A DNA stretch of 64,000 nt from positions 1-64,000 of the forward strand of contig NZ_JADOTV010000009.1 in assembly GCF_015767245.1 (NCBI RefSeq). The letters are read 5' to 3'. This DNA is from Aureivirga sp. CE67. GTDB taxonomy: Bacteria > Bacteroidota > Bacteroidia > Flavobacteriales > Flavobacteriaceae. Within the stretch, counting starts at the first letter, position 1. Each line of letters opens with the position of its first letter. Shown piece after piece: positions 1 to 64,000 of the stretch. The notes below the pieces were generated by a model, which was not told the origin of the DNA, ran no database searches, and saw nothing but the letters and a program-made list of their open reading frames with translations. Both the position numbers and the translations under genes were made by a program.

Positions 1-42
1 CTTAATAATGAATTAAATTTGCTCAAGACTTCGGAGGTTTAG
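1..42 (+). CDS. 3' tail of an upstream gene (partial)
   Basis: Frame 1 is open from the window edge to a TAG at 40-42, giving 13 residues ending in KTSEV. The next feature is a strong terminator hairpin whose left arm overlaps the last codons, as expected for a gene end. Too short to identify the product, and an accidental open frame is possible. Confidence 0.3.
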   Translation, partial: LNNELNLLKTSEV

Positions 43-91
43 GATTATTTTTTGGTAGAAACAAAACTATAACCTTTTGAAGTCTTTTTTT
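25..91 (+). terminator. long-stem intrinsic terminator
   Basis: AAGACTTC at 25-32 pairs with GAAGTCTT at 79-86, with a further inner pairing of AGGTT and AACCT, and a run of T follows at 85-91. It would end transcription arriving from left of the window. Confidence 0.6.
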
Positions 92-140
92 ATCTTATAC
101 AATTTTAATCGTGATAATGTTTAATATTATTTAAAATGTA

Positions 141-180
141 AATAGAAATATAATAGACACACTTTACAAAAATTCGCCAG
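141..180 (-). repeat. degenerate half copy of the REP-like hairpin repeat
   Basis: The stretch from TAGAAATATAATAGACACAC to TTCGCCAG is a decayed version of the first half of the element found intact at 33229-33301 and 51438-51510, in reverse orientation. The hairpin is already disrupted. Confidence 0.5.
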
Positions 181-259
181 ATTTATAATTACTTACTAAA
201 ATAATAAATTATCAAAATTGAAATTCTAAAAAAAACATAACCAGTTATCTAAAATTTTA

Positions 260-267
260 TATATTTG
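260..267 (+). promoter_or_regulatory. -7 promoter element (TATATTTG) of the MarR operon
   Basis: TATATTTG fits the Bacteroidota -7 consensus TAnnTTTG and lies 24 nt before the MarR start codon. I see no clear TTTG -33 element at the expected distance. Confidence 0.6.
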
Positions 268-269
268 CA

Positions 270-279
270 TAACTAGTTA
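270..279. promoter_or_regulatory. palindrome TAACTAGTTA, candidate MarR operator
   Basis: A perfect 10-bp palindrome sits 2 bp after the -7 element, where the transcript should start. MarR-family repressors usually bind such sites to repress their own operon, so autoregulation is the natural inference. Related TTAACTAGTTAA-like sites occur near 8680-8697 and at 11328-11339. Confidence 0.45.
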
Positions 280-291
280 AGTAAATTAAAA

Positions 292-777
292 ATGGAAAAC
301 GACATTTTCAGAGAATTAAAGTATTTGGCATTTACTGCAAGATTAAAGCGAATCAGCGATAATATGCTTTATAATGCAAAAGATTTGTACAAAGAATTAG
401 AATTGGATATTGATCCGAATTGGCATTTGATTTTTATGATGTTTAAAGAAAAAGACACTTTAACCATGACAGAAATTGCAGATGCTTTTCAGATTTCGCA
501 ACCTGCGGTGATTAAAATCATCAACAAAATGAAGCAAAAAGAATATTTGATTTTTACCAAAGACGCAACGGATAGTAGAAAACAATTATTACAACTTTCT
601 GCCAAAGCAAAGGAGAATTTGCCAAAATTGGAGAAAGTGTGGGAGGCAGGACGAAAATCAATTATGGAAATTTTGGAAGGAAACGAAACTATTTTAGAGC
701 AATTGGACGAAATAGAAAATCAGATTTCCAAAATGAATTACAAACAAAGAGTTTTAAAGAATTTACAAGATGATTAG
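292..777 (+). CDS. MarR-family transcriptional regulator
   Basis: This 161-residue protein has the length and layout of MarR repressors: an N-terminal dimerisation helix, a winged helix-turn-helix around residues 60-110 (a MTEIADAF-type helix followed by ISQPAVIKIINKMKQK and a wing with KDATDSRK), and a C-terminal dimerisation helix. It probably represses its own operon through the palindrome at 270-279 and responds to an unidentified small ligand. The next gene, a GNAT acetyltransferase, overlaps it by 8 nt, so the two are translated from one transcript and the acetyltransferase is a likely target or functional partner. A fragment of a paralogue of this gene survives at 4512-4607. The family assignment is secure; the ligand is unknown. 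Confidence 0.85.
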   Translation: MENDIFRELKYLAFTARLKRISDNMLYNAKDLYKELELDIDPNWHLIFMMFKEKDTLTMTEIADAFQISQPAVIKIINKMKQKEYLIFTKDATDSRKQLLQLSAKAKENLPKLEKVWEAGRKSIMEILEGNETILEQLDEIENQISKMNYKQRVLKNLQDD

Positions 778-1258
778 AAAGGCAACTTTAGAAGATTTAA
801 ATGCTGTATGGAAAATATTTCATGCAGTAATTCAAACGGAAGACACACATGTTTTCTATAAAAATACACCAAAAGAAGATTTGCAAAAACATTGGTTTGC
901 AACTTATATGCATACCTATGTTTATGAAGAAAATGGAGAAATTTTAGGTTCTTATTTTGTCAAACCAAATCAAATAGATTTAGGAAGTCATATTGCAAAT
1001 GCAGGTTATATCGTGCATCCGGAAGCGCAAGGAAAAGGAATTGGGAAGAAGCTTTGTGAACATTCTTTGGCTTTGGCAAAAGAAATCGGATTTATTGCGA
1101 TGCAGTTTAATATTGTAGTTAGTACAAACAAAGTTGCTGTTGCAGTTTGGAAAAAGTATGGTTTTGAAATTATCGGTACAACTCCAAAAGGATTTAAGCA
1201 TCCAGAATTTGGTTTTGTGGATACTTATATTATGTATAAAAGTTTGCTAGATGATTGA
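770..1258 (+). CDS. GNAT-family N-acetyltransferase
   Basis: This 162-residue protein has the GNAT fold signature: a beta strand with AGYIVHPEAQGKGIGKKL, in which QGKGIG is the acetyl-CoA pyrophosphate-binding loop, followed by the helix with LALAKEIGF and the late strand KYGFEIIGTTPKGF. It would transfer an acetyl group from acetyl-CoA to a small molecule or protein amine in the cytoplasm; the substrate cannot be read from the sequence. The gene overlaps the MarR gene by 8 nt and the next small gene by 8 nt, so it sits in the middle of a tightly coupled three-gene operon. Regulation by the MarR protein is inferred from this context. Confidence 0.85.
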   Translation: MIRKATLEDLNAVWKIFHAVIQTEDTHVFYKNTPKEDLQKHWFATYMHTYVYEENGEILGSYFVKPNQIDLGSHIANAGYIVHPEAQGKGIGKKLCEHSLALAKEIGFIAMQFNIVVSTNKVAVAVWKKYGFEIIGTTPKGFKHPEFGFVDTYIMYKSLLDD

Positions 1259-1463
1259 TAGTTTTGCCTACTTAGCAATCGCAACAGGATTATATGCCAT
1301 TTCGAAAAAAAAGATGCTTTCTTTTCGTTTATGGCATATCGCCTCTTGTGTTTCCTATATTATTTATGGAATTTTAAAACCAGCAACGCCAATTTTAATT
1401 TCTGGAATTTTGTTTTCTGCAATTCATTTGTTTCAGATTTATAAGTGGAGGAGGGAGGTTTAA
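1251..1463 (+). CDS. small membrane protein (70 aa)
   Basis: The start codon lies inside the end of the GNAT gene (ATGATTGATAG overlap), which argues that this short gene is real and translationally coupled. The 70-residue product has two hydrophobic stretches (about residues 5-18 and 25-60) separated by basic KKK residues and ends in KWRREV, suggesting two or three membrane passes with a basic tail in the cytoplasm. I do not recognise the family. No terminator is apparent in the 79 nt after it. Confidence 0.6.
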   Translation: MIDSFAYLAIATGLYAISKKKMLSFRLWHIASCVSYIIYGILKPATPILISGILFSAIHLFQIYKWRREV

Positions 1464-1542
1464 AGTATTAGTTTTATAATTATTCAATTTAAATATTTAA
1501 AGAAAAATAAAATAGAAAAAGTTTCGTTTCAAAAATAAAAAC

Positions 1543-2268
1543 ATGTTACGATTTTTATTTAAATTATCTTCTTATGGAGTAATTTTATTTTACATATATC
1601 TTTTTATAATTTCTCTTATTTATACGGTTTCTGTAGGGAAACTCCCATATGCTTATTATAAAATTAGTTCTGAATTTCCTTATTTAGCTGTAGATACGGG
1701 GATTATGATTTCTTACTCTCTAGTAGTATCTATTTTTTGTTTTATTTTATTGATTTTATATTTTATTCTAAAAGAAATTAAGTTTAAAAAAACTTTTAAA
1801 TATCGTTATACACCTACTGTATTACTTTTTCAATTGATTTTACTTCCCATTACAATACTATGGATTTGGGGTTTTTTTTATAATTCTCCTTCTTATCAAA
1901 GACATATAGATTGTCAAGAAATTTCTCAACCATATTATGCTTCAAATATTAATGGATATTTGGTTGGTGAAGGCCCACTTTTGCGAGATTATTTTAAAGA
2001 ATTACAAGAAAAAGAGCAAAATATTGAACCAAAAAATGGCTTTATTACCATAAGAATTCATCAAATGCCAGATGGGACTTTTTGTGATATGGAAACTTTT
2101 CAAATAGATGAAAATTATGAAAGAACAAAATTTAACAATGGTACATTAGTGAAGAAAGTAAAAAGAATTGTTTCAAAATTGAAGTATTGGCAAAGAGATA
2201 AAGCAGTAAAAACTTTTCATTTAATCAGATTAAAAATTCAAGATGGACAAATCACAGAAGTTTTTTAA
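1543..2268 (+). CDS. membrane protein of unknown function, three N-terminal helices
   Basis: The 241-residue product begins with three predicted membrane segments (about residues 8-30, 50-77 and 95-115), followed by an extracytoplasmic or cytoplasmic domain of about 125 residues containing a run of charged residues and an amphipathic GFITIRIHQMPDGTFCDMET stretch. It overlaps the downstream TPR gene by 26 nt in another frame, so the two are very likely co-expressed and may act together at the inner membrane. The family is not recognised. Confidence 0.6.
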   Translation: MLRFLFKLSSYGVILFYIYLFIISLIYTVSVGKLPYAYYKISSEFPYLAVDTGIMISYSLVVSIFCFILLILYFILKEIKFKKTFKYRYTPTVLLFQLILLPITILWIWGFFYNSPSYQRHIDCQEISQPYYASNINGYLVGEGPLLRDYFKELQEKEQNIEPKNGFITIRIHQMPDGTFCDMETFQIDENYERTKFNNGTLVKKVKRIVSKLKYWQRDKAVKTFHLIRLKIQDGQITEVF

Positions 2269-3016
2269 AATTAGTTTTATAATTATTATTGGATCTATTT
2301 TAGTTTTTTATTTAGGTTTTGGATTACATAGCTTTTTGAGTTATGAAAAAAATTATAAAAATCAAAATTTCGTTTTAGCAGATGAAAAAGATAGTGAAGT
2401 CTGGAGAGAGCATTCTGTATTGTTAAATAAAGCAGGAGATTTTCGAAAAGGTTTTCTTTCTTTAAATAAAGCTGTGGAATTAAATCCGGTAGAAAATTTG
2501 GGTTACCGAGGTTGGATTCGTCTGAGAAAATTGAGAGATTATGATAAAGCTTTAATTGATTTTAATAAATTGGATAGTTTGACTCCAAATTTTGTGGATG
2601 CTCCAAATGGAGAAGATATTGATTTTTTGAGAGGAGAATGTTATTTTGGAAAGAAAAACTATGATAAAGCTAAAGAGTTTTTTCATAAAAGTATCGAAAA
2701 TCAAAAAGAAGATTGGGCGGATATTCATAGTTTTATTTATTTAGGTCTTTGTGAATATTATTTAGAAAATTATGAAAAAGCAATTGATGAATTTCAAAAT
2801 GTTCTACAACAAAATAAAAATGTACCAGAAGCATATTTTGGTTTAGCTAAAGTTTATTATCGATTAGGCGAAAAAGAAAAAGCTGAAGAGAATATTCATA
2901 AAGCAGAAGAAACTTTGGAATATAAAAGAGAAGACATTTATAATGAATTTTTAAATGAAATCTATTTATCTCAAATTTTGATATTGAAAAAAAAGATTGA
3001 GAAATTAAAGATCTAA
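2243..3016 (+). CDS. membrane-anchored TPR-repeat protein
   Basis: This 257-residue protein starts with one signal-anchor helix (about residues 9-30) and then carries tetratricopeptide repeats: units ending in LNPVENLGYRGWIRLR, YDKALIDFNKLDSL, YDKAKEFFHKSIENQ, YEKAIDEFQNVLQQNKN and GEKEKAEENIHKAEE are visible. TPR arrays bind other proteins, so a scaffold role in the periplasm is likely, possibly with the membrane protein encoded just upstream and overlapping it by 26 nt. The C-terminus is basic (KKKIEKLKI). No specific partner can be named. Confidence 0.75.
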   Translation: MDKSQKFFKISFIIIIGSILVFYLGFGLHSFLSYEKNYKNQNFVLADEKDSEVWREHSVLLNKAGDFRKGFLSLNKAVELNPVENLGYRGWIRLRKLRDYDKALIDFNKLDSLTPNFVDAPNGEDIDFLRGECYFGKKNYDKAKEFFHKSIENQKEDWADIHSFIYLGLCEYYLENYEKAIDEFQNVLQQNKNVPEAYFGLAKVYYRLGEKEKAEENIHKAEETLEYKREDIYNEFLNEIYLSQILILKKKIEKLKI

Positions 3017-3471
3017 TTTTTCTTTAGTTCGATTTTGTAAAACGTGTTTGTTTATTTTAATTGTTGAAATTTCAAAGATAGATTAAAGTTAGTTTTTATT
3101 GAAATGTTTTTTTGGCTTAGGGATTGCAGCGGTATCCTTTTTTGCTTTTCTGGAAGGTTCTTTTTTAAACAAAATTTTCTGCAAAAAAGATATAGCGGAA
3201 AGCCCGACCCGTACTCTGAGCGAAGTGTAACGAAGTCGAAGTGTTAAGGGGAAGCTCCTAAATATTTCCTAAGAATTTTTAATGGATTTTATTGAATCTA
3301 AAACACAGTCTGTAACCTATCTAAAGAAAGGAATTTGACAATCTGTATTTTTTTATAAAAATCAAACGTGAAATCGTTTATTGTATAAAAATTTTGCCGT
3401 AAATTTTAAATAGGTTCTTAACTTTACATTGTTGTTAAGAGCAAAGAAAAATTAAAATTTTAGATTATAAA
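3017..3471. other. 455-bp intergenic region with a large repeat copy
   Basis: The gap contains the interspersed repeat at 3114-3260 and, at about 3360-3395, a reverse-oriented piece (ATCAAACGTG...TTGTATAAAA) resembling the 5' part of the CTCTTGAG repeat family. No coding potential was seen in it. The promoter of the downstream nucleoid-associated gene probably lies within 3380-3450, but no clear TAnnTTTG is present. Confidence 0.6.
3114..3260 (+). repeat. ~147-bp interspersed repeat, copy A (GGATTGCAGCGG family)
   Basis: The segment contains GGCTTAGGGATTGCAGCGG, then a poly-T/hairpin zone, then AAAGATATAGCGGAAAGCCC and a GAGCGAAGTG/CGAAGTCGAAG arm, ending in GAAGCTCCTA. An inverted copy with the same order of blocks is present at 33471-33610. 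The sequence resembles widespread noncoding flavobacterial repeats; that recognition is from memory. Confidence 0.75.
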
Positions 3472-4509
3472 ATGATAGAATTTAGTGAAGTTAAACTTGA
3501 ATCCTTTTGTGTACATCAAGTAGGGAATAAATTGCGAGATGAAGATTTGAAAATTTCCAAAGAGAACAGTTCTTTTGAAGATACAGAGACAGAAAGCTAT
3601 TTGTTAAAGTACTTTTTGTCTCCGTTTAAAGACAATGAGATTTACAATTTCACGCATTCTTCAGAACTAGAGATGAATGAAATCTATACGTTATCCAAAA
3701 GACTTTTTTCTTCTCCAGAGAATTTATATGATACTTCGATAGCGGTTTCTAAAAGATTGTATGAAAAATCGGTGCATCCGAAGGTAAATGAAGGAGATTT
3801 TTGTGTTTGTTATTTTAAAAACTGTCTGGTGGAAGGAGTTGTTTGCGATGCGATAGGCTTGTTTAAATCAGAAGTGAAAGATGTGTTTTTAAAGATAAAT
3901 TCTTCAGAGAACCAAAGAAATGTTGCACATGAAAGAGGAATCAATATTCAGAAGCTAGACAAAGGTTGTTTGATTTTTAATTTGGAAGCGGAAAATGGTT
4001 TTAAAGTTTGTATTGTTGATACAAAATCTAGAGATTCACAATATTGGAAAGAAGATTTTTTAAAGATAAAGCCAGCCTCGGATGAATACCATACTACGAA
4101 TGATTTTTTGTCTATAACGAAACAGTTTCTTACAAAACAACTTCCGAATGATTTTGAGGTGTCTAAATCGGAACAAATAGATTTGCTGAATAAATCGGTT
4201 GCTTATTTTAAAGAAAACGAATATTTTGATAAAGAAGAGTTTGAAGAAACGGTATTTGAAGATGAAAATGTAATCGAATCTTTTAGAGAATACGATACTA
4301 ATTATCGAGAAGAAAATGAGTTAGAAGAAATTGCTAATTTTGAAATATCACCTTCAGCAGTTAAAAAACAATCAAGAGCATTTAAGAGAGTTTTAAAACT
4401 AGATAGTAATTTTGATATTTATATTAAAGGAGATAAAAATATGATCGAGAAAGGAGTGGATGATAGAGGGAGGAAATATTATAAAATATATTATGAAGAG
4501 GAAAATTAA
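3472..4509 (+). CDS. nucleoid-associated protein (NdpA / 37-kDa nucleoid protein family)
   Basis: The 345-residue protein begins with the family-typical pattern of a strand followed by VHQVGNKLRDEDLKIS and a short acidic segment, and runs to the usual full length of this family (PF04245-type, about 330-350 residues). Members co-purify with the nucleoid and are thought to bind DNA; a molecular activity is not established for most. Here the middle region keeps the LSPFKDNEIYNF and INIQKLDKGCLIFN blocks, and the C-terminal third is rich in acidic and aromatic residues (YFKENEYFDKEEFEE). It stands alone, between a repeat element and a terminator. The assignment rests on recognition of the N-terminal pattern and length. 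Confidence 0.72.
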   Translation: MIEFSEVKLESFCVHQVGNKLRDEDLKISKENSSFEDTETESYLLKYFLSPFKDNEIYNFTHSSELEMNEIYTLSKRLFSSPENLYDTSIAVSKRLYEKSVHPKVNEGDFCVCYFKNCLVEGVVCDAIGLFKSEVKDVFLKINSSENQRNVAHERGINIQKLDKGCLIFNLEAENGFKVCIVDTKSRDSQYWKEDFLKIKPASDEYHTTNDFLSITKQFLTKQLPNDFEVSKSEQIDLLNKSVAYFKENEYFDKEEFEETVFEDENVIESFREYDTNYREENELEEIANFEISPSAVKKQSRAFKRVLKLDSNFDIYIKGDKNMIEKGVDDRGRKYYKIYYEEEN

Positions 4510-4511
4510 AA

Positions 4512-4607
4512 GTGAAAAACGTCATTTTTAGAGAGTTAAAATATTTGTATAAAGAAATAGATGGAACATACAAGCACGATTTTGTAAATCGTGCTTTTTT
4601 ATTCTAG
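4512..4607 (+). pseudogene. remnant of a second MarR-type gene
   Basis: From a GTG at 4512 the frame reads VKNVIFRELKYL, which matches the first 12 residues of the MarR regulator at 292-777 (MENDIFRELKYL), and the DNA matches at about 30 of 36 positions. After this the similarity stops and the frame ends at 4605-4607, through a terminator hairpin. It is best read as the 5' stub left by deletion of a MarR paralogue; production of a 31-residue peptide is not excluded. Confidence 0.55.
4572..4601 (+). terminator. intrinsic terminator
   Basis: AGCACGATTT and AAATCGTGCT form a perfect 10-bp stem with a 3-nt loop, followed by six T residues. It terminates the nucleoid-associated gene and the MarR remnant. 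Confidence 0.85.
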
Positions 4608-4640
4608 TATTTATAGTGTAATATTTAACAAAGAATATTC

Positions 4641-5267
4641 TTATTTTGATGCTAAATTATTTAAAAACTCATACTCAAGTTCTAAAACATTTTTCTGTTT
4701 ATATTTTAGACGTGTTAGTATTCCTCTCAAAGGTTGATCTAGATACATAGCATTTAAATGCTTTATGAGGTTACCATTTTGATCAAAGAAATTTTCTGTT
4801 CCTAAAGTTACTTCTAGTTTTTTTAAGAAATTTTCATCTTTTATTAAAAGTGAAATTTGATTTCTATATTTTGTAGTTTTAGAAATGAATTCAGAACCTT
4901 TTTGACTATAATCATTATTGGAAAAAAAATAATTATTTACATAAGAACTTTTATTGATCTCATCAAAATATTTTTCCTGAGAAACTGCTGATTTTACAGA
5001 GTTTTCTAATTCTGAAATTGTTTTTTCTAAGTAATTTAAATATTCTTTCGTCAATTTATCATAAGTTTTTAAACCTTTGTTATTTAAAGAATTTCCTTGG
5101 TTTAGTTTATTTTCAATTTGATTCTTCAAAATATTGTTAGTATAACTTATTTCTTCATCAAGAAGTTGATAGATATAGAAATCATTAGAATATTTAGAGC
5201 TTTCTTCTTTATTAGTATTGCATGCACAAAAAATTAGAAGTAATAGAGAGATTTTAAAAAATTTCAT
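4641..5267 (-). CDS. lipoprotein resembling the GldM N-terminal periplasmic domain
   Basis: The 208-residue product starts with a lipoprotein signal (LLLLIFCAC, lipidated Cys near residue 16). The mature part contains NNYFFSNNDYSQKGSEF followed by a helix, then FFDQNGNLIKHLNAMYLDQPL and a final helical segment ending in a KQKNVLELEYEF motif. This order and spacing resemble the first periplasmic domain of the gliding and T9SS motor protein GldM (a W/FF-x-GDGYSxKGNE block, an FST-ND-xxD-G-IKxKYLDYHYKGFP block, and a final helix). If right, it is a lipid-anchored stand-alone GldM-like domain, which could bind GldL, GldM or GldN partners. The similarity was judged from memory, so the functional call is tentative. 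Confidence 0.55.
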   Translation of the reverse strand: MKFFKISLLLLIFCACNTNKEESSKYSNDFYIYQLLDEEISYTNNILKNQIENKLNQGNSLNNKGLKTYDKLTKEYLNYLEKTISELENSVKSAVSQEKYFDEINKSSYVNNYFFSNNDYSQKGSEFISKTTKYRNQISLLIKDENFLKKLEVTLGTENFFDQNGNLIKHLNAMYLDQPLRGILTRLKYKQKNVLELEYEFLNNLASK

Positions 5268-5423
5268 AACTTTTTTTTAGTTTTCTAACTCAAATAAACA
5301 AAATTATTTTCGTATTGTTCTCATATTCATTCTTTTTTTTAATAATTAAAAGGATTGTTGTATTTTGTAGTTCATTTGTTTGAGGTTTATAAGTAGAATA
5401 GGGAAAGAGAAAATTGCTAAAAA

Positions 5424-6326
5424 CTACTTGAATTGAATTTCTACAAAATCTTTAATAATGAGATCTTCGTAGCATTTTTTGCTTTTACAATCTCCTTTGA
5501 TTTCTTCCCATTCTTCTCTTGTTGGCAATAGTTTTCTATAAGATTCTAATTTTTCTGTATTCGATTTTAAAAAAGAATTTTGGAAAAGTTCTAAATATTT
5601 ACATAAAATCAATGTTTTATGATATTTGTCTAATCCTGGATTTGCATTTAAAAACTTAGATAAAGTTATATGATAATGAGCATTGACTTTTTCTAAAAAT
5701 TCATCTTCTTTCCAATTTTTACAAAGAAGAACAGATTTTTCCATTAAATTAAAATCATTATAATTCTGAATCATTTGTTTTAGTAATACATACTTTTTTT
5801 CAATCGATTTTTCTTGCGCATATTTCTGTTCTAAAATTTTATTAAGCCTTAATTCAGGGGGAAGAATTAGTTCTTTATTTACAGAAATATCTAGATTCTT
5901 TGAATAGACAATTGTGGAATCATTAACTCTTAATGAAAATCGCATTTTTGTTTTAAAATCTCCTGCATATTTTTCATTTTCATAAACTTGGTAAGTATAA
6001 TAATCTGTTGGAATTTTTAATATTTTGATACCTGATAGACATGATGGTTTTCTTATTGGATCTTGATCAAATTTTACCCATTGCTTATTTTCATCTAAAA
6101 CTTCTTTGCCAATAGAAATATTATATTGATGATCACTTATAAATGAAATAGTGTCTTTTGTTCTATTCATTAAGAAAATGATTAAATTATTATTTTTTGT
6201 AAATTTTGAACGAATGCTTACACTATCTTTTGGAAATTTTCCAGGATTTTTTGAAGGGAAAGCATTTTGTCCTTGTAAGTTTATAAATGATAAGAAGAAT
6301 AAAAGAAATATTGATATGTTTTTCAT
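5424..6326 (-). CDS. secreted protein of unknown function
   Basis: The 300-residue product has a clear Sec signal peptide (ISIFLLFFLSFINLQGQ, cleavage near residue 20). The first half of the mature protein looks like a beta-sandwich (strands with NLIIFLMNRTKDTISF, NISIGKEVLDENKQWVKF and MRFSLRVNDSTIVYS), and the second half is helical, with repeated segments about cells or residues of the LLCKNWKEDEF and LILCKYLELF type. It has no sorting domain, so it probably stays in the periplasm. It lies in a run of three minus-strand envelope genes with gaps of about 150-180 nt. The family is not recognised. Confidence 0.6.
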   Translation of the reverse strand: MKNISIFLLFFLSFINLQGQNAFPSKNPGKFPKDSVSIRSKFTKNNNLIIFLMNRTKDTISFISDHQYNISIGKEVLDENKQWVKFDQDPIRKPSCLSGIKILKIPTDYYTYQVYENEKYAGDFKTKMRFSLRVNDSTIVYSKNLDISVNKELILPPELRLNKILEQKYAQEKSIEKKYVLLKQMIQNYNDFNLMEKSVLLCKNWKEDEFLEKVNAHYHITLSKFLNANPGLDKYHKTLILCKYLELFQNSFLKSNTEKLESYRKLLPTREEWEEIKGDCKSKKCYEDLIIKDFVEIQFK

Positions 6327-6502
6327 AGATTTTTTTGTTAAAATTATTATTAAACCTTAATAATATTAAGTGAAGAATCTTTTAAGTTTTAAAAATGAAA
6401 AAAAACTTCATAAAATATATTTATCAATCATCACACCAATTATTACAGGAATTAGAATTGTGATTTAATAGTTTAATTTTTGAGTTATAATTTTCACAGA
6501 AG

Positions 6503-7021
6503 TTATTGTTTTATTTTTTTAAAATAGTACTGTGTTCTATACTTACCTCCAGCTGCCATAAGAAATATCATACCTCCTCTATTTACATAATTATCTATAA
6601 TTAAATCACCATCATTTGTAAATCCAATTCTTTTTCGATCAACATCTATAATTGTGTAAAATAATGGAATTAGAATTCTTTTTTTCTTTAAAAATATTTC
6701 GAAATAGCCTTTCTTTTTTAATTCTCCTTTAAAATATTTAGTTTCCGTGCCTAAAATACTTTTGTATGTAATGCTTAAATAATTATTACTGTCAAACTCT
6801 AGAGTTATTTTTGAGATTTTAATATCATCTTCTATTTCGATATCGAACAATCTTAATAAACTACGATTAGTGTTAGACTTAGAACTATTTTGATAAGAAA
6901 TTAACTCGAATGTTCCTAAATGTGGTGAGTTTATTTCTTTGAAATTTTCTTTCTTGATTTTCATTCCTGTTCCGCAAGAACAAATCAATAATAATATTAA
7001 AAAGCTTAGTACATATTTCAT
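6503..7021 (-). CDS. lipoprotein of unknown function
   Basis: The 172-residue product has a lipoprotein signal (SFLILLLICSCG, Cys near residue 16). The mature part is mostly beta strands (HLGTFELISYQ, ITLEFDSNNYLSITYKS, TKYFKGELKKKGYFEIFLKKKR, RIGFTNDGDLIIDNY), suggesting a small beta-barrel or lipocalin-like fold. It ends GGKYRTQYYFKKIKQ. Its position suggests an independent unit upstream of the other two minus-strand envelope genes. Confidence 0.6.
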   Translation of the reverse strand: MKYVLSFLILLLICSCGTGMKIKKENFKEINSPHLGTFELISYQNSSKSNTNRSLLRLFDIEIEDDIKISKITLEFDSNNYLSITYKSILGTETKYFKGELKKKGYFEIFLKKKRILIPLFYTIIDVDRKRIGFTNDGDLIIDNYVNRGGMIFLMAAGGKYRTQYYFKKIKQ

Positions 7022-7182
7022 TTTTAATTATTTATAGCAGAAGTTAGCTAGCGCATAAACCTCAAAATTTTTGTTAAAACTATTATTTTTATATAAATAA
7101 ATCAAATTTAGCAAGTTGATTTTAAAAAAATAAATAGAGAAGAAATGCTATATAGAATAAAAATCATTTACCTCAAAACACA

Positions 7183-7215
7183 AAAAAACCCAAACTGACA
7201 AGGAATGGGTTTTTT
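7183..7215 (-). terminator. terminator of the aspartate kinase gene
   Basis: AAAAAACCCA at 7183-7192 pairs with TGGGTTTTTT at 7206-7215; read on the minus strand the stem ends in a T run. It is 40 nt beyond the aspartate kinase stop codon. It would also work on the plus strand. Confidence 0.75.
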
Positions 7216-7254
7216 AAGACAATATTAAGTATTTATATACTTAAAAGAAACATG

Positions 7255-8580
7255 CTAAACTTTTATAATGTTATGAAATAATTTTTGGTGTAAAGACTGT
7301 AGTGCTGTTACTTTATTTTCTTCACTTACCAGAAGCGAAATGTTATTTTCACTTCCTCCGTAAGAAATCATCCTTACTGGCATTTCATTTAATAATTCAA
7401 ATATTTTATTAGAACCTTTATCTTCGATAATCGATTGACCAACCAAACAAATAATACTTTGGTTCGTTTCTACTTCAATCTCTCCGTAGTTTTTAAGTTC
7501 TTTTACGATTTTATCCAATTTTGTTGTGGTATCGATAGTCAATGAAATTGCAACTTCCGAAGTTGTAATCATATCAATTGGAGTCTTGTGCTTTTCGAAA
7601 ACTTCAAAAATTTTCATCAAGAAACCATAAGCCATCAACATTTTGTTTGATTTTACTTTAATTGCTGTAATTCCGTCTTTTGCAGAAATCGATTTTAAAC
7701 CATAATATTTAGACTTGTTAAAAATCAAAGTTCCATTAGATTCTGGTTTAAAAGTATTCTTTAAATAAAGAGGAATTCCTTTTTTACGAATCGGCATTAC
7801 TGTTTTTGGATGTAAAATTTTTGCACCAAAGTAAGCCAACTCGGCAGCTTCATCGAACGTTAAATATTCGATAGGCTGTGTATTTTCTACATATCTTGGG
7901 TCATTATTATGGAAACCATCAATATCTGTCCAAATCTGAACTTCATCCGCTTCCAATGCAGCTCCCAGAATCGTTGCAGTATAATCACTTCCTCCACGAT
8001 CTAGCGTAGAGATTTTGTTATTTCTATCTATTCTTATAAAACCTTGTGTGATATAAATATCTGAAGATTCAATACGCTCGATTTCTCTATTAAATAAAGT
8101 GTTGATGATTTTTAAATTTGGATTTTCATCATTCTCTACCATCATGAAGAAACTAGCATCTAATAATTGATTAGAAATATTATTTGCTTTTAAATATCTC
8201 GAAAAAATGTATGTAGAAAGTGTTTCACCAAGTGTAATAATAATTGCTTCTCCCTCTTTTGTAAGAAATTCATCTCTGAATTTTTCGATATTGTTTAAGA
8301 TAGAATCGATATAATTATCTACTTCTTCAATAATCGTTTTGTCAGAAAATAATTTTCTCGAAACAGATTGGTGTTTACTTTTAATGAATTCGATATGTGT
8401 ATCAATCTTAGAATCTCCAGATTTCAACTTAGCATTGATTTTTACTAATTCATTAGTAACACCAGACATAGCAGATAAAACGATAAGAGTCTTCTTGTTT
8501 TGACTCTCTACAATTGACTTTATTTGTTGTATGCTTTCGTATGATCCAACAGAAGTTCCTCCAAATTTTAATACATTCAT
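7255..8580 (-). CDS. aspartate kinase (monofunctional)
   Basis: The 441-residue enzyme phosphorylates L-aspartate with ATP, the first step toward lysine, threonine and methionine (and diaminopimelate for peptidoglycan). The N-terminus carries the amino-acid kinase signature KFGGTSVGS at residues 5-13, then GEAIIITLGETLS and the ITQGFIRID and LDRGGSDYTA blocks of the aspartokinase core, and DIDGFHNNDPR. The C-terminal 130 residues form two ACT-type regulatory domains (from about residue 305), so allosteric feedback by a pathway amino acid is expected. There is no fused homoserine dehydrogenase. The gene is divergent from an ACT-like protein at 8700. Confidence 0.93.
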   Translation of the reverse strand: MNVLKFGGTSVGSYESIQQIKSIVESQNKKTLIVLSAMSGVTNELVKINAKLKSGDSKIDTHIEFIKSKHQSVSRKLFSDKTIIEEVDNYIDSILNNIEKFRDEFLTKEGEAIIITLGETLSTYIFSRYLKANNISNQLLDASFFMMVENDENPNLKIINTLFNREIERIESSDIYITQGFIRIDRNNKISTLDRGGSDYTATILGAALEADEVQIWTDIDGFHNNDPRYVENTQPIEYLTFDEAAELAYFGAKILHPKTVMPIRKKGIPLYLKNTFKPESNGTLIFNKSKYYGLKSISAKDGITAIKVKSNKMLMAYGFLMKIFEVFEKHKTPIDMITTSEVAISLTIDTTTKLDKIVKELKNYGEIEVETNQSIICLVGQSIIEDKGSNKIFELLNEMPVRMISYGGSENNISLLVSEENKVTALQSLHQKLFHNIIKV

Positions 8581-8666
8581 GATCTCTTTTCTTTAATTTC
8601 TTCGTTAAAAACAGTGCATAATTAACTAAAAGTTTTCAGTTAAAGATATTTATAAATAAAAATATA

Positions 8667-8674
8667 TATATTTG
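8667..8674 (+). promoter_or_regulatory. -7 element (TATATTTG) of the ACT-like gene
   Basis: TATATTTG matches TAnnTTTG and lies 26 nt before the start codon at 8700. It is followed by CTAGTTAAATAGTTAAC, a direct repeat of TAGTTAA that could be an operator. Confidence 0.55.
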
Positions 8675-8699
8675 TACATCTAGTTAAATAGTTAACACA

Positions 8700-9344
8700 A
8701 TGAAAACAATTACAAATTACGTACATGATTTAATCAAACACCAACCATTTTTAGAAGATGCTCTGTATAGGGATATTATCAACTTCAGTTCTTTGGCAAA
8801 GGAGTTACAGCCTAAGATTGAAGAGATGATGCGAAAGCCTGTAAAGGAAGGATCTATTGTGATGGCGCTACGAAGATATCTACCAAGAAACTTAGAAATG
8901 AACAGTTCATTTAAAGGTTTTGGAGATATTGTTTTTAGGTCAAATATCACAGATTATACTTTCGTAAATTCGAATACTTTAGTAAAAAATCAAGCAAAAC
9001 TTTTGACAGATATTAAAGATAATTATGGAGCATATTTTACTTATGCTAGTAATTATCAGGAGAGTAGTATCATTGTTTCTTCAACTTTAAAACCTGTAGT
9101 AGAAGAATATTTTAAAGATGAAACTTGTATCTGTATTAAAGATGATCTTTCTTCGTTATCGATTGAATTACCTAAGAAAAGTTCTGATATTATCGGACTT
9201 TATTTTTACTTATTTAAGCTTTTAGCTTATGAAGGAATTCCTGTGTTTGAAATCATTTCAACATCCAATTATTTCACAATTTTCCTTGAAAAAGAGTATG
9301 CAAACAAAGCATTTATTTTAATGAATGAAATAAAGAGTTTCTAA
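8700..9344 (+). CDS. ACT-domain-like protein, divergent from aspartate kinase
   Basis: The 214-residue protein has an N-terminal helical part (residues 1-65, with LEDALYRDIINFSSLAKEL and GSIVMALRRYL, compatible with a helix-turn-helix) and a C-terminal half with two possible ACT repeats. The clearest is DIIGLYFYLFKLLAYEGIPV then FEIISTSNYFTIFLEKEYANKAF, which has the same order of a start strand, a helix, 'P-V/I-x-x-I-x-T-S' and a closing strand as the ACT domains of the adjacent aspartate kinase (FLMKIFEVFEKHKTPIDMITTSEVAISL). An amino-acid-sensing regulator of the aspartate pathway is a reasonable inference. No experimental role is known to me. Confidence 0.6.
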   Translation: MKTITNYVHDLIKHQPFLEDALYRDIINFSSLAKELQPKIEEMMRKPVKEGSIVMALRRYLPRNLEMNSSFKGFGDIVFRSNITDYTFVNSNTLVKNQAKLLTDIKDNYGAYFTYASNYQESSIIVSSTLKPVVEEYFKDETCICIKDDLSSLSIELPKKSSDIIGLYFYLFKLLAYEGIPVFEIISTSNYFTIFLEKEYANKAFILMNEIKSF

Positions 9345-9380
9345 AAATCACTTCCACAAAAAAAAGATTTTCCCACATTT

Positions 9381-9418
9381 AAAAGCGCTTGCTAATCAGT
9401 AGATTATTAAGTGCTTTT
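9381..9418 (+). terminator. terminator after the ACT-like gene
   Basis: AAAAGCGCTT at 9381-9390 pairs with AAGTGCTTTT at 9409-9418 (one G-T pair), followed by more T residues. Confidence 0.75.
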
Positions 9419-9489
9419 TTTTTGAGTAAAAATTACGCTTTGTATAGAAATATAACGAGTTGTTATTTTTAACTTTTTTAAGTATTTTC

Positions 9490-9511
9490 ACATCAGTTTT
9501 TAAATTGATGT
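9490..9511. promoter_or_regulatory. inverted repeat ACATCA-N10-TGATGT upstream of the ABC operon
   Basis: The short inverted repeat lies 53 nt before the ABC start codon, in the only space available for its promoter. It may be an operator, but the evidence is only its symmetry. Confidence 0.3.
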
Positions 9512-9563
9512 AACAATTTTTAGACTTATCCGTCATATAAGCGTAATTTAAAAAATTGAATTT

Positions 9564-10466
9564 TTGGAAACAATACTTAAAATAAATAACCTTACCAAGA
9601 ATTTTGGTAATGTAAGAGCTTTAGATAAAGTCTCTTTCACCATAGAAAAAGGAAATGTCTATGGTATATTAGGTCCAAATGGAAGTGGAAAGTCAACTAC
9701 TTTAGGAATCATCTTAAATGTTGTAAACAAAACTTATGGAGATTTTCAATGGTTTGACGGAAATCTGAGTACACATGAAGCTTTGAAGAAAGTTGGTGCA
9801 ATTATCGAAAGACCAAACTTTTATCCATACATGACTGCAAAACAAAATTTAGAATTGGTTTGTAAAATCAAAGGAGTGCCTACAAGTGCTATTGATTCTA
9901 AACTAGAAGCAGTAAATCTTTATGAGTGGAAAAATTATAAGTTCGCACAGTTTTCTTTGGGTATGAAGCAAAGATTAGCAATTGCTTCTGCACTTTTAAA
10001 TGATCCTGAAATATTAATTTTAGATGAACCAACAAATGGATTAGATCCACAAGGAATCCATGAAATAAGAAGTATTATTAAAAAAATTGCTGAAAATGGA
10101 ACTACAATCCTTTTGGCTTCGCATCTTTTAGATGAGGTTGAGAAAGTTTGTACACACGCTGTAATTATCCGAAAAGGACAGATGTTATATTCTGGAAGAG
10201 TAGATCAGATGACGGCTACTTACGGAATTATTGAAGCAAGTGCTGAAGAAATTTCTTTAGAAGAATTAGCTGTTGCATTGGAACAATCTTCGTATGTAGA
10301 ATCTGCAAACGTAGATTTTGATAAAGTTGTAGCGAAATTAAACGCAAATGTAAGCGCAACAGAAATCAATAAGTTTTTAATTTCTAAGAATATTGTAGTT
10401 TCTTATTTTGAGAAGAAAATGCCAAGCTTAGAACAACAATTTTTAGAATTAACTAACAACAACTAA
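9564..10466 (+). CDS. ABC transporter ATP-binding protein
   Basis: The 300-residue ATPase has Walker A GPNGSGKST (residues 37-45), the ABC signature FSLGMKQR, Walker B ILILDEPTNGLDP and an H-loop in LLASHLLDEV. The extra ~80 residues after the core are typical of the CcmA/DrrA-like subunits of ABC-2 exporters. It starts at TTG 9564: no ATG is available after the in-frame stop at 9549-9551, and METILKINNLTKNFG is a normal start for this family. The permease gene follows after 14 nt, so both form one exporter. The substrate is unknown; lipids, antibiotics or peptides are all possible for this class. Confidence 0.88.
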   Translation: METILKINNLTKNFGNVRALDKVSFTIEKGNVYGILGPNGSGKSTTLGIILNVVNKTYGDFQWFDGNLSTHEALKKVGAIIERPNFYPYMTAKQNLELVCKIKGVPTSAIDSKLEAVNLYEWKNYKFAQFSLGMKQRLAIASALLNDPEILILDEPTNGLDPQGIHEIRSIIKKIAENGTTILLASHLLDEVEKVCTHAVIIRKGQMLYSGRVDQMTATYGIIEASAEEISLEELAVALEQSSYVESANVDFDKVVAKLNANVSATEINKFLISKNIVVSYFEKKMPSLEQQFLELTNNN

Positions 10467-10480
10467 ACTTCTTATTCATC

Positions 10481-11311
10481 ATGTTACGACTTTTACAAAT
10501 AGAATTAATAAAATTAAAATATAACAAAGCTGCAAAAGTACTTTCTATAGTTTACTTTTCATTGTTGTTATGTATTGCATTGATTGCTTCCATTAAATTT
10601 AACTTTGGAGGATTTAAATTTAGTGTAGCAGATTCTGGAATTTTCAACTTTCCATACATCTGGCATTTCAATACTTATGTTGCAGCAACATTGAAATTTT
10701 TCCTGCTTTTGGTTATCGTTTCGATGGTTTCTAATGAGTATTCCAATAAAACCTTAAAACAAAACCTTATTGATGGTTTAAGTAAAAAAGAATTTGTTTT
10801 ATCAAAATTTTATACAGTTTTACTTTTTTCAGTTATTTCTACTGTTTTTGTATTTATTGTTTCTTTAATTTTAGGATTAGTATTTTCTTCTTATACGGAA
10901 TTTTCAATTGTTTTCTCAGATTTAGATTTCCTTTTAGCTTATTTCATAAAACTTGTAGCATTCTTTTCTATGGGATTATTCTTCGGGATTTTAGTGAAAA
11001 GATCGGCATTTGCTATTGGAGCAATGATTTTATTTGCTATAGTAGAATGGATTATATATTTAGTATTAACTTTTGGAATAGAAATGCAAAATCCTAATGC
11101 TATTTTACAATTTTTGCCATTTAACGCAATGTCTAATTTAATTAAGCAACCTTTTACTAGAATTTCAGGAGTAGGGCAGTTAGCAAATTCTGTTGGAGAA
11201 ACGTTAAAACCTAACTTTGGAGCAGCTTGGTATGAATATATTATTGTTTTAGTTTGGATTTTCTTATTCATCTTTTTATCTTTTAAATTATTGAAGAAGA
11301 GAGATCTGTAA
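10481..11311 (+). CDS. ABC-2 type transporter permease
   Basis: The 276-residue protein starts with MLRLLQIELIKLKYNK, the typical ABC-2 N-terminal coupling helix, and has about six membrane helices (residues 20-40, 70-90, 110-135, 150-170, 178-200 and 250-270). The block VSNEYSNKTLKQNLIDGLSK is the conserved 'G-T-x-x-x-x-L' region after helix 2. It would form the membrane channel for the ATPase encoded immediately upstream. The C-terminal KLLKKRDL is basic and cytoplasmic. Confidence 0.85.
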   Translation: MLRLLQIELIKLKYNKAAKVLSIVYFSLLLCIALIASIKFNFGGFKFSVADSGIFNFPYIWHFNTYVAATLKFFLLLVIVSMVSNEYSNKTLKQNLIDGLSKKEFVLSKFYTVLLFSVISTVFVFIVSLILGLVFSSYTEFSIVFSDLDFLLAYFIKLVAFFSMGLFFGILVKRSAFAIGAMILFAIVEWIIYLVLTFGIEMQNPNAILQFLPFNAMSNLIKQPFTRISGVGQLANSVGETLKPNFGAAWYEYIIVLVWIFLFIFLSFKLLKKRDL

Positions 11312-11327
11312 TTTAGAATAATTACCA

Positions 11328-11339
11328 TTAACTAGTTAA
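11328..11339. promoter_or_regulatory. palindrome TTAACTAGTTAA upstream of the giant gene
   Basis: A perfect 12-bp palindrome lies 17 bp after the permease gene and 69 bp before the giant gene. Its 10-bp core is identical to the candidate MarR operator at 270-279. A weak -7-like TAACTTTA follows at 11379-11386. Confidence 0.35.
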
Positions 11340-11407
11340 AAATCAGTTAATTAGGTTTCTTCTCATTTCTTTGCTTTGTAACTTTATGTTATAAAACCCC
11401 AAAGAAT

Positions 11408-14400
11408 ATGATGAAGAAACCCCACATGTTTGTCGTATTATTGTTTTTGTGTATCCAAGTTTTTGCGCAAAAGCAATCTGCAAATTGGTATTTTGGATCT
11501 GGCGCCGGCTTAGATTTTTCAAGTGGAATACCAATACCACTTTCCAATAGTTCCTTAAGTACATCAGAAGGATGTTCTGCAATTTCCGATGAAAACGGAG
11601 ATCTAATTTTTTACACAGATGGTATAAGAGTTTGGGACAAAACAGGAAACGAGATGGCCAATGGAGGTATAGCTCTAAAAGGGCATATCTCTAGTACACA
11701 ATCTTCTATTGTTGTACCAAAACCCGAAGATCCGAATATTTACTATATATTCACTGTGGATCAACCTCATACAGATCCAACTACAGATGATCCTGATGGC
11801 TCAGGCTCGTTAAGCTTTAAGACTCAAAATAATGGTCTGAATTACACAGTTATTGATTTACAAATAAATGGAGGTCTAGGAGGAATAGATAATACTCAAA
11901 AGAATATCCATTTAACCACATATGACACAGGTGATTCTGATCAAGTATTTTATAAATGCTCTGAAAAAATTACAGCAATTCGTCATAATGATTGTGAGTC
12001 ATTTTGGGTAGTTACGCATTTTGTAGATACTTTCTATGCTTTTCGAGTTACATCTTCAGGAGTTACATCCGCAGCCGTTACATCGGTTACAACACCATCT
12101 ATAGATGTAGATGGTTATTATAAGAACGCAGTAGGCTATATGAAAATTTCTCCAGATGGTAGTAGGCTTGCTATTGCTCATTTTGGTGATGCTTCTACGC
12201 TTAATGCAGATGCAAATGGTTCTGTTTATCTCTATGATTTTGATAATGCAACTGGCACAGTGTCTAATCCGACTTTAATATCTAATGCAGATTCACCTTA
12301 TGGAATTGAGTTTTCACCAGATAGTACTAAATTATATACTTCTGTAGGTAAAAATTCAGATGGAAAAGGAGGTTCTATTTTATACCAATATGATTTAGAG
12401 AATAGTAATACAGAAACAGAGTTATATCAAGATAATGTCAATAGGTTTGGTGGAGCTTTACAATTAGCTTTAGATCAAAAAATATATTATTCGATACGTA
12501 GAAGAGAAAATATAAGTGTTATTAATAATCCAAATGTTGCAGGATTAAGCAGTGGATTTTCTTTTGATGCTGTAGTTGTAGATCCTGATAATGATTCCAA
12601 ACAAACAGAATTAGGGCTTCCACCATTTATTCAATCACTTTTTGGGGAAGATTTTATCGATATTATTCATCCAGCTGACAATATTTTGTCAGGAGAGATA
12701 AAAATAAATCAAGGTAGTAGCTATACTTTATATACAGATGCTGTTGCAGGTTATACCTATGAGTGGACAAAAGATGGTTCTCCTCTTGCTGAAAGTGATG
12801 AAGATTTAGTTGTAACTGAAGAAGGAGTATATCAATTAACTGTAACAAAAAATAATGGAGACTGTCCAAGTATTGGAACGGCTAGTGTTGAAGTTATTCC
12901 TTCAAATATTGCGACACAAGCTCCAACAGATTTGTTTTTATGTGATGATGGAGATGGAATTGTAAAGTTCTTTTTAAGTAATGAAAAAGACGCAGAAATA
13001 TTGAACGGATTAACGCCGTCGGATTATAAAATTACTTATCATAAAACACAAGCGGATGCAGATATTGGAGGAAATGTGATAGCAGATCCTTATGATAATT
13101 CTGTAGCATATACAAATGAAACTATTTATGTTCGTGTAGAAGATGCTACGGATTCTTCTAATTTTGTTACCCATTCTTTCGAAATTGGAGTTATTGCGAT
13201 TACTATAAACACAGGAGGGGTTCCTGGTCTTGCAAAATGTGATGATACTTCGGTTGGTACTGTAACAGATGATCTTGTTCTTTTTGATTTAACCGAAAAT
13301 GAAACTTATATTTTAAATGGTTTAGATCCAAATGATTTTACTTTTGAATATTATACGGATAATACTTATTTTAATTTAATACCAGATCCGACACAGCATA
13401 CTAACATCACTACTTCAGAAACTGTTTTTGTAAAAGTTATTAGCAATGTAAATAATTCTTGTTCAGAAAATAGTTCGTTTACAATTACTATTAATTCAAC
13501 ATTGACAACACCTGTTGAATTATCAGCTTGTGATGAAAACGGAGATGGAGAAGAAAAATTTAATTTAGAAGATGCAGTTGGTTTATTTGTTCCAGATCCA
13601 AATGCTGTTACTGTTAGATATTATGAATCTATGGCAGATTTAAATAGTGGAACAAATCATGTAGATCCAGCAGATTATGCAGCAAATGATGGTGATAATG
13701 TTTGGATTTTAGCTAGTGGAACTAACTGTCATGCAATTGGTACTTTGACTTTAAATATAAATTCATTACCAATAGGGGAAAATGTGACAGAATATAAACT
13801 TTGTGATGATGATGCTGACCCTAGTGATGGAATTTTAGCAACAATTGATTTTAGTAGTAAAGTTACGGAGGTTTTAGGAAGTTTAGATCCAAATGATTAT
13901 GAAGTTACTTTCCATAGTTCTGCAGCGGATGCTCAAGATGATACAGGAGCTTTAAGTGATCCTTTTACAAATACTTCTACAAATGAAGTAATCCATATAC
14001 GATTAGAAAATAAAAATACAGGTTGTGCTGATACAACAAAAAACTTTGATTTAACGATACATGAAAATACTTATACTTTAGATTTTTCAGATTACGAACT
14101 TTGTGATGATAATTATGATGGAATTGTAGAATTTGATTTAGAGAATTTTAAAGCAGATGAAATTGCTGGAGGAGATTCTTCAAATTTAAATATTACTTAT
14201 TATCTAACACAAACAGATGCTGAAAACCAAACCAATCAGATTACGCAAAGTCCATTTGAAAATACAGTGGTTAATGAACAGACAATTTATGTTCGAGTGG
14301 AAGATAATTTGACGAATTGTGAGTTAGAAATTAATTCTTTTAAAGTAATTGTAAATCCATTACCACCATTTGGAACAATTCCTCCAGAGCTTATTCTTTG

Positions 14401-17400
14401 TGATAATGATGATGATGGAGATGATTCAAATGGTATTGTACAAACTTTTGATATTCATGCTTTAACTCCTGATGTTTTAGATGGATTAGATCCGAATGAC
14501 TATACCGTTACTTATCACAATTCTTCTTATGAAGCAAGGAATAATTTGAATCCAATTCCTGCAGGACCGTTTGCAAATGATTCCCCATATTTTGATTCGG
14601 TTTATATTCGATTGGAAAATAATGATACAGGTTGTGCGGTTCGTCAATTGTTAGATTTAATTGTAAAACCTAATCCAGATTTTGATTTAGATGCAGAAGC
14701 TTTCTTATGTCCAGACGGAGATTTGACTTTAGCTCCAGATAATGTAAATGATCCAGATGCTACTTTTCAATGGTTTGACAAAGATGATATTTTAATTGCA
14801 AGTACTGAAACAGTAGTTGTTACTACTTTAGGAACTTATACTTTAAAAGTAAAAAATGATGCAAACTGTGTTACAACAAAAACTATCGAAGTAAAAAGTC
14901 ATCCTGCAGTAGCCATAACGACAATTCCAAATATTGAAGTTTGTGATGATGATAATGATGGTTTTGCACTTTTTGATTTAGTAGCTCATTTTACAACTAT
15001 TGAAGGAAATTATGCACTAGGTGAATATACAATTAAAGCTTATGAATCTATAACAGATGCACAAAGTGATTCTAATGAGATTACTGCTTCAAATTATCAG
15101 AATTCTAGTGCGAATTCAATGACGATTTTTACGAAAATTATAAATAATACAACAGGTTGTGAGAATCATGATGTTACATTTAATTTAATTGTAAATCCAA
15201 TTCCTGTAATTCCTGCTGTAGTAGATTTAGAACTTTGTGATGACGATAAAGACGGATTAGTTTCAGGTTTCTTTATTCAAGATTTTGATAATCAAATTCT
15301 TTTTGGTTTAACAAATCATGATGTTACATATCATACTTCGCAAGCAGATGCTGATTCGGATTCAAATCCAATTATAAATAAAACAAACTTTACAAATACT
15401 GTTGCAAATACACAGACAATTTATATTCGTTTAGAAAATAACGATTCAGGATGTTATAGTACTTCTACTTTTGATTTAATTGTAAATCCACTTCCTACTT
15501 TTGATTTAGATACTTCAGAAACACTTTGTCCAGGCGAAACATTGATTCTTTCACCATCAGATTTATCGGATCCGAGTGCAACTTTTGAGTGGTCAGATAA
15601 TTCAAATACTTTAGGAACAGATAAAGATTTAGCAGTTACCACAGCTGGAGATTATACTTTTACCATGACAGATACAAATGGATGTGTTACTTCAGAAACT
15701 GTAACAGTAACAATGCATCCGGATGTGGCAATTACAGCAATTCCAGATATTGAATTGTGTGATGATGATACAGATGGATTTTTAACTTTTGATATTCAAA
15801 CGCATATTGATAATGTTGAAGGAAATTATCCTCCAGGAGATTATACGGTAAAAGCTTATCCTACACAGTCGGATATGCAAAGTGATACAAATGAGATTAC
15901 GAATAATAATGCTTATCAAAATACATCTGTAAATTCTCAAATAATTTATACCCATATAACTAATAATAATACTGGTTGTACGAAAGATGATGTGACTTTT
16001 CAGATCATTGTAAATCCTTACCCAACAGTGCTAACAGTTGCAGATATAGAACTTTGTGATGATGATACTGATGGATTGGTTTCTGGGTTTAATTTACAAG
16101 ATTATGATGTTGTTATTCTTGCAGGATTATCGAATCATGATGTAACATATCATACAAGTTTAGCAGATGCACAAACAGATGCAAATGCAATTACAAATGT
16201 TTCAAACTTTACCAACACAGTAGCAAATACTCAGACAATTTATATTCGTTTAGAAAATGATCCAACAGGTTGTTATAATACAGGTTCTTTTGATTTAATT
16301 GTAAATCCATTGCCAACTTTTGATATAGATTCACCTCAAAGTTTCTGTCCGGGAGAAAGTATTATTTTATCACCAACAAATATTTCTGATCCGAGTGCAA
16401 CTTTCGAATGGTTTGATTCTGGTTCCAATTCAATTAGTACGAATAAAGATTTGACCGTTACTATAGCAGGAGATTATACTATTACGATTACAGATACAAA
16501 TGGTTGTCAGGCTTCTGAAACTGTAACGGTAAATTCACATCCAGTAATTACTGTTACACAAATTCCAGATATTGAAGTCTGTGATGATAATAATGATGGT
16601 TTTGAGATTTTTGATCTGATTTCTCATTTAAATGGAGTAGGAGGTTCTAATTATACTATCAAAGCTTATGAATCTTTAGCAGATGCACAAGGTGATACAA
16701 ATGAAATCACAAGTGCGACTTACCAAAATACAGTTGCAAATACACAAACGATTTATACAAGTATTACAGATAATAATACGGGTTGTTCGAATACAGATTT
16801 AACTTTTGATTTAATTATAAATGCTTCGCCAACTGTAATTCCATTACCAACTTTAGAGCTTTGTGATGATGATACAGATGGTTTTGTTTCTGGTTTTGAT
16901 TTAACTCCTCAAATTGCTTTAGTGATTCTTCCAGGTCATAGTGTTTCTTTTCACTATTCTGAAAATGGTGCTTTAAATAATACGGATGGAGTTCCTGGCC
17001 CATTAAATAATTTTACCAACACAGTTGCAAATCAGCAAACACTTTATATTCGATTGGTAAATATCAATGAAGGCTGTATGTCGGTGTTAAATTTTGATGT
17101 TGTTGTAAATCCATTACCAACTTTTGATTTGGATTCGCCACAAAATATATGTCCAAATGGAAGCTTACTTTTAGAACCAACAAATCTTTCCGATCCAAGT
17201 GCAACTTTTGTATGGGCTGATAATTCAAATACTTTAGGAACAGATAAAGATTTATTAGTTACTGCAGCAGGAGATTATACTTTTACGATGACAGATTCAA
17301 ATGGATGTTCTACATCACAAACTGTTACTGTAACGGAATTTCCTCCAATTGCGATTACTACGATTCCTAATATAGAAGTCTGTGATGATGATACGGATGG

Positions 17401-20400
17401 TTTCGCAGTTTTTGATATTGAAGCACATATGGATGCTGTTGAAGGAAATTATCCTCCTGGAGAATATACTGTAAAAGCATATCCAACACAGTCAGATTTG
17501 CAAAATGATACGAATGAAATCACGAATAATAGTGCTTATACAAATGCTACGGCAAATCAACAAACGATTTATACAAACATAACAAATAATACAACTGGCT
17601 GTGAAACAGAAGATGTTACTTTTGAAATTATTGTAAATCCGCTTCCAACAGTTGTTACTTTACCAAATTTAGAACTTTGTGATGATGATTATGACGGATT
17701 TGTTTCTGGGTTTAATTTACAAAGTCAAGATGCAACAATTCTTGGAAGTTTAACAGATCATGATGTGACTTATCATACAACCTTAAGTGATGCACAAAGT
17801 GATTTAAATCCAATTACAAATGTTACGAATTTCACTAATACTGTTGCAAATACTCAAACTATTTATGTCCGATTAGAAAATGATCCGACAGGTTGTTCGA
17901 ATACTGGCTCTTTTGATTTAGTTGTAAATCCTTTACCAAATTTCGATTTAGATACACCACAAACACTTTGTTTTGGAGAAAGTTTAGACTTAATTCCAAC
18001 AAATATTGTAGGAACAAATCTTACATACGAATGGTTTGACTCGAATTCAAATTCTATTTCAACAAATCAAAACTTAACAGTTACTACACCAGGAGATTAT
18101 ACGCTGACAATTTCTAATTTAAATTGTTCGGTTTCTCAGACTGTAACAGTAATAGAATCACAACCAATTCCAGTTACAATTCCAGATTTGGAAGTCTGTG
18201 ATGATGATACAGATGGTTTTGCAAGTTTTGATTTAACCAATCATATTGATAATGTTTTAGGGAATTTTAACCCTGGAGAATATACAATCAAATTATATAC
18301 TAACCAAAACGATGCGCAAAATGAGACGAACGAAATCACTAACAATCCGTTTACGAACCAAACAGCAAATTCGCAAACGATTTTTACTAGTATTACTAAT
18401 AACGATACCAACTGTACTATTAGTTCTGTTACTTTCGATATTATAGTAAATCCACTCCCGGTAATTATTTCTGTTCCAGATCTTGAACTTTGTGATGATG
18501 ATTATGATGGAATTGTTTCCACTTTTGATATTCATTCTCTATCAAGTACAATTTTAGGAAGTCTTGTAGATCATGATGTAACTTTCCACTTAACGCAGGC
18601 AGATGCACAAAATGATGTGAATCCGATTCCTGCTGGAAACTTTACAAATACTTCAAATCCACAGACAATTTATATTCGTTTAGAAAACGATCCGACAGGT
18701 TGTTCGAATGTTGGTTCGTTTAATTTGGTTGTAAATCCAAAACCAGATTTTGATGTGATTTCGCCACAACAAATTTGTCCAAATTCAACAGTAACACTTT
18801 CTGTAGATAATGTAACTTCTGCGAATCCTATTTACGAATGGTTTGATTCAAATAATAATTCTATAGGGAATTCTGCAACTGTAACTGTTTCGCAAGAGGG
18901 AGTTTATACCGTTGTGATTAGAAATGCTTTTGATTGTCAGACGGAAAAAACAATTACTGTAATTGAATCAAATCAAATTGCACTTCAAATAATTCCAGAT
19001 CTTCATGCTTGTTATGATAAAAGTGATGATATGACAGATTTTGATTTACAATCTCATATTGCTACTGTTCTGACTAATTTTAATGTAAATGAGTTTACCG
19101 TTAAACTTTATGAAACACAAAATGATGCAGATAATGATACAAATGAAATAGATACTAATAATTTATACACAGTGACAGGTCAGAACCCTGTGACGATTTA
19201 TACAAATATTACCAATAATAATACAGGTTGTATTGTAACAGATGTGAATTTTGAATTAATTGTAGATCCATTACCAAATATTCCACCATTAGATCCAATA
19301 ATACTTTGTGATGATGATAATGATGGATTTATGGCGTTTGATATTCATGCACAAACAGCGATTATTTATCAAACTTTAGATGATAATTTCCATACAGTTT
19401 CTTATCATGAAACTCTTGCGGATGCTGAAAGTAATACCAATACACTTACAGGGAATTATACAAATACTTCCAATCCACAGACAATTTATGTTCGTGTTGA
19501 AAATACGGATACAAATTGTTTTGATACAGCAACTTTTGATTTAATAATAAATGATAGTCCATTATTTACAATTCCAAGTCCGCAAAATATTTGTCCAGGA
19601 GAATCTTTATTAATTGGACCAAATTCTGTTTTCGGAGCAGGAACTACTTTTGAATGGACAGATGGTACAAATACAGTTATTGGAAATTCGCAAATGTTAA
19701 CTGTAACTGCTGCCGGAGATTATACATTGACTGTAACAAATGGTGATTCTTGTGTTGCTTCTCAGACAGTAACAATTATTATGTTAGATGCCGTTGCAAT
19801 TACAACTTTACCAAATTTAGAAGCCTGTGATGATGATGCAGATGGTTTTGTAGCTTTTGATTTAACAAGTCATGTAAATGATGTTTTATCAAATTATAAT
19901 AATGGAGAATATACAATTACACTTTATGAAACTGATGGAGATGCGCAGAATAATACAAATCCAATTACAGTAAATCCTTATACGAATACAACTGCAAATC
20001 AGCAGACAATTTATACAAATATTACCAATAATAATACAGGATGTTTTGTAACAGATGTAACATTTGATATTATTGTAAATCCATTGCCAATTCTTCCGAA
20101 TTTAGATCCAATTGCACTTTGTGATGATGATAATGATGGATTTATGGAATTTGATATTCATTTGCAAACAGCCATTATTTTCCAAACTTTAGATGATAAT
20201 TTTCATACAGTTTCTTATCACGAAAGCTTAGCAGATGCGCAGAATAATGTAAATGCAATTCCTGTTGGAAATTATACAAATACTTCTAGTCCACAAATAA
20301 TTTATGTTCGTGTAGAAAACACAGATACAAATTGTTTTGATACAACAACTTTTGAAATAAATGTAAATGATAGTCCATTATTTACTTTAACTAGTCCACA

Positions 20401-23400
20401 AAATATTTGTCCAGGAACGACATTGAATTTAAATCCTGATGGAATTTTTGTTGGTAATACTACTTTTGAATGGACAGATGGAAATAATAATGTTTTAGCA
20501 AATACAGAAACACTTGATGTAACAGATGCTGGAGATTATACGTTGACAGTAACAAATGAAGATGGCTGTGTGTATTCGCAAACTGCAACTGTTATTATGT
20601 TAGATGAAGTGGCTATTACAACAATTCCAACTTTAGAAGTCTGTGATGATGATACAGATGGTTTTGCAGCTTTTGATTTGGTAAGTCATATTGATGGAGT
20701 TTTACAAAATTATAATCCAGGAGAATATACAATTGATTTATACCAAACTTCAGCAGATGCAGAAAATGATACAAATCCAATTACAACAAATCCGTTTACA
20801 AACACTACTGTAAATCAACAAACGATTTATACAAAAATTACCAATAATAATACAAATTGTTTTGTAACGAATGTTCGATTTGATATTGTTGTAAATCCTT
20901 TACCAGTACCAGTTTCATTGCCAGATTTAATAACCTGTGATAATGATAATGATGGAAATAATGCAAATGGAATTGTACAAGATTTTGATGTACATCAGAA
21001 TACGAATTTCATTTATGCGAATTTAGATCCAAATGATTATGAAGTTTCTTACCACGAAACTTTAGCAAATGCAGAAAATGGAGCAAATCCGATTCCACCA
21101 GGAAATTATACGAATTTAACCAATCCGCAAACGATTTTTATTCGTATCGAAAATAAAAATACTTCTTGTATTGATGTTTCAGAAACATTTGAATTAATTG
21201 TAGATCCAGCGTTAACTTTTGATTTGGATGCTCTACAACAATTCTGTTCGAATGAGTCTATCACACTTTCGCCAACGAATTTAAGTGATATAAATGTAAC
21301 TTTCGAATGGTTTGATTCTAATAATAACTCTTTAGCAACAACACAAGATTATACAACAACAATTCCAGGAGATTATACTTTAGTAGTTTCTAGACCAAAT
21401 TGTGAAGTTTCGCAAACTGTTACAATTGAACATCATCCGGAAATTCAGATAACATCGCTTCCAGATTTATTACAATGTGATGATGATTATGACGGTTTTA
21501 CAGACTTTGATTTAAAAACACATATTGTAGATTATTTAGATTCAAATTTCCCTGGAGGACAATACACGATAAATTTATTTACAAGTCAAAACGATGCGGA
21601 TACTAATACGAATCCGATTGATACAAATAATTTATTTACAAACACGACAATAACCAACCAATTAATCTTCACTAATATCTTGGATAACAACACTGGATGT
21701 TCCATTACCGATATTTCGTTCAGTGTAGTTGTTCAGGAGCTACCTTCGATTCCAACGATTACGAATCTAGAGCTTTGTGATGATGATAATGATGGATTTA
21801 TGAGTACGTTTGATATTCATTCAGTAACTGGAAATGATTTGGCAAGTTTTACGAATCATACGATTTCATACCATGAAACAGAAAATGATGCGCAAAATAA
21901 TACAAATGCTATTCCTACTGGAAATTATACAAATACTGTAGCAGAAAATCAAACGATTTGGGTAAGAGTAGAAGATGATTCTAGTAATTGTTTTGCTTAT
22001 AGTTCTTTTGAGTTATTTGTTCATAAATATGTAGAATTTGATCTTGTAGATGAAGAAACACTTTGTCCTTTCTCTTTTACAACATTGAAAGTAGAAAATG
22101 TAAGTGAACCAACAGTAACTTATGAATGGACAGATGAAAACGGAACTGTAATTGGAAATACAGATACTATAACTGTAAATCAAGAAGGAACTTTTAGTGT
22201 AACAGTTTCTAATGCGAATTGTTCAAATACGAAAGAGATTAAAGTTCGAAGATTGGCAGATTTAGAAATAACTTCCATTCCAGATTTATTAGTCTGTGAT
22301 GATGATTATGACGGTTTTGCAGCATTTGATTTAGATACACATATTCAAAATGTATTATCGAATTATACTCCAAATCAATATTCGATTACATTATTTACAA
22401 GTCAAAATGATGCAGACAATGATACAAATCCGATTGATGTAAGTAGTTTATATACAAATACAACAGTAACAACGCAAACACTTTATACAAAAGTTTTAGA
22501 TAATACAACTGGATGTTATAATACAGATGTTTCGTTTAATATTGTAGTACAAGAAATTCCAACTTTACCAACAATTGCAAACTTAGAACTTTGTGATGAT
22601 GATAATGATGGATTCATGAGCACATTTGATATTCATTCTGTTTCTACAAATGATTTAGCAAGTTTTACAAATCATACAATTTCTTACCATGAGACAGAAA
22701 ATGATGCGCAAAATAATGCTAATCCAATTCCTGTTGGAAATTATACAAATACTGTAGCAGAAAATCAAACGATTTGGGTTAGAGTAGAAGATAATGCGAA
22801 TAATTGTCCGGCTTATACTTCTTTTGAATTAATTATTCATAAAGTTGTGGAGTTTGATATTGTCGGAGATGATAAATTATGTCAAGATTCTTTTGTAACT
22901 CTAAAAGCTGAAAATGTAAGTGAAACAAATGTGACTTACGAATGGTTAGACGAAACAGGAAATCCAATTGGAAATTCAGATACAGTTGATGTAACACAAA
23001 TAGGAATTTATACTTTAAATATTTCTAATCAAAACTGTACAACAACTAAAACTTTTGAAGTTACAGCACATCCGTTGATTCAAATTACATCTTTACCAGA
23101 TATGAATGAATGTGATGATGATTTTGATGGAATTACAGAATTTGATTTAAAAGCGCATATCAATGGATTCTTAAATGCGAATTATCCAAACGGAGAATAT
23201 TCGATTGATTTATATGTGAGTCAAAATGATGCAGATAATCAAACAAATCCGATTGATACAAATAATTTATTTACAAATGGAACTGTAGATTCTCAAGTTA
23301 TTTATACAAACATTACAGATACAAGTACAGGATGTTCTATTTCGAGTGTAAACTTTAATATTATTGTAGAGCAATTACCAGTTATTCCTACTTTATCGAA

Positions 23401-26400
23401 TATCGAACAGTGTGATGATGATTTTGATGGAATTATAAGTTTCTTTAATGTGCATTCTAAAACGATTTCGGAATTAGCAAGTTTTACAAATCATACAATT
23501 TCTTATCATGAAACAGAAAATGATGCGCAAAATAATGCAAATCCAATTCCTGTAGGAGATTATACGAATACGACAATTGATTCTCAAACTATTTGGGTTA
23601 GAGTAGAAGATAATGCAAATGGATGTATGAGTTATAGCTCATTTGATTTAATTGTAAACAAAATTGTAGATTTTGATATTGTTGGAGATGATAAACTTTG
23701 TCAAGATTCTTTTGTAACGCTTTCAGCTGATAATGTTAGTGAAACAGGAGTAGCTTATACTTGGAGGTTTGAAACAGGAGCTACTTTAGGTTTTGGGGAA
23801 TCAATTGATGTCACTCAAGCAGGTACATATACTTTAGCTGTAGAATATCAAAATTGTATAAACAGTAAAACTTTTGAAGTAACCAATCATCCATTGATTC
23901 AAATTACTTCTTTACCGGATATGTTTGAGTGTGATGATGATTATGATGGAATTACAGAATTTGATTTAAAAACACATATCAACGGATTCTTAAATGCAAA
24001 TTATCCTAACGGAGAATATTCGATTGATTTATATGTGAGTCAAAATGATGCAGATAATCAAACGAATCCGATTGATGTAGATAATTTATTTACAAATACC
24101 ATAGTAACTAACCAAACCATTTATACCAATATCTTGGATAACAGCACTGGATGTTCGACAACTGGGGTTGCATTCAGTGTAGTTGTTCAAGGAATTCCTT
24201 CATTACCAACTATTACAAATCTAGAACTTTGTGATGATGATAATGACGGATTCATGAGTACGTTTGATGTTCATTCTGTAACAACAAATGATTTAGCAAG
24301 TTTTACAAATCATTTTATTACTTACCATGAAACAGAAAATGATGCGCAAAATAATGCAAATGCAATTCCTGCTGGAGATTATACAAATACAGTAGCGGAT
24401 AATCAAATAGTTTGGGTAAGAGTAGCGGATAAGGATAGTAACTGTTTTGCTTATACTTCTTTTAGTTTAATAGTAAACAATTATGTAGAATTTGATATTG
24501 TTGGAGATGATAAATTATGTCAAGATTCTTTTGTGACGCTTTCTGCGGATAATGTTAGTGAAACAAGCGTTACTTATGAGTGGAAAGATGAAAGTGGAAA
24601 TCCAATTGGAAACACAGATTCTATTGATGTAACACAAATAGGAGAATATACATTGATTGTTTCGAATCAAAATTGTTCTAATTCTAAAGTGTTTACAGTA
24701 ACAGCGCATCCTGAGATTCAAATTACTTCACTTCCAGACATGACAGAATGTGATGATGATTATGATGGAGTTACAGAATTTGATATGGATAGTCATATGC
24801 AAAATGTGTTGACAAATTATCCTGCAAATATGTATACAATTGAACTTTATACAAGTCAAAGTGATGCAGATAATGATACAAACTCTATGGATTTAAATAA
24901 TATGTATTCGAATACATCTCCGAATTCACAAACTATTTATACAAGAGTTACCGATAATTTCACTGGATGTTATGTTACAAATATGTCATTCAATTTAAAT
25001 GTAGATGCAATTCCGGTAATGCCAACTATGAGCTCGATGGAACTTTGTGATGATGATAATGATGGATTTATGAGTTCGTTTAATATTCATTCTAAAACAA
25101 ATACAGAATTATCGAGTATGACAAACCATACAATTTCATATCATAAATCTGAAAATGATGCTCGAAATAATTTAGATCCAATTCCTACAGGAAATTATAC
25201 TAATATTATCCCTGATACACAGACGATTTGGGTAAGAGTTGCAGATAATGACAATGGTTGTCCAGCTTATGGAACATTTGATATTATTGTAAATAATTAT
25301 GTTGAGTTTGAAATGGAAGACGAATATACTTTATGTTTAAATTCGACTTTAACACTAGAACCAACAAATGTTTCAGATCTAAATGCAACATATGCTTGGT
25401 ATAATGAAAGTGGAACTGTAGTAAGTACATTAAGTACTTTAGAAATTACACATCAAGGATTATTTACATTAGTTGTTTCAAATGCCAATTGTGAAAATAA
25501 GAAAACGTTCCAAGTAAATTTAGCAGATCCAATCCCGTTAACAGCTATTCCAGATATGGAAATCTGCGATGACGATAATGATGGATTTGCAGACTTTACG
25601 ATTGCAAATCACGTTGGAACTTTATTACAAGAAAATAATATTACAAACCATATCGCTAATATTTATTCATCTTATCAAGATGCTTTAGATGATACAAATA
25701 GGATAACGGATACAGTTTATACAAATACAAGTCCAGATTCACAGACCTTATTTGTTGTGATCGTAGATCCAGAGACAAACTGTCCATCACCTGTAATTTC
25801 TTTTGATTTAAATGTTTATGAAACTGCAAAAGTTCCAGATTTTGATGATTTAGAAATGTGTGATGATGCTGCTGATGGAATTCAAACTTTTGATTTAAAT
25901 GATCAAAATACAACCATTGCAAATGGTATAAATCTTACAACACATAATGTTACATTCCACATTTCACAAGAAGATGCTGAGAGTGGTCAAAATGCAATTT
26001 CTATTGGAACTTATCAAAATGTAACTCCAAATGAACAAGAAATATTTGTTCGTGTGGAAAGTGTTGCAACAGGCTGTGCGAATACAGAAAAATCATTTAT
26101 GTTAATTGTAAATCCGCTTCCAGATTTTGAAGTAGAAACACCACAATATATTTGTGAAGGATTTGATCATTTATTAGATATTGATATTTCGAATTCAGGT
26201 AGTTTTACATACGAGTGGATGGATGAAGATGGAAATTCTTTAGGGCAAACAAAATCGATTTATATTCAAAATGCTGGAATGTATGCTGTAACGGTGATGA
26301 GTGATAAAGGTTGTGAAAGCTCAAAAATTATTGAAGTACATTCAATTGATGTTCCACAAATGACCAAAGCAGATATTACGATTGAAGGAACTACTGTAAC

Positions 26401-26845
26401 GGTGAATGTTCAAAATCAATCGGATACCGGATTTGAGTATTCTTTAGATGATATAGATGGAGATTATCAGACAGAACCATATTTTGAAAATGTAAATGCT
26501 GGTGATCATATAGTTTATGTAAGAAATCAAAAAGGTTGTACGACGATTTCAATTCCATTCTCAATTATGGGATTCCCACAATATTTTACACCAAATAATG
26601 ATGGAACACATGATTATTGGCAAGTAACAGGATTTGAGGAAAATGATTTCAAATTTAATAAAGTGACAATTTATGATAGATTTGGAAAAGTTTTATCGCA
26701 GTTTAATATAAAGAGTAAAGGTTGGGATGGAACATATCAAGGATTTGATTTACCATCTTCGGATTATTGGTATACAATTAATCTAGTTACCCAAGAAGGA
26801 GAGGAAATAAATTATAAGGGGCACTTTAGTTTAATACGACGATAA
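11408..26845 (+). CDS. giant T9SS type B surface protein with CDDDxDG and Ig-like repeats (5145 aa)
   Basis: The protein begins with a Sec signal peptide (FVVLLFLCIQVFAQ) and an N-terminal region (about residues 22-430) beginning NWYFGSGAGLDFSSG and carrying propeller-like strands (SPDSTKLYTSVG). An Ig-like module precedes residue 500. From about residue 505 to 1085 come six modules of ~95-100 residues, each opening with a CDD-type motif. From about residue 1090 to 4905 a block of ~272 residues repeats 14 times: one Ig-like module (F-D-L-D...LCPGE...TFEW...GDYT) and two CDDDxDGF modules that end in QTIYxRxxN...GC. A fifteenth Ig module follows. Each CDDDNDGF motif fits a DxDxDG calcium loop. 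Residues 5054-5145 (FPQYFTPNNDG to the end) are the T9SS type B sorting domain. It is probably a cell-surface adhesin stiffened by calcium. Confidence 0.93.
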   Translation: MMKKPHMFVVLLFLCIQVFAQKQSANWYFGSGAGLDFSSGIPIPLSNSSLSTSEGCSAISDENGDLIFYTDGIRVWDKTGNEMANGGIALKGHISSTQSSIVVPKPEDPNIYYIFTVDQPHTDPTTDDPDGSGSLSFKTQNNGLNYTVIDLQINGGLGGIDNTQKNIHLTTYDTGDSDQVFYKCSEKITAIRHNDCESFWVVTHFVDTFYAFRVTSSGVTSAAVTSVTTPSIDVDGYYKNAVGYMKISPDGSRLAIAHFGDASTLNADANGSVYLYDFDNATGTVSNPTLISNADSPYGIEFSPDSTKLYTSVGKNSDGKGGSILYQYDLENSNTETELYQDNVNRFGGALQLALDQKIYYSIRRRENISVINNPNVAGLSSGFSFDAVVVDPDNDSKQTELGLPPFIQSLFGEDFIDIIHPADNILSGEIKINQGSSYTLYTDAVAGYTYEWTKDGSPLAESDEDLVVTEEGVYQLTVTKNNGDCPSIGTASVEVIPSNIATQAPTDLFLCDDGDGIVKFFLSNEKDAEILNGLTPSDYKITYHKTQADADIGGNVIADPYDNSVAYTNETIYVRVEDATDSSNFVTHSFEIGVIAITINTGGVPGLAKCDDTSVGTVTDDLVLFDLTENETYILNGLDPNDFTFEYYTDNTYFNLIPDPTQHTNITTSETVFVKVISNVNNSCSENSSFTITINSTLTTPVELSACDENGDGEEKFNLEDAVGLFVPDPNAVTVRYYESMADLNSGTNHVDPADYAANDGDNVWILASGTNCHAIGTLTLNINSLPIGENVTEYKLCDDDADPSDGILATIDFSSKVTEVLGSLDPNDYEVTFHSSAADAQDDTGALSDPFTNTSTNEVIHIRLENKNTGCADTTKNFDLTIHENTYTLDFSDYELCDDNYDGIVEFDLENFKADEIAGGDSSNLNITYYLTQTDAENQTNQITQSPFENTVVNEQTIYVRVEDNLTNCELEINSFKVIVNPLPPFGTIPPELILCDNDDDGDDSNGIVQTFDIHALTPDVLDGLDPNDYTVTYHNSSYEARNNLNPIPAGPFANDSPYFDSVYIRLENNDTGCAVRQLLDLIVKPNPDFDLDAEAFLCPDGDLTLAPDNVNDPDATFQWFDKDDILIASTETVVVTTLGTYTLKVKNDANCVTTKTIEVKSHPAVAITTIPNIEVCDDDNDGFALFDLVAHFTTIEGNYALGEYTIKAYESITDAQSDSNEITASNYQNSSANSMTIFTKIINNTTGCENHDVTFNLIVNPIPVIPAVVDLELCDDDKDGLVSGFFIQDFDNQILFGLTNHDVTYHTSQADADSDSNPIINKTNFTNTVANTQTIYIRLENNDSGCYSTSTFDLIVNPLPTFDLDTSETLCPGETLILSPSDLSDPSATFEWSDNSNTLGTDKDLAVTTAGDYTFTMTDTNGCVTSETVTVTMHPDVAITAIPDIELCDDDTDGFLTFDIQTHIDNVEGNYPPGDYTVKAYPTQSDMQSDTNEITNNNAYQNTSVNSQIIYTHITNNNTGCTKDDVTFQIIVNPYPTVLTVADIELCDDDTDGLVSGFNLQDYDVVILAGLSNHDVTYHTSLADAQTDANAITNVSNFTNTVANTQTIYIRLENDPTGCYNTGSFDLIVNPLPTFDIDSPQSFCPGESIILSPTNISDPSATFEWFDSGSNSISTNKDLTVTIAGDYTITITDTNGCQASETVTVNSHPVITVTQIPDIEVCDDNNDGFEIFDLISHLNGVGGSNYTIKAYESLADAQGDTNEITSATYQNTVANTQTIYTSITDNNTGCSNTDLTFDLIINASPTVIPLPTLELCDDDTDGFVSGFDLTPQIALVILPGHSVSFHYSENGALNNTDGVPGPLNNFTNTVANQQTLYIRLVNINEGCMSVLNFDVVVNPLPTFDLDSPQNICPNGSLLLEPTNLSDPSATFVWADNSNTLGTDKDLLVTAAGDYTFTMTDSNGCSTSQTVTVTEFPPIAITTIPNIEVCDDDTDGFAVFDIEAHMDAVEGNYPPGEYTVKAYPTQSDLQNDTNEITNNSAYTNATANQQTIYTNITNNTTGCETEDVTFEIIVNPLPTVVTLPNLELCDDDYDGFVSGFNLQSQDATILGSLTDHDVTYHTTLSDAQSDLNPITNVTNFTNTVANTQTIYVRLENDPTGCSNTGSFDLVVNPLPNFDLDTPQTLCFGESLDLIPTNIVGTNLTYEWFDSNSNSISTNQNLTVTTPGDYTLTISNLNCSVSQTVTVIESQPIPVTIPDLEVCDDDTDGFASFDLTNHIDNVLGNFNPGEYTIKLYTNQNDAQNETNEITNNPFTNQTANSQTIFTSITNNDTNCTISSVTFDIIVNPLPVIISVPDLELCDDDYDGIVSTFDIHSLSSTILGSLVDHDVTFHLTQADAQNDVNPIPAGNFTNTSNPQTIYIRLENDPTGCSNVGSFNLVVNPKPDFDVISPQQICPNSTVTLSVDNVTSANPIYEWFDSNNNSIGNSATVTVSQEGVYTVVIRNAFDCQTEKTITVIESNQIALQIIPDLHACYDKSDDMTDFDLQSHIATVLTNFNVNEFTVKLYETQNDADNDTNEIDTNNLYTVTGQNPVTIYTNITNNNTGCIVTDVNFELIVDPLPNIPPLDPIILCDDDNDGFMAFDIHAQTAIIYQTLDDNFHTVSYHETLADAESNTNTLTGNYTNTSNPQTIYVRVENTDTNCFDTATFDLIINDSPLFTIPSPQNICPGESLLIGPNSVFGAGTTFEWTDGTNTVIGNSQMLTVTAAGDYTLTVTNGDSCVASQTVTIIMLDAVAITTLPNLEACDDDADGFVAFDLTSHVNDVLSNYNNGEYTITLYETDGDAQNNTNPITVNPYTNTTANQQTIYTNITNNNTGCFVTDVTFDIIVNPLPILPNLDPIALCDDDNDGFMEFDIHLQTAIIFQTLDDNFHTVSYHESLADAQNNVNAIPVGNYTNTSSPQIIYVRVENTDTNCFDTTTFEINVNDSPLFTLTSPQNICPGTTLNLNPDGIFVGNTTFEWTDGNNNVLANTETLDVTDAGDYTLTVTNEDGCVYSQTATVIMLDEVAITTIPTLEVCDDDTDGFAAFDLVSHIDGVLQNYNPGEYTIDLYQTSADAENDTNPITTNPFTNTTVNQQTIYTKITNNNTNCFVTNVRFDIVVNPLPVPVSLPDLITCDNDNDGNNANGIVQDFDVHQNTNFIYANLDPNDYEVSYHETLANAENGANPIPPGNYTNLTNPQTIFIRIENKNTSCIDVSETFELIVDPALTFDLDALQQFCSNESITLSPTNLSDINVTFEWFDSNNNSLATTQDYTTTIPGDYTLVVSRPNCEVSQTVTIEHHPEIQITSLPDLLQCDDDYDGFTDFDLKTHIVDYLDSNFPGGQYTINLFTSQNDADTNTNPIDTNNLFTNTTITNQLIFTNILDNNTGCSITDISFSVVVQELPSIPTITNLELCDDDNDGFMSTFDIHSVTGNDLASFTNHTISYHETENDAQNNTNAIPTGNYTNTVAENQTIWVRVEDDSSNCFAYSSFELFVHKYVEFDLVDEETLCPFSFTTLKVENVSEPTVTYEWTDENGTVIGNTDTITVNQEGTFSVTVSNANCSNTKEIKVRRLADLEITSIPDLLVCDDDYDGFAAFDLDTHIQNVLSNYTPNQYSITLFTSQNDADNDTNPIDVSSLYTNTTVTTQTLYTKVLDNTTGCYNTDVSFNIVVQEIPTLPTIANLELCDDDNDGFMSTFDIHSVSTNDLASFTNHTISYHETENDAQNNANPIPVGNYTNTVAENQTIWVRVEDNANNCPAYTSFELIIHKVVEFDIVGDDKLCQDSFVTLKAENVSETNVTYEWLDETGNPIGNSDTVDVTQIGIYTLNISNQNCTTTKTFEVTAHPLIQITSLPDMNECDDDFDGITEFDLKAHINGFLNANYPNGEYSIDLYVSQNDADNQTNPIDTNNLFTNGTVDSQVIYTNITDTSTGCSISSVNFNIIVEQLPVIPTLSNIEQCDDDFDGIISFFNVHSKTISELASFTNHTISYHETENDAQNNANPIPVGDYTNTTIDSQTIWVRVEDNANGCMSYSSFDLIVNKIVDFDIVGDDKLCQDSFVTLSADNVSETGVAYTWRFETGATLGFGESIDVTQAGTYTLAVEYQNCINSKTFEVTNHPLIQITSLPDMFECDDDYDGITEFDLKTHINGFLNANYPNGEYSIDLYVSQNDADNQTNPIDVDNLFTNTIVTNQTIYTNILDNSTGCSTTGVAFSVVVQGIPSLPTITNLELCDDDNDGFMSTFDVHSVTTNDLASFTNHFITYHETENDAQNNANAIPAGDYTNTVADNQIVWVRVADKDSNCFAYTSFSLIVNNYVEFDIVGDDKLCQDSFVTLSADNVSETSVTYEWKDESGNPIGNTDSIDVTQIGEYTLIVSNQNCSNSKVFTVTAHPEIQITSLPDMTECDDDYDGVTEFDMDSHMQNVLTNYPANMYTIELYTSQSDADNDTNSMDLNNMYSNTSPNSQTIYTRVTDNFTGCYVTNMSFNLNVDAIPVMPTMSSMELCDDDNDGFMSSFNIHSKTNTELSSMTNHTISYHKSENDARNNLDPIPTGNYTNIIPDTQTIWVRVADNDNGCPAYGTFDIIVNNYVEFEMEDEYTLCLNSTLTLEPTNVSDLNATYAWYNESGTVVSTLSTLEITHQGLFTLVVSNANCENKKTFQVNLADPIPLTAIPDMEICDDDNDGFADFTIANHVGTLLQENNITNHIANIYSSYQDALDDTNRITDTVYTNTSPDSQTLFVVIVDPETNCPSPVISFDLNVYETAKVPDFDDLEMCDDAADGIQTFDLNDQNTTIANGINLTTHNVTFHISQEDAESGQNAISIGTYQNVTPNEQEIFVRVESVATGCANTEKSFMLIVNPLPDFEVETPQYICEGFDHLLDIDISNSGSFTYEWMDEDGNSLGQTKSIYIQNAGMYAVTVMSDKGCESSKIIEVHSIDVPQMTKADITIEGTTVTVNVQNQSDTGFEYSLDDIDGDYQTEPYFENVNAGDHIVYVRNQKGCTTISIPFSIMGFPQYFTPNNDGTHDYWQVTGFEENDFKFNKVTIYDRFGKVLSQFNIKSKGWDGTYQGFDLPSSDYWYTINLVTQEGEEINYKGHFSLIRR

Positions 26846-26855
26846 TTATTTCTTT

Positions 26856-27052
26856 AAAACAAAAAAAAGGAACGTTTAAATACGTTCCTTTTTTTACCCC
26901 TCAAATAATAACTTTACTATTGTTATCTTGTTTTACATTGCAATAATAAGTAGTTTTTTTATTCTGAAAAAACATTTAAATCAATATACCTGAATAAGTA
27001 ACAGAAAATAACTGTGAGAGCTGTTTTGAATAACCTTTTTCCGTGATTTATT
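26856..27052 (+). repeat. ~197-bp direct repeat, copy 1
   Basis: This copy and 27174-27370 align with a constant offset of 318 and no gaps, with only about 20 substitutions. It begins at the giant gene's terminator and ends near GTGATTTATT. Confidence 0.85.
26861..26895 (+). terminator. terminator of the giant gene
   Basis: AAAAAAAGGAACGT and ACGTTCCTTTTTTT form a perfect 14-bp stem with a loop of about 7 nt and a T tail. An equivalent hairpin recurs at 27179-27213. Confidence 0.88.
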
Positions 27053-27173
27053 TCTAATTAAAAGCAATTGTATATTATTATAACAATGAGTTTATATGTT
27101 TTATTATAATTAACATAAAAAATAAAGAAATAAAAATTTGATTTTAAAAAGAGAAGAAGTTGAGGTTTTAGAT

Positions 27174-27370
27174 AAAACAAAAAAAAGGAACGTTTAAATG
27201 CGTTCCTTTTTTTACCCCTCAAATAATAACTTTACTATTGTTATCTTGTTTTACATTACAATGATAAGTAGTTTTTTTATTCTGAAAAAATATTTAAACC
27301 AATATACCTGAATAAGTAATAGAAAATAACTACAATAACGGATTGAAGTAACTATTTACCGTGATTTATT
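27174..27370 (+). repeat. ~197-bp direct repeat, copy 2
   Basis: Second copy of 26856-27052, including a second terminator hairpin in which the stem reads AAGGAACG/CGTTCCTT. Confidence 0.85.
27179..27213 (+). terminator. second copy of the giant-gene terminator
   Basis: Same hairpin as at 26861-26895 with one changed base near the loop (TTTAAATG instead of TTTAAATA). No gene lies directly before it, so it probably exists because the flank was duplicated. Confidence 0.75.
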
Positions 27371-27450
27371 TTAATAATTAAGAGAGAAATTAGAAAATGA
27401 TAAATATTATCACGTTTGATTTTGTATAAAGATATGCAGATTCTGAAGTT

Positions 27451-27479
27451 CCCCTCTTGAGAGGGGCTAGGGGTGTGTT
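27451..27479 (+). repeat. CTCTTGAG-family interspersed repeat
   Basis: CCCCTCTTGAGAGGGGCTAG followed by GGGGTGTGTT. The first 16 bases form a hairpin with a 7-bp stem and TG loop. The upstream 40 bp (CACGTTTGATTTTGTATAAA and following) are also shared with the copy at 43081. Confidence 0.8.
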
Positions 27480-27527
27480 AAAAAAATCATCTATTTTTGC
27501 TTTTTTAAAAATTAGAAAAAGAAAATC

Positions 27528-28085
27528 ATGTTAAGTACAATTACATTTATCCTTGTTTTATTATTTATAATTTTTAGTGCCTTAATTTTTGTCAAAATCC
27601 TACGTAAAAGAAGAAAACTATCTTTGTTGCCGATATTTATTTTAGTGCTAATAGCTATTTTTATTTCTACAATTTTCAGTTCTGAAGCTTCCATTGAAAT
27701 TGAACAAAAAATTAAAAATAAATCAGAAACGGAAGAAGAACTAGTAAAAGTAGGAGACATACACACCTTGGTTGGGAATTTGATATTTCATGATTATAAA
27801 GGAAAAATTAATTTTTCTGAATTAGATGAAAATGCAAACCGAAGAGATTCTATTTCAATACAAAAAGATTATATCCATGTTGCTAAAAGAATTACAAAAA
27901 ATTCTTATACCGATTATATTGTTTACATGAACGATGAAGACTTGTTGAGATTTTCAAAATTTACTTTTGAAGATTTAAAAGAAAAAGAACAAGTAGTGGA
28001 ACTGGTTTTAAAAGTTGAAAAATTATCTGAAAATGAATGGTTTTGTAAAAAAGTTTTAGATTTTGAATTAAAAGAAGAGAAATAA
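27528..28085 (+). CDS. membrane protein of unknown function (185 aa)
   Basis: The product has two N-terminal membrane helices (about residues 2-22 and 33-52) joined by a basic loop (KILRKRRK), then a ~130-residue domain outside the membrane with strands such as VKVGDIHTLVGNLIFHDY and IVYMNDEDLLRFSKF. The last 40 residues (KEKEQVVELVLKVEKLSENE WFCKKV region) resemble a small OB-like or beta-barrel domain. It is followed 37 nt later by the three paralogous lipoproteins and may belong to their operon. No family recognised. Confidence 0.55.
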   Translation: MLSTITFILVLLFIIFSALIFVKILRKRRKLSLLPIFILVLIAIFISTIFSSEASIEIEQKIKNKSETEEELVKVGDIHTLVGNLIFHDYKGKINFSELDENANRRDSISIQKDYIHVAKRITKNSYTDYIVYMNDEDLLRFSKFTFEDLKEKEQVVELVLKVEKLSENEWFCKKVLDFELKEEK

Positions 28086-28122
28086 CTATATTTCGAAATA
28101 ATTGGAAAATGAAATAAAATCT

Positions 28123-28863
28123 ATGAAAAAATATCTACTACTATTCCTAATTATTTTTACTTCTTGTAAAAATGAGCACAAAGAAATTCTGGAAGATTAT
28201 GTTCAAGAAGATTTAAAATATATTCAAAGTAAAATTGATTATAAAATTCTTCACTTAAAAGAGAAGGAAAAAGAGCAGCCACGCGCATATTTTGAATCAC
28301 ATTTAAGATCTAATCTTTTTACGGAGCTAATTTCTCAGTATGAACCAAAAATTTTAAAATCTGAAAATAAAGATTCTATAAACGTATTTCTTTCGGAATT
28401 AGAAAGTAAAATAGATTCAAGTTTTAAAGAAAGTTACTATCCTCAAAAAATTAAAGAAATAAGTGAAAAATATGATTTGCTAAGAAAATTGAAAACTATT
28501 AATAGTAAGTATATTGAAAGTCGATTTGGAATAAAATGCTTTATTATTCATCAGAAATCATCCATTTCGTCTATGAGATTGACGGATTCTACTGTACTAT
28601 TAAATATTACAAGTGGAAGGAAAGATTTAGAACGTCAACGAGAAAATGTATATGAATTTTACATATATGAAATATCTGATGTAAATAAGAAAAGAATAGA
28701 AGAATTAGATCAAGAAAAAAATATTTTGGATTCTTATATTATTGAAACAAAATCCGATATTTTAAATATAGATGCATTTTTAAAAATGAATGAAAATCCT
28801 GATTTTTCAACAGAAATCATTGATACCACAATTGTCGTTGGAACAAAAACATTTTTTAAATAA
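28123..28863 (+). CDS. lipoprotein, tandem paralogue 1 of 3
   Basis: The chosen start at 28123 gives MKKYLLLFLIIFTSCKN, the same lipoprotein signal as the two following genes (Cys at residue 15); an in-frame ATG at 28102 would add seven residues before the signal and is less likely. The mature protein of about 230 residues shares with its paralogues the segments EDYVQEDLKY, EKYDLLRKLKTIN, SMRLTDSTVLLNI and the ending IDTTIVVGTKTFFK. It is mostly helical in the first half and beta in the second. Function unknown. The set is followed by an ADP-ribosylglycohydrolase gene. Confidence 0.65.
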   Translation: MKKYLLLFLIIFTSCKNEHKEILEDYVQEDLKYIQSKIDYKILHLKEKEKEQPRAYFESHLRSNLFTELISQYEPKILKSENKDSINVFLSELESKIDSSFKESYYPQKIKEISEKYDLLRKLKTINSKYIESRFGIKCFIIHQKSSISSMRLTDSTVLLNITSGRKDLERQRENVYEFYIYEISDVNKKRIEELDQEKNILDSYIIETKSDILNIDAFLKMNENPDFSTEIIDTTIVVGTKTFFK

Positions 28864-28868
28864 AAACT

Positions 28869-29624
28869 ATGAAAAACTTTCTACTACTATTTCTAATAAT
28901 TTTTACTTCGTGTAATAATGAATACAAACCTGCTTTAGATAATTATGTTCGAGAAGATCTAAATAACAAGCAATCAAATATTGATTTATATCTTGAAGCT
29001 TTAGAAGTGAAATCTAAGGAACAACCAGCTATTTACCTAGAAGATTATAAATTGGCTAATGTAATAAACAGTTTACTTTTTGAATATGAACAAAAAATAC
29101 TTAATGCAAAAGATTTAGATGCTGTAAATATTTATTTGAATTCATTAAATGATAAACTTGCTTCCGAATTTAAAGAAAATCCTAAAGTAAAAAGTGAAAA
29201 ATTACCTCTGAAAATAGAAAATACTCGCCAGAAATATGATTTGCTAAGACAAATGAAAATGATGAATTTTAAAATCGCTGGTTTAGAATTAAGTAATGAT
29301 TTAAAGGAATTATCAAATACTTCTTATGTATTGCCAATTCGTTTAAATGATAGTCTTGTGATGTTGAATTTTTATAGCGAACTAGCTAAAAAAGATAGTG
29401 ATTATGGTACTGAAAGTTTTGAAATGAAAAAACTTACAGATTTAAAAGATCAAAAAATAAAAATACTAAAAAGAGATTCTGATATTTATGAAACGTATTT
29501 TATAAAATCAAAATTAGATACATTTTATATCAATGCAGTTTTGAAATCTAATAGAAAAATCGAACGTGTTGTTTCTAAAATAGATACGACGATTGTTGTT
29601 GGAGAAAAAGTATTTTTAAAATAA
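28869..29624 (+). CDS. lipoprotein, tandem paralogue 2 of 3
   Basis: The 251-residue product starts MKNFLLLFLIIFTSCNN (lipidated Cys 15) and starts only 5 nt after paralogue 1. It keeps the family blocks DNYVREDLNN, RQKYDLLRQMKMMN, LPIRLNDSLVMLNFYSE and the C-terminal IDTTIVVGEKVFLK. The DNA around the start codon is nearly identical to those of its neighbours, which suggests recent duplication. All three should be anchored in the outer or inner membrane facing the periplasm. Function unknown. Confidence 0.65.
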   Translation: MKNFLLLFLIIFTSCNNEYKPALDNYVREDLNNKQSNIDLYLEALEVKSKEQPAIYLEDYKLANVINSLLFEYEQKILNAKDLDAVNIYLNSLNDKLASEFKENPKVKSEKLPLKIENTRQKYDLLRQMKMMNFKIAGLELSNDLKELSNTSYVLPIRLNDSLVMLNFYSELAKKDSDYGTESFEMKKLTDLKDQKIKILKRDSDIYETYFIKSKLDTFYINAVLKSNRKIERVVSKIDTTIVVGEKVFLK

Positions 29625-29629
29625 AACTT

Positions 29630-30463
29630 ATGAAAAAGTATTTACTATTATTTCTTGTAATTTTTACTTCCTGTAAAAAAGATTATAAATCTACATTAGA
29701 AACTTATGTTCGTGAAGATTTAAAGTATAAACAAGAAAAAATCGAATACCAACTAGAAAGAATTAAGCTTTATGCAAATGAAGAATATCATCAGTATTTT
29801 ACAAAGGAAGTTTATGAAGAAGCTTTAGCCTTAAATAAATTGTTTTTAGATTTTGAACAGAAAATATTGGATTCGAAAAATTTAGAAACTACGAATTCAC
29901 ATTTAGAGTCTTTGAAAAAAGAACTTATAGAAAATTATAAAGAAAATAAATATTTAAAATTAGAAGAGTTTCCAAAAGAAATTAAGAATCATAAAGAGAA
30001 ATTTGATTTACTACGAAAATTAAAATTGTTAAGTTATCAAACGGTTTATTTACATATTGGAAATCCTCTTAAGACTTCTACAGGTTCTGGAATTTTATTA
30101 GATGATTTGGCAATTCGTTTGAATGATAGTATAGTAATCGTTAATTTTTATAGCGATCATATCAAAAGAGGACATGGAGAGGATTTTGATGAAAATAGTT
30201 TAAAACTTTATCCAAATAATGAAAATGTTGAGATTTTGTATAAAGATAAAAATCCAATTTATTCTTATTTTATTAAATCAAAATCTGATACAATTGATGT
30301 GAAAATGGTTTTAAAATCAAATGATCACTCTGAATATATTTTTAAAAATGAGAATGAAAAAATAATAGTCAGAGATCCGAAAAAATTAAATGAAAATCTG
30401 AATTATAATCTTGAAACAATAAGAAATCAAGGTTTGAAAGATTTTCTGGGGAAGAAATATTAA
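29630..30463 (+). CDS. lipoprotein, tandem paralogue 3 of 3
   Basis: The 277-residue product starts MKKYLLLFLVIFTSCKK (Cys 15), 5 nt after paralogue 2. It shares ETYVREDLKY, EKFDLLRKLKLLS and LAIRLNDSIVIVNFYSD with the others. Its C-terminus is longer and different: instead of ending in IDTTIVVG it continues for about 25 residues to LKDFLGKKY, so the third copy has diverged at the 3' end. It is 16 nt upstream of the ADP-ribosylglycohydrolase gene and probably co-transcribed with it. Confidence 0.65.
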   Translation: MKKYLLLFLVIFTSCKKDYKSTLETYVREDLKYKQEKIEYQLERIKLYANEEYHQYFTKEVYEEALALNKLFLDFEQKILDSKNLETTNSHLESLKKELIENYKENKYLKLEEFPKEIKNHKEKFDLLRKLKLLSYQTVYLHIGNPLKTSTGSGILLDDLAIRLNDSIVIVNFYSDHIKRGHGEDFDENSLKLYPNNENVEILYKDKNPIYSYFIKSKSDTIDVKMVLKSNDHSEYIFKNENEKIIVRDPKKLNENLNYNLETIRNQGLKDFLGKKY

Positions 30464-30479
30464 TGAAATAACAAAAAAT

Positions 30480-31334
30480 ATGCTATTAAAAGGAGCAATA
30501 GGAGATGCTTATGGAGCAGGTTTTGAATTTGCAGAAAGTTCAAAAATCCTAGAAAAAAATAAGGTAACAACATACGAAACACATCCACTTTTTCCAGAAA
30601 TCTGCGGAAAATATACAGATGATACACAAATGTCAATCGCTTTAGCAGAATTGATTCTTTCTAACAAAGAATGGAATTCTCTAAATATTGCAGAAGCTTT
30701 TGTAAATACTTTCAAGAGAGATCCGAGAAGAGGATATGCAAAGCGATTTTATTCTTTTTTGTCTGAAATTAATTCTGGTCAAGAGTTTTTGGATAAAATC
30801 ATTAATAAAAGTAATCGAAATGGAGCTGCAATGCGAGCTTATGTTCTTGGAGTTTTTCCATCTGAAAATGAAATTATTGAAAAATGTACAATTCAAGCTG
30901 AAGTAACTCATCAAACCGAAGAAGCGATTTTGGCTGCAAATGCTGTAGCGCTTATAAGTCACTATTTTCTTTATCAAAAAGGAAATCGAAAAGATTTGCT
31001 GGAATATTTAAATGATATTCAAAAATACAATTGGAAAGGAATGTGGAATCAGGAAGTCGGAATGAATGGAATTGAAACTTTTGAAGCGACTTTAGCTATT
31101 GTGTTAAATGATTCTTCTCTGAAAAATAAACTTCAAAAAAGTGTCACTTTTGGTGGAGATGTAGATACGGTTGCTTCGCTTTCTCTAGCACTTTCTAGTC
31201 TAGACAATTCTATCGAAAATGATTTACCACATTTTTTATATGATAATTTAGAAAATGGAGATTTTGGAAGAGATTATATAAACGAATTGGATTTAAAATT
31301 GAATGATTTTTTTGAACAAAATAGAATTAAATAA
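30480..31334 (+). CDS. ADP-ribosylglycohydrolase family protein
   Basis: The 284-residue protein carries the metal-binding motifs of the ARH/DraG family: GDAYGAGFE at residues 8-16, YTDDTQMS at residues 45-52, and FGGDVDTVASL around residues 223-233, which supply the Asp and Thr ligands for two magnesium ions. Members cleave ADP-ribose from proteins, nucleic acids or small molecules; some reverse regulatory or toxic ADP-ribosylation. A middle segment (EVTHQTEEAILAANAVALI) is also typical. It follows the three lipoproteins by 16 nt, but no ADP-ribosyltransferase is visible nearby, so its substrate is unknown. Confidence 0.87.
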   Translation: MLLKGAIGDAYGAGFEFAESSKILEKNKVTTYETHPLFPEICGKYTDDTQMSIALAELILSNKEWNSLNIAEAFVNTFKRDPRRGYAKRFYSFLSEINSGQEFLDKIINKSNRNGAAMRAYVLGVFPSENEIIEKCTIQAEVTHQTEEAILAANAVALISHYFLYQKGNRKDLLEYLNDIQKYNWKGMWNQEVGMNGIETFEATLAIVLNDSSLKNKLQKSVTFGGDVDTVASLSLALSSLDNSIENDLPHFLYDNLENGDFGRDYINELDLKLNDFFEQNRIK

Positions 31335-31384
31335 TAGATATTATAACAATTCGTATAGTATAAAAATATACAGATTATCAAATT

Positions 31385-31412
31385 CCCCTCTCGAGAGGGG
31401 CTAGGGGTGTGT
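31385..31412 (+). repeat. CTCTTGAG-family interspersed repeat
   Basis: CCCCTCTCGAGAGGGGCTAG then GGGTGTGT, preceded by the family's TATAAAAATATACAGATTAT leader. The loop is CG here instead of TG. Confidence 0.8.
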
Positions 31413-31510
31413 TTTTAAATTCACTCATAAGGTTTTATCATAATAAAGTGATCTAAACCAATAAAATATTTTAGTTTTTATCAATTTTAAAGAATAAGGA
31501 AAAACTACAA

Positions 31511-31545
31511 AAAAAGCTTCTAACCAAAAATTAGAAGCTTTTTTA
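31511..31545 (-). terminator. terminator of the LRR-like gene
   Basis: AAAAAAGCTTCTAA pairs perfectly with TTAGAAGCTTTTTT around a 7-nt loop; read on the minus strand it ends in six T residues, 20 nt past the stop codon at 31566. It can also act on the plus strand. Confidence 0.85.
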
Positions 31546-31565
31546 CAAATACACTAAAATAATTA

Positions 31566-32960
31566 TTACTCTATGAAAATTTTCGTTTGATAAATAATGT
31601 TTTCATTATAAGCTTTGATTAAATAAATTCCTTTATCCAGATTAGAAAAATCATAGTACGAATTTTTAGAAACCGATTTTGTTTGAATCAATCTTCCGGA
31701 AAGATCTAAAAGTTCTAGCTTATCAAAAGAAATAGAACCATCAATTTTAAATTTTCCATTATTTGGATTAGGATAAATAGAGATTGATTGTAAATCATTT
31801 TCAAAAATTCCGATATTACAATTATCTAATATTTCTTGTTTAGTATCACATCCTGGAGCGTTATTATTAATAGTAACAGAACCAATATCATCTTTTAAAA
31901 CTTCACAAAAAGCATCACACATAGCTAATAAAGGATTATTATTAACTTCCATAAAAGCACCGATTTCAGATAGATTATTAAATCCAGTGACATCTTCTAA
32001 ACCATCGTTATAATAAATAATCAGATAACCATTAATAGATGGAATAGCATCAAAACCAGAAATATCTACCATTAAAGGATTTACAGCAATTTGAATTCCT
32101 CCTTGTACAAAGTTTAGTGTTTCAAAACCAGCAATATCAACTAAATTATTGTTCTGAAAAATCGCAATATTTTCGCCAACATTTCCAAGATTGTTAAACC
32201 CTAAAAGATCAGTCAAACCTTCGTTATCTGAAATTTCTAAAGATTCTCCAATTTCTTCCAAACTATCAAAACCTGTCAAATTATTCAGTAAAGGATTGTT
32301 TTTGATGTCAATATCTTCTGTGACAGAAATCAGATTTGAAAAACCAATAATACTTTCCAAAGACTCATTGTTGATAATTCTAATTTCTCCATCATAGTTT
32401 ACTAGATTATTGAAATTTGGAATTTCTGTTAGATTACTATTTGATATAAATTGAATAAATCTACCTACGTTTTCTAAACTATTAAAACCGTCAGTTGTTG
32501 TAAGATTACTATTTTGCGTGATGTTGAAATAACCACCAATTTCGGTCAAAATATTGTTTTGAGGAAGTGCTGATAAAGCTTCATTTCCTGTAATATTTAA
32601 ATCTCCGCCAATTTCTGTCAGATTATCAAATTGCTCCATAGTCTGAAGATTTTCATTGTTTTCAATTCTCAAATCTCCACCAACAGAAGTCAGAGCTTCC
32701 AATCCACTCAAATCAGAAGTTAAACCTGAAGTAGCAATTCTTAATGTTCCACCAATTTTAGTGATGTTTGCAAGTGGAGTCAAATCCGTAATTCCGCTTC
32801 CTAATAATTGGATGTTTCCTGAAATTTCGTCACAATCTTGTGGGAAATTATCCAATAAATCCTGATTGGTATAACTATAATTTGCATCTGGACAAACCTG
32901 TGCAAAAGATAGATTCAAGCTAAAAATAATAGTAAAAAATAGAAAAGTAATTTTTTGCAT
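31566..32960 (-). CDS. secreted leucine-rich/receptor-L-like protein with T9SS type A sorting domain
   Basis: The 464-residue product has a signal peptide (FLFFTIIFSLNLSFAQ) and then about twelve repeats of 22-24 residues of the form 'L-x-x-IGGDLxIxNNxxLxxLxGFxxL', such as LTEIGGDLNITGNEAL and LISVTEDIDIKNNPLLNNL. This is a receptor-L-domain or LRR-type solenoid, which usually serves in protein or glycan recognition. Residues from about 392 (ISIYPNPNNGKFKIDG to KIFIE) are a T9SS type A C-terminal sorting domain, so the protein is exported across the outer membrane and anchored or released. It is a single-gene unit with its own terminator. Confidence 0.85.
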   Translation of the reverse strand: MQKITFLFFTIIFSLNLSFAQVCPDANYSYTNQDLLDNFPQDCDEISGNIQLLGSGITDLTPLANITKIGGTLRIATSGLTSDLSGLEALTSVGGDLRIENNENLQTMEQFDNLTEIGGDLNITGNEALSALPQNNILTEIGGYFNITQNSNLTTTDGFNSLENVGRFIQFISNSNLTEIPNFNNLVNYDGEIRIINNESLESIIGFSNLISVTEDIDIKNNPLLNNLTGFDSLEEIGESLEISDNEGLTDLLGFNNLGNVGENIAIFQNNNLVDIAGFETLNFVQGGIQIAVNPLMVDISGFDAIPSINGYLIIYYNDGLEDVTGFNNLSEIGAFMEVNNNPLLAMCDAFCEVLKDDIGSVTINNNAPGCDTKQEILDNCNIGIFENDLQSISIYPNPNNGKFKIDGSISFDKLELLDLSGRLIQTKSVSKNSYYDFSNLDKGIYLIKAYNENIIYQTKIFIE

Positions 32961-33178
32961 AATTAACTCTTTTTAAGTTTGATACATAAAAATAAAGCTT
33001 TGATAAAGGAGAAAATTCAAAAAAATGTTAATTAACTTTTAAAAATTGTAATAAATCAAAACAAATTATCGTTTATTTTAGCTTTTTTAAAATTAGGCGT
33101 GAGAATTATTTTGAGGATACATTTTTAAAACTGCATAAACATTTTCACGATTCATTTTGTATTAAGATTATCAAATTT

Positions 33179-33190
33179 CCCTCTTGAGAG
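33179..33190 (+). repeat. left half of a split CTCTTGAG repeat / target-site duplication
   Basis: CCCTCTTGAGAG here is repeated exactly at 33345-33356, on the other side of the inserted element. The family's usual leader (CATTTTGTATTAAGATTATC) lies just upstream. Confidence 0.75.
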
Positions 33191-33344
33191 CAGGGCTGTC
33201 AGGTTCTCCTAATTTTTTAATTAAAAACCTGGCGCACTTTTGTAAAGTGTGCCCATTGTTTCTAGCATTTGTGTGGTCACGAGTTACAAACTCGCGTCAG
33301 CAATCATCAAAATCGATAAATAAAATTAGAACTTTACAGCCCTG
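33191..33344. mobile_element. 154-bp MITE-like element with terminal inverted repeats
   Basis: The element starts CAGGGCTGT and ends ACAGCCCTG, a perfect 9-bp inverted repeat, and is flanked by 12-bp direct repeats of CCCTCTTGAGAG. Inside it carries the two-hairpin REP-like unit (33229-33301). It encodes nothing. Movement by a transposase supplied elsewhere is inferred from the repeat structure. Confidence 0.7.
33229..33301 (+). repeat. REP-like double-hairpin repeat, copy A
   Basis: CTGGCGCACTTT/AAAGTGTGCC forms the first hairpin and GGTCACGAGTT/AACTCGCG the second, with CCATTGTTTCTAG between. Nearly identical to 51438-51510. Comparable sequences are, from memory, found near RAYT (REP-associated tyrosine transposase) genes in related bacteria. 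Confidence 0.75.
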
Positions 33345-33372
33345 CCCTCTTGAGAGGAGTTAAGGATGTGTT
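33345..33372 (+). repeat. right part of the split CTCTTGAG repeat
   Basis: CCCTCTTGAGAGGAGTTAAG then GATGTGTT. It has more changes than other copies (GAGTTAAGGATGTG for GGGCTAGGGGTGTG). Confidence 0.75.
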
Positions 33373-33470
33373 TTAAAATAATTAAAATTCACTCTTCTGA
33401 TTTTAACCAAATGTTATTAACTCTAATTTGATAAATTTGCAATTCATAAATTTAAACAGGCTCTAGATAT

Positions 33471-33610
33471 TAGGAGCTTCCTCCACAGAATCCTTCGACT
33501 TCGTTGCACTTCGCTCAGGATCTGCAGAGTCGGGCTTTCCGCTATATCTTTTTTGCTAAAGCAATTTTATGAAGAAAAGCAAAAAAGGATGCCGCTGCAA
33601 TCCCTAAGCC
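33471..33610 (-). repeat. interspersed repeat, copy B (GGATTGCAGCGG family)
   Basis: Inverted copy of 3114-3260: TAGGAGCTTC, then CCTTCGACTTCG...CTTCGCTCAGG, GGGCTTTCCGCTATATCTTT, a hairpin zone and GCCGCTGCAATCCCTAAGCC. It ends 19 nt before the methyltransferase start codon, so the promoter of that gene must lie in or before the repeat. Confidence 0.78.
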
Positions 33611-33629
33611 AGAAAATTACCAAACAAAA

Positions 33630-34292
33630 ATGTCAAAAAACGAAACAAAAAGAAATAAAAAACCATGGCCAACCAAAGATGCGATGGCACAGATTTATGA
33701 AAAGAATCTTTGGGGAGGAGAAGTTGAATTTTATTCAGGTTCTGGTTCTCATGATCCGAAAATTGTAGAACCATATTTAAAAGTGATTTCTGAGTTTTTG
33801 AATGCTTCCGAAACTCCTTTGACAGTTTGCGATTTAGGGTGTGGAGATTTTAATGTAGGAAAACATTTGGTGAAGCACACCAAAAAATATATTGCTTCGG
33901 ATATTGTTCCAGATTTGATTGAGCGAAACAAAAAAGTGTTTAAAGCGGCTAATTTAGAATTTCAATGTTTAGATATTGCAAAAGACGAATTGCCAGCTGC
34001 GGATTGTGTGATTATTCGTCAAGTTTTACAACATTTATCCAATACTGAGGTGCAAAGTGTTCTGGATAAACTTTCCAATTATAAATATGTAATTCTAACA
34101 GAGCACATCCCTGAAGGAGAATTTACTCCAAATATCGATATTATTTCTGGACAAGGAATTCGACTGAAAAAGAAAAGCGGATTAGATGTTTTAGCTCCAC
34201 CATTTAATTTTAAAATAAAAGAAACAAAAGTGTTACTTTGCATAAAAGATGACTGGAAAGGAGTTATTTTGACAAAGGTTTTTGAGCTATAG
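33630..34292 (+). CDS. class I SAM-dependent methyltransferase
   Basis: The 220-residue enzyme has the Rossmann methyltransferase motifs: motif I VCDLGCGDFNVGKHL (residues 67-81) binds S-adenosylmethionine, ASDIVPDLIERNK is motif II with an acidic residue at the strand end, FQCLDIAKDELPAADCVIIRQVLQHL covers motifs III-IV. The N-terminal WPTKDAMAQIYEKNLWGGE segment is a family-specific cap. The acceptor substrate cannot be told. The start at 33630 follows directly on repeat copy B. It appears to be transcribed alone. Confidence 0.82.
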   Translation: MSKNETKRNKKPWPTKDAMAQIYEKNLWGGEVEFYSGSGSHDPKIVEPYLKVISEFLNASETPLTVCDLGCGDFNVGKHLVKHTKKYIASDIVPDLIERNKKVFKAANLEFQCLDIAKDELPAADCVIIRQVLQHLSNTEVQSVLDKLSNYKYVILTEHIPEGEFTPNIDIISGQGIRLKKKSGLDVLAPPFNFKIKETKVLLCIKDDWKGVILTKVFEL

Positions 34293-34343
34293 ATGATTGA
34301 TAATTATATAGTTTTAGTATCCTGAGATTTTCAAATAAATTTT

Positions 34344-34351
34344 TATATTTG
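34344..34351 (+). promoter_or_regulatory. -7 element (TATATTTG) of the 93-aa membrane protein gene
   Basis: TATATTTG fits TAnnTTTG and lies 24 nt before the ATG at 34375, the same spacing as at the MarR gene. Confidence 0.55.
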
Positions 34352-34374
34352 ATGAAAATAAAAAATTGTTATAT

Positions 34375-34656
34375 ATGTCAACAACGACTCTTTGTATTAT
34401 TATAGTTTTTCTTTTAGTAATGGGGATTTTATTCATAAATCAGTCAAAATTAAAAATAAGAAAGAAAGATCATTTTGCAGTAGTCAATTTACTACTTTGG
34501 ATGTTTATTACTATTTCTACTATTATTCTATTTTTGAATAATTATTTTTTTATAAAGATAATTTCAGCTAGTTTTTTAGCTCTTTGTCTAATTCTTTTCT
34601 TTTTGATGGAAATTATTATTTTCAAAGAACGAAATAGAAATAACAGAGGTTTTTAA
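34375..34656 (+). CDS. small membrane protein (93 aa)
   Basis: The ATG at 34375 is preferred over an upstream TTG at 34366 because it gives a plain MSTTTLCIIIVFLL start and fits the -7 element at 34344. The product has three membrane segments (about residues 4-21, 35-58 and 60-80) with a basic loop SKLKIRKKDH and a basic tail KERNRNNRGF. A terminator follows. The family is not recognised. Confidence 0.6.
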   Translation: MSTTTLCIIIVFLLVMGILFINQSKLKIRKKDHFAVVNLLLWMFITISTIILFLNNYFFIKIISASFLALCLILFFLMEIIIFKERNRNNRGF

Positions 34657-34717
34657 TTTTTTATAAATATTGAAAATCGGAATTACATTTTAAAAATTAC
34701 AAACAATATATATTCAG

Positions 34718-34744
34718 ACACGGTTTTGGAAATCGTGTTTTTTT
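34718..34744 (+). terminator. intrinsic terminator
   Basis: ACACGGTTT pairs with AAATCGTGT around a TGG loop, followed by seven T residues. It closes the small membrane protein gene. Confidence 0.78.
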
Positions 34745-34804
34745 ATTCTAAGTAGATTTTTTAATAGGAGTCGTCTTAGATAAATGTTTAAAGATTAATA
34801 ATTT

Positions 34805-34833
34805 CCCCTCTTGAGAGGGATTAGGGGTGTGTT
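34805..34833 (+). repeat. CTCTTGAG-family repeat abutting a start codon
   Basis: CCCCTCTTGAGAGGGATTAG then GGGTGTGTT; the next base begins the ATG of the gene at 34834. The AGGGG in the repeat lies where a Shine-Dalgarno site would be. Confidence 0.78.
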
Positions 34834-35898
34834 ATGGATACAACAAAAATTTCAGAAATTGAGAATTTAAAAGGAGGAATCCTGATAGAAGAATTAGAAA
34901 ATTTGATTGAAAAACAATTAAATATTTTTAATGCTAAAGGAATAACTTGGCGAGAAGGAATAGAGATACTTAATGATTTACTGTACTTAAAAGAACATGA
35001 TGGTTCTGTGTTATCTGATGCTAGCTGTAAAACGATATTGAATTGGATTAGAAATAATTATGATGCTAGTTTTCTAGGAGATTTCAATGGAAGTTTTTCA
35101 GGACATGATGAAAAAGCGGATTTATATAAAGATTTTTTGTTTTTATATGATTTGATAAATAATACGACACGTTGGATTGCGCATTATGAAGAAACACCAT
35201 ATTATTTTAAAGAATTAGAACAAAAAGCAAAGAATGATTTTGAAAAATATAGGTTAGGACATGCAATTGAACTAATTGAATATTACATTAAGGAAAGAAA
35301 GAAACCGCCGATTCCAAAAAAAGAATTAGATAATTTAATGCTGCGAGTTGATGATTATTTTGAAAAGAATTTTAAAGAAGATGCATCTTATGAGCAATTG
35401 TGTGGGCTAAGAGAAGGTGTGATGGAATATGATTATTGTTATACGATTCCGAAAATTCTTACAAAAGATAAATATGTTTCCAGTGTAAAGAGAACAACGT
35501 GGATTGGAACAGGAAGTTTATTAGTTTCTAAAATAACAGATGATATAGAATTGACAGGATCAGCTCCAGTAGATTGGGTTCGAAAATTTGAATTGAAAAT
35601 TCGTGGATTAGATGAATATTGGTATGTGGAAATTCCTTTTGATAAGAGGAAGTTATATAAGTTTACAGAAATATTTGATTTGTCAGAAGTTGAGGTTTTT
35701 GAAAAAGTAACTAACCATAAAATAATTTTAGAAGAACCAATTAATACCGATAGGTTTTTGGGTGAAACTTATTATGATATGGGTTTTTTAGACGAAAAAA
35801 GTAAAACAGAGTATTTAATAAACCCAAGTTTTATGGAAATAATTAATAAGTGTAATGCTGCTGGGATAAAGTGTAAATTGAAGATTTTGAATAAATAA
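34834..35898 (+). CDS. unknown protein (354 aa), possibly accessory
   Basis: The 354-residue soluble protein has no signal peptide or membrane segment. Residues 1-130 are helical (ENLKGGILIEELENLIEKQL, REGIEILNDLLYLKEHDGS, a tryptophan-rich NNTTRWIAHYEETPYYF), and the second half is mixed alpha/beta with KRTTWIGTGSLLVSKITDD and WYVEIPFDKRKLYKF. I do not recognise it. It lies directly before the nuclease-ATPase pair but has a 237-bp gap with its own promoter between, so it is probably not part of that operon. Its start codon follows an interspersed repeat without any leader. Confidence 0.6.
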   Translation: MDTTKISEIENLKGGILIEELENLIEKQLNIFNAKGITWREGIEILNDLLYLKEHDGSVLSDASCKTILNWIRNNYDASFLGDFNGSFSGHDEKADLYKDFLFLYDLINNTTRWIAHYEETPYYFKELEQKAKNDFEKYRLGHAIELIEYYIKERKKPPIPKKELDNLMLRVDDYFEKNFKEDASYEQLCGLREGVMEYDYCYTIPKILTKDKYVSSVKRTTWIGTGSLLVSKITDDIELTGSAPVDWVRKFELKIRGLDEYWYVEIPFDKRKLYKFTEIFDLSEVEVFEKVTNHKIILEEPINTDRFLGETYYDMGFLDEKSKTEYLINPSFMEIINKCNAAGIKCKLKILNK

Positions 35899-36050
35899 AC
35901 TGAAAAAGATTCTAAGAATTAAGCTACTTTTTATTGATAGTTTATTCAGTTATAAACTATATTAAATTAAAGATTTTTGTTTTGTAGATTTAAAACTATT
36001 TTTTGTTTTTTATTAATTAATATTTAATGTTTTAAAAAAGAGTTTTTTGT

Positions 36051-36081
36051 TTTGTTGTTTTTTTAGGAAAAGTTATATTTG
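36051..36081 (+). promoter_or_regulatory. promoter of the nuclease-ATPase operon (TTTG-N19-TATATTTG)
   Basis: TTTG at 36051-36054 and TATATTTG at 36074-36081 match both halves of the Bacteroidota primary sigma consensus at 19-nt spacing. It is the best promoter in the window and lies 54 nt before the start codon at 36136. Confidence 0.7.
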
Positions 36082-36085
36082 GTTT

Positions 36086-36103
36086 TTTCAGTTTTAACTG
36101 AAA
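36086..36103. promoter_or_regulatory. operator-like palindrome TTTCAGTT-TT-AACTGAAA
   Basis: A perfect 8-bp inverted repeat with 2-bp spacing begins 4 bp after the -7 element and covers the expected start of transcription and early leader. It could be a repressor site or an RNA hairpin in the leader. No regulator gene is adjacent. Confidence 0.5.
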
Positions 36104-36135
36104 CTAATTTATAAATATGATTTCTAAAAAATACT

Positions 36136-37212
36136 ATGATTGATAAATCAATAAATGGAGGTGTTTCTGCTCAAACTGGTTTCGCTCTTCAAAGGAATAC
36201 AGCTTTATACTTGTTATTGGAGTTTTATGAAGAAAAATTTAAGGATAAAAATTATTTTTTATGTTTAGAACATTATGATGATTTTTTATTTTGTTTTTTG
36301 TCAGAAAAAAATGAAATTGAATTAATTGAAGCATATCAATCAAAAAAGAAATCTCCTGATATCTGGAAACTAGATAAAGAATTGTTTAATATTTTAAAGA
36401 AATTATTAAAAACAGGAGAAGCATTAAATAAAGATGAAATCATAAAATCAAAAGATTATAGACATTTATTATTTTTTTCATCTAATCAAATAACTCAATT
36501 AAAACTTAAGAAAAATAAGGTTCCTTATAGTGTTTCAATAAAAGAAGATAACTATTTAGTTGAATATAATTATTTACCAACTCCTATAAAAGAAAGAATA
36601 ATTAAAGGAATAAATGATGAATCACTAAATAAACAATTTGACTATTTACATTTTATTTGGATTGATTTAAATAGAACTGTTGATAAACAAATTAATGAAT
36701 TAGTTGGGCAATTAGATAAAGTTTTTGGTGAAAAAATTAATAATCCTAGAGCAGCTGTTATGGCTTTGCTTGAAATGTTTAATGAATTAGAAGTTATATT
36801 TAATCAAGGAAATGTAGTGAAATTATTAGATAATTCTAAAAGAATTACTAGTGAACAAATTGAAAAAACTTTTAAAATTTTAACTACAAAATCCAAGTGT
36901 TTTGATTATTGGAGAAAACATGAAAGTCAAGTATCTCAAATACTTAAGGTGAAACCATATGAACGTGAGGAATTTGAATTAACTTTTAATTCTTCATTTG
37001 ATTTTTTTAAAAGTATGAAACAAGTTGAGCATAGAGATATTTTAGAATTTACTAGATTAAATTATAAAAAATGTAAAAAATATAAAGAAGAAGAAATTGT
37101 TTTAGAATTAATAGAAATGTTCTATGAGAATTGTAGTTCTTTATTAGATAAAGATAAAGTTAAAGCTATTTTTTTTGCAGCTTATTTTGAAACAATTTAT
37201 AAGAAAAATTAA
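36136..37212 (+). CDS. Cap4/DUF4297-like nuclease effector of a two-gene defence candidate
   Basis: The 358-residue protein opens with GGVSAQTGFALQRNTALYLL (residues 8-27), the GG-x-x-x-Q-x-G-x-x-x-Q pattern seen at the start of DUF4297/Cap4 dsDNA nuclease domains, followed by a strand with LEHYDDF (E45, D48, D49) and IELIEAYQSKKK (E65, Q68, K70). E/D then E-x-x-Q-x-K is the active-site pattern of restriction-endonuclease-like folds in this family. Residues 90-160 and the helical C-terminal half (residues 200-350) would be the sensing or ATPase-contact part. The ATPase gene follows after 3 nt. It is probably cytoplasmic and cuts DNA when released by its partner; a role in anti-phage defence is inferred. 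Base composition is extremely AT-rich (the line 36241-36300 has 9 G/C in 60). Confidence 0.66.
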   Translation: MIDKSINGGVSAQTGFALQRNTALYLLLEFYEEKFKDKNYFLCLEHYDDFLFCFLSEKNEIELIEAYQSKKKSPDIWKLDKELFNILKKLLKTGEALNKDEIIKSKDYRHLLFFSSNQITQLKLKKNKVPYSVSIKEDNYLVEYNYLPTPIKERIIKGINDESLNKQFDYLHFIWIDLNRTVDKQINELVGQLDKVFGEKINNPRAAVMALLEMFNELEVIFNQGNVVKLLDNSKRITSEQIEKTFKILTTKSKCFDYWRKHESQVSQILKVKPYEREEFELTFNSSFDFFKSMKQVEHRDILEFTRLNYKKCKKYKEEEIVLELIEMFYENCSSLLDKDKVKAIFFAAYFETIYKKN

Positions 37213-37215
37213 AAT

Positions 37216-38925
37216 ATGAAAAAAACAATCAAATACATTCAATTTTTTGTCTTTTCAGAAACATCAGATAAATCTTTTTATGTTAAGTTTGAAGATGGAG
37301 TCAATATTATTTATGGAAAAAACACCTCGGGAAAAAGTACATTATTACAATCAATAAATTACACATTTGGTATTAATGATGAGTATCATAAATTGAAGGA
37401 GATTTTATCTGAGGATATTATTTTTAGATTGGATTTTGAGGTTAAAGAAGATCAAAAAAAGAAAAACTATACCATAATAAGAGATTTTGAATTTATTTAT
37501 ATTAAGGATAATAGTAATAATAAAATTGAAAAATTTTCTGGAATTAAAGGTAATAGCTCTGCAGAACATAAAAGGCTTAAAAAATATATTACAAAACTAT
37601 TTGGGTTTGATTTATTTTTACAACAAAAAGATGAGTTTATTTTGGCTTCTATAGAAGCTATGTTTCTTCCATATTATGTTGCACAGGATTATGGGTGGGT
37701 ATTAACATTAAAATCATTTCGAGGATTTGATTTTTATAAAAATTTTAAATTTGATTATTATGATTATTATTTAGGAATTCAAAAAGAATTTAATAGAGAA
37801 GAAAAAATAAAACTAGAAGCTCAAAAGAAAGATTTAGAATTTAATCTCAGTTTTTTAAAAAGAATAGAAGGTGATAGTTTTAAGGAAGCAATTTTTTATG
37901 ATGATAATTTAGTGCAAAAATCAATTGATTATCTAGAAATATATAAGAACAATAAAAAACAATTGATAGAAAAGGAGAAAGAATATCTATTATTAAGTAA
38001 TGAAATTAATTATTTAGACGAACATAATAAAATTTTAAGAAAAATTAATTTAGAACACTCATCACAAGAACCTTTAGTAAATGACTGTCCTACATGTAAA
38101 CAATCCCTTCCTTCATCAATTGAAAAAGTATATGAATTTTATCAAAATCAAGATGATATTAATTCTCTTAAAAGCACTAATAAGAAAAAAATCAAAGAAA
38201 AAACAGGTAGATTAAATACTGTTAAAAAACAAGTTTCAGAATTAAAAGAACAAATTTCTAAAGATTATTATTTATTGTTTAACTATGATATTGATGGATT
38301 AACATTTGAAAAATGGTTAGACATAAAGGCGGACTTAAAATTAAATGGAAATATAAATGAAAAAGTACAAAAATTAAAAACTAAGGTAAATGAACTAAAT
38401 TTACTATTAGATAGATATAATGAAGAGGGAAATATAGAAAAAATAAGAAATTTTAAAGGTAACAGGTTTAAAAAAATATTTATAAAATATTTAGAAGAAT
38501 TAAAAGTAGAAACGTTTAATGAGGACTATTTTTTATATCGAATGAAGCTTTTTCCACAACAAGGTGTAGAATTATTAAAGACTTTATTAGCATATAATTT
38601 TGCATTTAATAAACTGATAAAAGAAACTAATTATGTTCATAGATTACCTTTTGTTTTAGATGCTATTTTTAAAGAAGATATAGATGATACAAATCGAAGT
38701 TTAATTTTGAAATTTATTGAAAAAAATAAACCTAATGATACTCAAATAATTTTTTCAATTGCTCAATCAGATGATAACTTAAGAAGAGTAGAAGATTATA
38801 ATACTGATTATTTCAATAATAAAGCTAAATTAATCTGTATTAATTTAGAAGAAAAGAGAGCATTTTTGTCTAAAAACACAAATAATTATAAGGCTTTAAT
38901 AGATGAAACTTTAAATATTATTTAA
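37216..38925 (+). CDS. Rad50/SMC-like ATPase with zinc hook (defence partner)
   Basis: The 569-residue protein has Walker A GKNTSGKST (residues 34-42), coiled-coil arms (about 190-285 and 305-410) meeting at a CPTC zinc-hook motif (291-294), and a C-terminal lobe with a degenerate signature FPQQGVELLKTLLAYNFAF (446-464) and a Walker B strand LPFVLDA (477-483). The usual Glu after the Walker B Asp is Ala, so ATP hydrolysis may be slow or use another base, as in some ABC-three-component ATPases. Length is short for LmuB of Lamassu, and no third subunit is seen. It starts 3 nt after the nuclease gene and shares its promoter. The likely job is to sense invading or aberrant DNA and control the nuclease; this is inference from paired domains. 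Confidence 0.75.
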   Translation: MKKTIKYIQFFVFSETSDKSFYVKFEDGVNIIYGKNTSGKSTLLQSINYTFGINDEYHKLKEILSEDIIFRLDFEVKEDQKKKNYTIIRDFEFIYIKDNSNNKIEKFSGIKGNSSAEHKRLKKYITKLFGFDLFLQQKDEFILASIEAMFLPYYVAQDYGWVLTLKSFRGFDFYKNFKFDYYDYYLGIQKEFNREEKIKLEAQKKDLEFNLSFLKRIEGDSFKEAIFYDDNLVQKSIDYLEIYKNNKKQLIEKEKEYLLLSNEINYLDEHNKILRKINLEHSSQEPLVNDCPTCKQSLPSSIEKVYEFYQNQDDINSLKSTNKKKIKEKTGRLNTVKKQVSELKEQISKDYYLLFNYDIDGLTFEKWLDIKADLKLNGNINEKVQKLKTKVNELNLLLDRYNEEGNIEKIRNFKGNRFKKIFIKYLEELKVETFNEDYFLYRMKLFPQQGVELLKTLLAYNFAFNKLIKETNYVHRLPFVLDAIFKEDIDDTNRSLILKFIEKNKPNDTQIIFSIAQSDDNLRRVEDYNTDYFNNKAKLICINLEEKRAFLSKNTNNYKALIDETLNII

Positions 38926-38931
38926 TCCAAA

Positions 38932-38958
38932 AAAAGCACAGCTAAAAACTGTGCTTTT
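38932..38958. terminator. terminator after the nuclease-ATPase operon (bidirectional)
   Basis: AAAAGCACAG pairs with CTGTGCTTTT around a 7-nt loop. It stands between convergent genes and can serve both. Confidence 0.8.
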
Positions 38959-38984
38959 ATATCAATTTATAAAATAAGTCAATC

Positions 38985-40172
38985 CTAAATAAAATCCAAA
39001 TGCTGGAAATTATTATTCAATATTTTTGAGCTATCAACTTTCAGCCATTTATCTAAAACAGTTGCATATACTTGTCGGAAATCCAAATGATATTTAATGT
39101 CTTTATTTCCATCTAAGTTTACCAAATCTGGAGCTTCATTAAAAATTCCATTTTTGCTGAGGTTTTCAGAAATTACAAACATTGGTCCTGCAGTTCCATG
39201 ATCCGTTCCACGACTTCCATTTTCAGCTAATCTTCTTCCAAACTCAGAGAAAGTAACAATCAAAGTATCTTTAAAATTATTTCCTTTTTTCAATTCTTCC
39301 ACAAAAGAAAGCATCGCATCCGAATAATTTCCAAGAAGCTTTTCTTGTTGTTTTTGCTGAAAAGCATGTGTGTCAAATCCTGTTGTAGAAACATAATAAA
39401 CTGAAGTGTCCAATCCAGAATTAATCAATTCTGCGGTAGTTTCTAGTTTTTGACCAATATCTGTTTTCGGAAATTCTGTTTTGCTTTCATAAGTTTTAGA
39501 AGTATTGAAAATATACTTTGCAGAAGATTTTGTTTCTACCAAAGTTTTATACAAATACCCTAAATTATCCTCGCTCAACATTTCATCCGAAGTATTTCGA
39601 AGCAAAGAATCAAAATAATGTTCTTTCGTCAATTGGTATAAAGAATTCGGATTTTTCAGTGCCAAAGCATTTTTTGCATCTCCTTTTAAAGCCAAAGAAA
39701 GTGTTGTATCAATTTCTAAAACTTCATGTGAAGATTGACAATTAGAATCCAAATAACGACCAAGCCAACCAGAATCTAAATATTTATCCGAATCACTTGC
39801 AGTGTGCCAAATATCCATCGCTCTAAAATGCGAACGATTCGGATTTGGATAACCAATATTATTCAGAATAGAAACATACCCTTTTTCAAAAAGTTTTTCC
39901 ATTCCTTTCATACTCGGATGTAAACCAAGTTCGTCCGTGATTTTCAGAACTTCATTTTTACCAATTCCTAAAGTTGGTCTGTTTTTATAATATAAATCAT
40001 TCTCATAAGGAATTACAGTGTTCAAGCCGTCATTTCCTCCAGAAAGCTGAATGATTACTAGTTTTTTATGTCCTTTTAAACTCGGAGAAAACTCTAATGC
40101 TTTTAAGAAATTTGGTAAAAGCATTGTCATTGAAGCAACTCCTGTAGTTTTTAAAAAATCTCTACGTTTCAT
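38985..40172 (-). CDS. DUF1501 domain protein with Tat signal
   Basis: The 395-residue protein begins MKRRDFLKTTGVASMTMLLP, a twin-arginine export signal. The body has the DUF1501 (sulfatase/phosphatase-superfamily-like) blocks LVIIQLSGGNDGLNTVIPYE, LHPSMKGMEKLFEKG, NRSHFRAMDIWHTAS, GFDTHAFQQ and FSEFGRRLAENGSRGTDHGT, which contain the Asp and His residues expected to bind metal. Members are usually encoded with a DUF1800 protein, as here, and both are exported; their biochemical role is not settled. It lies downstream of the DUF1800 gene, separated by an unusual structured element of 411 bp. Confidence 0.88.
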   Translation of the reverse strand: MKRRDFLKTTGVASMTMLLPNFLKALEFSPSLKGHKKLVIIQLSGGNDGLNTVIPYENDLYYKNRPTLGIGKNEVLKITDELGLHPSMKGMEKLFEKGYVSILNNIGYPNPNRSHFRAMDIWHTASDSDKYLDSGWLGRYLDSNCQSSHEVLEIDTTLSLALKGDAKNALALKNPNSLYQLTKEHYFDSLLRNTSDEMLSEDNLGYLYKTLVETKSSAKYIFNTSKTYESKTEFPKTDIGQKLETTAELINSGLDTSVYYVSTTGFDTHAFQQKQQEKLLGNYSDAMLSFVEELKKGNNFKDTLIVTFSEFGRRLAENGSRGTDHGTAGPMFVISENLSKNGIFNEAPDLVNLDGNKDIKYHLDFRQVYATVLDKWLKVDSSKILNNNFQHLDFI

Positions 40173-40583
40173 TTTTTTTTCTTTTTTTAAATTCCCTTGT
40201 TTAGAGTTAAAATTGTCAAATTCTTTAATTTTTTATTAAAAATCGAAGATTTTCTTAGTCTTTCATAATGAGTGTAGTATTTTAATTACGTTAAGAAATT
40301 CCGAATCCTTGTAGGAATTTTAGTAATTAAAATACGGTTTTTTGACCTTGTTGTCAAAAAAACACCTTTTATGAAAGTGTCCTTTTTTGGTTCGTTTTTT
40401 GGACAAGCAAAAAATGAACAAGAACGTGAATAGGATTTCAAAATTCTCTGTATTAGCGAAAATTTTATTAGAATTTGATAGTCCAGCTCTTGATAATAGG
40501 GCAATGTGTTTTACAATAAGTAATGTTTACAAACTTGAGCCAGAAAATAGTATCGTTTCGTAATTAAATATTAATTAGCGAAA
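40173..40583. other. 411-bp spacer between the DUF1800 and DUF1501 genes
   Basis: The spacer contains the multi-helix element at 40260-40377 and further AT-rich sequence with weak repeats. An antisense frame across it (40286-40504) is not convincing as a gene. No promoter was recognised. Confidence 0.6.
40260..40377 (-). repeat. 118-bp cloverleaf-like inverted-repeat element
   Basis: CTTTCATAA at 40260-40268 pairs with TTATGAAAG at 40369-40377. Inside, GTATTTTAATTAC (40277-40289) pairs perfectly with GTAATTAAAATAC (40323-40335) and encloses AAATTCC/GGAATTT; next to it TTTTTTGAC (40338-40346) pairs with GTCAAAAAA (40353-40361). It may be a MITE or a structured RNA. Confidence 0.6.
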
Positions 40584-41936
40584 TCAACACATTTGATATT
40601 CTGGTAAAGAAACCAAGACAGTTGCATTTTGTTTTTTATCCAAAGTCAAATCCTGACAGATTTTCTGAGCAGTTGCGCTCAATTTTGGAGTAATCAAATA
40701 TTCAATTAAATCTGCTTGGGTAAAATCGGAAGTTGCTTCCATAAAACCTTCCCAGTTTGTTTCTGCTCTCAATTTTCTGTTTCCTTTTCCTCGTTTTACA
40801 GCAATATCCACGTCGTCCCCTTTTTCGTAAAAAGGAATTTCTCCATTATTCAAAAGAATTGAAGGAAGTTTTAAACGCAAAGTCAAACTAGAACTATCAA
40901 TCCATTTTTTTCCGCTTGGCCAACCTGCCACGTTTGGAGGAAGAAATAAAACTTGTCCAAGCATTTTTTGGATGATGAAAGTTGCTTTTTTGTTTTTATA
41001 AGAAATAGAAAATGTTCTGTGTAATCCAGTTATAAATTCAATTGGCGATTTGATTTTAGTTCCTACATTTTCTGTAGCGTAAAACCAATCCGCATTGAAC
41101 ATGTATTTTAAAGTTTCTTCAATGTTATAATCAGAATTATAAAGAACATCAGCAATCGCATTGATTTCTGAAGTATTATCATAATCATTTACAAAATAAC
41201 GATGTAATTTGGTTGCAATAAACTTTGCAGTTCTTTTGTCTTCCAATAAAATATCGATGATATCTGTTCCTTCAAAATTTCCAGTTTTTCCGAAGAAAGT
41301 TTTTTCTCCATAATCATGGAATTTTCTTTTTAATACAAATTCATTTTGTTTGTTATAATTCCAACCAGTAAAAGCTCTTGCAGCTTCCTGAATGTCTTTT
41401 TCGGTGTAATTATCTCGTCCAATCGTGAAAAGTTCCATTAACTCTCTTGCGAAATTCTCATTAGGATGCGATTTTCTATTTTGTTTATTATTCAAAAAAT
41501 CGAGCATTGCAGGTTCTTTTGCAACTGCAATTACCAAATCACGAAAATTTCCAAGTGCATGTTTACGAATCGTATTATTTAATTTCTGAGCTCTATCCGA
41601 TTTTCTCGTTCTACAAGCAAAATGTCCATGCCAAAAAAGTGTTACTTTTTCTCTCAAAAAAGCATCTGTATTTGCTAATTTTTCAATGTAAGCAAAATTC
41701 AGTTTTTGCACCGATTTGGTGATTTTCTTAATTGCTTTTCTTTTTTCTTCTTTTGGAAGCATCTGAATATTTTGAGGAATATCAAAATTCAATCGAAAAG
41801 GTTGATTGTCGGTATGCTTCACAAACAAATTATCTACAACTTCCTTACGAGAAGTATTTTTGTATTGCTTAAAATTCGAAGGAATACTTCCAAAACCAGC
41901 GCGATTGTATAAATGCTTAATTTCTATTGTTTTCAT
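40584..41936 (-). CDS. DUF1800 domain protein
   Basis: The 450-residue protein shows DUF1800 landmarks: HLYNRAGFGSIPSNFKQY at the start, LREKVTLFWHGHFACR, the LLDFLNNKQNRKSHPNENFA block and ARELMELFTIGRDNYTEKDI, RAFTGW, and LGQVLFLPPNVAGWPSGKKW. These are all family signatures. It has no obvious signal peptide in this start, which is common for the family in this phylum. It is the first gene of the DUF1800-DUF1501 pair, a widespread couple of unknown function, possibly acting on exported or cell-wall-bound substrates. Confidence 0.87.
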   Translation of the reverse strand: MKTIEIKHLYNRAGFGSIPSNFKQYKNTSRKEVVDNLFVKHTDNQPFRLNFDIPQNIQMLPKEEKRKAIKKITKSVQKLNFAYIEKLANTDAFLREKVTLFWHGHFACRTRKSDRAQKLNNTIRKHALGNFRDLVIAVAKEPAMLDFLNNKQNRKSHPNENFARELMELFTIGRDNYTEKDIQEAARAFTGWNYNKQNEFVLKRKFHDYGEKTFFGKTGNFEGTDIIDILLEDKRTAKFIATKLHRYFVNDYDNTSEINAIADVLYNSDYNIEETLKYMFNADWFYATENVGTKIKSPIEFITGLHRTFSISYKNKKATFIIQKMLGQVLFLPPNVAGWPSGKKWIDSSSLTLRLKLPSILLNNGEIPFYEKGDDVDIAVKRGKGNRKLRAETNWEGFMEATSDFTQADLIEYLITPKLSATAQKICQDLTLDKKQNATVLVSLPEYQMC

Positions 41937-42144
41937 TTTTGGAGTATTTTTAGTTTAATTATTGGCAATGAATCCGTTTACAGATTTCGTGCCATAAATA
42001 GGACAGTAAAAAAATAGAAAGGTTTAAAAACAGTTTGATGTAATGTGAAGAAAAGATTCGAATTTTTTTTTGTTAGTTATTTAAATTAATATTTATTTTC
42101 CTTTTTTTGTATGAAAGAAAAATACACTTAACAAAAATAATCAC

Positions 42145-42903
42145 ATGAAAAAACATTACTTATTTGTTTTATTACTAATTGTTACTACAAAGTTTTTTGC
42201 ACAAGGTCTTGAAAAAAATCAACAAGAAATGGTGAAAACTTTTATTGATTATATCGAAAATAAAGATGTAAATAAACTTAAAAAAATAGTGAGATATCCC
42301 CTTAGGAGAGCAAAACCACTTTCTGCAATTAAAAATGAATCAGAGTTTAAAAGAAAGTTTAAAGAAATTTTTGACCAAGATTTTATGAATATGATTGTAA
42401 ATTCAGATATAAATAAAGATTGGTCTCAAGTTGGTTCTAATGGAATAATGTTTAAAAATGGAGCGCTTTGGCTTGGTTTGAATGGAAATTTAATTGCAGT
42501 TAATTACCAATCGAAAAAAGGAGATAAAAAAGTAGCAAAAATTTCTAAGAAAAGCAGTAGAAAAGTTCATGAAAGTTTAAAAGTGTTTAAGAAACCAATT
42601 TTAGTTATGGAAACAAAGAAGTTTAGAGTTCGTGTGGATCAACTAGAAAACGGAACTTATCGTTATGCTTCTTGGCCGCTTGATTCAAAAATGACAGATA
42701 AACCTTCTTTGGTTTTAAAAAATGGAAGATTGATTCCTGATGGGAGTGGAGGAAACCATAAATATAAATTTACTAATGTAGATTATACCTATGAGTGTTA
42801 TATTAATGAATTAGGAACGAATGATTCTCCAGATGCATATTTAATGGTTTTTCGTGGAAGAAAAGAAATCTTAAGTCAAGACGCGAAAATTGTTAGTAAA
42901 TAA
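42145..42903 (+). CDS. secreted protein of unknown function (252 aa)
   Basis: The product has a signal peptide (YLFVLLLIVTTKFFAQ, cleavage near residue 20). The mature part starts with a helical segment about a conserved-looking FIDYIENKDVNKLKKIVRYPLRR, followed by NGIMFKNGALWLGLNGNLIAVNY, which together resemble an NTF2/DUF4348-like cone fold; then comes a C-terminal beta domain with RVRVDQLENGTYRYASWPL and DGSGGNHKYKFTNVDYTYEC. The last part resembles small proteins that inhibit or bind lysozyme-like substrates, but no family is firmly recognised. Periplasmic location is likely. It is transcribed alone and ends at a terminator. Confidence 0.6.
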   Translation: MKKHYLFVLLLIVTTKFFAQGLEKNQQEMVKTFIDYIENKDVNKLKKIVRYPLRRAKPLSAIKNESEFKRKFKEIFDQDFMNMIVNSDINKDWSQVGSNGIMFKNGALWLGLNGNLIAVNYQSKKGDKKVAKISKKSSRKVHESLKVFKKPILVMETKKFRVRVDQLENGTYRYASWPLDSKMTDKPSLVLKNGRLIPDGSGGNHKYKFTNVDYTYECYINELGTNDSPDAYLMVFRGRKEILSQDAKIVSK

Positions 42904-42935
42904 TATTTAGATAAATTTTTACAACATTTTAAATT

Positions 42936-42964
42936 CCCCTCTTGAGAGGGGCAAGGGGTGTGTT
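42936..42964 (+). repeat. CTCTTGAG-family interspersed repeat
   Basis: CCCCTCTTGAGAGGGGCAAG then GGGTGTGTT, 33 nt after the secreted-protein gene. Confidence 0.8.
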
Positions 42965-42996
42965 TTAAATTAAATAATAACAATTCAATATATAGA

Positions 42997-43027
42997 AACG
43001 GTATCTTTTTCAGATACTGTTTTTTTG
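42997..43027 (+). terminator. intrinsic terminator
   Basis: AACGGTATCT pairs with AGATACTGTT (one G-T pair) and is followed by six T residues. Confidence 0.75.
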
Positions 43028-43080
43028 TTTTAAGTAATTATTACGTTTGATTTTGTATAAAACGATACAGGTGTCAAGTT

Positions 43081-43109
43081 CCCCTCTTGAGAGGGGCTAG
43101 GGGTGTGTT
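43081..43109 (+). repeat. CTCTTGAG-family interspersed repeat
   Basis: CCCCTCTTGAGAGGGGCTAG then GGGTGTGTT, identical in its core to the copy at 27451 and with the same TACGTTTGATTTTGTATAAA leader. Confidence 0.82.
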
Positions 43110-43178
43110 TTAGATTAAATAAAATTCATTCATAAGATTTTAAACATGATAAAATCTTTTAATGCATAGAAAATGAAA

Positions 43179-43853
43179 TTAAAAATTTACTGAAACAGAA
43201 CTCAAAAATCCATGCGTTTTCAAATCATCAGTAGAAGAAATACTTTTTAGTTTTCCATTTTTTAATAATTCAACTCTAGTAGCTATTTCTAGTACATTTT
43301 TATAATCATGATCTGTGATGATAAAACCTTTTCCTTTCTTTGAAAATTCAAGGATAATTTCTTTTAATTTTTCTTTAATCAAAGGAGCTACACCACTGAA
43401 AGGTTCATCTAATAAAATAAAATTTGCATTGGTGTGCATAACCATTAAAGTTTCAAGAATTCTTCTTTCTCCAACAGATAATTCAACTGCTTTTTGGTTT
43501 AAAAAAGGTTTTACAAATTCATGATTTAAAATTTCATTTTTCATAGATTTTGAACAGAAATTCGAAATTAAATATTTGATTTTTGTGTTTTTTGGTAAAA
43601 AAGAATCTTGTGGAAGATATTTAATGTTTTTTCTTATTTCTGAAGTCTTTAATAATGTTTGATTATCAATTCTAATAAATTTATTATCCGTATTTATAGA
43701 ACCAAAAATTATTTTCAATAAAGTAGATTTTCCAACACCATTTCGACCTAATATTCCAATAATTTCACCAGTATTGCAGCCAAGATAAATATTGGAAAGA
43801 ATATTTCGATGATCATAAGATTTTAAAATATTTTCAATGTGTAATTTTTTCAT
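43179..43853 (-). CDS. ABC transporter ATP-binding protein (224 aa)
   Basis: The 224-residue ATPase carries Walker A GRNGVGKST (residues 36-44), the Q-loop in IKYLPQDSFLP, the signature LSVGERR, Walker B FILLDEPFSGVAP and the H-loop ITDHDYKNV. The GVAP and DHDY wording resembles LptB- and LivF-like ATPases. No normal permease is adjacent: the preceding gene in the operon, 11 nt upstream, encodes only an 87-residue membrane protein. The ATPase either pairs with that protein, works with a permease elsewhere, or has a soluble role. Confidence 0.85.
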   Translation of the reverse strand: MKKLHIENILKSYDHRNILSNIYLGCNTGEIIGILGRNGVGKSTLLKIIFGSINTDNKFIRIDNQTLLKTSEIRKNIKYLPQDSFLPKNTKIKYLISNFCSKSMKNEILNHEFVKPFLNQKAVELSVGERRILETLMVMHTNANFILLDEPFSGVAPLIKEKLKEIILEFSKKGKGFIITDHDYKNVLEIATRVELLKNGKLKSISSTDDLKTHGFLSSVSVNF

Positions 43854-43864
43854 AGCTTAAAATT

Positions 43865-44128
43865 TTAAATAATTTCTAAAACACAGGAAATAAAAAATCC
43901 AAAAATGAAATTATAAATTAGAAGAGATTTTTCTGTGAATCCTAGATTGTAGTAATAATACAATTGTTTTTTTCCTTTGTAATACAGAAAATAGTAGTGC
44001 AGAGCAAAAGTCAGAATTAGATATATAAAACTTGATCCATAATCACCTAAAACAAAAATAAGAGAAATAGGAAAAGCAATCAGAAAAATTTTAAGATGTA
44101 CTAGAAAGGCTTTTTTAAGTAGACACAT
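43865..44128 (-). CDS. small membrane protein (87 aa) with the ABC ATPase
   Basis: The product has three hydrophobic stretches (about residues 8-28, 31-48 and 65-86) divided by a basic-aromatic loop YYKGKKQLYYYYN. It lies 3 nt after the 166-residue protein gene and 11 nt before the ABC ATPase gene, all on the minus strand. The phrase YYNLGFTEKSLLIYNFIFG may be the coupling helix of a miniature permease, which is an inference only. Confidence 0.6.
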   Translation of the reverse strand: MCLLKKAFLVHLKIFLIAFPISLIFVLGDYGSSFIYLILTFALHYYFLYYKGKKQLYYYYNLGFTEKSLLIYNFIFGFFISCVLEII

Positions 44129-44131
44129 TTT

Positions 44132-44632
44132 TTAGGTTTTGTTTATCGTAGCAAATTTAGAAATCCTTTTTTTGAATTGAATAAAAAAGTTTCTTTTTGG
44201 AGATTTTATTTGATTTTCTTCTATATCATTTTCAAATTTTTCCAAGCCATCATTCCAAGAATCATATAGAACTTCAGCTCCAAAACCTTCAATCATTGCC
44301 TTAATAGATTCAGTTCCACCAAAAGGACAACTAAATGGATTATAATATAAATAAGAAATATTATCCTTTTTTTCAATTTCTAAAAACTCGTATTCTCCAT
44401 TAATAATAGTATGTAAAATAGAATCAAAATCCCAATGAATATTTTTTTGATTAAAATGATTTAATGTTTTTTGGTCTAAATATTCTTCCCAAAACTCTAA
44501 TTCACTTGGAGGTTCAACGAAAGTTTCAAAATAGATTGTTTTTTCTTCATTTACACGTTTAAGTAATTTTTCTAAAGCTTTTAGTCGAACAGAATTTTCA
44601 ATCTTAAAGCTGATATAGAAATTTTCTTTCAT
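44132..44632 (-). CDS. soluble protein of unknown function (166 aa)
   Basis: The product is acidic and lacks a signal. It begins ENFYISFKIENSVRLKALEKLL, contains LEFWEEYLDQKTLNHFNQK, and has a NPFSCPFGGTESIKAMIEGFGAEVL block near residue 115, with a basic tail PKRNFFIQFKKRISK. It is the first gene of a tight minus-strand operon with the small membrane protein and the ABC ATPase. I do not recognise the family. Confidence 0.6.
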   Translation of the reverse strand: MKENFYISFKIENSVRLKALEKLLKRVNEEKTIYFETFVEPPSELEFWEEYLDQKTLNHFNQKNIHWDFDSILHTIINGEYEFLEIEKKDNISYLYYNPFSCPFGGTESIKAMIEGFGAEVLYDSWNDGLEKFENDIEENQIKSPKRNFFIQFKKRISKFATINKT

Positions 44633-44696
44633 TATTTATTTTTTTACAAATAAAAGAAAAGTAATTCTTTTTTTTGTTAATATTGCAAGAAAAACA

Positions 44697-44957
44697 ATGA
44701 AAATATTATTTGTAATTATATTAGCAATCACAGTAATTATATTAACATTTTATATGTTTAAAATCGAAAAAACTACTAGATTAAAAATATTAATAATTCT
44801 TGTTTTCCTAATTTCTTTTTTCTCTTTTTTTAATATCTCTCACCCTATTTATAATGATAGTGAAAAAATAGAGAAATGGTTTAGTGGTGCTTTTGCGATT
44901 GTTTCATTTTATAGTTTAGTTAAAATCGAAATGGAGAGTTGGAAAAAGAAGGAATAA
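44697..44957 (+). CDS. small membrane protein (86 aa) upstream of the ATP-grasp gene
   Basis: The product has two clear membrane helices (about residues 2-19 and 28-46) and a third weaker one (residues 62-76), ending in a charged tail EMESWKKKE. The ATP-grasp gene starts inside its end with a 19-nt overlap, so the two are translationally coupled. No family recognised. Confidence 0.55.
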   Translation: MKILFVIILAITVIILTFYMFKIEKTTRLKILIILVFLISFFSFFNISHPIYNDSEKIEKWFSGAFAIVSFYSLVKIEMESWKKKE

Positions 44958-45706
44958 TTACAAAAGCTTTAATTCATGAATATGGAAATGGTAAGTTAGA
45001 AATTGAACATGAAAATATTGTTCAAGTTTTAGAATCCAGAGACATTCCTTATGAATTATTTACTTCTAAAAAGTTGCATCGAAATCAACTGAAATTAAAT
45101 AAAAATACTTTAGTTGTTGGTGATCATTCTGTAATGGAAACAGTTTTCAAAAGGCTGAAATTTAGTTGTCAAAACAATTCTTATCCAGAAAGTTTAAAAC
45201 CTTTTTTGAAAAGAAATGTTTGGGAAAGTTCACTTACTAGATTATTTAATGAAAGTTTGGAAAAAGATATTTCAGATATATTCATTAAGCCAAAAAATAA
45301 AACAAAATTGTTTACAGGTTTTGTTTTAAATTCAAGTTTTGATTTATTTCAACTTGAAAATTATTCAAAATCTACAAAATTATATTGTTCTGAGATTGTA
45401 GATTGGCTTTCAGAATTTCGAGTTTTTGTTATAAATTCTAAAATTGTTGGAATTAAAAATTACGCTGGGAATCCTGAAATAAAATTAGATTTAAAAGAAG
45501 TAGAAAAAGCAATTAAAGTTTTTGAAAAATCAGATGAAAAAACAGCTGCTTACGGAATTGATTTTGGAGTTTTAAGTAATGGAGAAACTGCCTTAATTGA
45601 ATGGAATGATGGTTTTGCACTTGGTTCTTATAATTTAGAAAAAGAGATTTATACAGATTTAATAATGACTCGTTGGAAAGAAATTTTAAGTAAAAGTACT
45701 ATATGA
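44939..45706 (+). CDS. ATP-grasp domain protein (DUF4343-like)
   Basis: The 255-residue protein fits the small ATP-grasp class: ISDIFIKPKNKTKLFTGFVL holds the Lys that contacts ATP, SEIVDWLSEFRVFVINSKIVG is the central strand pair with Glu and Arg, and GETALIEWNDGFALGSYNL gives the late E-x-N metal-binding motif. ATP-grasp enzymes ligate a carboxylate to an amine or thiol through an acyl-phosphate. It starts at TTG 44939, the only suitable start after the preceding stop. It overlaps the next gene, a zinc-ribbon protein, by 4 nt. The substrate is unknown; peptide or protein tagging is conceivable. Confidence 0.72.
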   Translation: MEKEGIITKALIHEYGNGKLEIEHENIVQVLESRDIPYELFTSKKLHRNQLKLNKNTLVVGDHSVMETVFKRLKFSCQNNSYPESLKPFLKRNVWESSLTRLFNESLEKDISDIFIKPKNKTKLFTGFVLNSSFDLFQLENYSKSTKLYCSEIVDWLSEFRVFVINSKIVGIKNYAGNPEIKLDLKEVEKAIKVFEKSDEKTAAYGIDFGVLSNGETALIEWNDGFALGSYNLEKEIYTDLIMTRWKEILSKSTI

Positions 45707-45990
45707 ATTTAAAATGTAAAAGATGCTTGCCTAAAGAAGGTATTGAAGTTGAAAAAATCGATGAAAATTTAAAACAACAAATTGTAACTATTACGAAAGA
45801 TTCAAAAATTCTAGGTGTAAAATTTATTATGGATAATTGTGAATTTTCACACCTAGAAGCTAAGTTTTTGATTCAGCATCTAAACATTGAAAATGAAAAA
45901 TGTCATAATTGTAAAACTTCAATTTCTACAGATGAATACGTAATTTGTAAAAAATGTCAAGCTTTAAATATAAATTGGCTTAATATTTAA
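45703..45990 (+). CDS. small zinc-ribbon protein (95 aa)
   Basis: The product has three Cys pairs, CKRC near residue 4, CHNC near residue 67 and CKKC near residue 84, which would bind one or two zinc ions. The middle part LGVKFIMDNCEFSHLEAKFLIQHLN is helical. Its ATG overlaps the ATP-grasp stop (ATGA), so it is translated right after that enzyme and may carry or present its substrate. Its last 4 nt overlap the convergent gene at 45987. Confidence 0.65.
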   Translation: MNLKCKRCLPKEGIEVEKIDENLKQQIVTITKDSKILGVKFIMDNCEFSHLEAKFLIQHLNIENEKCHNCKTSISTDEYVICKKCQALNINWLNI

Positions 45991-46469
45991 TTGTTCTTAT
46001 ACCTTTCTTTTACAAGTTCAAAAAGCTCTTGAAATTTTTCTTTATTAGAAATCATGATATCATAAATTACCAATTTTTGATTTGAAGTTTTCAAAATCAT
46101 ACTTTTAGTTTCAGCAACATCTTCCAGATAAAACTTTGTAATTTGATCAAAATCAATCGTGATTATTTTATTACTAAATTGACTTTTTGGAGCAGAAATG
46201 GATTTTTCTCCAACAATAATTTCACGTTTGGTATTTTTATTTTTTAAGATTCCTATCAATGGAAGAAAAACAAAAAGCAATGAAATTCCAGCTAAAACAA
46301 AATAGAATGTAGTGGAAGCTTCCTGAGAAAAATTAAATTTCCAAATAGAAATTGCTTTTTTATTTGTAAATCCAGCACCTAAAAGTAAAGCGCCAATGAT
46401 TCCAAAAAACACTAAAGAAGAGATTGTTTTTTTGGTGTTCATTTCATATTTAAATCGTATTTCTTTCAT
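45987..46469 (-). CDS. membrane protein with PH-like domain (160 aa)
   Basis: The product has two membrane helices (about residues 14-33 and 51-74) and a C-terminal ~80-residue beta-rich domain (REIIVGEKSISAPKSQFSNK, ITIDFDQITKFYLED, KLVIYDIMISNKEKFQEL) that resembles the bacterial PH domain of YcxB/DUF304 type. It would sit in the inner membrane with the domain in the cytoplasm. It lies 3 nt after the primase-like gene on the same strand, so they share a transcript. Function unknown. Confidence 0.6.
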   Translation of the reverse strand: MKEIRFKYEMNTKKTISSLVFFGIIGALLLGAGFTNKKAISIWKFNFSQEASTTFYFVLAGISLLFVFLPLIGILKNKNTKREIIVGEKSISAPKSQFSNKIITIDFDQITKFYLEDVAETKSMILKTSNQKLVIYDIMISNKEKFQELFELVKERYKNN

Positions 46470-46472
46470 TTT

Positions 46473-47183
46473 TTAAATTTCTACAGATAATGTCTTTTTA
46501 ATAAATCTTGGTACAAAACCACCTTGATAAGACCCTGGAACAGGAACCAATTGATCACCAGATTGATCTACTGGATATTTCTTTTGGATTTTTACATGCC
46601 AATTCTTATCACCAAATTTTTCTTGACGAAATGCAGAAGCTTGAGTAGGATTTACCATAATATGATATCCTCCGCGAGTTTCCAGAATTTCATAATTCGC
46701 TTCTCCAATTTCTTCATTTAACCACTGCAAATCTAAGTCAATTTCTTTAGTATCTATATCAAAATCGATAAAACAAGTTCTAGATTTTGATTTTTGAATA
46801 CAACTCAAAGCTTCCGCATGAACATTATAATTTCCTCTACTCATCAAATCCCAACATTTTTTACCCATCATCTCCGTAGCTTTTTTCATCGATCTTGGAT
46901 TTATAGTGATATAAAGTGCAAGTGATTCTTGTGGAACATCCTCTCCATTTTTTAATTTCCAAGCTCCAACCGGAATTTCCAATTGTCTCAATCTGTTATA
47001 AAAACGATCTTTTTCTGTTACAAATCTTTTCAACTGTGTCTTATCACTCGATTGAATTAGCGTTTCACAATATTTTTTTCTTGAAAACAATGCTAAATAA
47101 TATTTTTCTCCTTCTTCTAATTCTGGTAACCAATGGATGAATTTTAATAATTCTTCTTCATTTGCAATAATTTTGTAATTCAT
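46473..47183 (-). CDS. primase/polymerase-like protein candidate (236 aa)
   Basis: The soluble 236-residue protein has no recognised name. Two motifs stand out: TCFIDFDID at residues 136-144, an h-h-D-h-D pattern, and ETRGGYHIMVN at residues 168-178, an s-x-H pattern, followed by a third Asp in YPVDQSGDQLVPVPGSYQ (D206, D210). That order is the one of archaeo-eukaryotic primase (PrimPol) catalytic cores. There is no helicase or zinc stem. It could be a small orphan primase, a repair polymerase or a divergent nucleotidyltransferase. It is co-transcribed with the PH-like membrane protein. The assignment is by motif only. Confidence 0.5.
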   Translation of the reverse strand: MNYKIIANEEELLKFIHWLPELEEGEKYYLALFSRKKYCETLIQSSDKTQLKRFVTEKDRFYNRLRQLEIPVGAWKLKNGEDVPQESLALYITINPRSMKKATEMMGKKCWDLMSRGNYNVHAEALSCIQKSKSRTCFIDFDIDTKEIDLDLQWLNEEIGEANYEILETRGGYHIMVNPTQASAFRQEKFGDKNWHVKIQKKYPVDQSGDQLVPVPGSYQGGFVPRFIKKTLSVEI

Positions 47184-47263
47184 ATCTTTTCGTTTTTTTA
47201 GTTATTTTTTGAGAAATGTAAAAATGCTTATAAATTTTCAAACATAACCTCTATAAAAAAGAA

Positions 47264-47293
47264 AAAATCCAAGAAAATTAATTCTCGGATTCT
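47264..47293 (-). terminator. terminator of the NTF2-like lipoprotein gene
   Basis: AATCCAAGAA at 47266-47275 pairs with TTCTCGGATT at 47282-47291 (one G-T pair); read on the minus strand it ends in a T-rich tail. Confidence 0.65.
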
Positions 47294-47307
47294 TTAGTTT
47301 TATTTTT

Positions 47308-47332
47308 CCCTCTTGAGAGAGGTTAGGTGTGT
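47308..47332 (+). repeat. degenerate CTCTTGAG-family repeat
   Basis: CCCTCTTGAGAGAGGTTAGG then TGTGT. Two bases of the core are lost compared with other copies. Confidence 0.65.
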
Positions 47333-47362
47333 TTTTTTAGTAACTGATTTTAAAATAGATAT

Positions 47363-48268
47363 TTAATACTTCTTAAACATTCGAAATTCATCATAAGACA
47401 TTTTCCATTTTCCATCGACTAAATCCCATTTTTCTTGATAAATTTTACCTTCACCAATATTCAAACTCCATCTTGAAGAAATGTAAGCAGAATTTTTTGT
47501 TTTGATTTTAAAAGTTGGATTATGAAAAGTGAGATTATTTGCTCCATCTGAAATCATTTTTGACCAAAATTTTTGAATTCCTTCATTACCATCAATATTT
47601 TCAAAAGGAGTTGCATTTAAGCGAGCATCAGAAGTATAACTTTCTCTAAGAATTTCTCCTTTCCCTGAATTGAAATCTTCAATCCATTTTTTAGAATTAT
47701 TGATAATAGTTTTCAAATGAAGATGATCTCCCACAGGATTTGTAGGATTTTTTTTTGGACTTTTATATTGTTCTAAAACTTGAAAATTATCATAAGTCAG
47801 AATCCATTTTCCATTGATTTTTTCCCATTTTTCTTGAAAGATAATTCCTTCACCAATATTCATACTCCAATTTGCAGAAAGAAAAGCGATATTTTTACTA
47901 GCAATTTCTACACTCACATTTGTATAAACAATATTTTTCGCTCCAGATTTTTTAACCAAAGAAGTCCAAAACTCAGAAATTTCTTCTTTTCCTTTTTTAA
48001 TTCCAAAAGGTAAAGCACTCATTTCCGCATTATCTGTATAACCATCTACACAACCCTGAACATTTCCTTTATTGAAATTTCCAATCCATTCCATGCTTGC
48101 ATCCAAAACTTCCAAAGCTAATTCATGATGATAAGTTGGAGGGTATTCTGAGTAATGTTGCACAATAGTAACATCTTCTTCCGTTTCTACTTTTTCTGTT
48201 TTTGGTTTACAAGAAGTAAAATTTACGAGTAAACCAAAAATGAAAATTCCAGCTAATAAATTTTTCAT
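47363..48268 (-). CDS. lipoprotein with two NTF2-like (SnoaL/DUF4440) domains
   Basis: The 301-residue product has a lipoprotein signal ending in NFTSCKP (Cys near residue 20). It holds two copies of an NTF2-like domain, at about residues 50-165 and 185-300. They share the blocks ASMEWIGNFNKG/SKKWIEDFNSG, MSALPFG/LNATPFE, ISEFWTSLV/IQKFWSKMI, SANWSMNIGEGIIFQEKW/SSRWSLNIGEGKIYQEKW and YDNFQVL/YDEFRMF. The duplication is therefore internal and clear. Such domains bind small hydrophobic ligands or act as simple enzymes. It is transcribed alone. Exact function unknown. Confidence 0.75.
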   Translation of the reverse strand: MKNLLAGIFIFGLLVNFTSCKPKTEKVETEEDVTIVQHYSEYPPTYHHELALEVLDASMEWIGNFNKGNVQGCVDGYTDNAEMSALPFGIKKGKEEISEFWTSLVKKSGAKNIVYTNVSVEIASKNIAFLSANWSMNIGEGIIFQEKWEKINGKWILTYDNFQVLEQYKSPKKNPTNPVGDHLHLKTIINNSKKWIEDFNSGKGEILRESYTSDARLNATPFENIDGNEGIQKFWSKMISDGANNLTFHNPTFKIKTKNSAYISSRWSLNIGEGKIYQEKWDLVDGKWKMSYDEFRMFKKY

Positions 48269-48394
48269 TTTAGTCTGATTTAGTTTATAAATAGTAGACT
48301 TGAGTCTGTTTCTCTTAAAGTTACTATAAATTTAAAATCAGAAGAAAACTCACTAGAAAGTTTAACAGGAGCTTAGTATTTTTTGATAAAATCT

Positions 48395-48784
48395 TTAATA
48401 ATTAGTCAATAAAAATGCAATAAACACTAATATCATAGTTAGTATAAAAGGAAAAGAAATGAAAATTATAAAAATCAATTTTCTCTTTTTTTGATTTTTT
48501 TTTAAAATTAAATCTGTGATTAAACTTAAACTCATTAGAAAAGAGAATACAACTAGAATTAGGTTTAAAATTAAAGTTATCGTTCTTACATTTCGTTGAA
48601 TTATATATAAAGAGGGATATTTGTTAAAAATATCCGTAAGAAAAATTATAAAAAAAGTAGAAATCCAAATAAGTAAATTTAAGATTCCATATTTCTCAGA
48701 TTTAGATGAAGAACTTATTTGGTTTAAAATATTATTTTGCATAAAGGTTTTATTAGGAAATAATATATGATTTTTACACTTCAA
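48395..48784 (-). CDS. membrane protein (129 aa or 115 aa)
   Basis: The product has three membrane helices (in the longer form about residues 35-52, 66-92 and 103-127) with a basic loop LKKNQKKRK. Two starts are possible: 48784, or Met 15 at 48742 (MQNNILNQ), which gives a more usual soluble N-terminus. The gene follows the secreted-protein gene at 48797 by 12 nt when the first start is used. Family not recognised. Confidence 0.5.
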   Translation of the reverse strand: MKCKNHILFPNKTFMQNNILNQISSSSKSEKYGILNLLIWISTFFIIFLTDIFNKYPSLYIIQRNVRTITLILNLILVVFSFLMSLSLITDLILKKNQKKRKLIFIIFISFPFILTMILVFIAFLLTNY

Positions 48785-48796
48785 ATACTCAATATA

Positions 48797-49687
48797 CTAA
48801 CAAACAGGACTCCAATAAGCATGATTTTGTAAAAACTCTAAAAAACTAGTTTTTGTCTTATTTTTTCCTTTTGATTTAATATAAAATCGAGATGATTTTT
48901 TATCCCAACCGAAAACAAGAGAAGTAGTTTCTAGTTGATTGTACACTATATAGATTTCTTTTAATTCTTTCAGATATTTTTGCAATTCACCCAAATTATC
49001 AAACCTACTATCATCATCTCCAATTTCTTCTTGAATAATCTTTAAATCTTCTATCTGAATTTTATTGAAATTTCCAGAAACTAAATGATTTAAAGTGTTT
49101 TGATCTTTTATGCTATTTACAATTGTAGAAATTCCATGGAGATATTTTCGCTCTTTAAAATTACCATATCCATAAGAAATCAGTTGATTTCCTTCGTTTT
49201 TCAATCCAAAAGGAATTGTGAATAATTCAACTTTCATATCCGTACCATATCTTGGAATGTCTATAGAAAGATAGAAATATGGAAAAGAAACATTTTCAGA
49301 ATTCACTTTAGCTCCAAAACTTTGAATTCCAAAATTTTCAGGAAAAATGCTTTTTAAATCTTTATTGGAATGAATACTTTTTTTCCAAGCACATGGTTCT
49401 TCATCCGTTTGAATAAGTGTATATTTTCCTTGAAGATTTTTAAAAGCAGCAACAGTAGAAGTACAAGAACATCCGCAAGTAGGCCAACTTCCGGAGATTT
49501 GTAAATAACCATTTTTGGCATCATCAATTTTGTTTAAATCCATGCCATAATCTTCATCACTTCCATTTTCAATCATCTTATAACAAGAATTGACACTTTC
49601 CCAAAGAAGTTTACTCAGATTGGTTTTTGATTGCGAATTGCAAAATTTTATGGAAAATAAAAATAAAATTATCAGAGTTTTTCTCAT
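48797..49687 (-). CDS. secreted protein with Cys-rich motif (296 aa)
   Basis: The product has a signal peptide (LIILFLFSIKFCNSQ, cleavage near residue 19). The mature protein contains SWPTCGCSCTSTVAAFKN, where three closely spaced cysteines could bind metal or form disulfides, and further single Cys residues (NSCYKM, EEPCAWKK and the terminal SPVC). The rest is mixed, with beta strands such as FPYFYLSIDIPRYGTDMKVE. No sorting domain is present, so it is likely periplasmic. Family not recognised. Confidence 0.58.
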   Translation of the reverse strand: MRKTLIILFLFSIKFCNSQSKTNLSKLLWESVNSCYKMIENGSDEDYGMDLNKIDDAKNGYLQISGSWPTCGCSCTSTVAAFKNLQGKYTLIQTDEEPCAWKKSIHSNKDLKSIFPENFGIQSFGAKVNSENVSFPYFYLSIDIPRYGTDMKVELFTIPFGLKNEGNQLISYGYGNFKERKYLHGISTIVNSIKDQNTLNHLVSGNFNKIQIEDLKIIQEEIGDDDSRFDNLGELQKYLKELKEIYIVYNQLETTSLVFGWDKKSSRFYIKSKGKNKTKTSFLEFLQNHAYWSPVC

Positions 49688-49758
49688 CTTTTTTTTGGCT
49701 AAAATAAAAATAATTTTGACTCTAAGGTTTAATTTTTTGAATGAATATTATCAAATTT

Positions 49759-49786
49759 CCCTCTTGAGAGGGGTTAGGGGTGTGTT
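49759..49786 (+). repeat. CTCTTGAG-family interspersed repeat
   Basis: CCCTCTTGAGAGGGGTTAGG then GGTGTGTT, preceded by the family's ATTATCAAATTT. Confidence 0.78.
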
Positions 49787-49872
49787 TTAAACTAATTTAG
49801 ATTTATATTTTTGATTTTAATTGTTTTAATGTTTGTTAAATTTTAAAAAATACTCTTCCAACTTTAAATATT

Positions 49873-50601
49873 TTATTCAAAATCCATAGGAACTTCCATT
49901 AATAAAACTTCTGAATTATTTTCTAAAAACTTAAAATCAGCGGTTTCGAAATCTGTAATTCCCATACCATCTCTTTGATTTAAAATTTGATTTTCTATTT
50001 GAACTTTTCCGCTTATCACAAAAATGTATAGACCATTCTTTTTATCTTTTAGGGAATAAGTTGTTTCAGAATCGGTTTCAAAAATTCCAAGGTGAAACCA
50101 TGCGTTTTGATGAATCCAAACACCTTCGTCCTCTTTATTTGGAGAAACAATTTGTTGGAATTTATTCTTTCGATCTTCTTCTTTTAAAGTCGTTTGATCA
50201 TATCTTGGAGCAACATTTTTCTTGTTTGGAAAAACCCAAATTTGTAACAATTTTAAATCTTCCTCTTTTTTATTGTTAAACTCGCTGTGGGTAATACCAG
50301 TTCCAGCACTCATCACTTGAATATCGCCACTTTTTATAACCTCAGCTTCATTACTCATATTATCTTTGTGTCGAATTTCTCCTTTTAGTGGAATAGAAAT
50401 AATTTCCATATTTCGATGTGGATGTGTGTCAAATCCCATACCTCCAGAAATAATATCGTCATTCAAAACTCTAAGTGCACCAAAGTTGATTCTTTCCTGG
50501 TTGAAATAGTTTGCAAAACTAAATGTGTAGGAAGTTTTTAACCATCCATAATCTGCATTTCCTCGACTTTCTGCTTTGTGTATTATTATATTTTTTTTCA
50601 T
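49873..50601 (-). CDS. pirin-family protein
   Basis: Starting at 50601 (MKKNIIIHKAESRGNADYGW), the 242-residue protein is a pirin with two cupin domains. The N-terminal cupin has the metal ligands in DTHPHRNMEIISIPLKGE (two His) and GTGITHSEFN (His and Glu), after the conserved FSFANYFNQERINFGALRVLNDD. Bacterial pirins bind iron and some act as quercetin dioxygenases or interact with metabolic enzymes. An ATG at 50655 would add 18 residues, but a TAnnTTTG -7 element lies inside that extension at 50625-50632, so the later start is preferred. It is transcribed alone. Confidence 0.88.
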   Translation of the reverse strand: MKKNIIIHKAESRGNADYGWLKTSYTFSFANYFNQERINFGALRVLNDDIISGGMGFDTHPHRNMEIISIPLKGEIRHKDNMSNEAEVIKSGDIQVMSAGTGITHSEFNNKKEEDLKLLQIWVFPNKKNVAPRYDQTTLKEEDRKNKFQQIVSPNKEDEGVWIHQNAWFHLGIFETDSETTYSLKDKKNGLYIFVISGKVQIENQILNQRDGMGITDFETADFKFLENNSEVLLMEVPMDFE

Positions 50602-50624
50602 TTTATTCCTTTTTTGTTGAATGA

Positions 50625-50632
50625 CAAAATTA
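50625..50632 (-). promoter_or_regulatory. -7 element (TAATTTTG) of the pirin gene
   Basis: On the minus strand TAATTTTG matches TAnnTTTG and lies 23 nt before the ATG at 50601, the same spacing seen at other genes in the window. Confidence 0.55.
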
Positions 50633-50730
50633 TTTTCTATTATGTATTTTTCCATTAATCTAGGTTAAGAAAATGATTTGAATTGATGGAATTAAAAAAA
50701 TACTTACATTTAGCCATCAAAATATAAAGT

Positions 50731-51408
50731 ATGGAAAGGAAATTAATGCAAAAATTGGTGATAGAAAAAGATATTTCAAAGGAAGAAATAGAGAAAAAAG
50801 GAAAATTTGTAGTTTTTCAGTATTGTATCTCAATTGTTTTATTATCCATGGAAAGAATCTCTCCAGCAATATATGTAGAGACTGAAGAAGATTTTTTAAA
50901 ATATAAAAAGAAATATAATTTATATACGTATTTATTTGGTTGGTGGGCTGTTCCTTGGGGACCAATTAAATCTCTCCAGTTTTTGAAAAATAATAAAAAA
51001 GGAGCTTTAGATGTGACAGAAGATATTCTCTTGAATCTTACAGAAGAAGGAGTGAGGTCTAAAGAAATTGAAATGAAAATGGTTACCACACTTTTTACAA
51101 AACCAAATAAATATGATCATAAAGGTTTTGTAAAAGTATTTGAGAAATTGAAAAATGATATTTATTTAAACAAAGTCGTTGTAGGTTTATATTTAGCTCC
51201 AGAAGATAATACAGAACCTTATTTTATGATTGGAGTTTCAACAAAAAATGATCTTGAAGTACAAGCGAATAAGATAGAAACAGCTTTGTATAAAGTTTTC
51301 AGAAAAGATGCTTATTTCGAATATATAGATTTAGACGATGTGCAAAAGGAAGATTTTGGTGGTTTACTTTTAAAACAAGGAGAATTATATTTAGGTAAAA
51401 ATAATTGA
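50731..51408 (+). CDS. unknown protein with GWWAVPWGP motif (225 aa)
   Basis: The product lacks a signal peptide. It contains a hydrophobic stretch FVVFQYCISIVLLSMERISP, then LYTYLFGWWAVPWGPIKSL, in which the WW-x-x-PWGP phrase probably marks a membrane-associated loop. The second half is soluble, with KVVVGLYLAPEDNTEPYFMIGVSTKND and a C-terminal acidic helix. I have seen similar hypothetical proteins in this phylum, but no function is known to me. It is divergent from the pirin gene. Confidence 0.58.
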   Translation: MERKLMQKLVIEKDISKEEIEKKGKFVVFQYCISIVLLSMERISPAIYVETEEDFLKYKKKYNLYTYLFGWWAVPWGPIKSLQFLKNNKKGALDVTEDILLNLTEEGVRSKEIEMKMVTTLFTKPNKYDHKGFVKVFEKLKNDIYLNKVVVGLYLAPEDNTEPYFMIGVSTKNDLEVQANKIETALYKVFRKDAYFEYIDLDDVQKEDFGGLLLKQGELYLGKNN

Positions 51409-51437
51409 TAAAATATATAATTTTTTTAATTTAAAAT

Positions 51438-51510
51438 CTGGCGCACTTTTGTAAAGTGTGCCCATTGTTTCTAGTATTTATGAGGTCACGAGTTACAAAC
51501 TCGCGCCAGC
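51438..51510 (+). repeat. REP-like double-hairpin repeat, copy B
   Basis: CTGGCGCACTTTTGTAAAGT to AACTCGCGCCAGC, about 95% identical to 33229-33301. Unlike copy A it has no CAGGGCTGT inverted repeats or target duplication around it. Confidence 0.78.
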
Positions 51511-51536
51511 GATCGTAAAAATAGTTGATAAAATAA

Positions 51537-51571
51537 AAAAACCTCCTAATTCTTGTGAAATAGGAGGTTTT
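51537..51571 (-). terminator. terminator of the C1 peptidase gene
   Basis: AAAACCTCCTA pairs perfectly with TAGGAGGTTTT around a 13-nt loop; read on the minus strand a T run follows. It lies 22 nt past the stop codon. Confidence 0.82.
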
Positions 51572-51592
51572 ATTTATTTGAGAAACTAAAAA

Positions 51593-52714
51593 TTAGATTT
51601 CTAATTTTTTCTTCATTTTCTTAGTCATTCCGTCTTTGTGTAATAGCACAGAAATAGTTTTCATTTTTAAATATGGAGCACTCATGTAGATGTATCCTCC
51701 ATTTCCAACTCTTTGGCTATCTCCACCCCAAGAATTTTTCACTTTATAATACACATTTCCTTTTTGATCTTTTACCATACCTGTGATATGCATTAAATGA
51801 TCATCTGTTGTATTAAAGTTTTCAAATTCTACTTGTCTGTTTTCTGGAGTTACGTTTAATTCAGCAACAATTTCAGTCATAGATTTCTCATTATCTCCAA
51901 TGTCATGAGGTAAAGTTGCAACTCCGTGTTTTGCAGAGAAAGTTTTTTCAGAAACATCACAATCTAAAGCAATAGAATATCCGTTTTCTAAAGCATGATT
52001 GATTTCGTTTACAAATTCATCTAAAGGTAAGTTATACATACTACCGTTAGAGAAATTATCTGGAATGTTTAAAATAAAACTTTCGTAATATGGTTGATGT
52101 GTAAAAGTGGTAAGCGTAACATAGTTGTCCGCATCAATTTTCATGGCATCTCTAAAAGATTCAGGTGTATATTCTTTTCCTTCATAAGTGAATTTTTCAG
52201 GAATTTCTCCAATATATACATCTAAAACTTTATTGATAGCATCTCTCCATTTTGGACTTAATTTCTTCCCAGGATTATCAGCATATGTTTTTACCATTGC
52301 TCTTAAAACAGCAATCATTTCTGCATGATTATATGTTTTTTCTTGACCAAATAATCCAGAAAACTCTTCTTGAGGAACTAAACCATTTGCTTCAACAGAA
52401 TTTAAAACATCGTGTGCTAAACCTCCTTCGCTAAACTGAGCTTTCCCTTGACGCATCACATAGTTATGCGCTTTTTGTGGGTACGTATTTCTTACAGTAT
52501 ACATTTCCGAGATATCTACTTTTTTTCCAGTCAATCTGAAAATTTCAGACTCTAAGAAAGAAGAAGTTGAAAAACTCCAACAAGTTCCTGTTCTTCCTTG
52601 ACTTTTAACTTCTGTAGCTTCGATATCTACAACATCTTTAAATTTATATTCTTGTGCGAAAATAGAAGCAGAAGTTGCTAATAATAATCCTGCACTTAAT
52701 AAGATTTTTTTCAT
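51593..52714 (-). CDS. secreted C1-family cysteine peptidase (bleomycin-hydrolase-like)
   Basis: The 373-residue protein has a signal peptide (LLSAGLLLATSASIFAQ). The catalytic residues are all present: oxyanion Gln39 and nucleophile Cys45 in VKSQGRTGTCWSFSTSSFLE, His306 in DDHLMHITGM and Asn327 in YKVKNSWGG. The layout, with a large insertion between the domains, matches peptidase C1B (PepC/bleomycin hydrolase), but here in an exported form as is common in Bacteroidota. It would cut peptides in the periplasm or outside the cell. It is a single-gene unit. Confidence 0.9.
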   Translation of the reverse strand: MKKILLSAGLLLATSASIFAQEYKFKDVVDIEATEVKSQGRTGTCWSFSTSSFLESEIFRLTGKKVDISEMYTVRNTYPQKAHNYVMRQGKAQFSEGGLAHDVLNSVEANGLVPQEEFSGLFGQEKTYNHAEMIAVLRAMVKTYADNPGKKLSPKWRDAINKVLDVYIGEIPEKFTYEGKEYTPESFRDAMKIDADNYVTLTTFTHQPYYESFILNIPDNFSNGSMYNLPLDEFVNEINHALENGYSIALDCDVSEKTFSAKHGVATLPHDIGDNEKSMTEIVAELNVTPENRQVEFENFNTTDDHLMHITGMVKDQKGNVYYKVKNSWGGDSQRVGNGGYIYMSAPYLKMKTISVLLHKDGMTKKMKKKLEI

Positions 52715-52754
52715 AAATAAATGATTAAATTAATGCGTAATTGTTTTTGAAATT

Positions 52755-52917
52755 GAACTCGATTAAACTTTTTAGCCAAAACTAAGAGTTTTATCTGATG
52801 TTTATTAATGGTGAAGGGAAAATTTTTCAGCATAGCCTTAGCTATGGTTAAAAATTTTCGCAAGCCAGTAATGAACATGCTTGAAACGATTTTTGATTTA
52901 AAAGTTTAAATGAGTTC
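52755..52917. mobile_element. ~163-bp inverted-repeat element (MITE-like), copy 1
   Basis: GAACTCGATTAAAC at the left and GTTTAAATGAGTTC at the right form imperfect terminal inverted repeats. The inside, including AGCATAGCCTTAGCTATGGT as a central hairpin, is about 90% identical to copy 2. Its right end lies 1 bp before the stop codon of the ArsC-family gene. Confidence 0.72.
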
Positions 52918-52918
52918 A

Positions 52919-53260
52919 TTAAATGATTGATTCGATGTTTTCTGGTGGTCTACCAATAACAGCTTTCTTTTCATTTATAACAATTGGTCTCTCGATAAGT
53001 TTAGGATTTTCTACCATTGCTTTAATGATTTCTGCATCTGATAAATCTTTCCCTTTATAGTTTTCTTTCCAGATTGCTTCTCCTTTTCTTACCAAATTGA
53101 TTGGTGAAATATCTAATAAAGCCAAAATATCTTTCAATTCTTGCTCAGAAGGAGGTGTATCTAAATATTTGATCGTTTCAAATTCTTTTCCAGAATTCTC
53201 TAAAATTGCTAATCCTTGACGACTTTTACTACATCTTGGATTGTGATAAATTTTAATCAT
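52919..53260 (-). CDS. arsC: ArsC-family arsenate reductase (glutaredoxin type)
   Basis: The 113-residue protein is a thioredoxin-fold ArsC/YffB-like reductase: MIKIYHNPRCSKSRQGLAIL with the single catalytic Cys10, KYLDTPPSEQELKDIL, the LVRKGEAIWKENYK region and the RPIVINEKKAVIGRPPE ending with the conserved R-P motifs. ArsC reduces arsenate to arsenite using glutathione or another thiol; many distant homologues have other or unknown targets. No arsR, arsB or ACR3 gene is near, so the arsenic role is uncertain. The gene is bracketed by two near-identical MITE-like elements, which suggests it was captured or is kept as a mobile segment. Confidence 0.82.
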   Translation of the reverse strand: MIKIYHNPRCSKSRQGLAILENSGKEFETIKYLDTPPSEQELKDILALLDISPINLVRKGEAIWKENYKGKDLSDAEIIKAMVENPKLIERPIVINEKKAVIGRPPENIESII

Positions 53261-53288
53261 TTTATGTAGTTTTATTTGATTAAACTTT

Positions 53289-53452
53289 GAACTCGTTTAA
53301 ACATTTTTGCCAAAACAAGGAGTTTCATCTGATGTTTATTGATGGTGAAGGGAAAAATTTTCAGCATAGCCTTAGCTATGGTTGAAATTTTTCACAAGCC
53401 AGTAATGAACATGCTTGAAACGAATTTTGAGTTAAAAAGTTTAAACGAGTTC
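53289..53452. mobile_element. ~164-bp inverted-repeat element (MITE-like), copy 2
   Basis: GAACTCGTTTAAAC at 53289-53302 and GTTTAAACGAGTTC at 53439-53452 are perfect 14-bp terminal inverted repeats. The interior folds further on itself. Direct-orientation partner of 52755-52917. Confidence 0.78.
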
Positions 53453-53484
53453 TTTTAAAAGAAACCAAATATACACATAAAAAA

Positions 53485-53520
53485 ATAGCTTTCTAGAATT
53501 GATTTTTTCTAAAAAGCTAT
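53485..53520 (-). terminator. terminator of the lipoprotein gene at 53543
   Basis: ATAGCTTTCTAGAA pairs with TTCTAAAAAGCTAT (one mismatch) with an 8-nt loop, followed on the minus strand by six T residues. Confidence 0.78.
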
Positions 53521-53542
53521 AATTAAAATAATGTAATATTTT

Positions 53543-54163
53543 TTAGTTGATTATTTTACCAACAATTTCTTGATAATCGTCTGAAATAACAGAAATTAAT
53601 CCATACTTTGTTTCTCCTTTTTTGATAACAGCATTTGTTAAATCATATTCCATCATTTCTTTTTCGAATTTTCCATTAGCATTGCTAGAAGCAACCATAT
53701 TTCCGACAGCAATTCCAGGTCCCACGATAAGTCCTACAGGATACGAATCTTTTTTAATTTCATTAGGTGTAGTTTTTGTAACTTCAAATTTTAAAAACGA
53801 TAATAAGAAATATAGTGAATAAATAGCCGTACTTTGCTTTACCATCTTGTAGGCTTCCATATTATTTATTGTATAAAGCTTTTTTCCATTTGAATATTCT
53901 AATTCAAAATTTTTACCTAATACTAAATCTTTTCCAGAGTTGTTTTTAATTTCAATAGCTACAATTTTTACACCTTTCTTTTCTTCTTTTTTTGCATACC
54001 TTTTATCTAGTAAATTGTATTTATAACTAACGGAAACACCTTTGTCTATACTTACATTGCTGTAGTTTAGAGTTTTTGGCTTAATTAGTTCATACTTTGA
54101 GGCGCAACTTGTAAATAAGATAGAAGCTGCCAATACTAAAATAGTACTTTTGATAAGTTTCAT
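53543..54163 (-). CDS. lipoprotein of unknown function (206 aa)
   Basis: The product has a lipoprotein signal ending in LFTSCAS (Cys near residue 20). The first part of the mature protein is a beta-sandwich (VSIDKGVSVSYKYNLLDKRY, VKIVAIEIKNNSGKDLVLG, FELEYSNGKKLYTIN), and a hydrophobic region SLYFLLSFLKFE near residue 115 may be buried in or near the membrane. It ends with GLISVISDDYQEIVGKI. The VAIEIKNNSGKDLVLGKNF phrase resembles DUF4352-like telokin folds. Function unknown; transcribed alone. Confidence 0.6.
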   Translation of the reverse strand: MKLIKSTILVLAASILFTSCASKYELIKPKTLNYSNVSIDKGVSVSYKYNLLDKRYAKKEEKKGVKIVAIEIKNNSGKDLVLGKNFELEYSNGKKLYTINNMEAYKMVKQSTAIYSLYFLLSFLKFEVTKTTPNEIKKDSYPVGLIVGPGIAVGNMVASSNANGKFEKEMMEYDLTNAVIKKGETKYGLISVISDDYQEIVGKIIN

Positions 54164-54267
54164 TTAAAATCAATTTTTTATAAATAGCTTGCTAAATTAA
54201 TAAAAAAGTTAAAAAGTAGTTAAGAATTTGTAAGTAAAATTAAAAAGTAGTACACACATAAAAAAAT

Positions 54268-54293
54268 AAGCTACTCGTATGAAGGAGTAGCTT
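54268..54293 (-). terminator. terminator of the ClpP-like lipoprotein gene
   Basis: AAGCTACTC at 54268-54276 pairs with GAGTAGCTT at 54285-54293; the minus strand continues into a T run. Confidence 0.72.
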
Positions 54294-54373
54294 AATAAAT
54301 ATGATTTCAAGGGGAAAAGTAAATAATAAGGGAAAGTTACTTTAAGGTAAGAACCATATTTTGTGTCAAAAAT

Positions 54374-55009
54374 TTACTCTTTAAGAAGTTTATATTGTTC
54401 AATTTCAGCATCTGTCATCCAGTGAATAGAATCAAAAGAGGCAGCATTTATCGTGAAATAGTAAAATGCTTCAGCCTCTTCTTGTGAAAAACCAACTGAT
54501 TTGTAATATTCGATATATGGTAAATGATATTCGTGTCCTTCAGGGAAATCTGTTGCAGTAACTTCATTTCCGTTATCGTCTTCACCTCCCCAAGAATGAA
54601 CACCAATTTTTGTATTTGTTCCTTTTGTTCTTTTATGCCCTGATAAGAAAAAGTCAACACCACCTGAAGCAATTAATCCATTATCATTAAGATGTGTATT
54701 GATGTTGTTTTGATAAACCGTTTTAGATAATTGAAGATTCACTTCATCATTATTTGATCCAAGAATTTCAACAATATTAATCTGATTAATCTCAGAATAC
54801 TCAGCAATAAGTTTGTCAAAGTTTTTCTTAGAATTATGACCAATTTCACCATCCATAGTTATAGTGTTAGCATCTACTACCGTAAAAATTCCAAAAGTTT
54901 TAGGGTATGTTTTAGTTGTTGAATTAGTTGAATCATCATCATTTTTACATGCTGTAAATACAGTAATAAATAAAACTAAAAGGGTACTAAATAAAAATCT
55001 GTTTTTCAT
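54374..55009 (-). CDS. lipoprotein with ClpP/crotonase-like fold
   Basis: The 211-residue product has a lipoprotein signal (FITVFTACKN, Cys21). The mature part resembles ClpP-type serine peptidases: GLIASGGVDFFLSGHKR carries Ser115 at the position of the ClpP nucleophile, and KIGVHSWGG carries His138 at the position of the ClpP catalytic His (compare VMIHQPLGG of ClpP). The block EYYKSVGFSQEEAEAF and SIHWMTDAEIEQYKL are typical of the related periplasmic COG3904-type proteins. Proteolysis of envelope proteins is a reasonable guess. It is probably lipid-anchored and transcribed alone. Confidence 0.65.
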   Translation of the reverse strand: MKNRFLFSTLLVLFITVFTACKNDDDSTNSTTKTYPKTFGIFTVVDANTITMDGEIGHNSKKNFDKLIAEYSEINQINIVEILGSNNDEVNLQLSKTVYQNNINTHLNDNGLIASGGVDFFLSGHKRTKGTNTKIGVHSWGGEDDNGNEVTATDFPEGHEYHLPYIEYYKSVGFSQEEAEAFYYFTINAASFDSIHWMTDAEIEQYKLLKE

Positions 55010-55424
55010 AAATAACTGTTTATATTAATAATTGTGTTTGATTTTCAATTACAATGATTAAGGTATATAAACAGTTGAAGTCTATAAGCAGTAGTTCCAA
55101 ATCCCAATCTCTTCCTTAATGCTAGATTTAAAACTTATATTTTCTACATCCGGCTGCAAATATATAATAAATTATTAAATATTTATATAATGAGTTTTAT
55201 TTTTAAAGTTTATAAGTATTTTTTATTTAAAATATTAAAGATTAAACAACGACTATAGTGTCGCTTTTTACAGTTATATAAATTTTCTTAAAAAAAGAGG
55301 AAAGAAGTATATTTTTTTGTAAAATTTTCTAAATCATATTCATATAATCATTAGAAACAATAGGCACACTTCACAAAAGTGCGCCAGGTGTGGGTAAATG
55401 AGATATTTCAATATCAACTAAATT
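55010..55424. other. 415-bp intergenic region
   Basis: Very AT-rich; contains a half REP-like repeat at 55351-55387 close to the end of the transglutaminase operon. No gene, promoter or clear terminator was recognised. Confidence 0.5.
55351..55387 (-). repeat. half copy of the REP-like repeat (first hairpin only)
   Basis: TTAGAAACAATAGGCACACT to GTGCGCCAG is the reverse complement of the first half of 51438-51510. The second hairpin is missing. Confidence 0.65.
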
Positions 55425-56450
55425 TTACCTCTTTTTACGAACCACTTTTACAACATAAGTACAAATAACTTCTCCATCAACACGAATGTGAACATCATAA
55501 GTACCTTTAGTTTTAAATTCTCTTTTCAGTTCTACAATTCCATTTTCTTTATAAATAATTTCAGGTTTAGTTCTGATAGTATTTTTCCCTGAAACAATCA
55601 TCAAATCTATTTTCTGATTTCTATTTTTCTGCTCTTGTTCCATAACAAAAGTGAGTGTATCATTTTTAGAAACTCTAATATTCATTTTTGAAGGAGAAAC
55701 AGGGAATAATTTATGTTTAAAAGCCTTTTCGTATAAAAGTGGACTTTCATGAAATTTTTCTAATGCTAGATTTGATTCTGTCAAAAGCCATTTTTTTTCT
55801 AAAGGATAATGTGTCTTAGAAAAGAATCTCGGATTGGTCAAAAAATAACCATCAACATATTCAAAAATATAACGATTTACATCCAAATCCGTATAACCAC
55901 TAGACCAAGTAGGATCACACAAATACCATTTATCTTTTAATAAAACCACATTCCAAGAATGATTTGGAATTTTATTTTTCTCATCTACAATTGCAGGAGT
56001 TCTACCATATCCGTTTATGATTTCACATTCAATATCAACAATATTCGCCATTCTTTTGACTAGATAGGCATAGCCAGTACAAAGCGTTTTTTTCTTTTCA
56101 TAAAGTTTCTTGATCACAATCGGAACAAAGTGACTATTCCATTCTCGTAATTTTAAACTGTCATTACGAAATTTGTATCGCTTATTTCGATTTGTAGAAA
56201 AAGCTGTGTAGTCATTTTTAATATTATCACATACCCATTTGTAGATTGCTCTAAACTTCTCTACATCTGTCTCCAGAGAATTAGTTAGTTTGTAAGTTAG
56301 AATATGTAAATGTTTTAAATCTTCACCTTTATAAATTGCAGCAATGGAGTCTGCTTTTTTAAAATCAATTTCTCCAAAATCGGATTGTTGTGCATTAATT
56401 GAAAAACTATAAATGGTAAAAAGGAAAATTAATAAGTATTTTTTATGCAT
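55425..56450 (-). CDS. secreted transglutaminase-like protein, last gene of the paralogue operon
   Basis: The 341-residue protein has a signal peptide (LIFLFTIYSFSINAQ). A transglutaminase-like cysteine peptidase core follows: KFRAIYKWVCDNIKNDY, then Cys124 in TLCTGYAYLVK, His164 in PNHSWNVVLL and Asp179 in LCDPTWSSG, the standard catalytic triad. A C-terminal beta-sandwich (residues 245-341) ends in a basic tail VVRKKR. Such enzymes crosslink or cleave peptides. Its start overlaps the end of the last carboxypeptidase-regulatory paralogue by 8 nt, so it is translated with that array and likely acts on or with those proteins. Confidence 0.85.
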   Translation of the reverse strand: MHKKYLLIFLFTIYSFSINAQQSDFGEIDFKKADSIAAIYKGEDLKHLHILTYKLTNSLETDVEKFRAIYKWVCDNIKNDYTAFSTNRNKRYKFRNDSLKLREWNSHFVPIVIKKLYEKKKTLCTGYAYLVKRMANIVDIECEIINGYGRTPAIVDEKNKIPNHSWNVVLLKDKWYLCDPTWSSGYTDLDVNRYIFEYVDGYFLTNPRFFSKTHYPLEKKWLLTESNLALEKFHESPLLYEKAFKHKLFPVSPSKMNIRVSKNDTLTFVMEQEQKNRNQKIDLMIVSGKNTIRTKPEIIYKENGIVELKREFKTKGTYDVHIRVDGEVICTYVVKVVRKKR

Positions 56451-57162
56451 CTTTTTTTCTAAATAAATTTAAAAATCGTTGAAAAAGATTAGGTTTCTCT
56501 ACAATGACTTCATATTCTCCTAAAGCATGTGAAGTATCTTCTAAAATGATATCAAGGATTATAATATCTTCTCTTTTATTTTTTTTAATTATAACTTCTT
56601 TTTCTTCATAGCCCATAAAGCTAAAAACAAGAATGTCATTTTCTTTTAATTTTTCAGGAAAAATAAATTTCCCATTTATGTCTGATGAAGTTCCAATGTT
56701 TGAGCCTTTAAGAAATATATCAACACCAGGAAATATTCCAGTATCATCATATGTTGTACCTGTTACAGAATATTTTTTTTCATTTTTTGTTTTTTTCTTT
56801 GGAGTTGCCTGTTTATTTTCTTCTATATAATAAGGTTTTCCTTGAGCAAAAGTTGTTCCTGAAGTAAAAAAAGAAAGAAATGATAACCCGATAATACTTG
56901 CAGCTCCAAGTAAATTATACTTTTTAGGTTTAACTTTTTTAGTTTCTGTTAGTACAAAATCAAGATCTTCTTTTCTAAATCTTCCACAAGTGTTTTTAGA
57001 TGATTTATTTTGAAAAAAAGTTATAATTTCTTCTTTAGACATTTTTGTGAAATCAATGACTTCTGTTTGACAAGATTGACAAAATCCACCTTTTTCAGTT
57101 TGTGTGAAGTTTTTAAATTTTTCACTACAAGGTTGTGGAATTGAAATTTTAATCTTTTGCAT
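56443..57162 (-). CDS. Cys-motif / TM / carboxypeptidase-regulatory protein, paralogue 5
   Basis: The 239-residue protein shows the array layout: an N-terminal ~65-residue Cys domain (PCSEKFKNF, GGFCQSCQTEVIDFT, NTCGRF) that may bind zinc in the cytoplasm, one membrane helix (GAASIIGLSFLSFFTSG, about residues 86-105), a linker, and a carboxypeptidase-regulatory-like beta-sandwich (SVTGTTYDDTGIFPGVDIFL to LVFSFMGYEEKEV). The tail FQRFLNLFRKKDA is basic. This copy is the most diverged: it has FTKMSKEE and lacks the TETDFDG loop (SSDINGKF instead). The following transglutaminase gene overlaps it by 8 nt. Confidence 0.78.
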   Translation of the reverse strand: MQKIKISIPQPCSEKFKNFTQTEKGGFCQSCQTEVIDFTKMSKEEIITFFQNKSSKNTCGRFRKEDLDFVLTETKKVKPKKYNLLGAASIIGLSFLSFFTSGTTFAQGKPYYIEENKQATPKKKTKNEKKYSVTGTTYDDTGIFPGVDIFLKGSNIGTSSDINGKFIFPEKLKENDILVFSFMGYEEKEVIIKKNKREDIIILDIILEDTSHALGEYEVIVEKPNLFQRFLNLFRKKDA

Positions 57163-57163
57163 T

Positions 57164-57901
57164 TTATTTTTCTTTTCTCTTGAAAATATTTTTTACCCTT
57201 TGAAAAAAAGAAGGTTTGGATTGGTAAACATTATTAGTCGCAACTTTACCAATAACCGCATCAATATATTCTTGCTCTAAAATAATATTTAAATTAATGG
57301 TTTCATTTTCTTCTTTTCTTTTAATCTTATATTCAAAATCACGATATCCAACAAAACTAAAAACAAGAATATCACCAGCTTTTAATTTTTCAGGGAATTC
57401 AAAATTTCCATCAAAGTCAGTTTCAGTACTAATCGTCGAATTTTTCAAAACAACAGTTGCAGAAGGCAAACCTTCATATTCATCACTTACAATTCCTTTT
57501 ACAGTATATTTTGTTGTTTGTTTAACTTCTTTCTGTTTTTTCGATTCTACTTGATGAGTTTTATTCGTGTTTTTTTGTGCATAAACAGAATTTGGATTAA
57601 AAAAAGAAAGTAAAGAAAATCCAATAATACTTGCTGCTCCAGCATATTTAAATCGAGGTTTCTTTTCTAAAGGAATTATTTTTGAATTATTAGTGTCTAA
57701 TTGCTCTTTTTGGAAATATCCACATACTTTTTCATTTCTGTTTTTCAAATATGATAGAATTTCTTCTTTAGACATATTTGTGAAATCAATCACTTCTGTC
57801 TGACAAGATTGACAAAATCCTCCTTTTTCTGTTGGTGTAAAATTTTTGAATTTTTCAGAACATGGATTAGGAACTGAAATAGTCTCGTTTCTGTTTTTCA
57901 T
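57164..57901 (-). CDS. Cys-motif / TM / carboxypeptidase-regulatory protein, paralogue 4
   Basis: The 245-residue copy has PNPCSEKFKNF, GGFCQSCQTEVIDFT and KVCGYF in the N-terminal Cys domain, the membrane helix AASIIGFSLLSFFNPNSVYAQ, and the external domain TVKGIVSDEYEGLPSATVVL, STETDFDGNFEFPEKLKAGD and LVFSFVGYRDFEYKI. The tail is KPSFFQRVKNIFKRKEK. The VYAQ at the end of the helix looks like a signal-peptidase site, so the membrane segment could be cleaved; an uncleaved anchor is equally possible. It is 1 nt from paralogue 5. Confidence 0.8.
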   Translation of the reverse strand: MKNRNETISVPNPCSEKFKNFTPTEKGGFCQSCQTEVIDFTNMSKEEILSYLKNRNEKVCGYFQKEQLDTNNSKIIPLEKKPRFKYAGAASIIGFSLLSFFNPNSVYAQKNTNKTHQVESKKQKEVKQTTKYTVKGIVSDEYEGLPSATVVLKNSTISTETDFDGNFEFPEKLKAGDILVFSFVGYRDFEYKIKRKEENETINLNIILEQEYIDAVIGKVATNNVYQSKPSFFQRVKNIFKRKEK

Positions 57902-57910
57902 AACTTAAAT

Positions 57911-58654
57911 TTATTTTTCTTTTCGTTTAAAAATATTTTTTACTCTTTGAAAAAAAGTAGGTTTTGATTGGTAAACTTGGTCTGTTGAAGCCTCTCCAGT
58001 AATTATAAATCCATCTAATAGTTGTCCACCATCTTCCAAAACAATGTTTAATATTAGTGGATTTTCTTCTCCAGTAATTAGAACTTCTTTATCATAATAC
58101 CCAACAAAACTAAAAACTAATGTATCCCCTACAGAAGCATTAATAGTAAATTTCCCATCAAAATCAGTTTCTGTTCCTCTACTTGTACCTTTAATAACAA
58201 CAGATGCTCCAAGTAAAGTTTCAACTTCATCACTTACAGTCCCTTTTATAGTAAATTGTTTTGTTTGTTCTGTTTGTTTCTGAATTTCGCTTGTTTCTAT
58301 TTGATGTGTTTGATTTTTGTTTTCTTGCGCTAGGGTATTATTTGGTGTTAAAAAAGAAAGTATTGAGAAGCCAAAAGCACTCGCTGCCCCATAATATTTA
58401 AATCTAGGTTGTAAAGATGTGATTTTTTGTTTTATAGGAGGTGCGCTTAATTGTGATTTTTTAAAATGGCCACAAATGGATTGCTTTGTTTTATCTTTAA
58501 AATAATCCTGAATTTCTTCTTTAGACATATTTGTGAAATCAATCACCTCTGTCTGACAAGATTGACAAAATCCACCTTTTTCTGTGGGTGTGAAATTTTC
58601 AAATTTCTCTGAACAAGGATTTGGAATTTGAATTTTGAGGTTGTTATTTTCCAT
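57911..58654 (-). CDS. Cys-motif / TM / carboxypeptidase-regulatory protein, paralogue 3
   Basis: The 247-residue copy has the Cys domain (PNPCSEKFENF, GGFCQSCQTEVIDFT, SICGHFKKSQ), a helix with ASAFGFSILSFLTPNN and the external domain TIKGTVSDEVETLLGASVVI, GTETDFDGKFTINASVGDTL and VFSFVGYYDKEVLI. That domain wording (VVIKGTSRGTETDFDGKF) is the closest in the set to SusC/RagA N-terminal domains. The tail reads KPTFFQRVKNIFKRKEK, identical in the last ten residues to paralogue 4. Neighbouring genes are 9 nt away on both sides. Confidence 0.8.
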   Translation of the reverse strand: MENNNLKIQIPNPCSEKFENFTPTEKGGFCQSCQTEVIDFTNMSKEEIQDYFKDKTKQSICGHFKKSQLSAPPIKQKITSLQPRFKYYGAASAFGFSILSFLTPNNTLAQENKNQTHQIETSEIQKQTEQTKQFTIKGTVSDEVETLLGASVVIKGTSRGTETDFDGKFTINASVGDTLVFSFVGYYDKEVLITGEENPLILNIVLEDGGQLLDGFIITGEASTDQVYQSKPTFFQRVKNIFKRKEK

Positions 58655-58663
58655 ATGGGTTTT

Positions 58664-59416
58664 TTAGTTTTCTTTTTTCTTAAATATATTTTTAATTCTC
58701 TGAAAGAAGGTAGGTTTAGATTCATAAATTTCACTCTCTGCAATAGCTCCTCCAAGTTCGATTCCACATATAAATGCATTACCAGAGTCTAAAATAATTT
58801 CTAATGAAATTACTTCTCCTGATTCTTTTCCAGTTATTGTATATTCTTTATCCCTAAATCCAACATAGCTAAAAACAAGAACATCACCAGCTTTTAATTT
58901 TTCAGGGAATTCAAAATTTCCATCAAAGTCAGTTTCTGTGCCTATCTGAGAATATTTTAAAACAATAGATGCAGAAGGTAAACTTCCATCTTCATCACTT
59001 ACATTTCCTTTTACAGTATATTCTTTTATTTGATTAGTATTTTCGTGTTTTTTATCTGTTTCTACTTGATGTGTTTTATTCGTGTTTTTTTGTGCATATA
59101 TAGAATTTGGATTAAGAAAAGAAAGTAAAGAAAACCCGATAACACTTGCAGCTCCTAGAAATTTGTATTTTTTAGATTCCATTTTTTTGATTTGAGAAAC
59201 AGGATAATCTAAATCTTCTTTTTTAAATCTTCCACAAATACGTTGATTCAATTTATCTTTAAAATAATCTTGAATTTCTTCTTTAGACATATTTGTGAAA
59301 TCAATCACTTCTGTCTGACAAGATTGACAAAATCCACCTTTTTCTGTTGATGTGAAATTTTCAAATTTTTCAGAACATGGATTTGTCATTCGGATCTTGA
59401 GGTTGTTATTTTTCAT
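58664..59416 (-). CDS. Cys-motif / TM / carboxypeptidase-regulatory protein, paralogue 2
   Basis: The 250-residue copy is almost identical in its first 120 residues to paralogue 1 (same KLNQRICGRFKKEDLDY and KKYKFLGAASVIGFSLLSFL). The external domain differs more: SASIVLKYSQIGTETDFDGN, LVFSYVGFRDKEYTITGKES. The C-terminal part has a small insert with CGIELGGAIAESEIYESKPT. Tail FQRIKNIFKKKEN. The high identity to its neighbour implies recent duplication or gene conversion. Confidence 0.8.
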   Translation of the reverse strand: MKNNNLKIRMTNPCSEKFENFTSTEKGGFCQSCQTEVIDFTNMSKEEIQDYFKDKLNQRICGRFKKEDLDYPVSQIKKMESKKYKFLGAASVIGFSLLSFLNPNSIYAQKNTNKTHQVETDKKHENTNQIKEYTVKGNVSDEDGSLPSASIVLKYSQIGTETDFDGNFEFPEKLKAGDVLVFSYVGFRDKEYTITGKESGEVISLEIILDSGNAFICGIELGGAIAESEIYESKPTFFQRIKNIFKKKEN

Positions 59417-59424
59417 ATGTTTTT

Positions 59425-60177
59425 TTAAGTTTTCTTTTTTTTAAATATATTTTTAATTCTCTGGAAGAAAGTAGGTTTAGATTCATAAATTTCACTCTCT
59501 GCAATAGCTCCTCCTAGATTGATTTCTTCAAATTTTGTGTTGTTGCTATTTAATGTAATTTTCAATAGTATCACTTCATCAATTTCATTTCCAGTCAATT
59601 TAATTTTTTTATCATCATATCCAACATAGCTAAAAATGAGAATATCTCCAGCTTTCAATTTTTTTGGAAATTCAAAATTTCCATCAAAGTCTGTTTCGGT
59701 ACCTATCGTCGAATTTTTCAAAACAATAGTTGCAGAAGGTAAACTTCCTTCTTCATCACTAACAATACCTTTTACAGTATATTCTTTTATTTGGTTAGTA
59801 TTTTCGTTTTTTTTATCGTTTTCTACTTGATGTGTTTTATTCGTATTTTCTTGTGCATAAACAGAATTTGGATTAAGAAAAGAAAGTAAAGAAAACCCGA
59901 TAACACTTGCAGCTCCTAGAAATTTATATTTTTTAGATTCCATTTTTTTAATATGAGAAACAGAATAATCTAAATCTTCTTTTTTAAATCTTCCACAAAT
60001 ACGTTGATTCAATTTATCTTTAAAATAATCTTGAATTTCTTCTTTAGACATATTTGTAAAATCAATCACTTCTGTTTGACAAGATTGACAAAATCCACCT
60101 TTTTCTGTAGCTGTGAAATTTTCAAATTTCTCCGAACATGGATTTGCCATTCGAATCTTGAGGTTGTTATTTTTCAT
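59425..60177 (-). CDS. Cys-motif / TM / carboxypeptidase-regulatory protein, paralogue 1
   Basis: The 250-residue copy starts MKNNNLKIRMANPCSEKFEN and carries GGFCQSCQTEVIDFT, CGRFKKEDLDYSVSHIKKME, the membrane helix and VYAQ site, then TVKGIVSDEEGSLPSATIVL, IGTETDFDGNFEFPKKLKAG and LIFSYVGYDDKKIKL. The tail is IYESKPTFFQRIKNIFKKKKT. It is 8 nt after the truncated first gene of the operon and 8 nt before paralogue 2. Confidence 0.8.
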   Translation of the reverse strand: MKNNNLKIRMANPCSEKFENFTATEKGGFCQSCQTEVIDFTNMSKEEIQDYFKDKLNQRICGRFKKEDLDYSVSHIKKMESKKYKFLGAASVIGFSLLSFLNPNSVYAQENTNKTHQVENDKKNENTNQIKEYTVKGIVSDEEGSLPSATIVLKNSTIGTETDFDGNFEFPKKLKAGDILIFSYVGYDDKKIKLTGNEIDEVILLKITLNSNNTKFEEINLGGAIAESEIYESKPTFFQRIKNIFKKKKT

Positions 60178-60185
60178 ATGTTTTT

Positions 60186-60626
60186 TTAGTTTTCTTTTTT
60201 CTTAAATATGTTTTTAATTCTTTGGAAAATGGAAGGTTTGGATTGGTAAATTTGATTTGAACTAAGATCATCTAGGCATATTATTATATTATCTGCCTTC
60301 ATTTCAATTTTAAAATAATTGTTTTTATTTTTCTCAGTAATTAAATATTCTTGATAATCATAACCTACATAACTAAAAATTATCGTATCTCCAACAGAAA
60401 CTTTAATAGTGAATTGCCCATCAAAATCTGTTTCTGTATCAGTTGTTGTATTTTTTATTATAACGCTTGCACTTGGTAATGGTCCATCTTCATCATAAAC
60501 AATTCCTTTAAGAGTAATTTCATTTTTGTTTTCTTGTGAATACCCGATATTTGATATAAAAAGAAAAGAAATGATTAATAAAAATAAATTAGATTTTTTA
60601 AGTGGTCTGAAGTTTAGTGTTTTCAT
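60186..60626 (-). CDS. short array member: signal peptide + carboxypeptidase-regulatory domain
   Basis: The 146-residue protein heads the operon. It has no Cys domain; its N-terminus is a basic segment MKTLNFRPLKKSN and a signal peptide FLLIISFLFISNIGYSQ. The external domain (TLKGIVYDEDGPLPSASVII, TDTETDFDGQFTIKVSVGDT, IIFSYVGYDYQEYLI) and the tail KPSIFQRIKNIFKKKEN are the same as in the full-length copies. It is therefore a paralogue whose cytoplasmic part was replaced or lost. It would be fully periplasmic after cleavage. Confidence 0.78.
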   Translation of the reverse strand: MKTLNFRPLKKSNLFLLIISFLFISNIGYSQENKNEITLKGIVYDEDGPLPSASVIIKNTTTDTETDFDGQFTIKVSVGDTIIFSYVGYDYQEYLITEKNKNNYFKIEMKADNIIICLDDLSSNQIYQSKPSIFQRIKNIFKKKEN

Positions 60627-60772
60627 GTGGATTTTTTATTTTTTTGTTAAAATATTAAAAAATTAAGATTTTACAAGAAAAATTGGTTTTTAATTAGAAA
60701 ATATTAATGAAAATTTAAAAGAAATGAAGCTTAGAATTAATTATATTTCAACATAATTTAAAATAAAATCAC

Positions 60773-62014
60773 ATGAAAAAGAAAATACTTTTCTATTCTA
60801 TTTTAGTTTTTTGTAGTTACAATGTTTTTTCTCAGGAAATTGAAAGATGTGCTTCAGAAGCATTTATGAATGAAAAAATGAAAAATGCTGAATATCAAAA
60901 AGAACATCAAGAAATTCAAGAATTATTTCAAGCGAATTTAATTCAGAACAAAATATCCAGAAAAACCCAAAACGAATTATATATTCCGGTTGCTGTACAT
61001 TTTCCTACAGGAAGTGAAACCAACAGAGCGTGTTTGGTAGAATTAGCTCAAAAGCAAATAGAAATTTTAAATCAAGATTTTAACGGAGCAAATCAAGATA
61101 TTTCAAACTGGCAAACAGTAAAAAATAATTACCCGAATTCTAATACAGGAGCTGTCAATGTAAAATTCGTTCTTGCTACTAAAAATCATCCAAATTTAGA
61201 TCCAGAACTTTTAGAAAACGAACCAGCAGTAACTATTGGATATAATTTTGGTGATGGAGGAGATAATGATCTAAAATGGGCAGGATATTTAAATTTTTTA
61301 GTGAAACCAATCGGTACAGGAATTTTAGGTTATTCGCCAGTAGGAGGGAATCCGCTTAATGGTGATGCAATTGTTATGAATGTAGATGCTTTTGGTGATA
61401 ATACGGTTGGTTGTGGAGAATTTACAGCTGGATTTCCATTTGATTTAGGGAGAACTGTGACTCATGAACTTGGACATCATTTTAATCTTGAACATATTTG
61501 GGGGAATGGGTGTAGCATTGATGATGGAATAGAAGATACTCCGGATGCAGCTTCGCCATCTTCAGGTTGTCCAGGAATGATTCCGGAGTGTGGAAGTATT
61601 AATATGACAATGAATTTTATGGATTATACAAATGATGCTTGTATGTATATGTTTTCGGAAGGTCAGACGGAAGTGATGCGAGCTTATATCGAATCGGTTA
61701 TTTCTAATTATCACAATGATCGTTTGGATCCATATCACACAAATTCTACACAAAATAGACCAGAGGGATTTTCATTTGATATTTATCCAAATCCAAGTTT
61801 GGACTTTTTTAATATAGAAATGATTTCGAAAAGTAATACAGAAGAAATCACAATTCATCTTTATGATACAAGAGGAAGATTAGTTTACAATCGAAAATCT
61901 TCAGTGTATACAAATCATAAGATTCAGACCGATATTTTTAATAAAGGATTTTATATTATTAAAATTTTTGGAGGAGGAAATCAGTTTGTCGGTAAAATAT
62001 TGATTGCTAAATGA
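60773..62014 (+). CDS. secreted M43-family zinc metalloprotease with T9SS type A sorting domain
   Basis: The 413-residue protein has a signal peptide (ILFYSILVFCSYNVFSQ), a propeptide-like helical part, and the catalytic motif HELGHHFNLEH at residues 231-241, in which three His bind zinc and Glu232 is the base. The Met-turn lies in SINMTMNFMDYTNDACMYMF, as in pappalysin-type M43 peptidases. Cysteines near GCSIDD, SGCPGMIPECGS and DACM fit the family's disulfides. Residues from about 335 (FDIYPNPSLDFFNIEM to KILIAK) are a T9SS type A sorting domain, so the protease is exported to the surface or medium. Confidence 0.92.
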   Translation: MKKKILFYSILVFCSYNVFSQEIERCASEAFMNEKMKNAEYQKEHQEIQELFQANLIQNKISRKTQNELYIPVAVHFPTGSETNRACLVELAQKQIEILNQDFNGANQDISNWQTVKNNYPNSNTGAVNVKFVLATKNHPNLDPELLENEPAVTIGYNFGDGGDNDLKWAGYLNFLVKPIGTGILGYSPVGGNPLNGDAIVMNVDAFGDNTVGCGEFTAGFPFDLGRTVTHELGHHFNLEHIWGNGCSIDDGIEDTPDAASPSSGCPGMIPECGSINMTMNFMDYTNDACMYMFSEGQTEVMRAYIESVISNYHNDRLDPYHTNSTQNRPEGFSFDIYPNPSLDFFNIEMISKSNTEEITIHLYDTRGRLVYNRKSSVYTNHKIQTDIFNKGFYIIKIFGGGNQFVGKILIAK

Positions 62015-62024
62015 TTTACATAAA

Positions 62025-62054
62025 AAAGGCTATCTTAAAAATGAGATAGCCTTT
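62025..62054. terminator. bidirectional terminator between convergent secreted-protein genes
   Basis: AAAGGCTATCT pairs perfectly with AGATAGCCTTT around an 8-nt loop, between the stop codons at 62014 and 62075. Confidence 0.82.
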
Positions 62055-62074
62055 ATGTTTTTTGAACTTAAAAT

Positions 62075-63586
62075 TTACATTTTTAATACTTTATAAGATT
62101 CAGTTCCTCTTTTAGAAGTAATCAAAACTTGATAAACTCCTGATCTTAGAGATTCTGTATTGATACTTCTTGTGTTATTATCAAGATTTCCTTTTAATAC
62201 AATCTGACCGTCAATATTTATAATTTTAACTTCTGCATTATGGTAATTTTTATTGAAGAAAATATTTTTATTGAAAGGATTTGGGTAAATATTACCTTTT
62301 GTATTATCAATTACTTCAACATCTAATGCATTATTATCAATGTAGTTTGGAATTCCATCTTCGTCATCATCATCATCCGTATAATCTCTATTTCCATTTG
62401 TATCTTCAAACATTGTCAAAATTCCATCATTATCATCATCGGTATCAATGTGATCTGGAATTCCATCATTATCTGTGTCTAATTGCATTACAATACCACT
62501 ATCAAATCCATCAGAAAAAACAAGTTCTTGATTTGTTAGAATATAATCGTTATCATCATCTGAATCTAAGAAATCTGGAATTCCATCATTGTCAGAATCA
62601 TCATCAGATAAAATTCCATTACCGTTAATATCTTCATCTGAAGCTGAAAGACCATCTCCATCATTATCTGAAGTCGTACAGTCAATTGAGTTAATCATCA
62701 CATTGAAAACGTTTCCATCCACATTAACAAAAAGTTCTTGTAATGGGAAAGCTATATCCATAGGGAAAGTTACAGGATTTGTATTGCTATTTGCATCCGC
62801 TAAGGAAGTATGAACAGAAAAGCTAGTATCATTTAGTTGATAAACCGAAGTAAGGTTTTCAAAATCTTCTAAAGAAATTGAAGTTGCAGAGTTTCCACAT
62901 AAAAATGCTTCATAAGTACCTCCATAGAAAATAAATCTCCAAGATTCTTCTTCTAATTCTTCAATAAAGTTATTTCGACCATCTGGTGAAGTATAATTCA
63001 CACCTGAATCATCTTGTATTCCAATAACAGCTCTTCCTTCATTCCAAGAAGTACAAAGGTCTTTGTTCTTTATATGTACATCAATAAAATTCATTCCTTC
63101 AAAAAGTACTATTTGAAAGGTTGTTTTTGACTGATTACAGTTTCCAGAAAAATGAGTTATATCGTCATATGTAATAATAAATTTTCGGAATGGAGCTTCT
63201 CCAAAAACAGAAGTGTATACTGCTCCTGTTGTATTTTGTGAATTATCCATATCATGATAAAGACCATAAATTGTGTTCTCAATCCCAAATGCTCCATCTA
63301 GTGAAGGCAACACATCCGTTTCATCAATTTGCCATGGACTATATCCTCCAGAACTCCATTCTCTAAATGTAACTCGACCATTTGAACCAATTGCAAGTTT
63401 ATCAAACACATTTTCATAAAAAGTAAAAGAGAACGGTAAATATTTTAAATCTGAAAATAAATCATCAGAATTATACTGTACAGTGTCATCTCCAAAATAT
63501 TGTGTAAAATCTAATGTTTTAACTTGGTATTGAGCGTTTAATTGAAATACAATAAATAAACAAATAAGAAGTAATTTTTTTTTCAT
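62075..63586 (-). CDS. secreted protein with TSP type 3 repeats and T9SS type A sorting domain
   Basis: The 503-residue product has a signal peptide (LLLICLFIVFQLNAQ). Residues 22-225 form a nidogen-like beta domain (LPFSFTFYENVFDKLAIGSN, GAVYTSVFGEAPFRKFIITYDD). Residues 230-305 hold one module of the type found in the giant protein (DTSFSVHTSLADANSNTNPV). Residues 308-425 are thrombospondin type 3 calcium-binding repeats (DNDGDGLSASDEDINGNG, DSDNDGIPDFLDSDDDND, DTDNDGIPDHIDTDDDNDG), and the rest from NIYPNPFNKNIFFNKN to the end is a T9SS type A sorting domain. It is a surface or secreted protein. Confidence 0.88.
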   Translation of the reverse strand: MKKKLLLICLFIVFQLNAQYQVKTLDFTQYFGDDTVQYNSDDLFSDLKYLPFSFTFYENVFDKLAIGSNGRVTFREWSSGGYSPWQIDETDVLPSLDGAFGIENTIYGLYHDMDNSQNTTGAVYTSVFGEAPFRKFIITYDDITHFSGNCNQSKTTFQIVLFEGMNFIDVHIKNKDLCTSWNEGRAVIGIQDDSGVNYTSPDGRNNFIEELEEESWRFIFYGGTYEAFLCGNSATSISLEDFENLTSVYQLNDTSFSVHTSLADANSNTNPVTFPMDIAFPLQELFVNVDGNVFNVMINSIDCTTSDNDGDGLSASDEDINGNGILSDDDSDNDGIPDFLDSDDDNDYILTNQELVFSDGFDSGIVMQLDTDNDGIPDHIDTDDDNDGILTMFEDTNGNRDYTDDDDDEDGIPNYIDNNALDVEVIDNTKGNIYPNPFNKNIFFNKNYHNAEVKIINIDGQIVLKGNLDNNTRSINTESLRSGVYQVLITSKRGTESYKVLKM

Positions 63587-63918
63587 AATAAAATTATTTT
63601 GATTTGTTTAAAAGTACCTTATTTATCTATTCAAATGGGAAAAAATCAGTGTTTATATGAAGTGTTTTTTTAGTTTTCGGAAAAACTATGAAATAAGTGT
63701 TAAATTGTAGTTGTATCTGAAATAATTGTGAGTTTTTGTAATTGATTATGTTTTGATGAATTAAGATATAAACTTTATTTATACATGTTTTTTATAAAAT
63801 TCAACATGTTTTATAGTTGTTTTTTGAAAATATACAGTAAAATAGAGGAATAAGATTCTTAAAAAGAACTTTATAAAAAATTAAAAAGGCTAGCTCACTT
63901 TTAAGCTAACCTCTGTTA
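63587..63918. other. 332-bp intergenic region
   Basis: AT-rich sequence upstream of the TSP type 3 gene (its promoter must lie at the left end) and ending in a terminator for the next minus-strand gene. No gene was seen. Confidence 0.5.
63883..63911 (-). terminator. terminator of the partial gene at the right edge
   Basis: GGCTAGCT pairs with AGCTAACC (one mismatch); on the minus strand a run of T follows. It lies 8 nt past the stop codon at 63919. Confidence 0.6.
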
Positions 63919-64000
63919 TTATAAAATATTCAATTCTTTTAAACTTTCTCTAAGTTGCTCAGGAGATTTAAAATGAATTCCTTTCACACCAAATTTTTCA
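63919..64000 (-). CDS. 3' end of a gene running off the right edge (partial)
   Basis: The minus strand is open from the window edge to TAA at 63919-63921, reading EKFGVKGIHFKSPEQLRESL and then KELNIL. The phrase 'FGVKGIxFxxPEQLRE' recalls the C-terminal part of thiamine-pyrophosphate enzymes and some synthases, but 26 residues do not allow a call. The terminator just after the stop supports a real gene end. Confidence 0.55.
   Translation of the reverse strand, partial: EKFGVKGIHFKSPEQLRESLKELNIL

Follow-up and report, generated by a model that had tools for sequence, protein, structure and literature searches.

Organization of the Locus

The window considered here is a stretch of 64,000 nucleotides from Aureivirga sp. 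CE67, within which seven packed open reading frames lie on the minus strand between positions 55425 and 60626, are transcribed in the order gene 1 to gene 7, and are separated by 8, 8, 9, 9, 1, and −8 nt, respectively (Table 1). A first-pass annotation, made from the sequence alone, had described this array with the same coordinates, spacings, and 8-nt overlap, and the reading frames bear it out; its count of five copies with a cysteine domain and a sixth, the 146-aa product of gene 1, without one is likewise correct. Hereafter, TG denotes the product of gene 7 and its relatives that match Transglut_core, and partner denotes the CarbopepD_reg protein encoded beside a TG.

Table 1. Genes and features of the array, numbered from the first position of the window.
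Feature	Positions	Strand	Description
Gene 1	60186..60626	−	146 aa; CarbopepD_reg_2; ordinary N-terminal signal peptide; without Cys domain; tail YQSKPSIFQRIKNIF
Gene 2	59425..60177	−	250 aa; four-Cys domain, putative internal signal peptide, CarbopepD_reg_2, YESK tail
Gene 2, four-Cys pre-signal domain	59968..60177	−	Residues 1-70
Gene 2, putative internal signal peptide	59851..59931	−	Residues 83-109; cut VYA|Q109 predicted from sequence, Q109 being the new N-terminal Gln
Gene 2, CarbopepD_reg_2 domain	59521..59775	−	Residues 135-219
Gene 2, C-terminal tail	59428..59490	−	Y-x-S-K motif and basic stretch
Gene 3	58664..59416	−	250 aa; architecture of gene 2; four-Cys domain 59207-59416
Gene 4	57911..58654	−	247 aa; architecture of gene 2; four-Cys domain 58445-58654
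Gene 5	57164..57901	−	245 aa; architecture of gene 2; four-Cys domain 57695-57901
Gene 6	56443..57162	−	239 aa; architecture of gene 2, most diverged copy; four-Cys domain 56959-57162; Y-x-S-K lost
Gene 7	55425..56450	−	341 aa; secreted TG-fold enzyme, Transglut_core; C124, H164, D179
Gene 7, C-terminal Ig-like domain	55440..55730	−	Residues 241-337; filamin-like in predicted model
Terminator-like hairpin 3' of gene 7	55363..55385	−	Consensus match only

The CarbopepD_reg_2 family (PF13715) is matched above its cut-off by all six window partners. This is the N-terminal domain of SusC/RagA proteins, and the window domain matches PDB chains of SusC homologues (9hfj, E 7e-12); however, the window partners are free-standing small proteins that carry a Y-x-S-K tail and end shortly past the domain with neither plug nor barrel, the match to TIGR04056 being far below cut-off and covering approximately the first 90 of 981 positions. 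The motif TETDFDG and the conserved tail, which had been described as shared, do not extend to gene 6, which adjoins the TG and has TSSDING and the degenerate tail VEKPNLFQR in their place. The single promoter proposed for the array found no backing, as the stretch upstream of gene 1 contains no TAnnTTTG box; matches of the sigma-70 type were fewer than in shuffled sequence (22 observed, against a mean of 34.6). A reading of the array as a defence system was rejected after the PADLOC anti-phage models gave no match to the five of seven window proteins scanned.

The Four-Cysteine Domain

The cysteines of the window copies stand at positions 14/30/33/61 in three proteins and at 14/30/33/60 and 12/28/31/59 in the other two, and the spacing C-x15-C-x2-C-x25-27-C is exact in 128 of 139 family proteins. 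In this genome the domain is matched by the five window copies only. Of 299 Flavobacteriaceae genomes sampled, 82 have it, as do 43 of 296 genomes sampled across the phylum, and a protein search of a plasmid collection returned Aureibacter and Hymenobacter.

The domain is unnamed, and neither a named family nor a solved fold was found for it in Pfam, NCBIfam, or the structure searches. No Pfam match covers the Cys region, the best scattered matches being DUF6887 (2e-05, in 2 of 26) and ADK_lid (5e-04, in 6 of 26), for which the residues matched were not traced; NCBIfam holds no model for it (best 0.0076). The predicted structure is a hairpin around the CxxC (pLDDT 77.5), with which Foldseek retrieved nothing under E 2.8 and VIA-align, run against 36 chains, gave none at Z ≥ 2, while a PDB profile search yielded weak partial matches only (best E 0.027, an HMG protein). 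The domain probably binds metal; weak Pfam matches to the Cys-rich families ADK_lid and Fer2 name no metal. The cytoplasmic location that had been assigned to the domain is the most likely one, because nothing signal-like precedes it and the 15 residues ahead of the hydrophobic core carry a mean net charge of +2.3.

The Hydrophobic Segment as a Probable Internal Signal Peptide

The segment that follows the domain had been taken for a membrane helix, with the Cys domains as the sensor on the inside; its sequence most likely represents a cleavable signal peptide of the signal peptidase I (SPase I) or SPase II type. After exclusion of proteins in which no core was present (6 of 101 in a first set, 6 of 139 in the larger set), 133 family proteins have a hydrophobic core, which is followed by a Bacteroidota Q-rule site in 83, by a lipobox in 26, and by no recognised cleavage motif in 24, including three Aequorivita-type proteins (L031, L034, L093). 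The glutamine lies 17-20 residues past the start of the core in 67 of the 83 Q-rule sites, and the lipobox cysteine 14-16 residues past it in 23 of 26. Small-x-small|Q follows the core in all five four-Cys window copies, none of which has a lipobox at the core end, and in 40 of 42 four-Cys TG partners. This Q pattern is not a stringent one: in the first set, 20 of 95 segments matched it after shuffling, compared with 52 before.

Under one common filter, a cleavage motif was found in 72 of 82 family proteins and in 5 of 63 control reading frames (Fisher p 7e-24), the control set being an imperfect one: many members look like soluble enzymes, the five hits include two TG partners whose start is placed too early, and a glutaminyl cyclase lipoprotein with the same fault is among the misses. 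With the strongest cores only, the figures were 7 of 7 and 0 of 11. Where the motif was found, the predicted mature partner is 111-142 aa long in 40 of 42 proteins that have the domain and 99-121 aa long in 19 of 21 that lack it. In addition, two family members carry T9SS sorting domains, which fit only proteins that leave the inner membrane.

An uncut segment would instead make these proteins single-pass sensors, with the cysteines inside and CarbopepD_reg outside, and the AxAQ would be unused or cut only on a signal. Four strictly spaced cytosolic cysteines do suggest a working domain rather than a discarded leader, and the 24 members without a recognised cut site would suit such a sensor; however, the excess of motifs over controls, the T9SS-tailed members, and the existence of homologues that exchange the entire front for an ordinary signal peptide all speak against it, and we regard it as doubtful. 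Since the segment reads as a cleavable signal peptide, the four-Cys domain would be a cytosolic domain placed ahead of that signal peptide, and a permanent sensor is not favoured.

Pairing with a Transglutaminase-Fold Enzyme

Gene 7 matches Transglut_core (PF01841) with 42.6 bits against a cut-off of 23, and the triad C124, H164, and D179 is invariant in 14 orthologues; the last gene had thus been rightly named transglutaminase-like, and its catalytic cysteine rightly placed. Its profile matches S. pyogenes TglA (9crn, E 6e-10), and the predicted model, which is weak in the catalytic half (mean pLDDT 66.9, 8 sequences), aligns with TglA 9crn and with a C. hutchinsonii protein, 3isr, at VIA Z scores of 9.9 and 8.2. 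A PDB search with the single TG sequence gave no match, and a TG search of the plasmid collection gave a weak match in Nostoc too. The catalytic core and its Cys-His-Asp are those of the transglutaminase-like superfamily, to which the window TG adds, by comparison with 9crn and 3isr, a constant CarbopepD_reg neighbour and a C-terminal Ig-like domain that resembles filamin repeats, several of which have been solved with bound peptides. The solved C. hutchinsonii relative is deposited as a putative cysteine protease.

The association of the array with a TG, proposed earlier from this locus, is conserved. A CarbopepD_reg gene lies upstream of all 56 full-length TGs in the 299 Flavobacteriaceae genomes (these being all matches above 340 bits, counted by eye), and 35 of these partners have the four-Cys domain and 21 an ordinary signal peptide. 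When the TGs were grouped, L238 was placed manually with those of the Cys-domain group, as its partner is split into two reading frames, whose pieces were left unjoined. Aquimarina amphilecti DSM 25232 and Olleya namhaensis DSM 28881 are culturable carriers of the pair (loci L021 and L022). Among all 64 full-length TGs examined, which include these 56, every one has the partner gene upstream on the same strand, and 63 overlap it or lie at most 34 nt away, as judged with a CarbopepD_reg profile built from 20 of the partners counted. An independent Pfam scan of 17 partners from outside the window found PF13715 in all 17, of which nine belong to full-length TGs without the domain, three to short TGs in the counted set, and five to L262, L291, L292, and Aureibacter. 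Six more distant TGs have no CarbopepD_reg neighbour, and two short TG matches (G421, G581) each run over one stop codon. Partner and TG are therefore a conserved gene pair. The link between homologous arrays and the enzyme, on which the first-pass annotation staked its reading, holds in part: among loci with at least two copies of the domain, a TG is found at the window's alone, whereas the window subfamily is adjacent to a TG wherever the contig permitted a view.

The conserved tail had been proposed as the target of the enzyme. FFQR is present in roughly 20 of 64 TG partners by a rough pattern, and similar tails occur in family members without a TG, so that FFQRxKNIF was rejected as a general TG target. 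By sequence, it is Y-x-S-K that goes with the TG: the motif stands at the partner C terminus in 59 of 64 full-length pairs and in 0 of 11 in which the TG has no Ig-like domain, a link for which a single clade of short TGs provides the evidence. One more short TG, the twelfth, falls outside this clade and has a partner whose tail contains ESKR. As these 11 partners have no Lys motif though one short TG (L270) keeps Transglut_core above cut-off, the tail appears to follow the Ig domain rather than catalysis.

These observations bear on what the TG may do. A true cross-linker would join the Y-x-S-K lysine to glutamines of other envelope proteins and thereby build covalent chains of partners; the Lys-bearing tail that accompanies full-length TGs and the invariant triad agree with this, but the absence of the motif beside short TGs, one of which still matches Transglut_core, together with the deposition of the C. 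hutchinsonii relative as a putative protease, makes it quite improbable. Most bacterial members of the superfamily are generally regarded as cysteine peptidases, which also tells against cross-linking. A somewhat stronger, though still unlikely, candidate is a cysteine peptidase whose partner serves as inhibitor, chaperone, or regulator, with the Y-x-S-K tail occupying the enzyme unmodified. The partner always comes first and, in 63 of 64 pairs, close by, there is usually one per enzyme, and the tail goes with an accessory domain of the enzyme; however, several different partners in the window and two for one TG in Aureibacter would be odd for an inhibitor.

Gene Neighbourhood

Other copies of the domain lie near a gene for glutaminyl cyclase, the Q-rule enzyme, in at least 20 of the 82 domain-bearing genomes, from 17 genera, a lower bound counted by eye. 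The glutaminyl cyclase gene is itself present in 289 of 299 genomes, most of them beyond those in which it was placed near the domain, and it is listed but not near the domain in five domain-bearing genomes (G020, G381, G422, G576, G582). The recurrence of glutaminyl cyclase and a TG-fold enzyme as neighbours may, tentatively, be read as a tie to the processing of a newly exposed N-terminal glutamine at the inner membrane, and the constant pairing with the TG-fold enzyme and frequent pairing with glutaminyl cyclase provide concrete candidate partners.

Zinc anti-sigma factors combine a cytosolic zinc domain bearing an H-x3-C-x2-C motif with a helix and a periplasmic sensor. The four-Cys proteins share this layout, with a small Cys domain in the cytosol, a single hydrophobic segment, and a periplasmic domain, and could on that ground be anti-sigma-like regulators. 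Their cysteine pattern differs, however, since of 139 family proteins only one has H-x3-C-x2-C, and no window copy does; 120 neighbour proteins represent 163 families, the 25 commonest of which include no sigma factor; and cleavage motifs, lipoprotein versions, and T9SS versions do not fit. This reading was rejected as very improbable.

Proposed Mechanism and Relation to Known Systems

On balance, and with moderate confidence, the locus as a whole is best explained as an expanded version of an envelope module that is conserved in Bacteroidota, in which a precursor partner is combined with a dedicated TG-fold cysteine enzyme. This explanation builds on the observed architecture, the conserved pairing, and the cleavage-site statistics, to which it adds presumed cleavage, metal binding, docking, and enzyme activity. 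The small, transthyretin-like CarbopepD_reg partner and the enzyme would both be exported by Sec, and in the window branch the partner would be made as a precursor consisting of the cytosolic four-Cys domain followed by the internal signal peptide. SPase I would most likely cut ahead of the glutamine at AxA|Q, releasing into the periplasm a mature partner of approximately 110-140 residues whose N-terminal glutamine would become pyroglutamate by the Q-rule, and the Cys domain would stay inside on its membrane stub. Relatives that lack the Cys domain would use a conventional signal peptide to deliver a mature partner of similar size. Once in the periplasm, the partner probably docks through its Y-x-S-K motif on the filamin-like Ig domain of the TG, and the two may then cooperate, with the partner serving as substrate or adaptor; the Cys domain may control whether or when export takes place, or signal it to the cytosol. 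Gene 6, the window copy adjacent to the TG, has lost Y-x-S-K, which is a point against docking and the module.

A broader and more tentative proposal is that these proteins represent an undescribed Bacteroidota precursor type, in which a folded, metal-binding four-Cys domain in the cytosol precedes a cleavable SPase I or lipoprotein signal on CarbopepD_reg, TonB_C-like, and T9SS-tailed envelope proteins and may couple their export, or the processing of their N-terminal glutamine, to the metal or redox state of the cytosol. Bacteroidetes Q-rule substrates of SPase I (PMC5837995) likewise have AxA|Q after a hydrophobic core and are expected to be exported by Sec, but in the window partners the predicted signal peptide begins approximately 80 residues in, behind the four-Cys domain. 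Precursors with a domain ahead of the signal peptide are not described in the part of that work consulted (PMC5837995), and a search of open-access titles and abstract openings returned no account of a Cys domain so placed or of the partner-TG pair. The unnamed domain stands where a signal peptide ought to start; were cleavage true, protein export would be directly influenced by a metal-binding domain in the cytosol, and tools that expect an N-terminal signal would probably mis-sort such proteins.

Origin and Divergence of the Array

The window array is a local duplication: a single partner per TG is present in the sister species and at the other TG loci seen in Flavobacteriaceae. Window copies 2-6 form one group in the tree (86/82); with outgroups, group boundaries become less sharp, the Cys-domain label changes three times, Aureibacter joins the no-domain group on weak forks, and gain or loss of the domain would both fit. 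Duplication may have held the Cys domain fairly constant and left the periplasmic domain free to diverge. The single-copy sister species would also agree with a neutral amplification whose function is limited to dosage; we consider this improbable, as the Cys domain is under purifying selection among the window copies (dN/dS 0.06-0.58), the CarbopepD_reg domain diverges faster, and every copy retains an open frame.

The partner-transglutaminase pair

The best-supported reading is that a Sec-exported partner, a small CarbopepD_reg protein, and a dedicated enzyme of transglutaminase fold (TG), encoded downstream of it, cooperate in the periplasm. A TG profile built from 14 TGs and searched in 299 Flavobacteriaceae genomes gave 56 matches above the full-length threshold of 340 bits; at all of these and at 8 further TG loci a CarbopepD_reg gene is located upstream on the same strand (64/64), overlapping the TG gene or at most 34 nt from it at 63 loci and 307 nt away at one, and a Pfam scan of partners agreed in 17 of 17. 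Shorter TGs of 220-240 aa without the C-terminal domain (n = 11; 263-311 bits) have a CarbopepD_reg neighbour in every case; none was found beside six remote TGs (148-171 bits). The pair extends beyond Flavobacteriaceae to two genomes of another family (L291 and L292; L-numbers denote loci fetched from related genomes) and to plasmid pAT2 of Aureibacter tunicatorum (order Cytophagales; L287), where two partners with an N-terminal four-cysteine (four-Cys) domain precede the TG. The second of these has its annotated start inside the Cys domain, yet the upstream frame is open and offers an ATG; an alpha-2-macroglobulin gene comes next in order.

Among the 56-locus sample, the four-Cys domain is present in 35 partners (one reading as two ORFs) and absent from 21. 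The ORFs of these 21 span 123-186 aa, and their ordinary signal peptides end in AQ or GQ (21/21 by eye; 20/21 by a pattern confined to the first 75 residues). In the tree of TGs, those paired with a four-Cys partner, those paired with a partner lacking the domain and the short TGs each occupy one side of a branch, a grouping that becomes less sharp when outgroups and extra families are added. As to activity, the enzyme is more probably a peptidase than a cross-linker, in view of the general background on the transglutaminase-like superfamily and of the title of 3isr.

Expansion in the window

The seven-gene set listed by the first-pass annotation was recovered by ORF reading, with intergenic spacings of 8, 8, 9, 9, 1 and -8 nt in transcription order and a terminator-like hairpin 3' of the TG gene; no TAnnTTTG box was seen upstream of the array, and no four-Cys domain was found in the Aureivirga sp. 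CE67 genome beyond the window copies. Copies 2-6 cluster (support 86/82) separately from the single-copy partner of a sister species, and copy 1 has no supported placement. Between copies 2 and 3, DNA identity is 96% in the Cys domain, 95% in the linker and signal peptide, 91% in the next linker, and 90% in the tail but 75% in the CarbopepD_reg domain, a mosaic that suggests gene conversion or domain exchange. Across the copies, dN is 0.01-0.28 for the Cys domain and 0.23-0.51 for the CarbopepD_reg domain; the input side is conserved, with the variation on the periplasmic side. Elsewhere, four-Cys genes also stand in tandem without a TG (e.g., L152 with four copies, L026 with three), so that an array with a TG is not the general form. 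Since the array represents local expansion of a pre-existing partner-TG pair, the proposal of an undescribed envelope system holds in its general sense but fails on several points.

Features of the window array and of related loci
Feature	Location	Strand	Description
Copy 1, first in transcription order		-	146 aa; CarbopepD_reg_2 and ordinary signal peptide
Copies 2-6		-	239-250 aa each; N-terminal four-Cys domain, hydrophobic segment, CarbopepD_reg_2 domain, tail
TG gene, last in transcription order	55425-56450	-	341 aa; Transglut_core (PF01841), secreted
Copy 2/3 mosaic	58664-60177	-	Putative conversion or exchange
Gene divergent from the operon and adjoining it	60773-62014	+	M43 metallopeptidase with T9SS sorting domain
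T9SS-tailed four-Cys proteins	L143:7938-8993, L159:6471-7514		Four-Cys domain, probable internal signal peptide and T9SS sorting domain in one protein
TGs without C-terminal Ig domain	L270-L280, L262		Each paired with a CarbopepD_reg protein
Lipobox four-Cys proteins	L142, L144, L148, L153, L105		Four-Cys domain, then lipobox and TonB_C-like domain
Glutaminyl cyclase upstream of non-TG four-Cys genes	L147, L150, L151, L156, L026, L031, L034, L103, L252, L253, L257, L258, L259	same as four-Cys gene	

Probable signal peptide behind the four-Cys domain

The hydrophobic segment of the four-Cys proteins is probably a signal peptide. It ends, in the five window copies, with an AQ compatible with signal peptidase (SPase) I, and according to PMC5837995, SPase I substrates of this phylum as a rule start with Gln once cut. 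A survey of 139 distinct four-Cys proteins (E up to 1e-4) from the fetched loci yielded 133 with a hydrophobic core, followed by a small-x-small-Q site in 83, a lipobox in 26 and neither in 24; measured from the start of the core, the Q is at a distance of 17-20 residues in 67/83 and the lipobox Cys at 14-16 in 23/26. Among 63 other ORFs of the same loci, each with one internal hydrophobic segment, 5 had Q motifs and 0 lipoboxes, against 72/82 for the family under the same filter (Fisher p 7e-24), a comparison to be read with the caveats that many of the 63 resemble soluble enzymes, that two of the five are TG partners whose start lies too early, and that one motif-less ORF is a glutaminyl cyclase lipoprotein whose start is likewise too early. 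Stronger cores keep the contrast between family and control (26/29 versus 2/16, then 7/7 versus 0/11). As a further control, a more distal segment of the four-Cys proteins gave a match in 16/133, and shuffled segments (first set, n = 95) gave means of 2.5 lipoboxes versus 26 observed and 20.4 Q motifs versus 52 observed. Moreover, 87/133 have no Met in the linker or core start that could begin a shorter protein. A T9SS sorting domain is also present in two four-Cys proteins, which fits the signal-peptide reading, since a T9SS-secreted protein has to leave the inner membrane. Long four-Cys proteins of Aequorivita (L031, L034, L093) have no recognisable cut site and seem to contain two CarbopepD_reg-like stretches each.

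The four-Cys domain

The exact spacing C-x15-C-x2-C-x(25-27)-C is found in 128/139 proteins and a wider pattern in 136/139. Judged by its position before the signal peptide and by a mean net charge of +2.3 over the 15 residues preceding the core, the domain should stay in the cytosol. In the best-supported reading the partner is synthesised with this cytosolic domain ahead of its signal peptide; the domain might gate or time export or act as a reporter remaining on the membrane stub. No Pfam or NCBIfam model covers the domain; a structure predicted from 19 sequences (pLDDT 77.5) places the CxxC within a beta hairpin, and no solved structure resembling it was found. It occurs in 12/40 genomes of the species' own and relatives' set, 43/296 of the phylum and 82/299 of the Flavobacteriaceae. 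A Pfam scan of 101 four-Cys proteins (E up to 0.01) returned 60 CarbopepD_reg_2, 14 TonB_C, 2 Por_Secre_tail and 1 Plug, so that different things are placed behind the signal peptide. The five TonB_C-type lipobox members singly inspected (two above the Pfam cut-off, three slightly under) look like lipoproteins whose front part is cytosolic.

Partner tail and the TG Ig-like domain

Partners of full-length TGs share a [YF]-x-[ST]-K motif near the C terminus (strict match 59/64; the others are YKSV, YKST, HHSK, YSST and a degenerate window copy). It is present in 11 of 98 other four-Cys proteins, 4 of which are other window copies; by eye, none of the remaining 7 has the same context, though the L171 match is near the C terminus. 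By a rough pattern, the FFQR-type basic stretch follows the motif in about 20/64 TG partners. Partners of the shorter TGs lack the motif (0/11), and these TGs form one clade; the partner of another short TG, L262, carries ESKR in its tail. The C-terminal domain of the predicted TG model looks like an Ig repeat of filamin (filamin-type entries take up Foldseek ranks 2-9), with VIA Z up to 9.5 and rmsd 3.2 over 92 residues, Z values not far above those of common folds; some of the filamin-type structures were solved with bound tail peptides. This likeness and the joint absence of motif and domain weakly suggest that the tail may dock on the Ig-like domain.

Glutaminyl cyclase and other neighbours

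Where a TG is absent, glutaminyl cyclase, which acts on the N-terminal Gln left exposed by SPase I, is a frequent recurring neighbour of four-Cys genes. Its 14 genes in the fetched loci are upstream on the same strand, 6-471 nt off, in all cases except L067, with another ORF intervening in L253. Another recurring gene, about 515 aa long, follows the four-Cys gene downstream (L103, L251-L255, L257-L259) and was grouped as one family solely on length and position; a Pfam scan of five copies (L252, L253, L255, L257, L259) gave no match at E 0.001. The words "operon" and "genomic context" are both absent from the main text of PMC5837995. Of the 299 sampled genomes, 289 encode glutaminyl cyclase; in at least 20 genomes, from 17 genera, no more than about 800 nt separate it from a four-Cys gene, a proximity that common descent explains in part. 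Counted by eye, the four-Cys domain is beside a TG or near glutaminyl cyclase in 54 of the 82 genomes having it.
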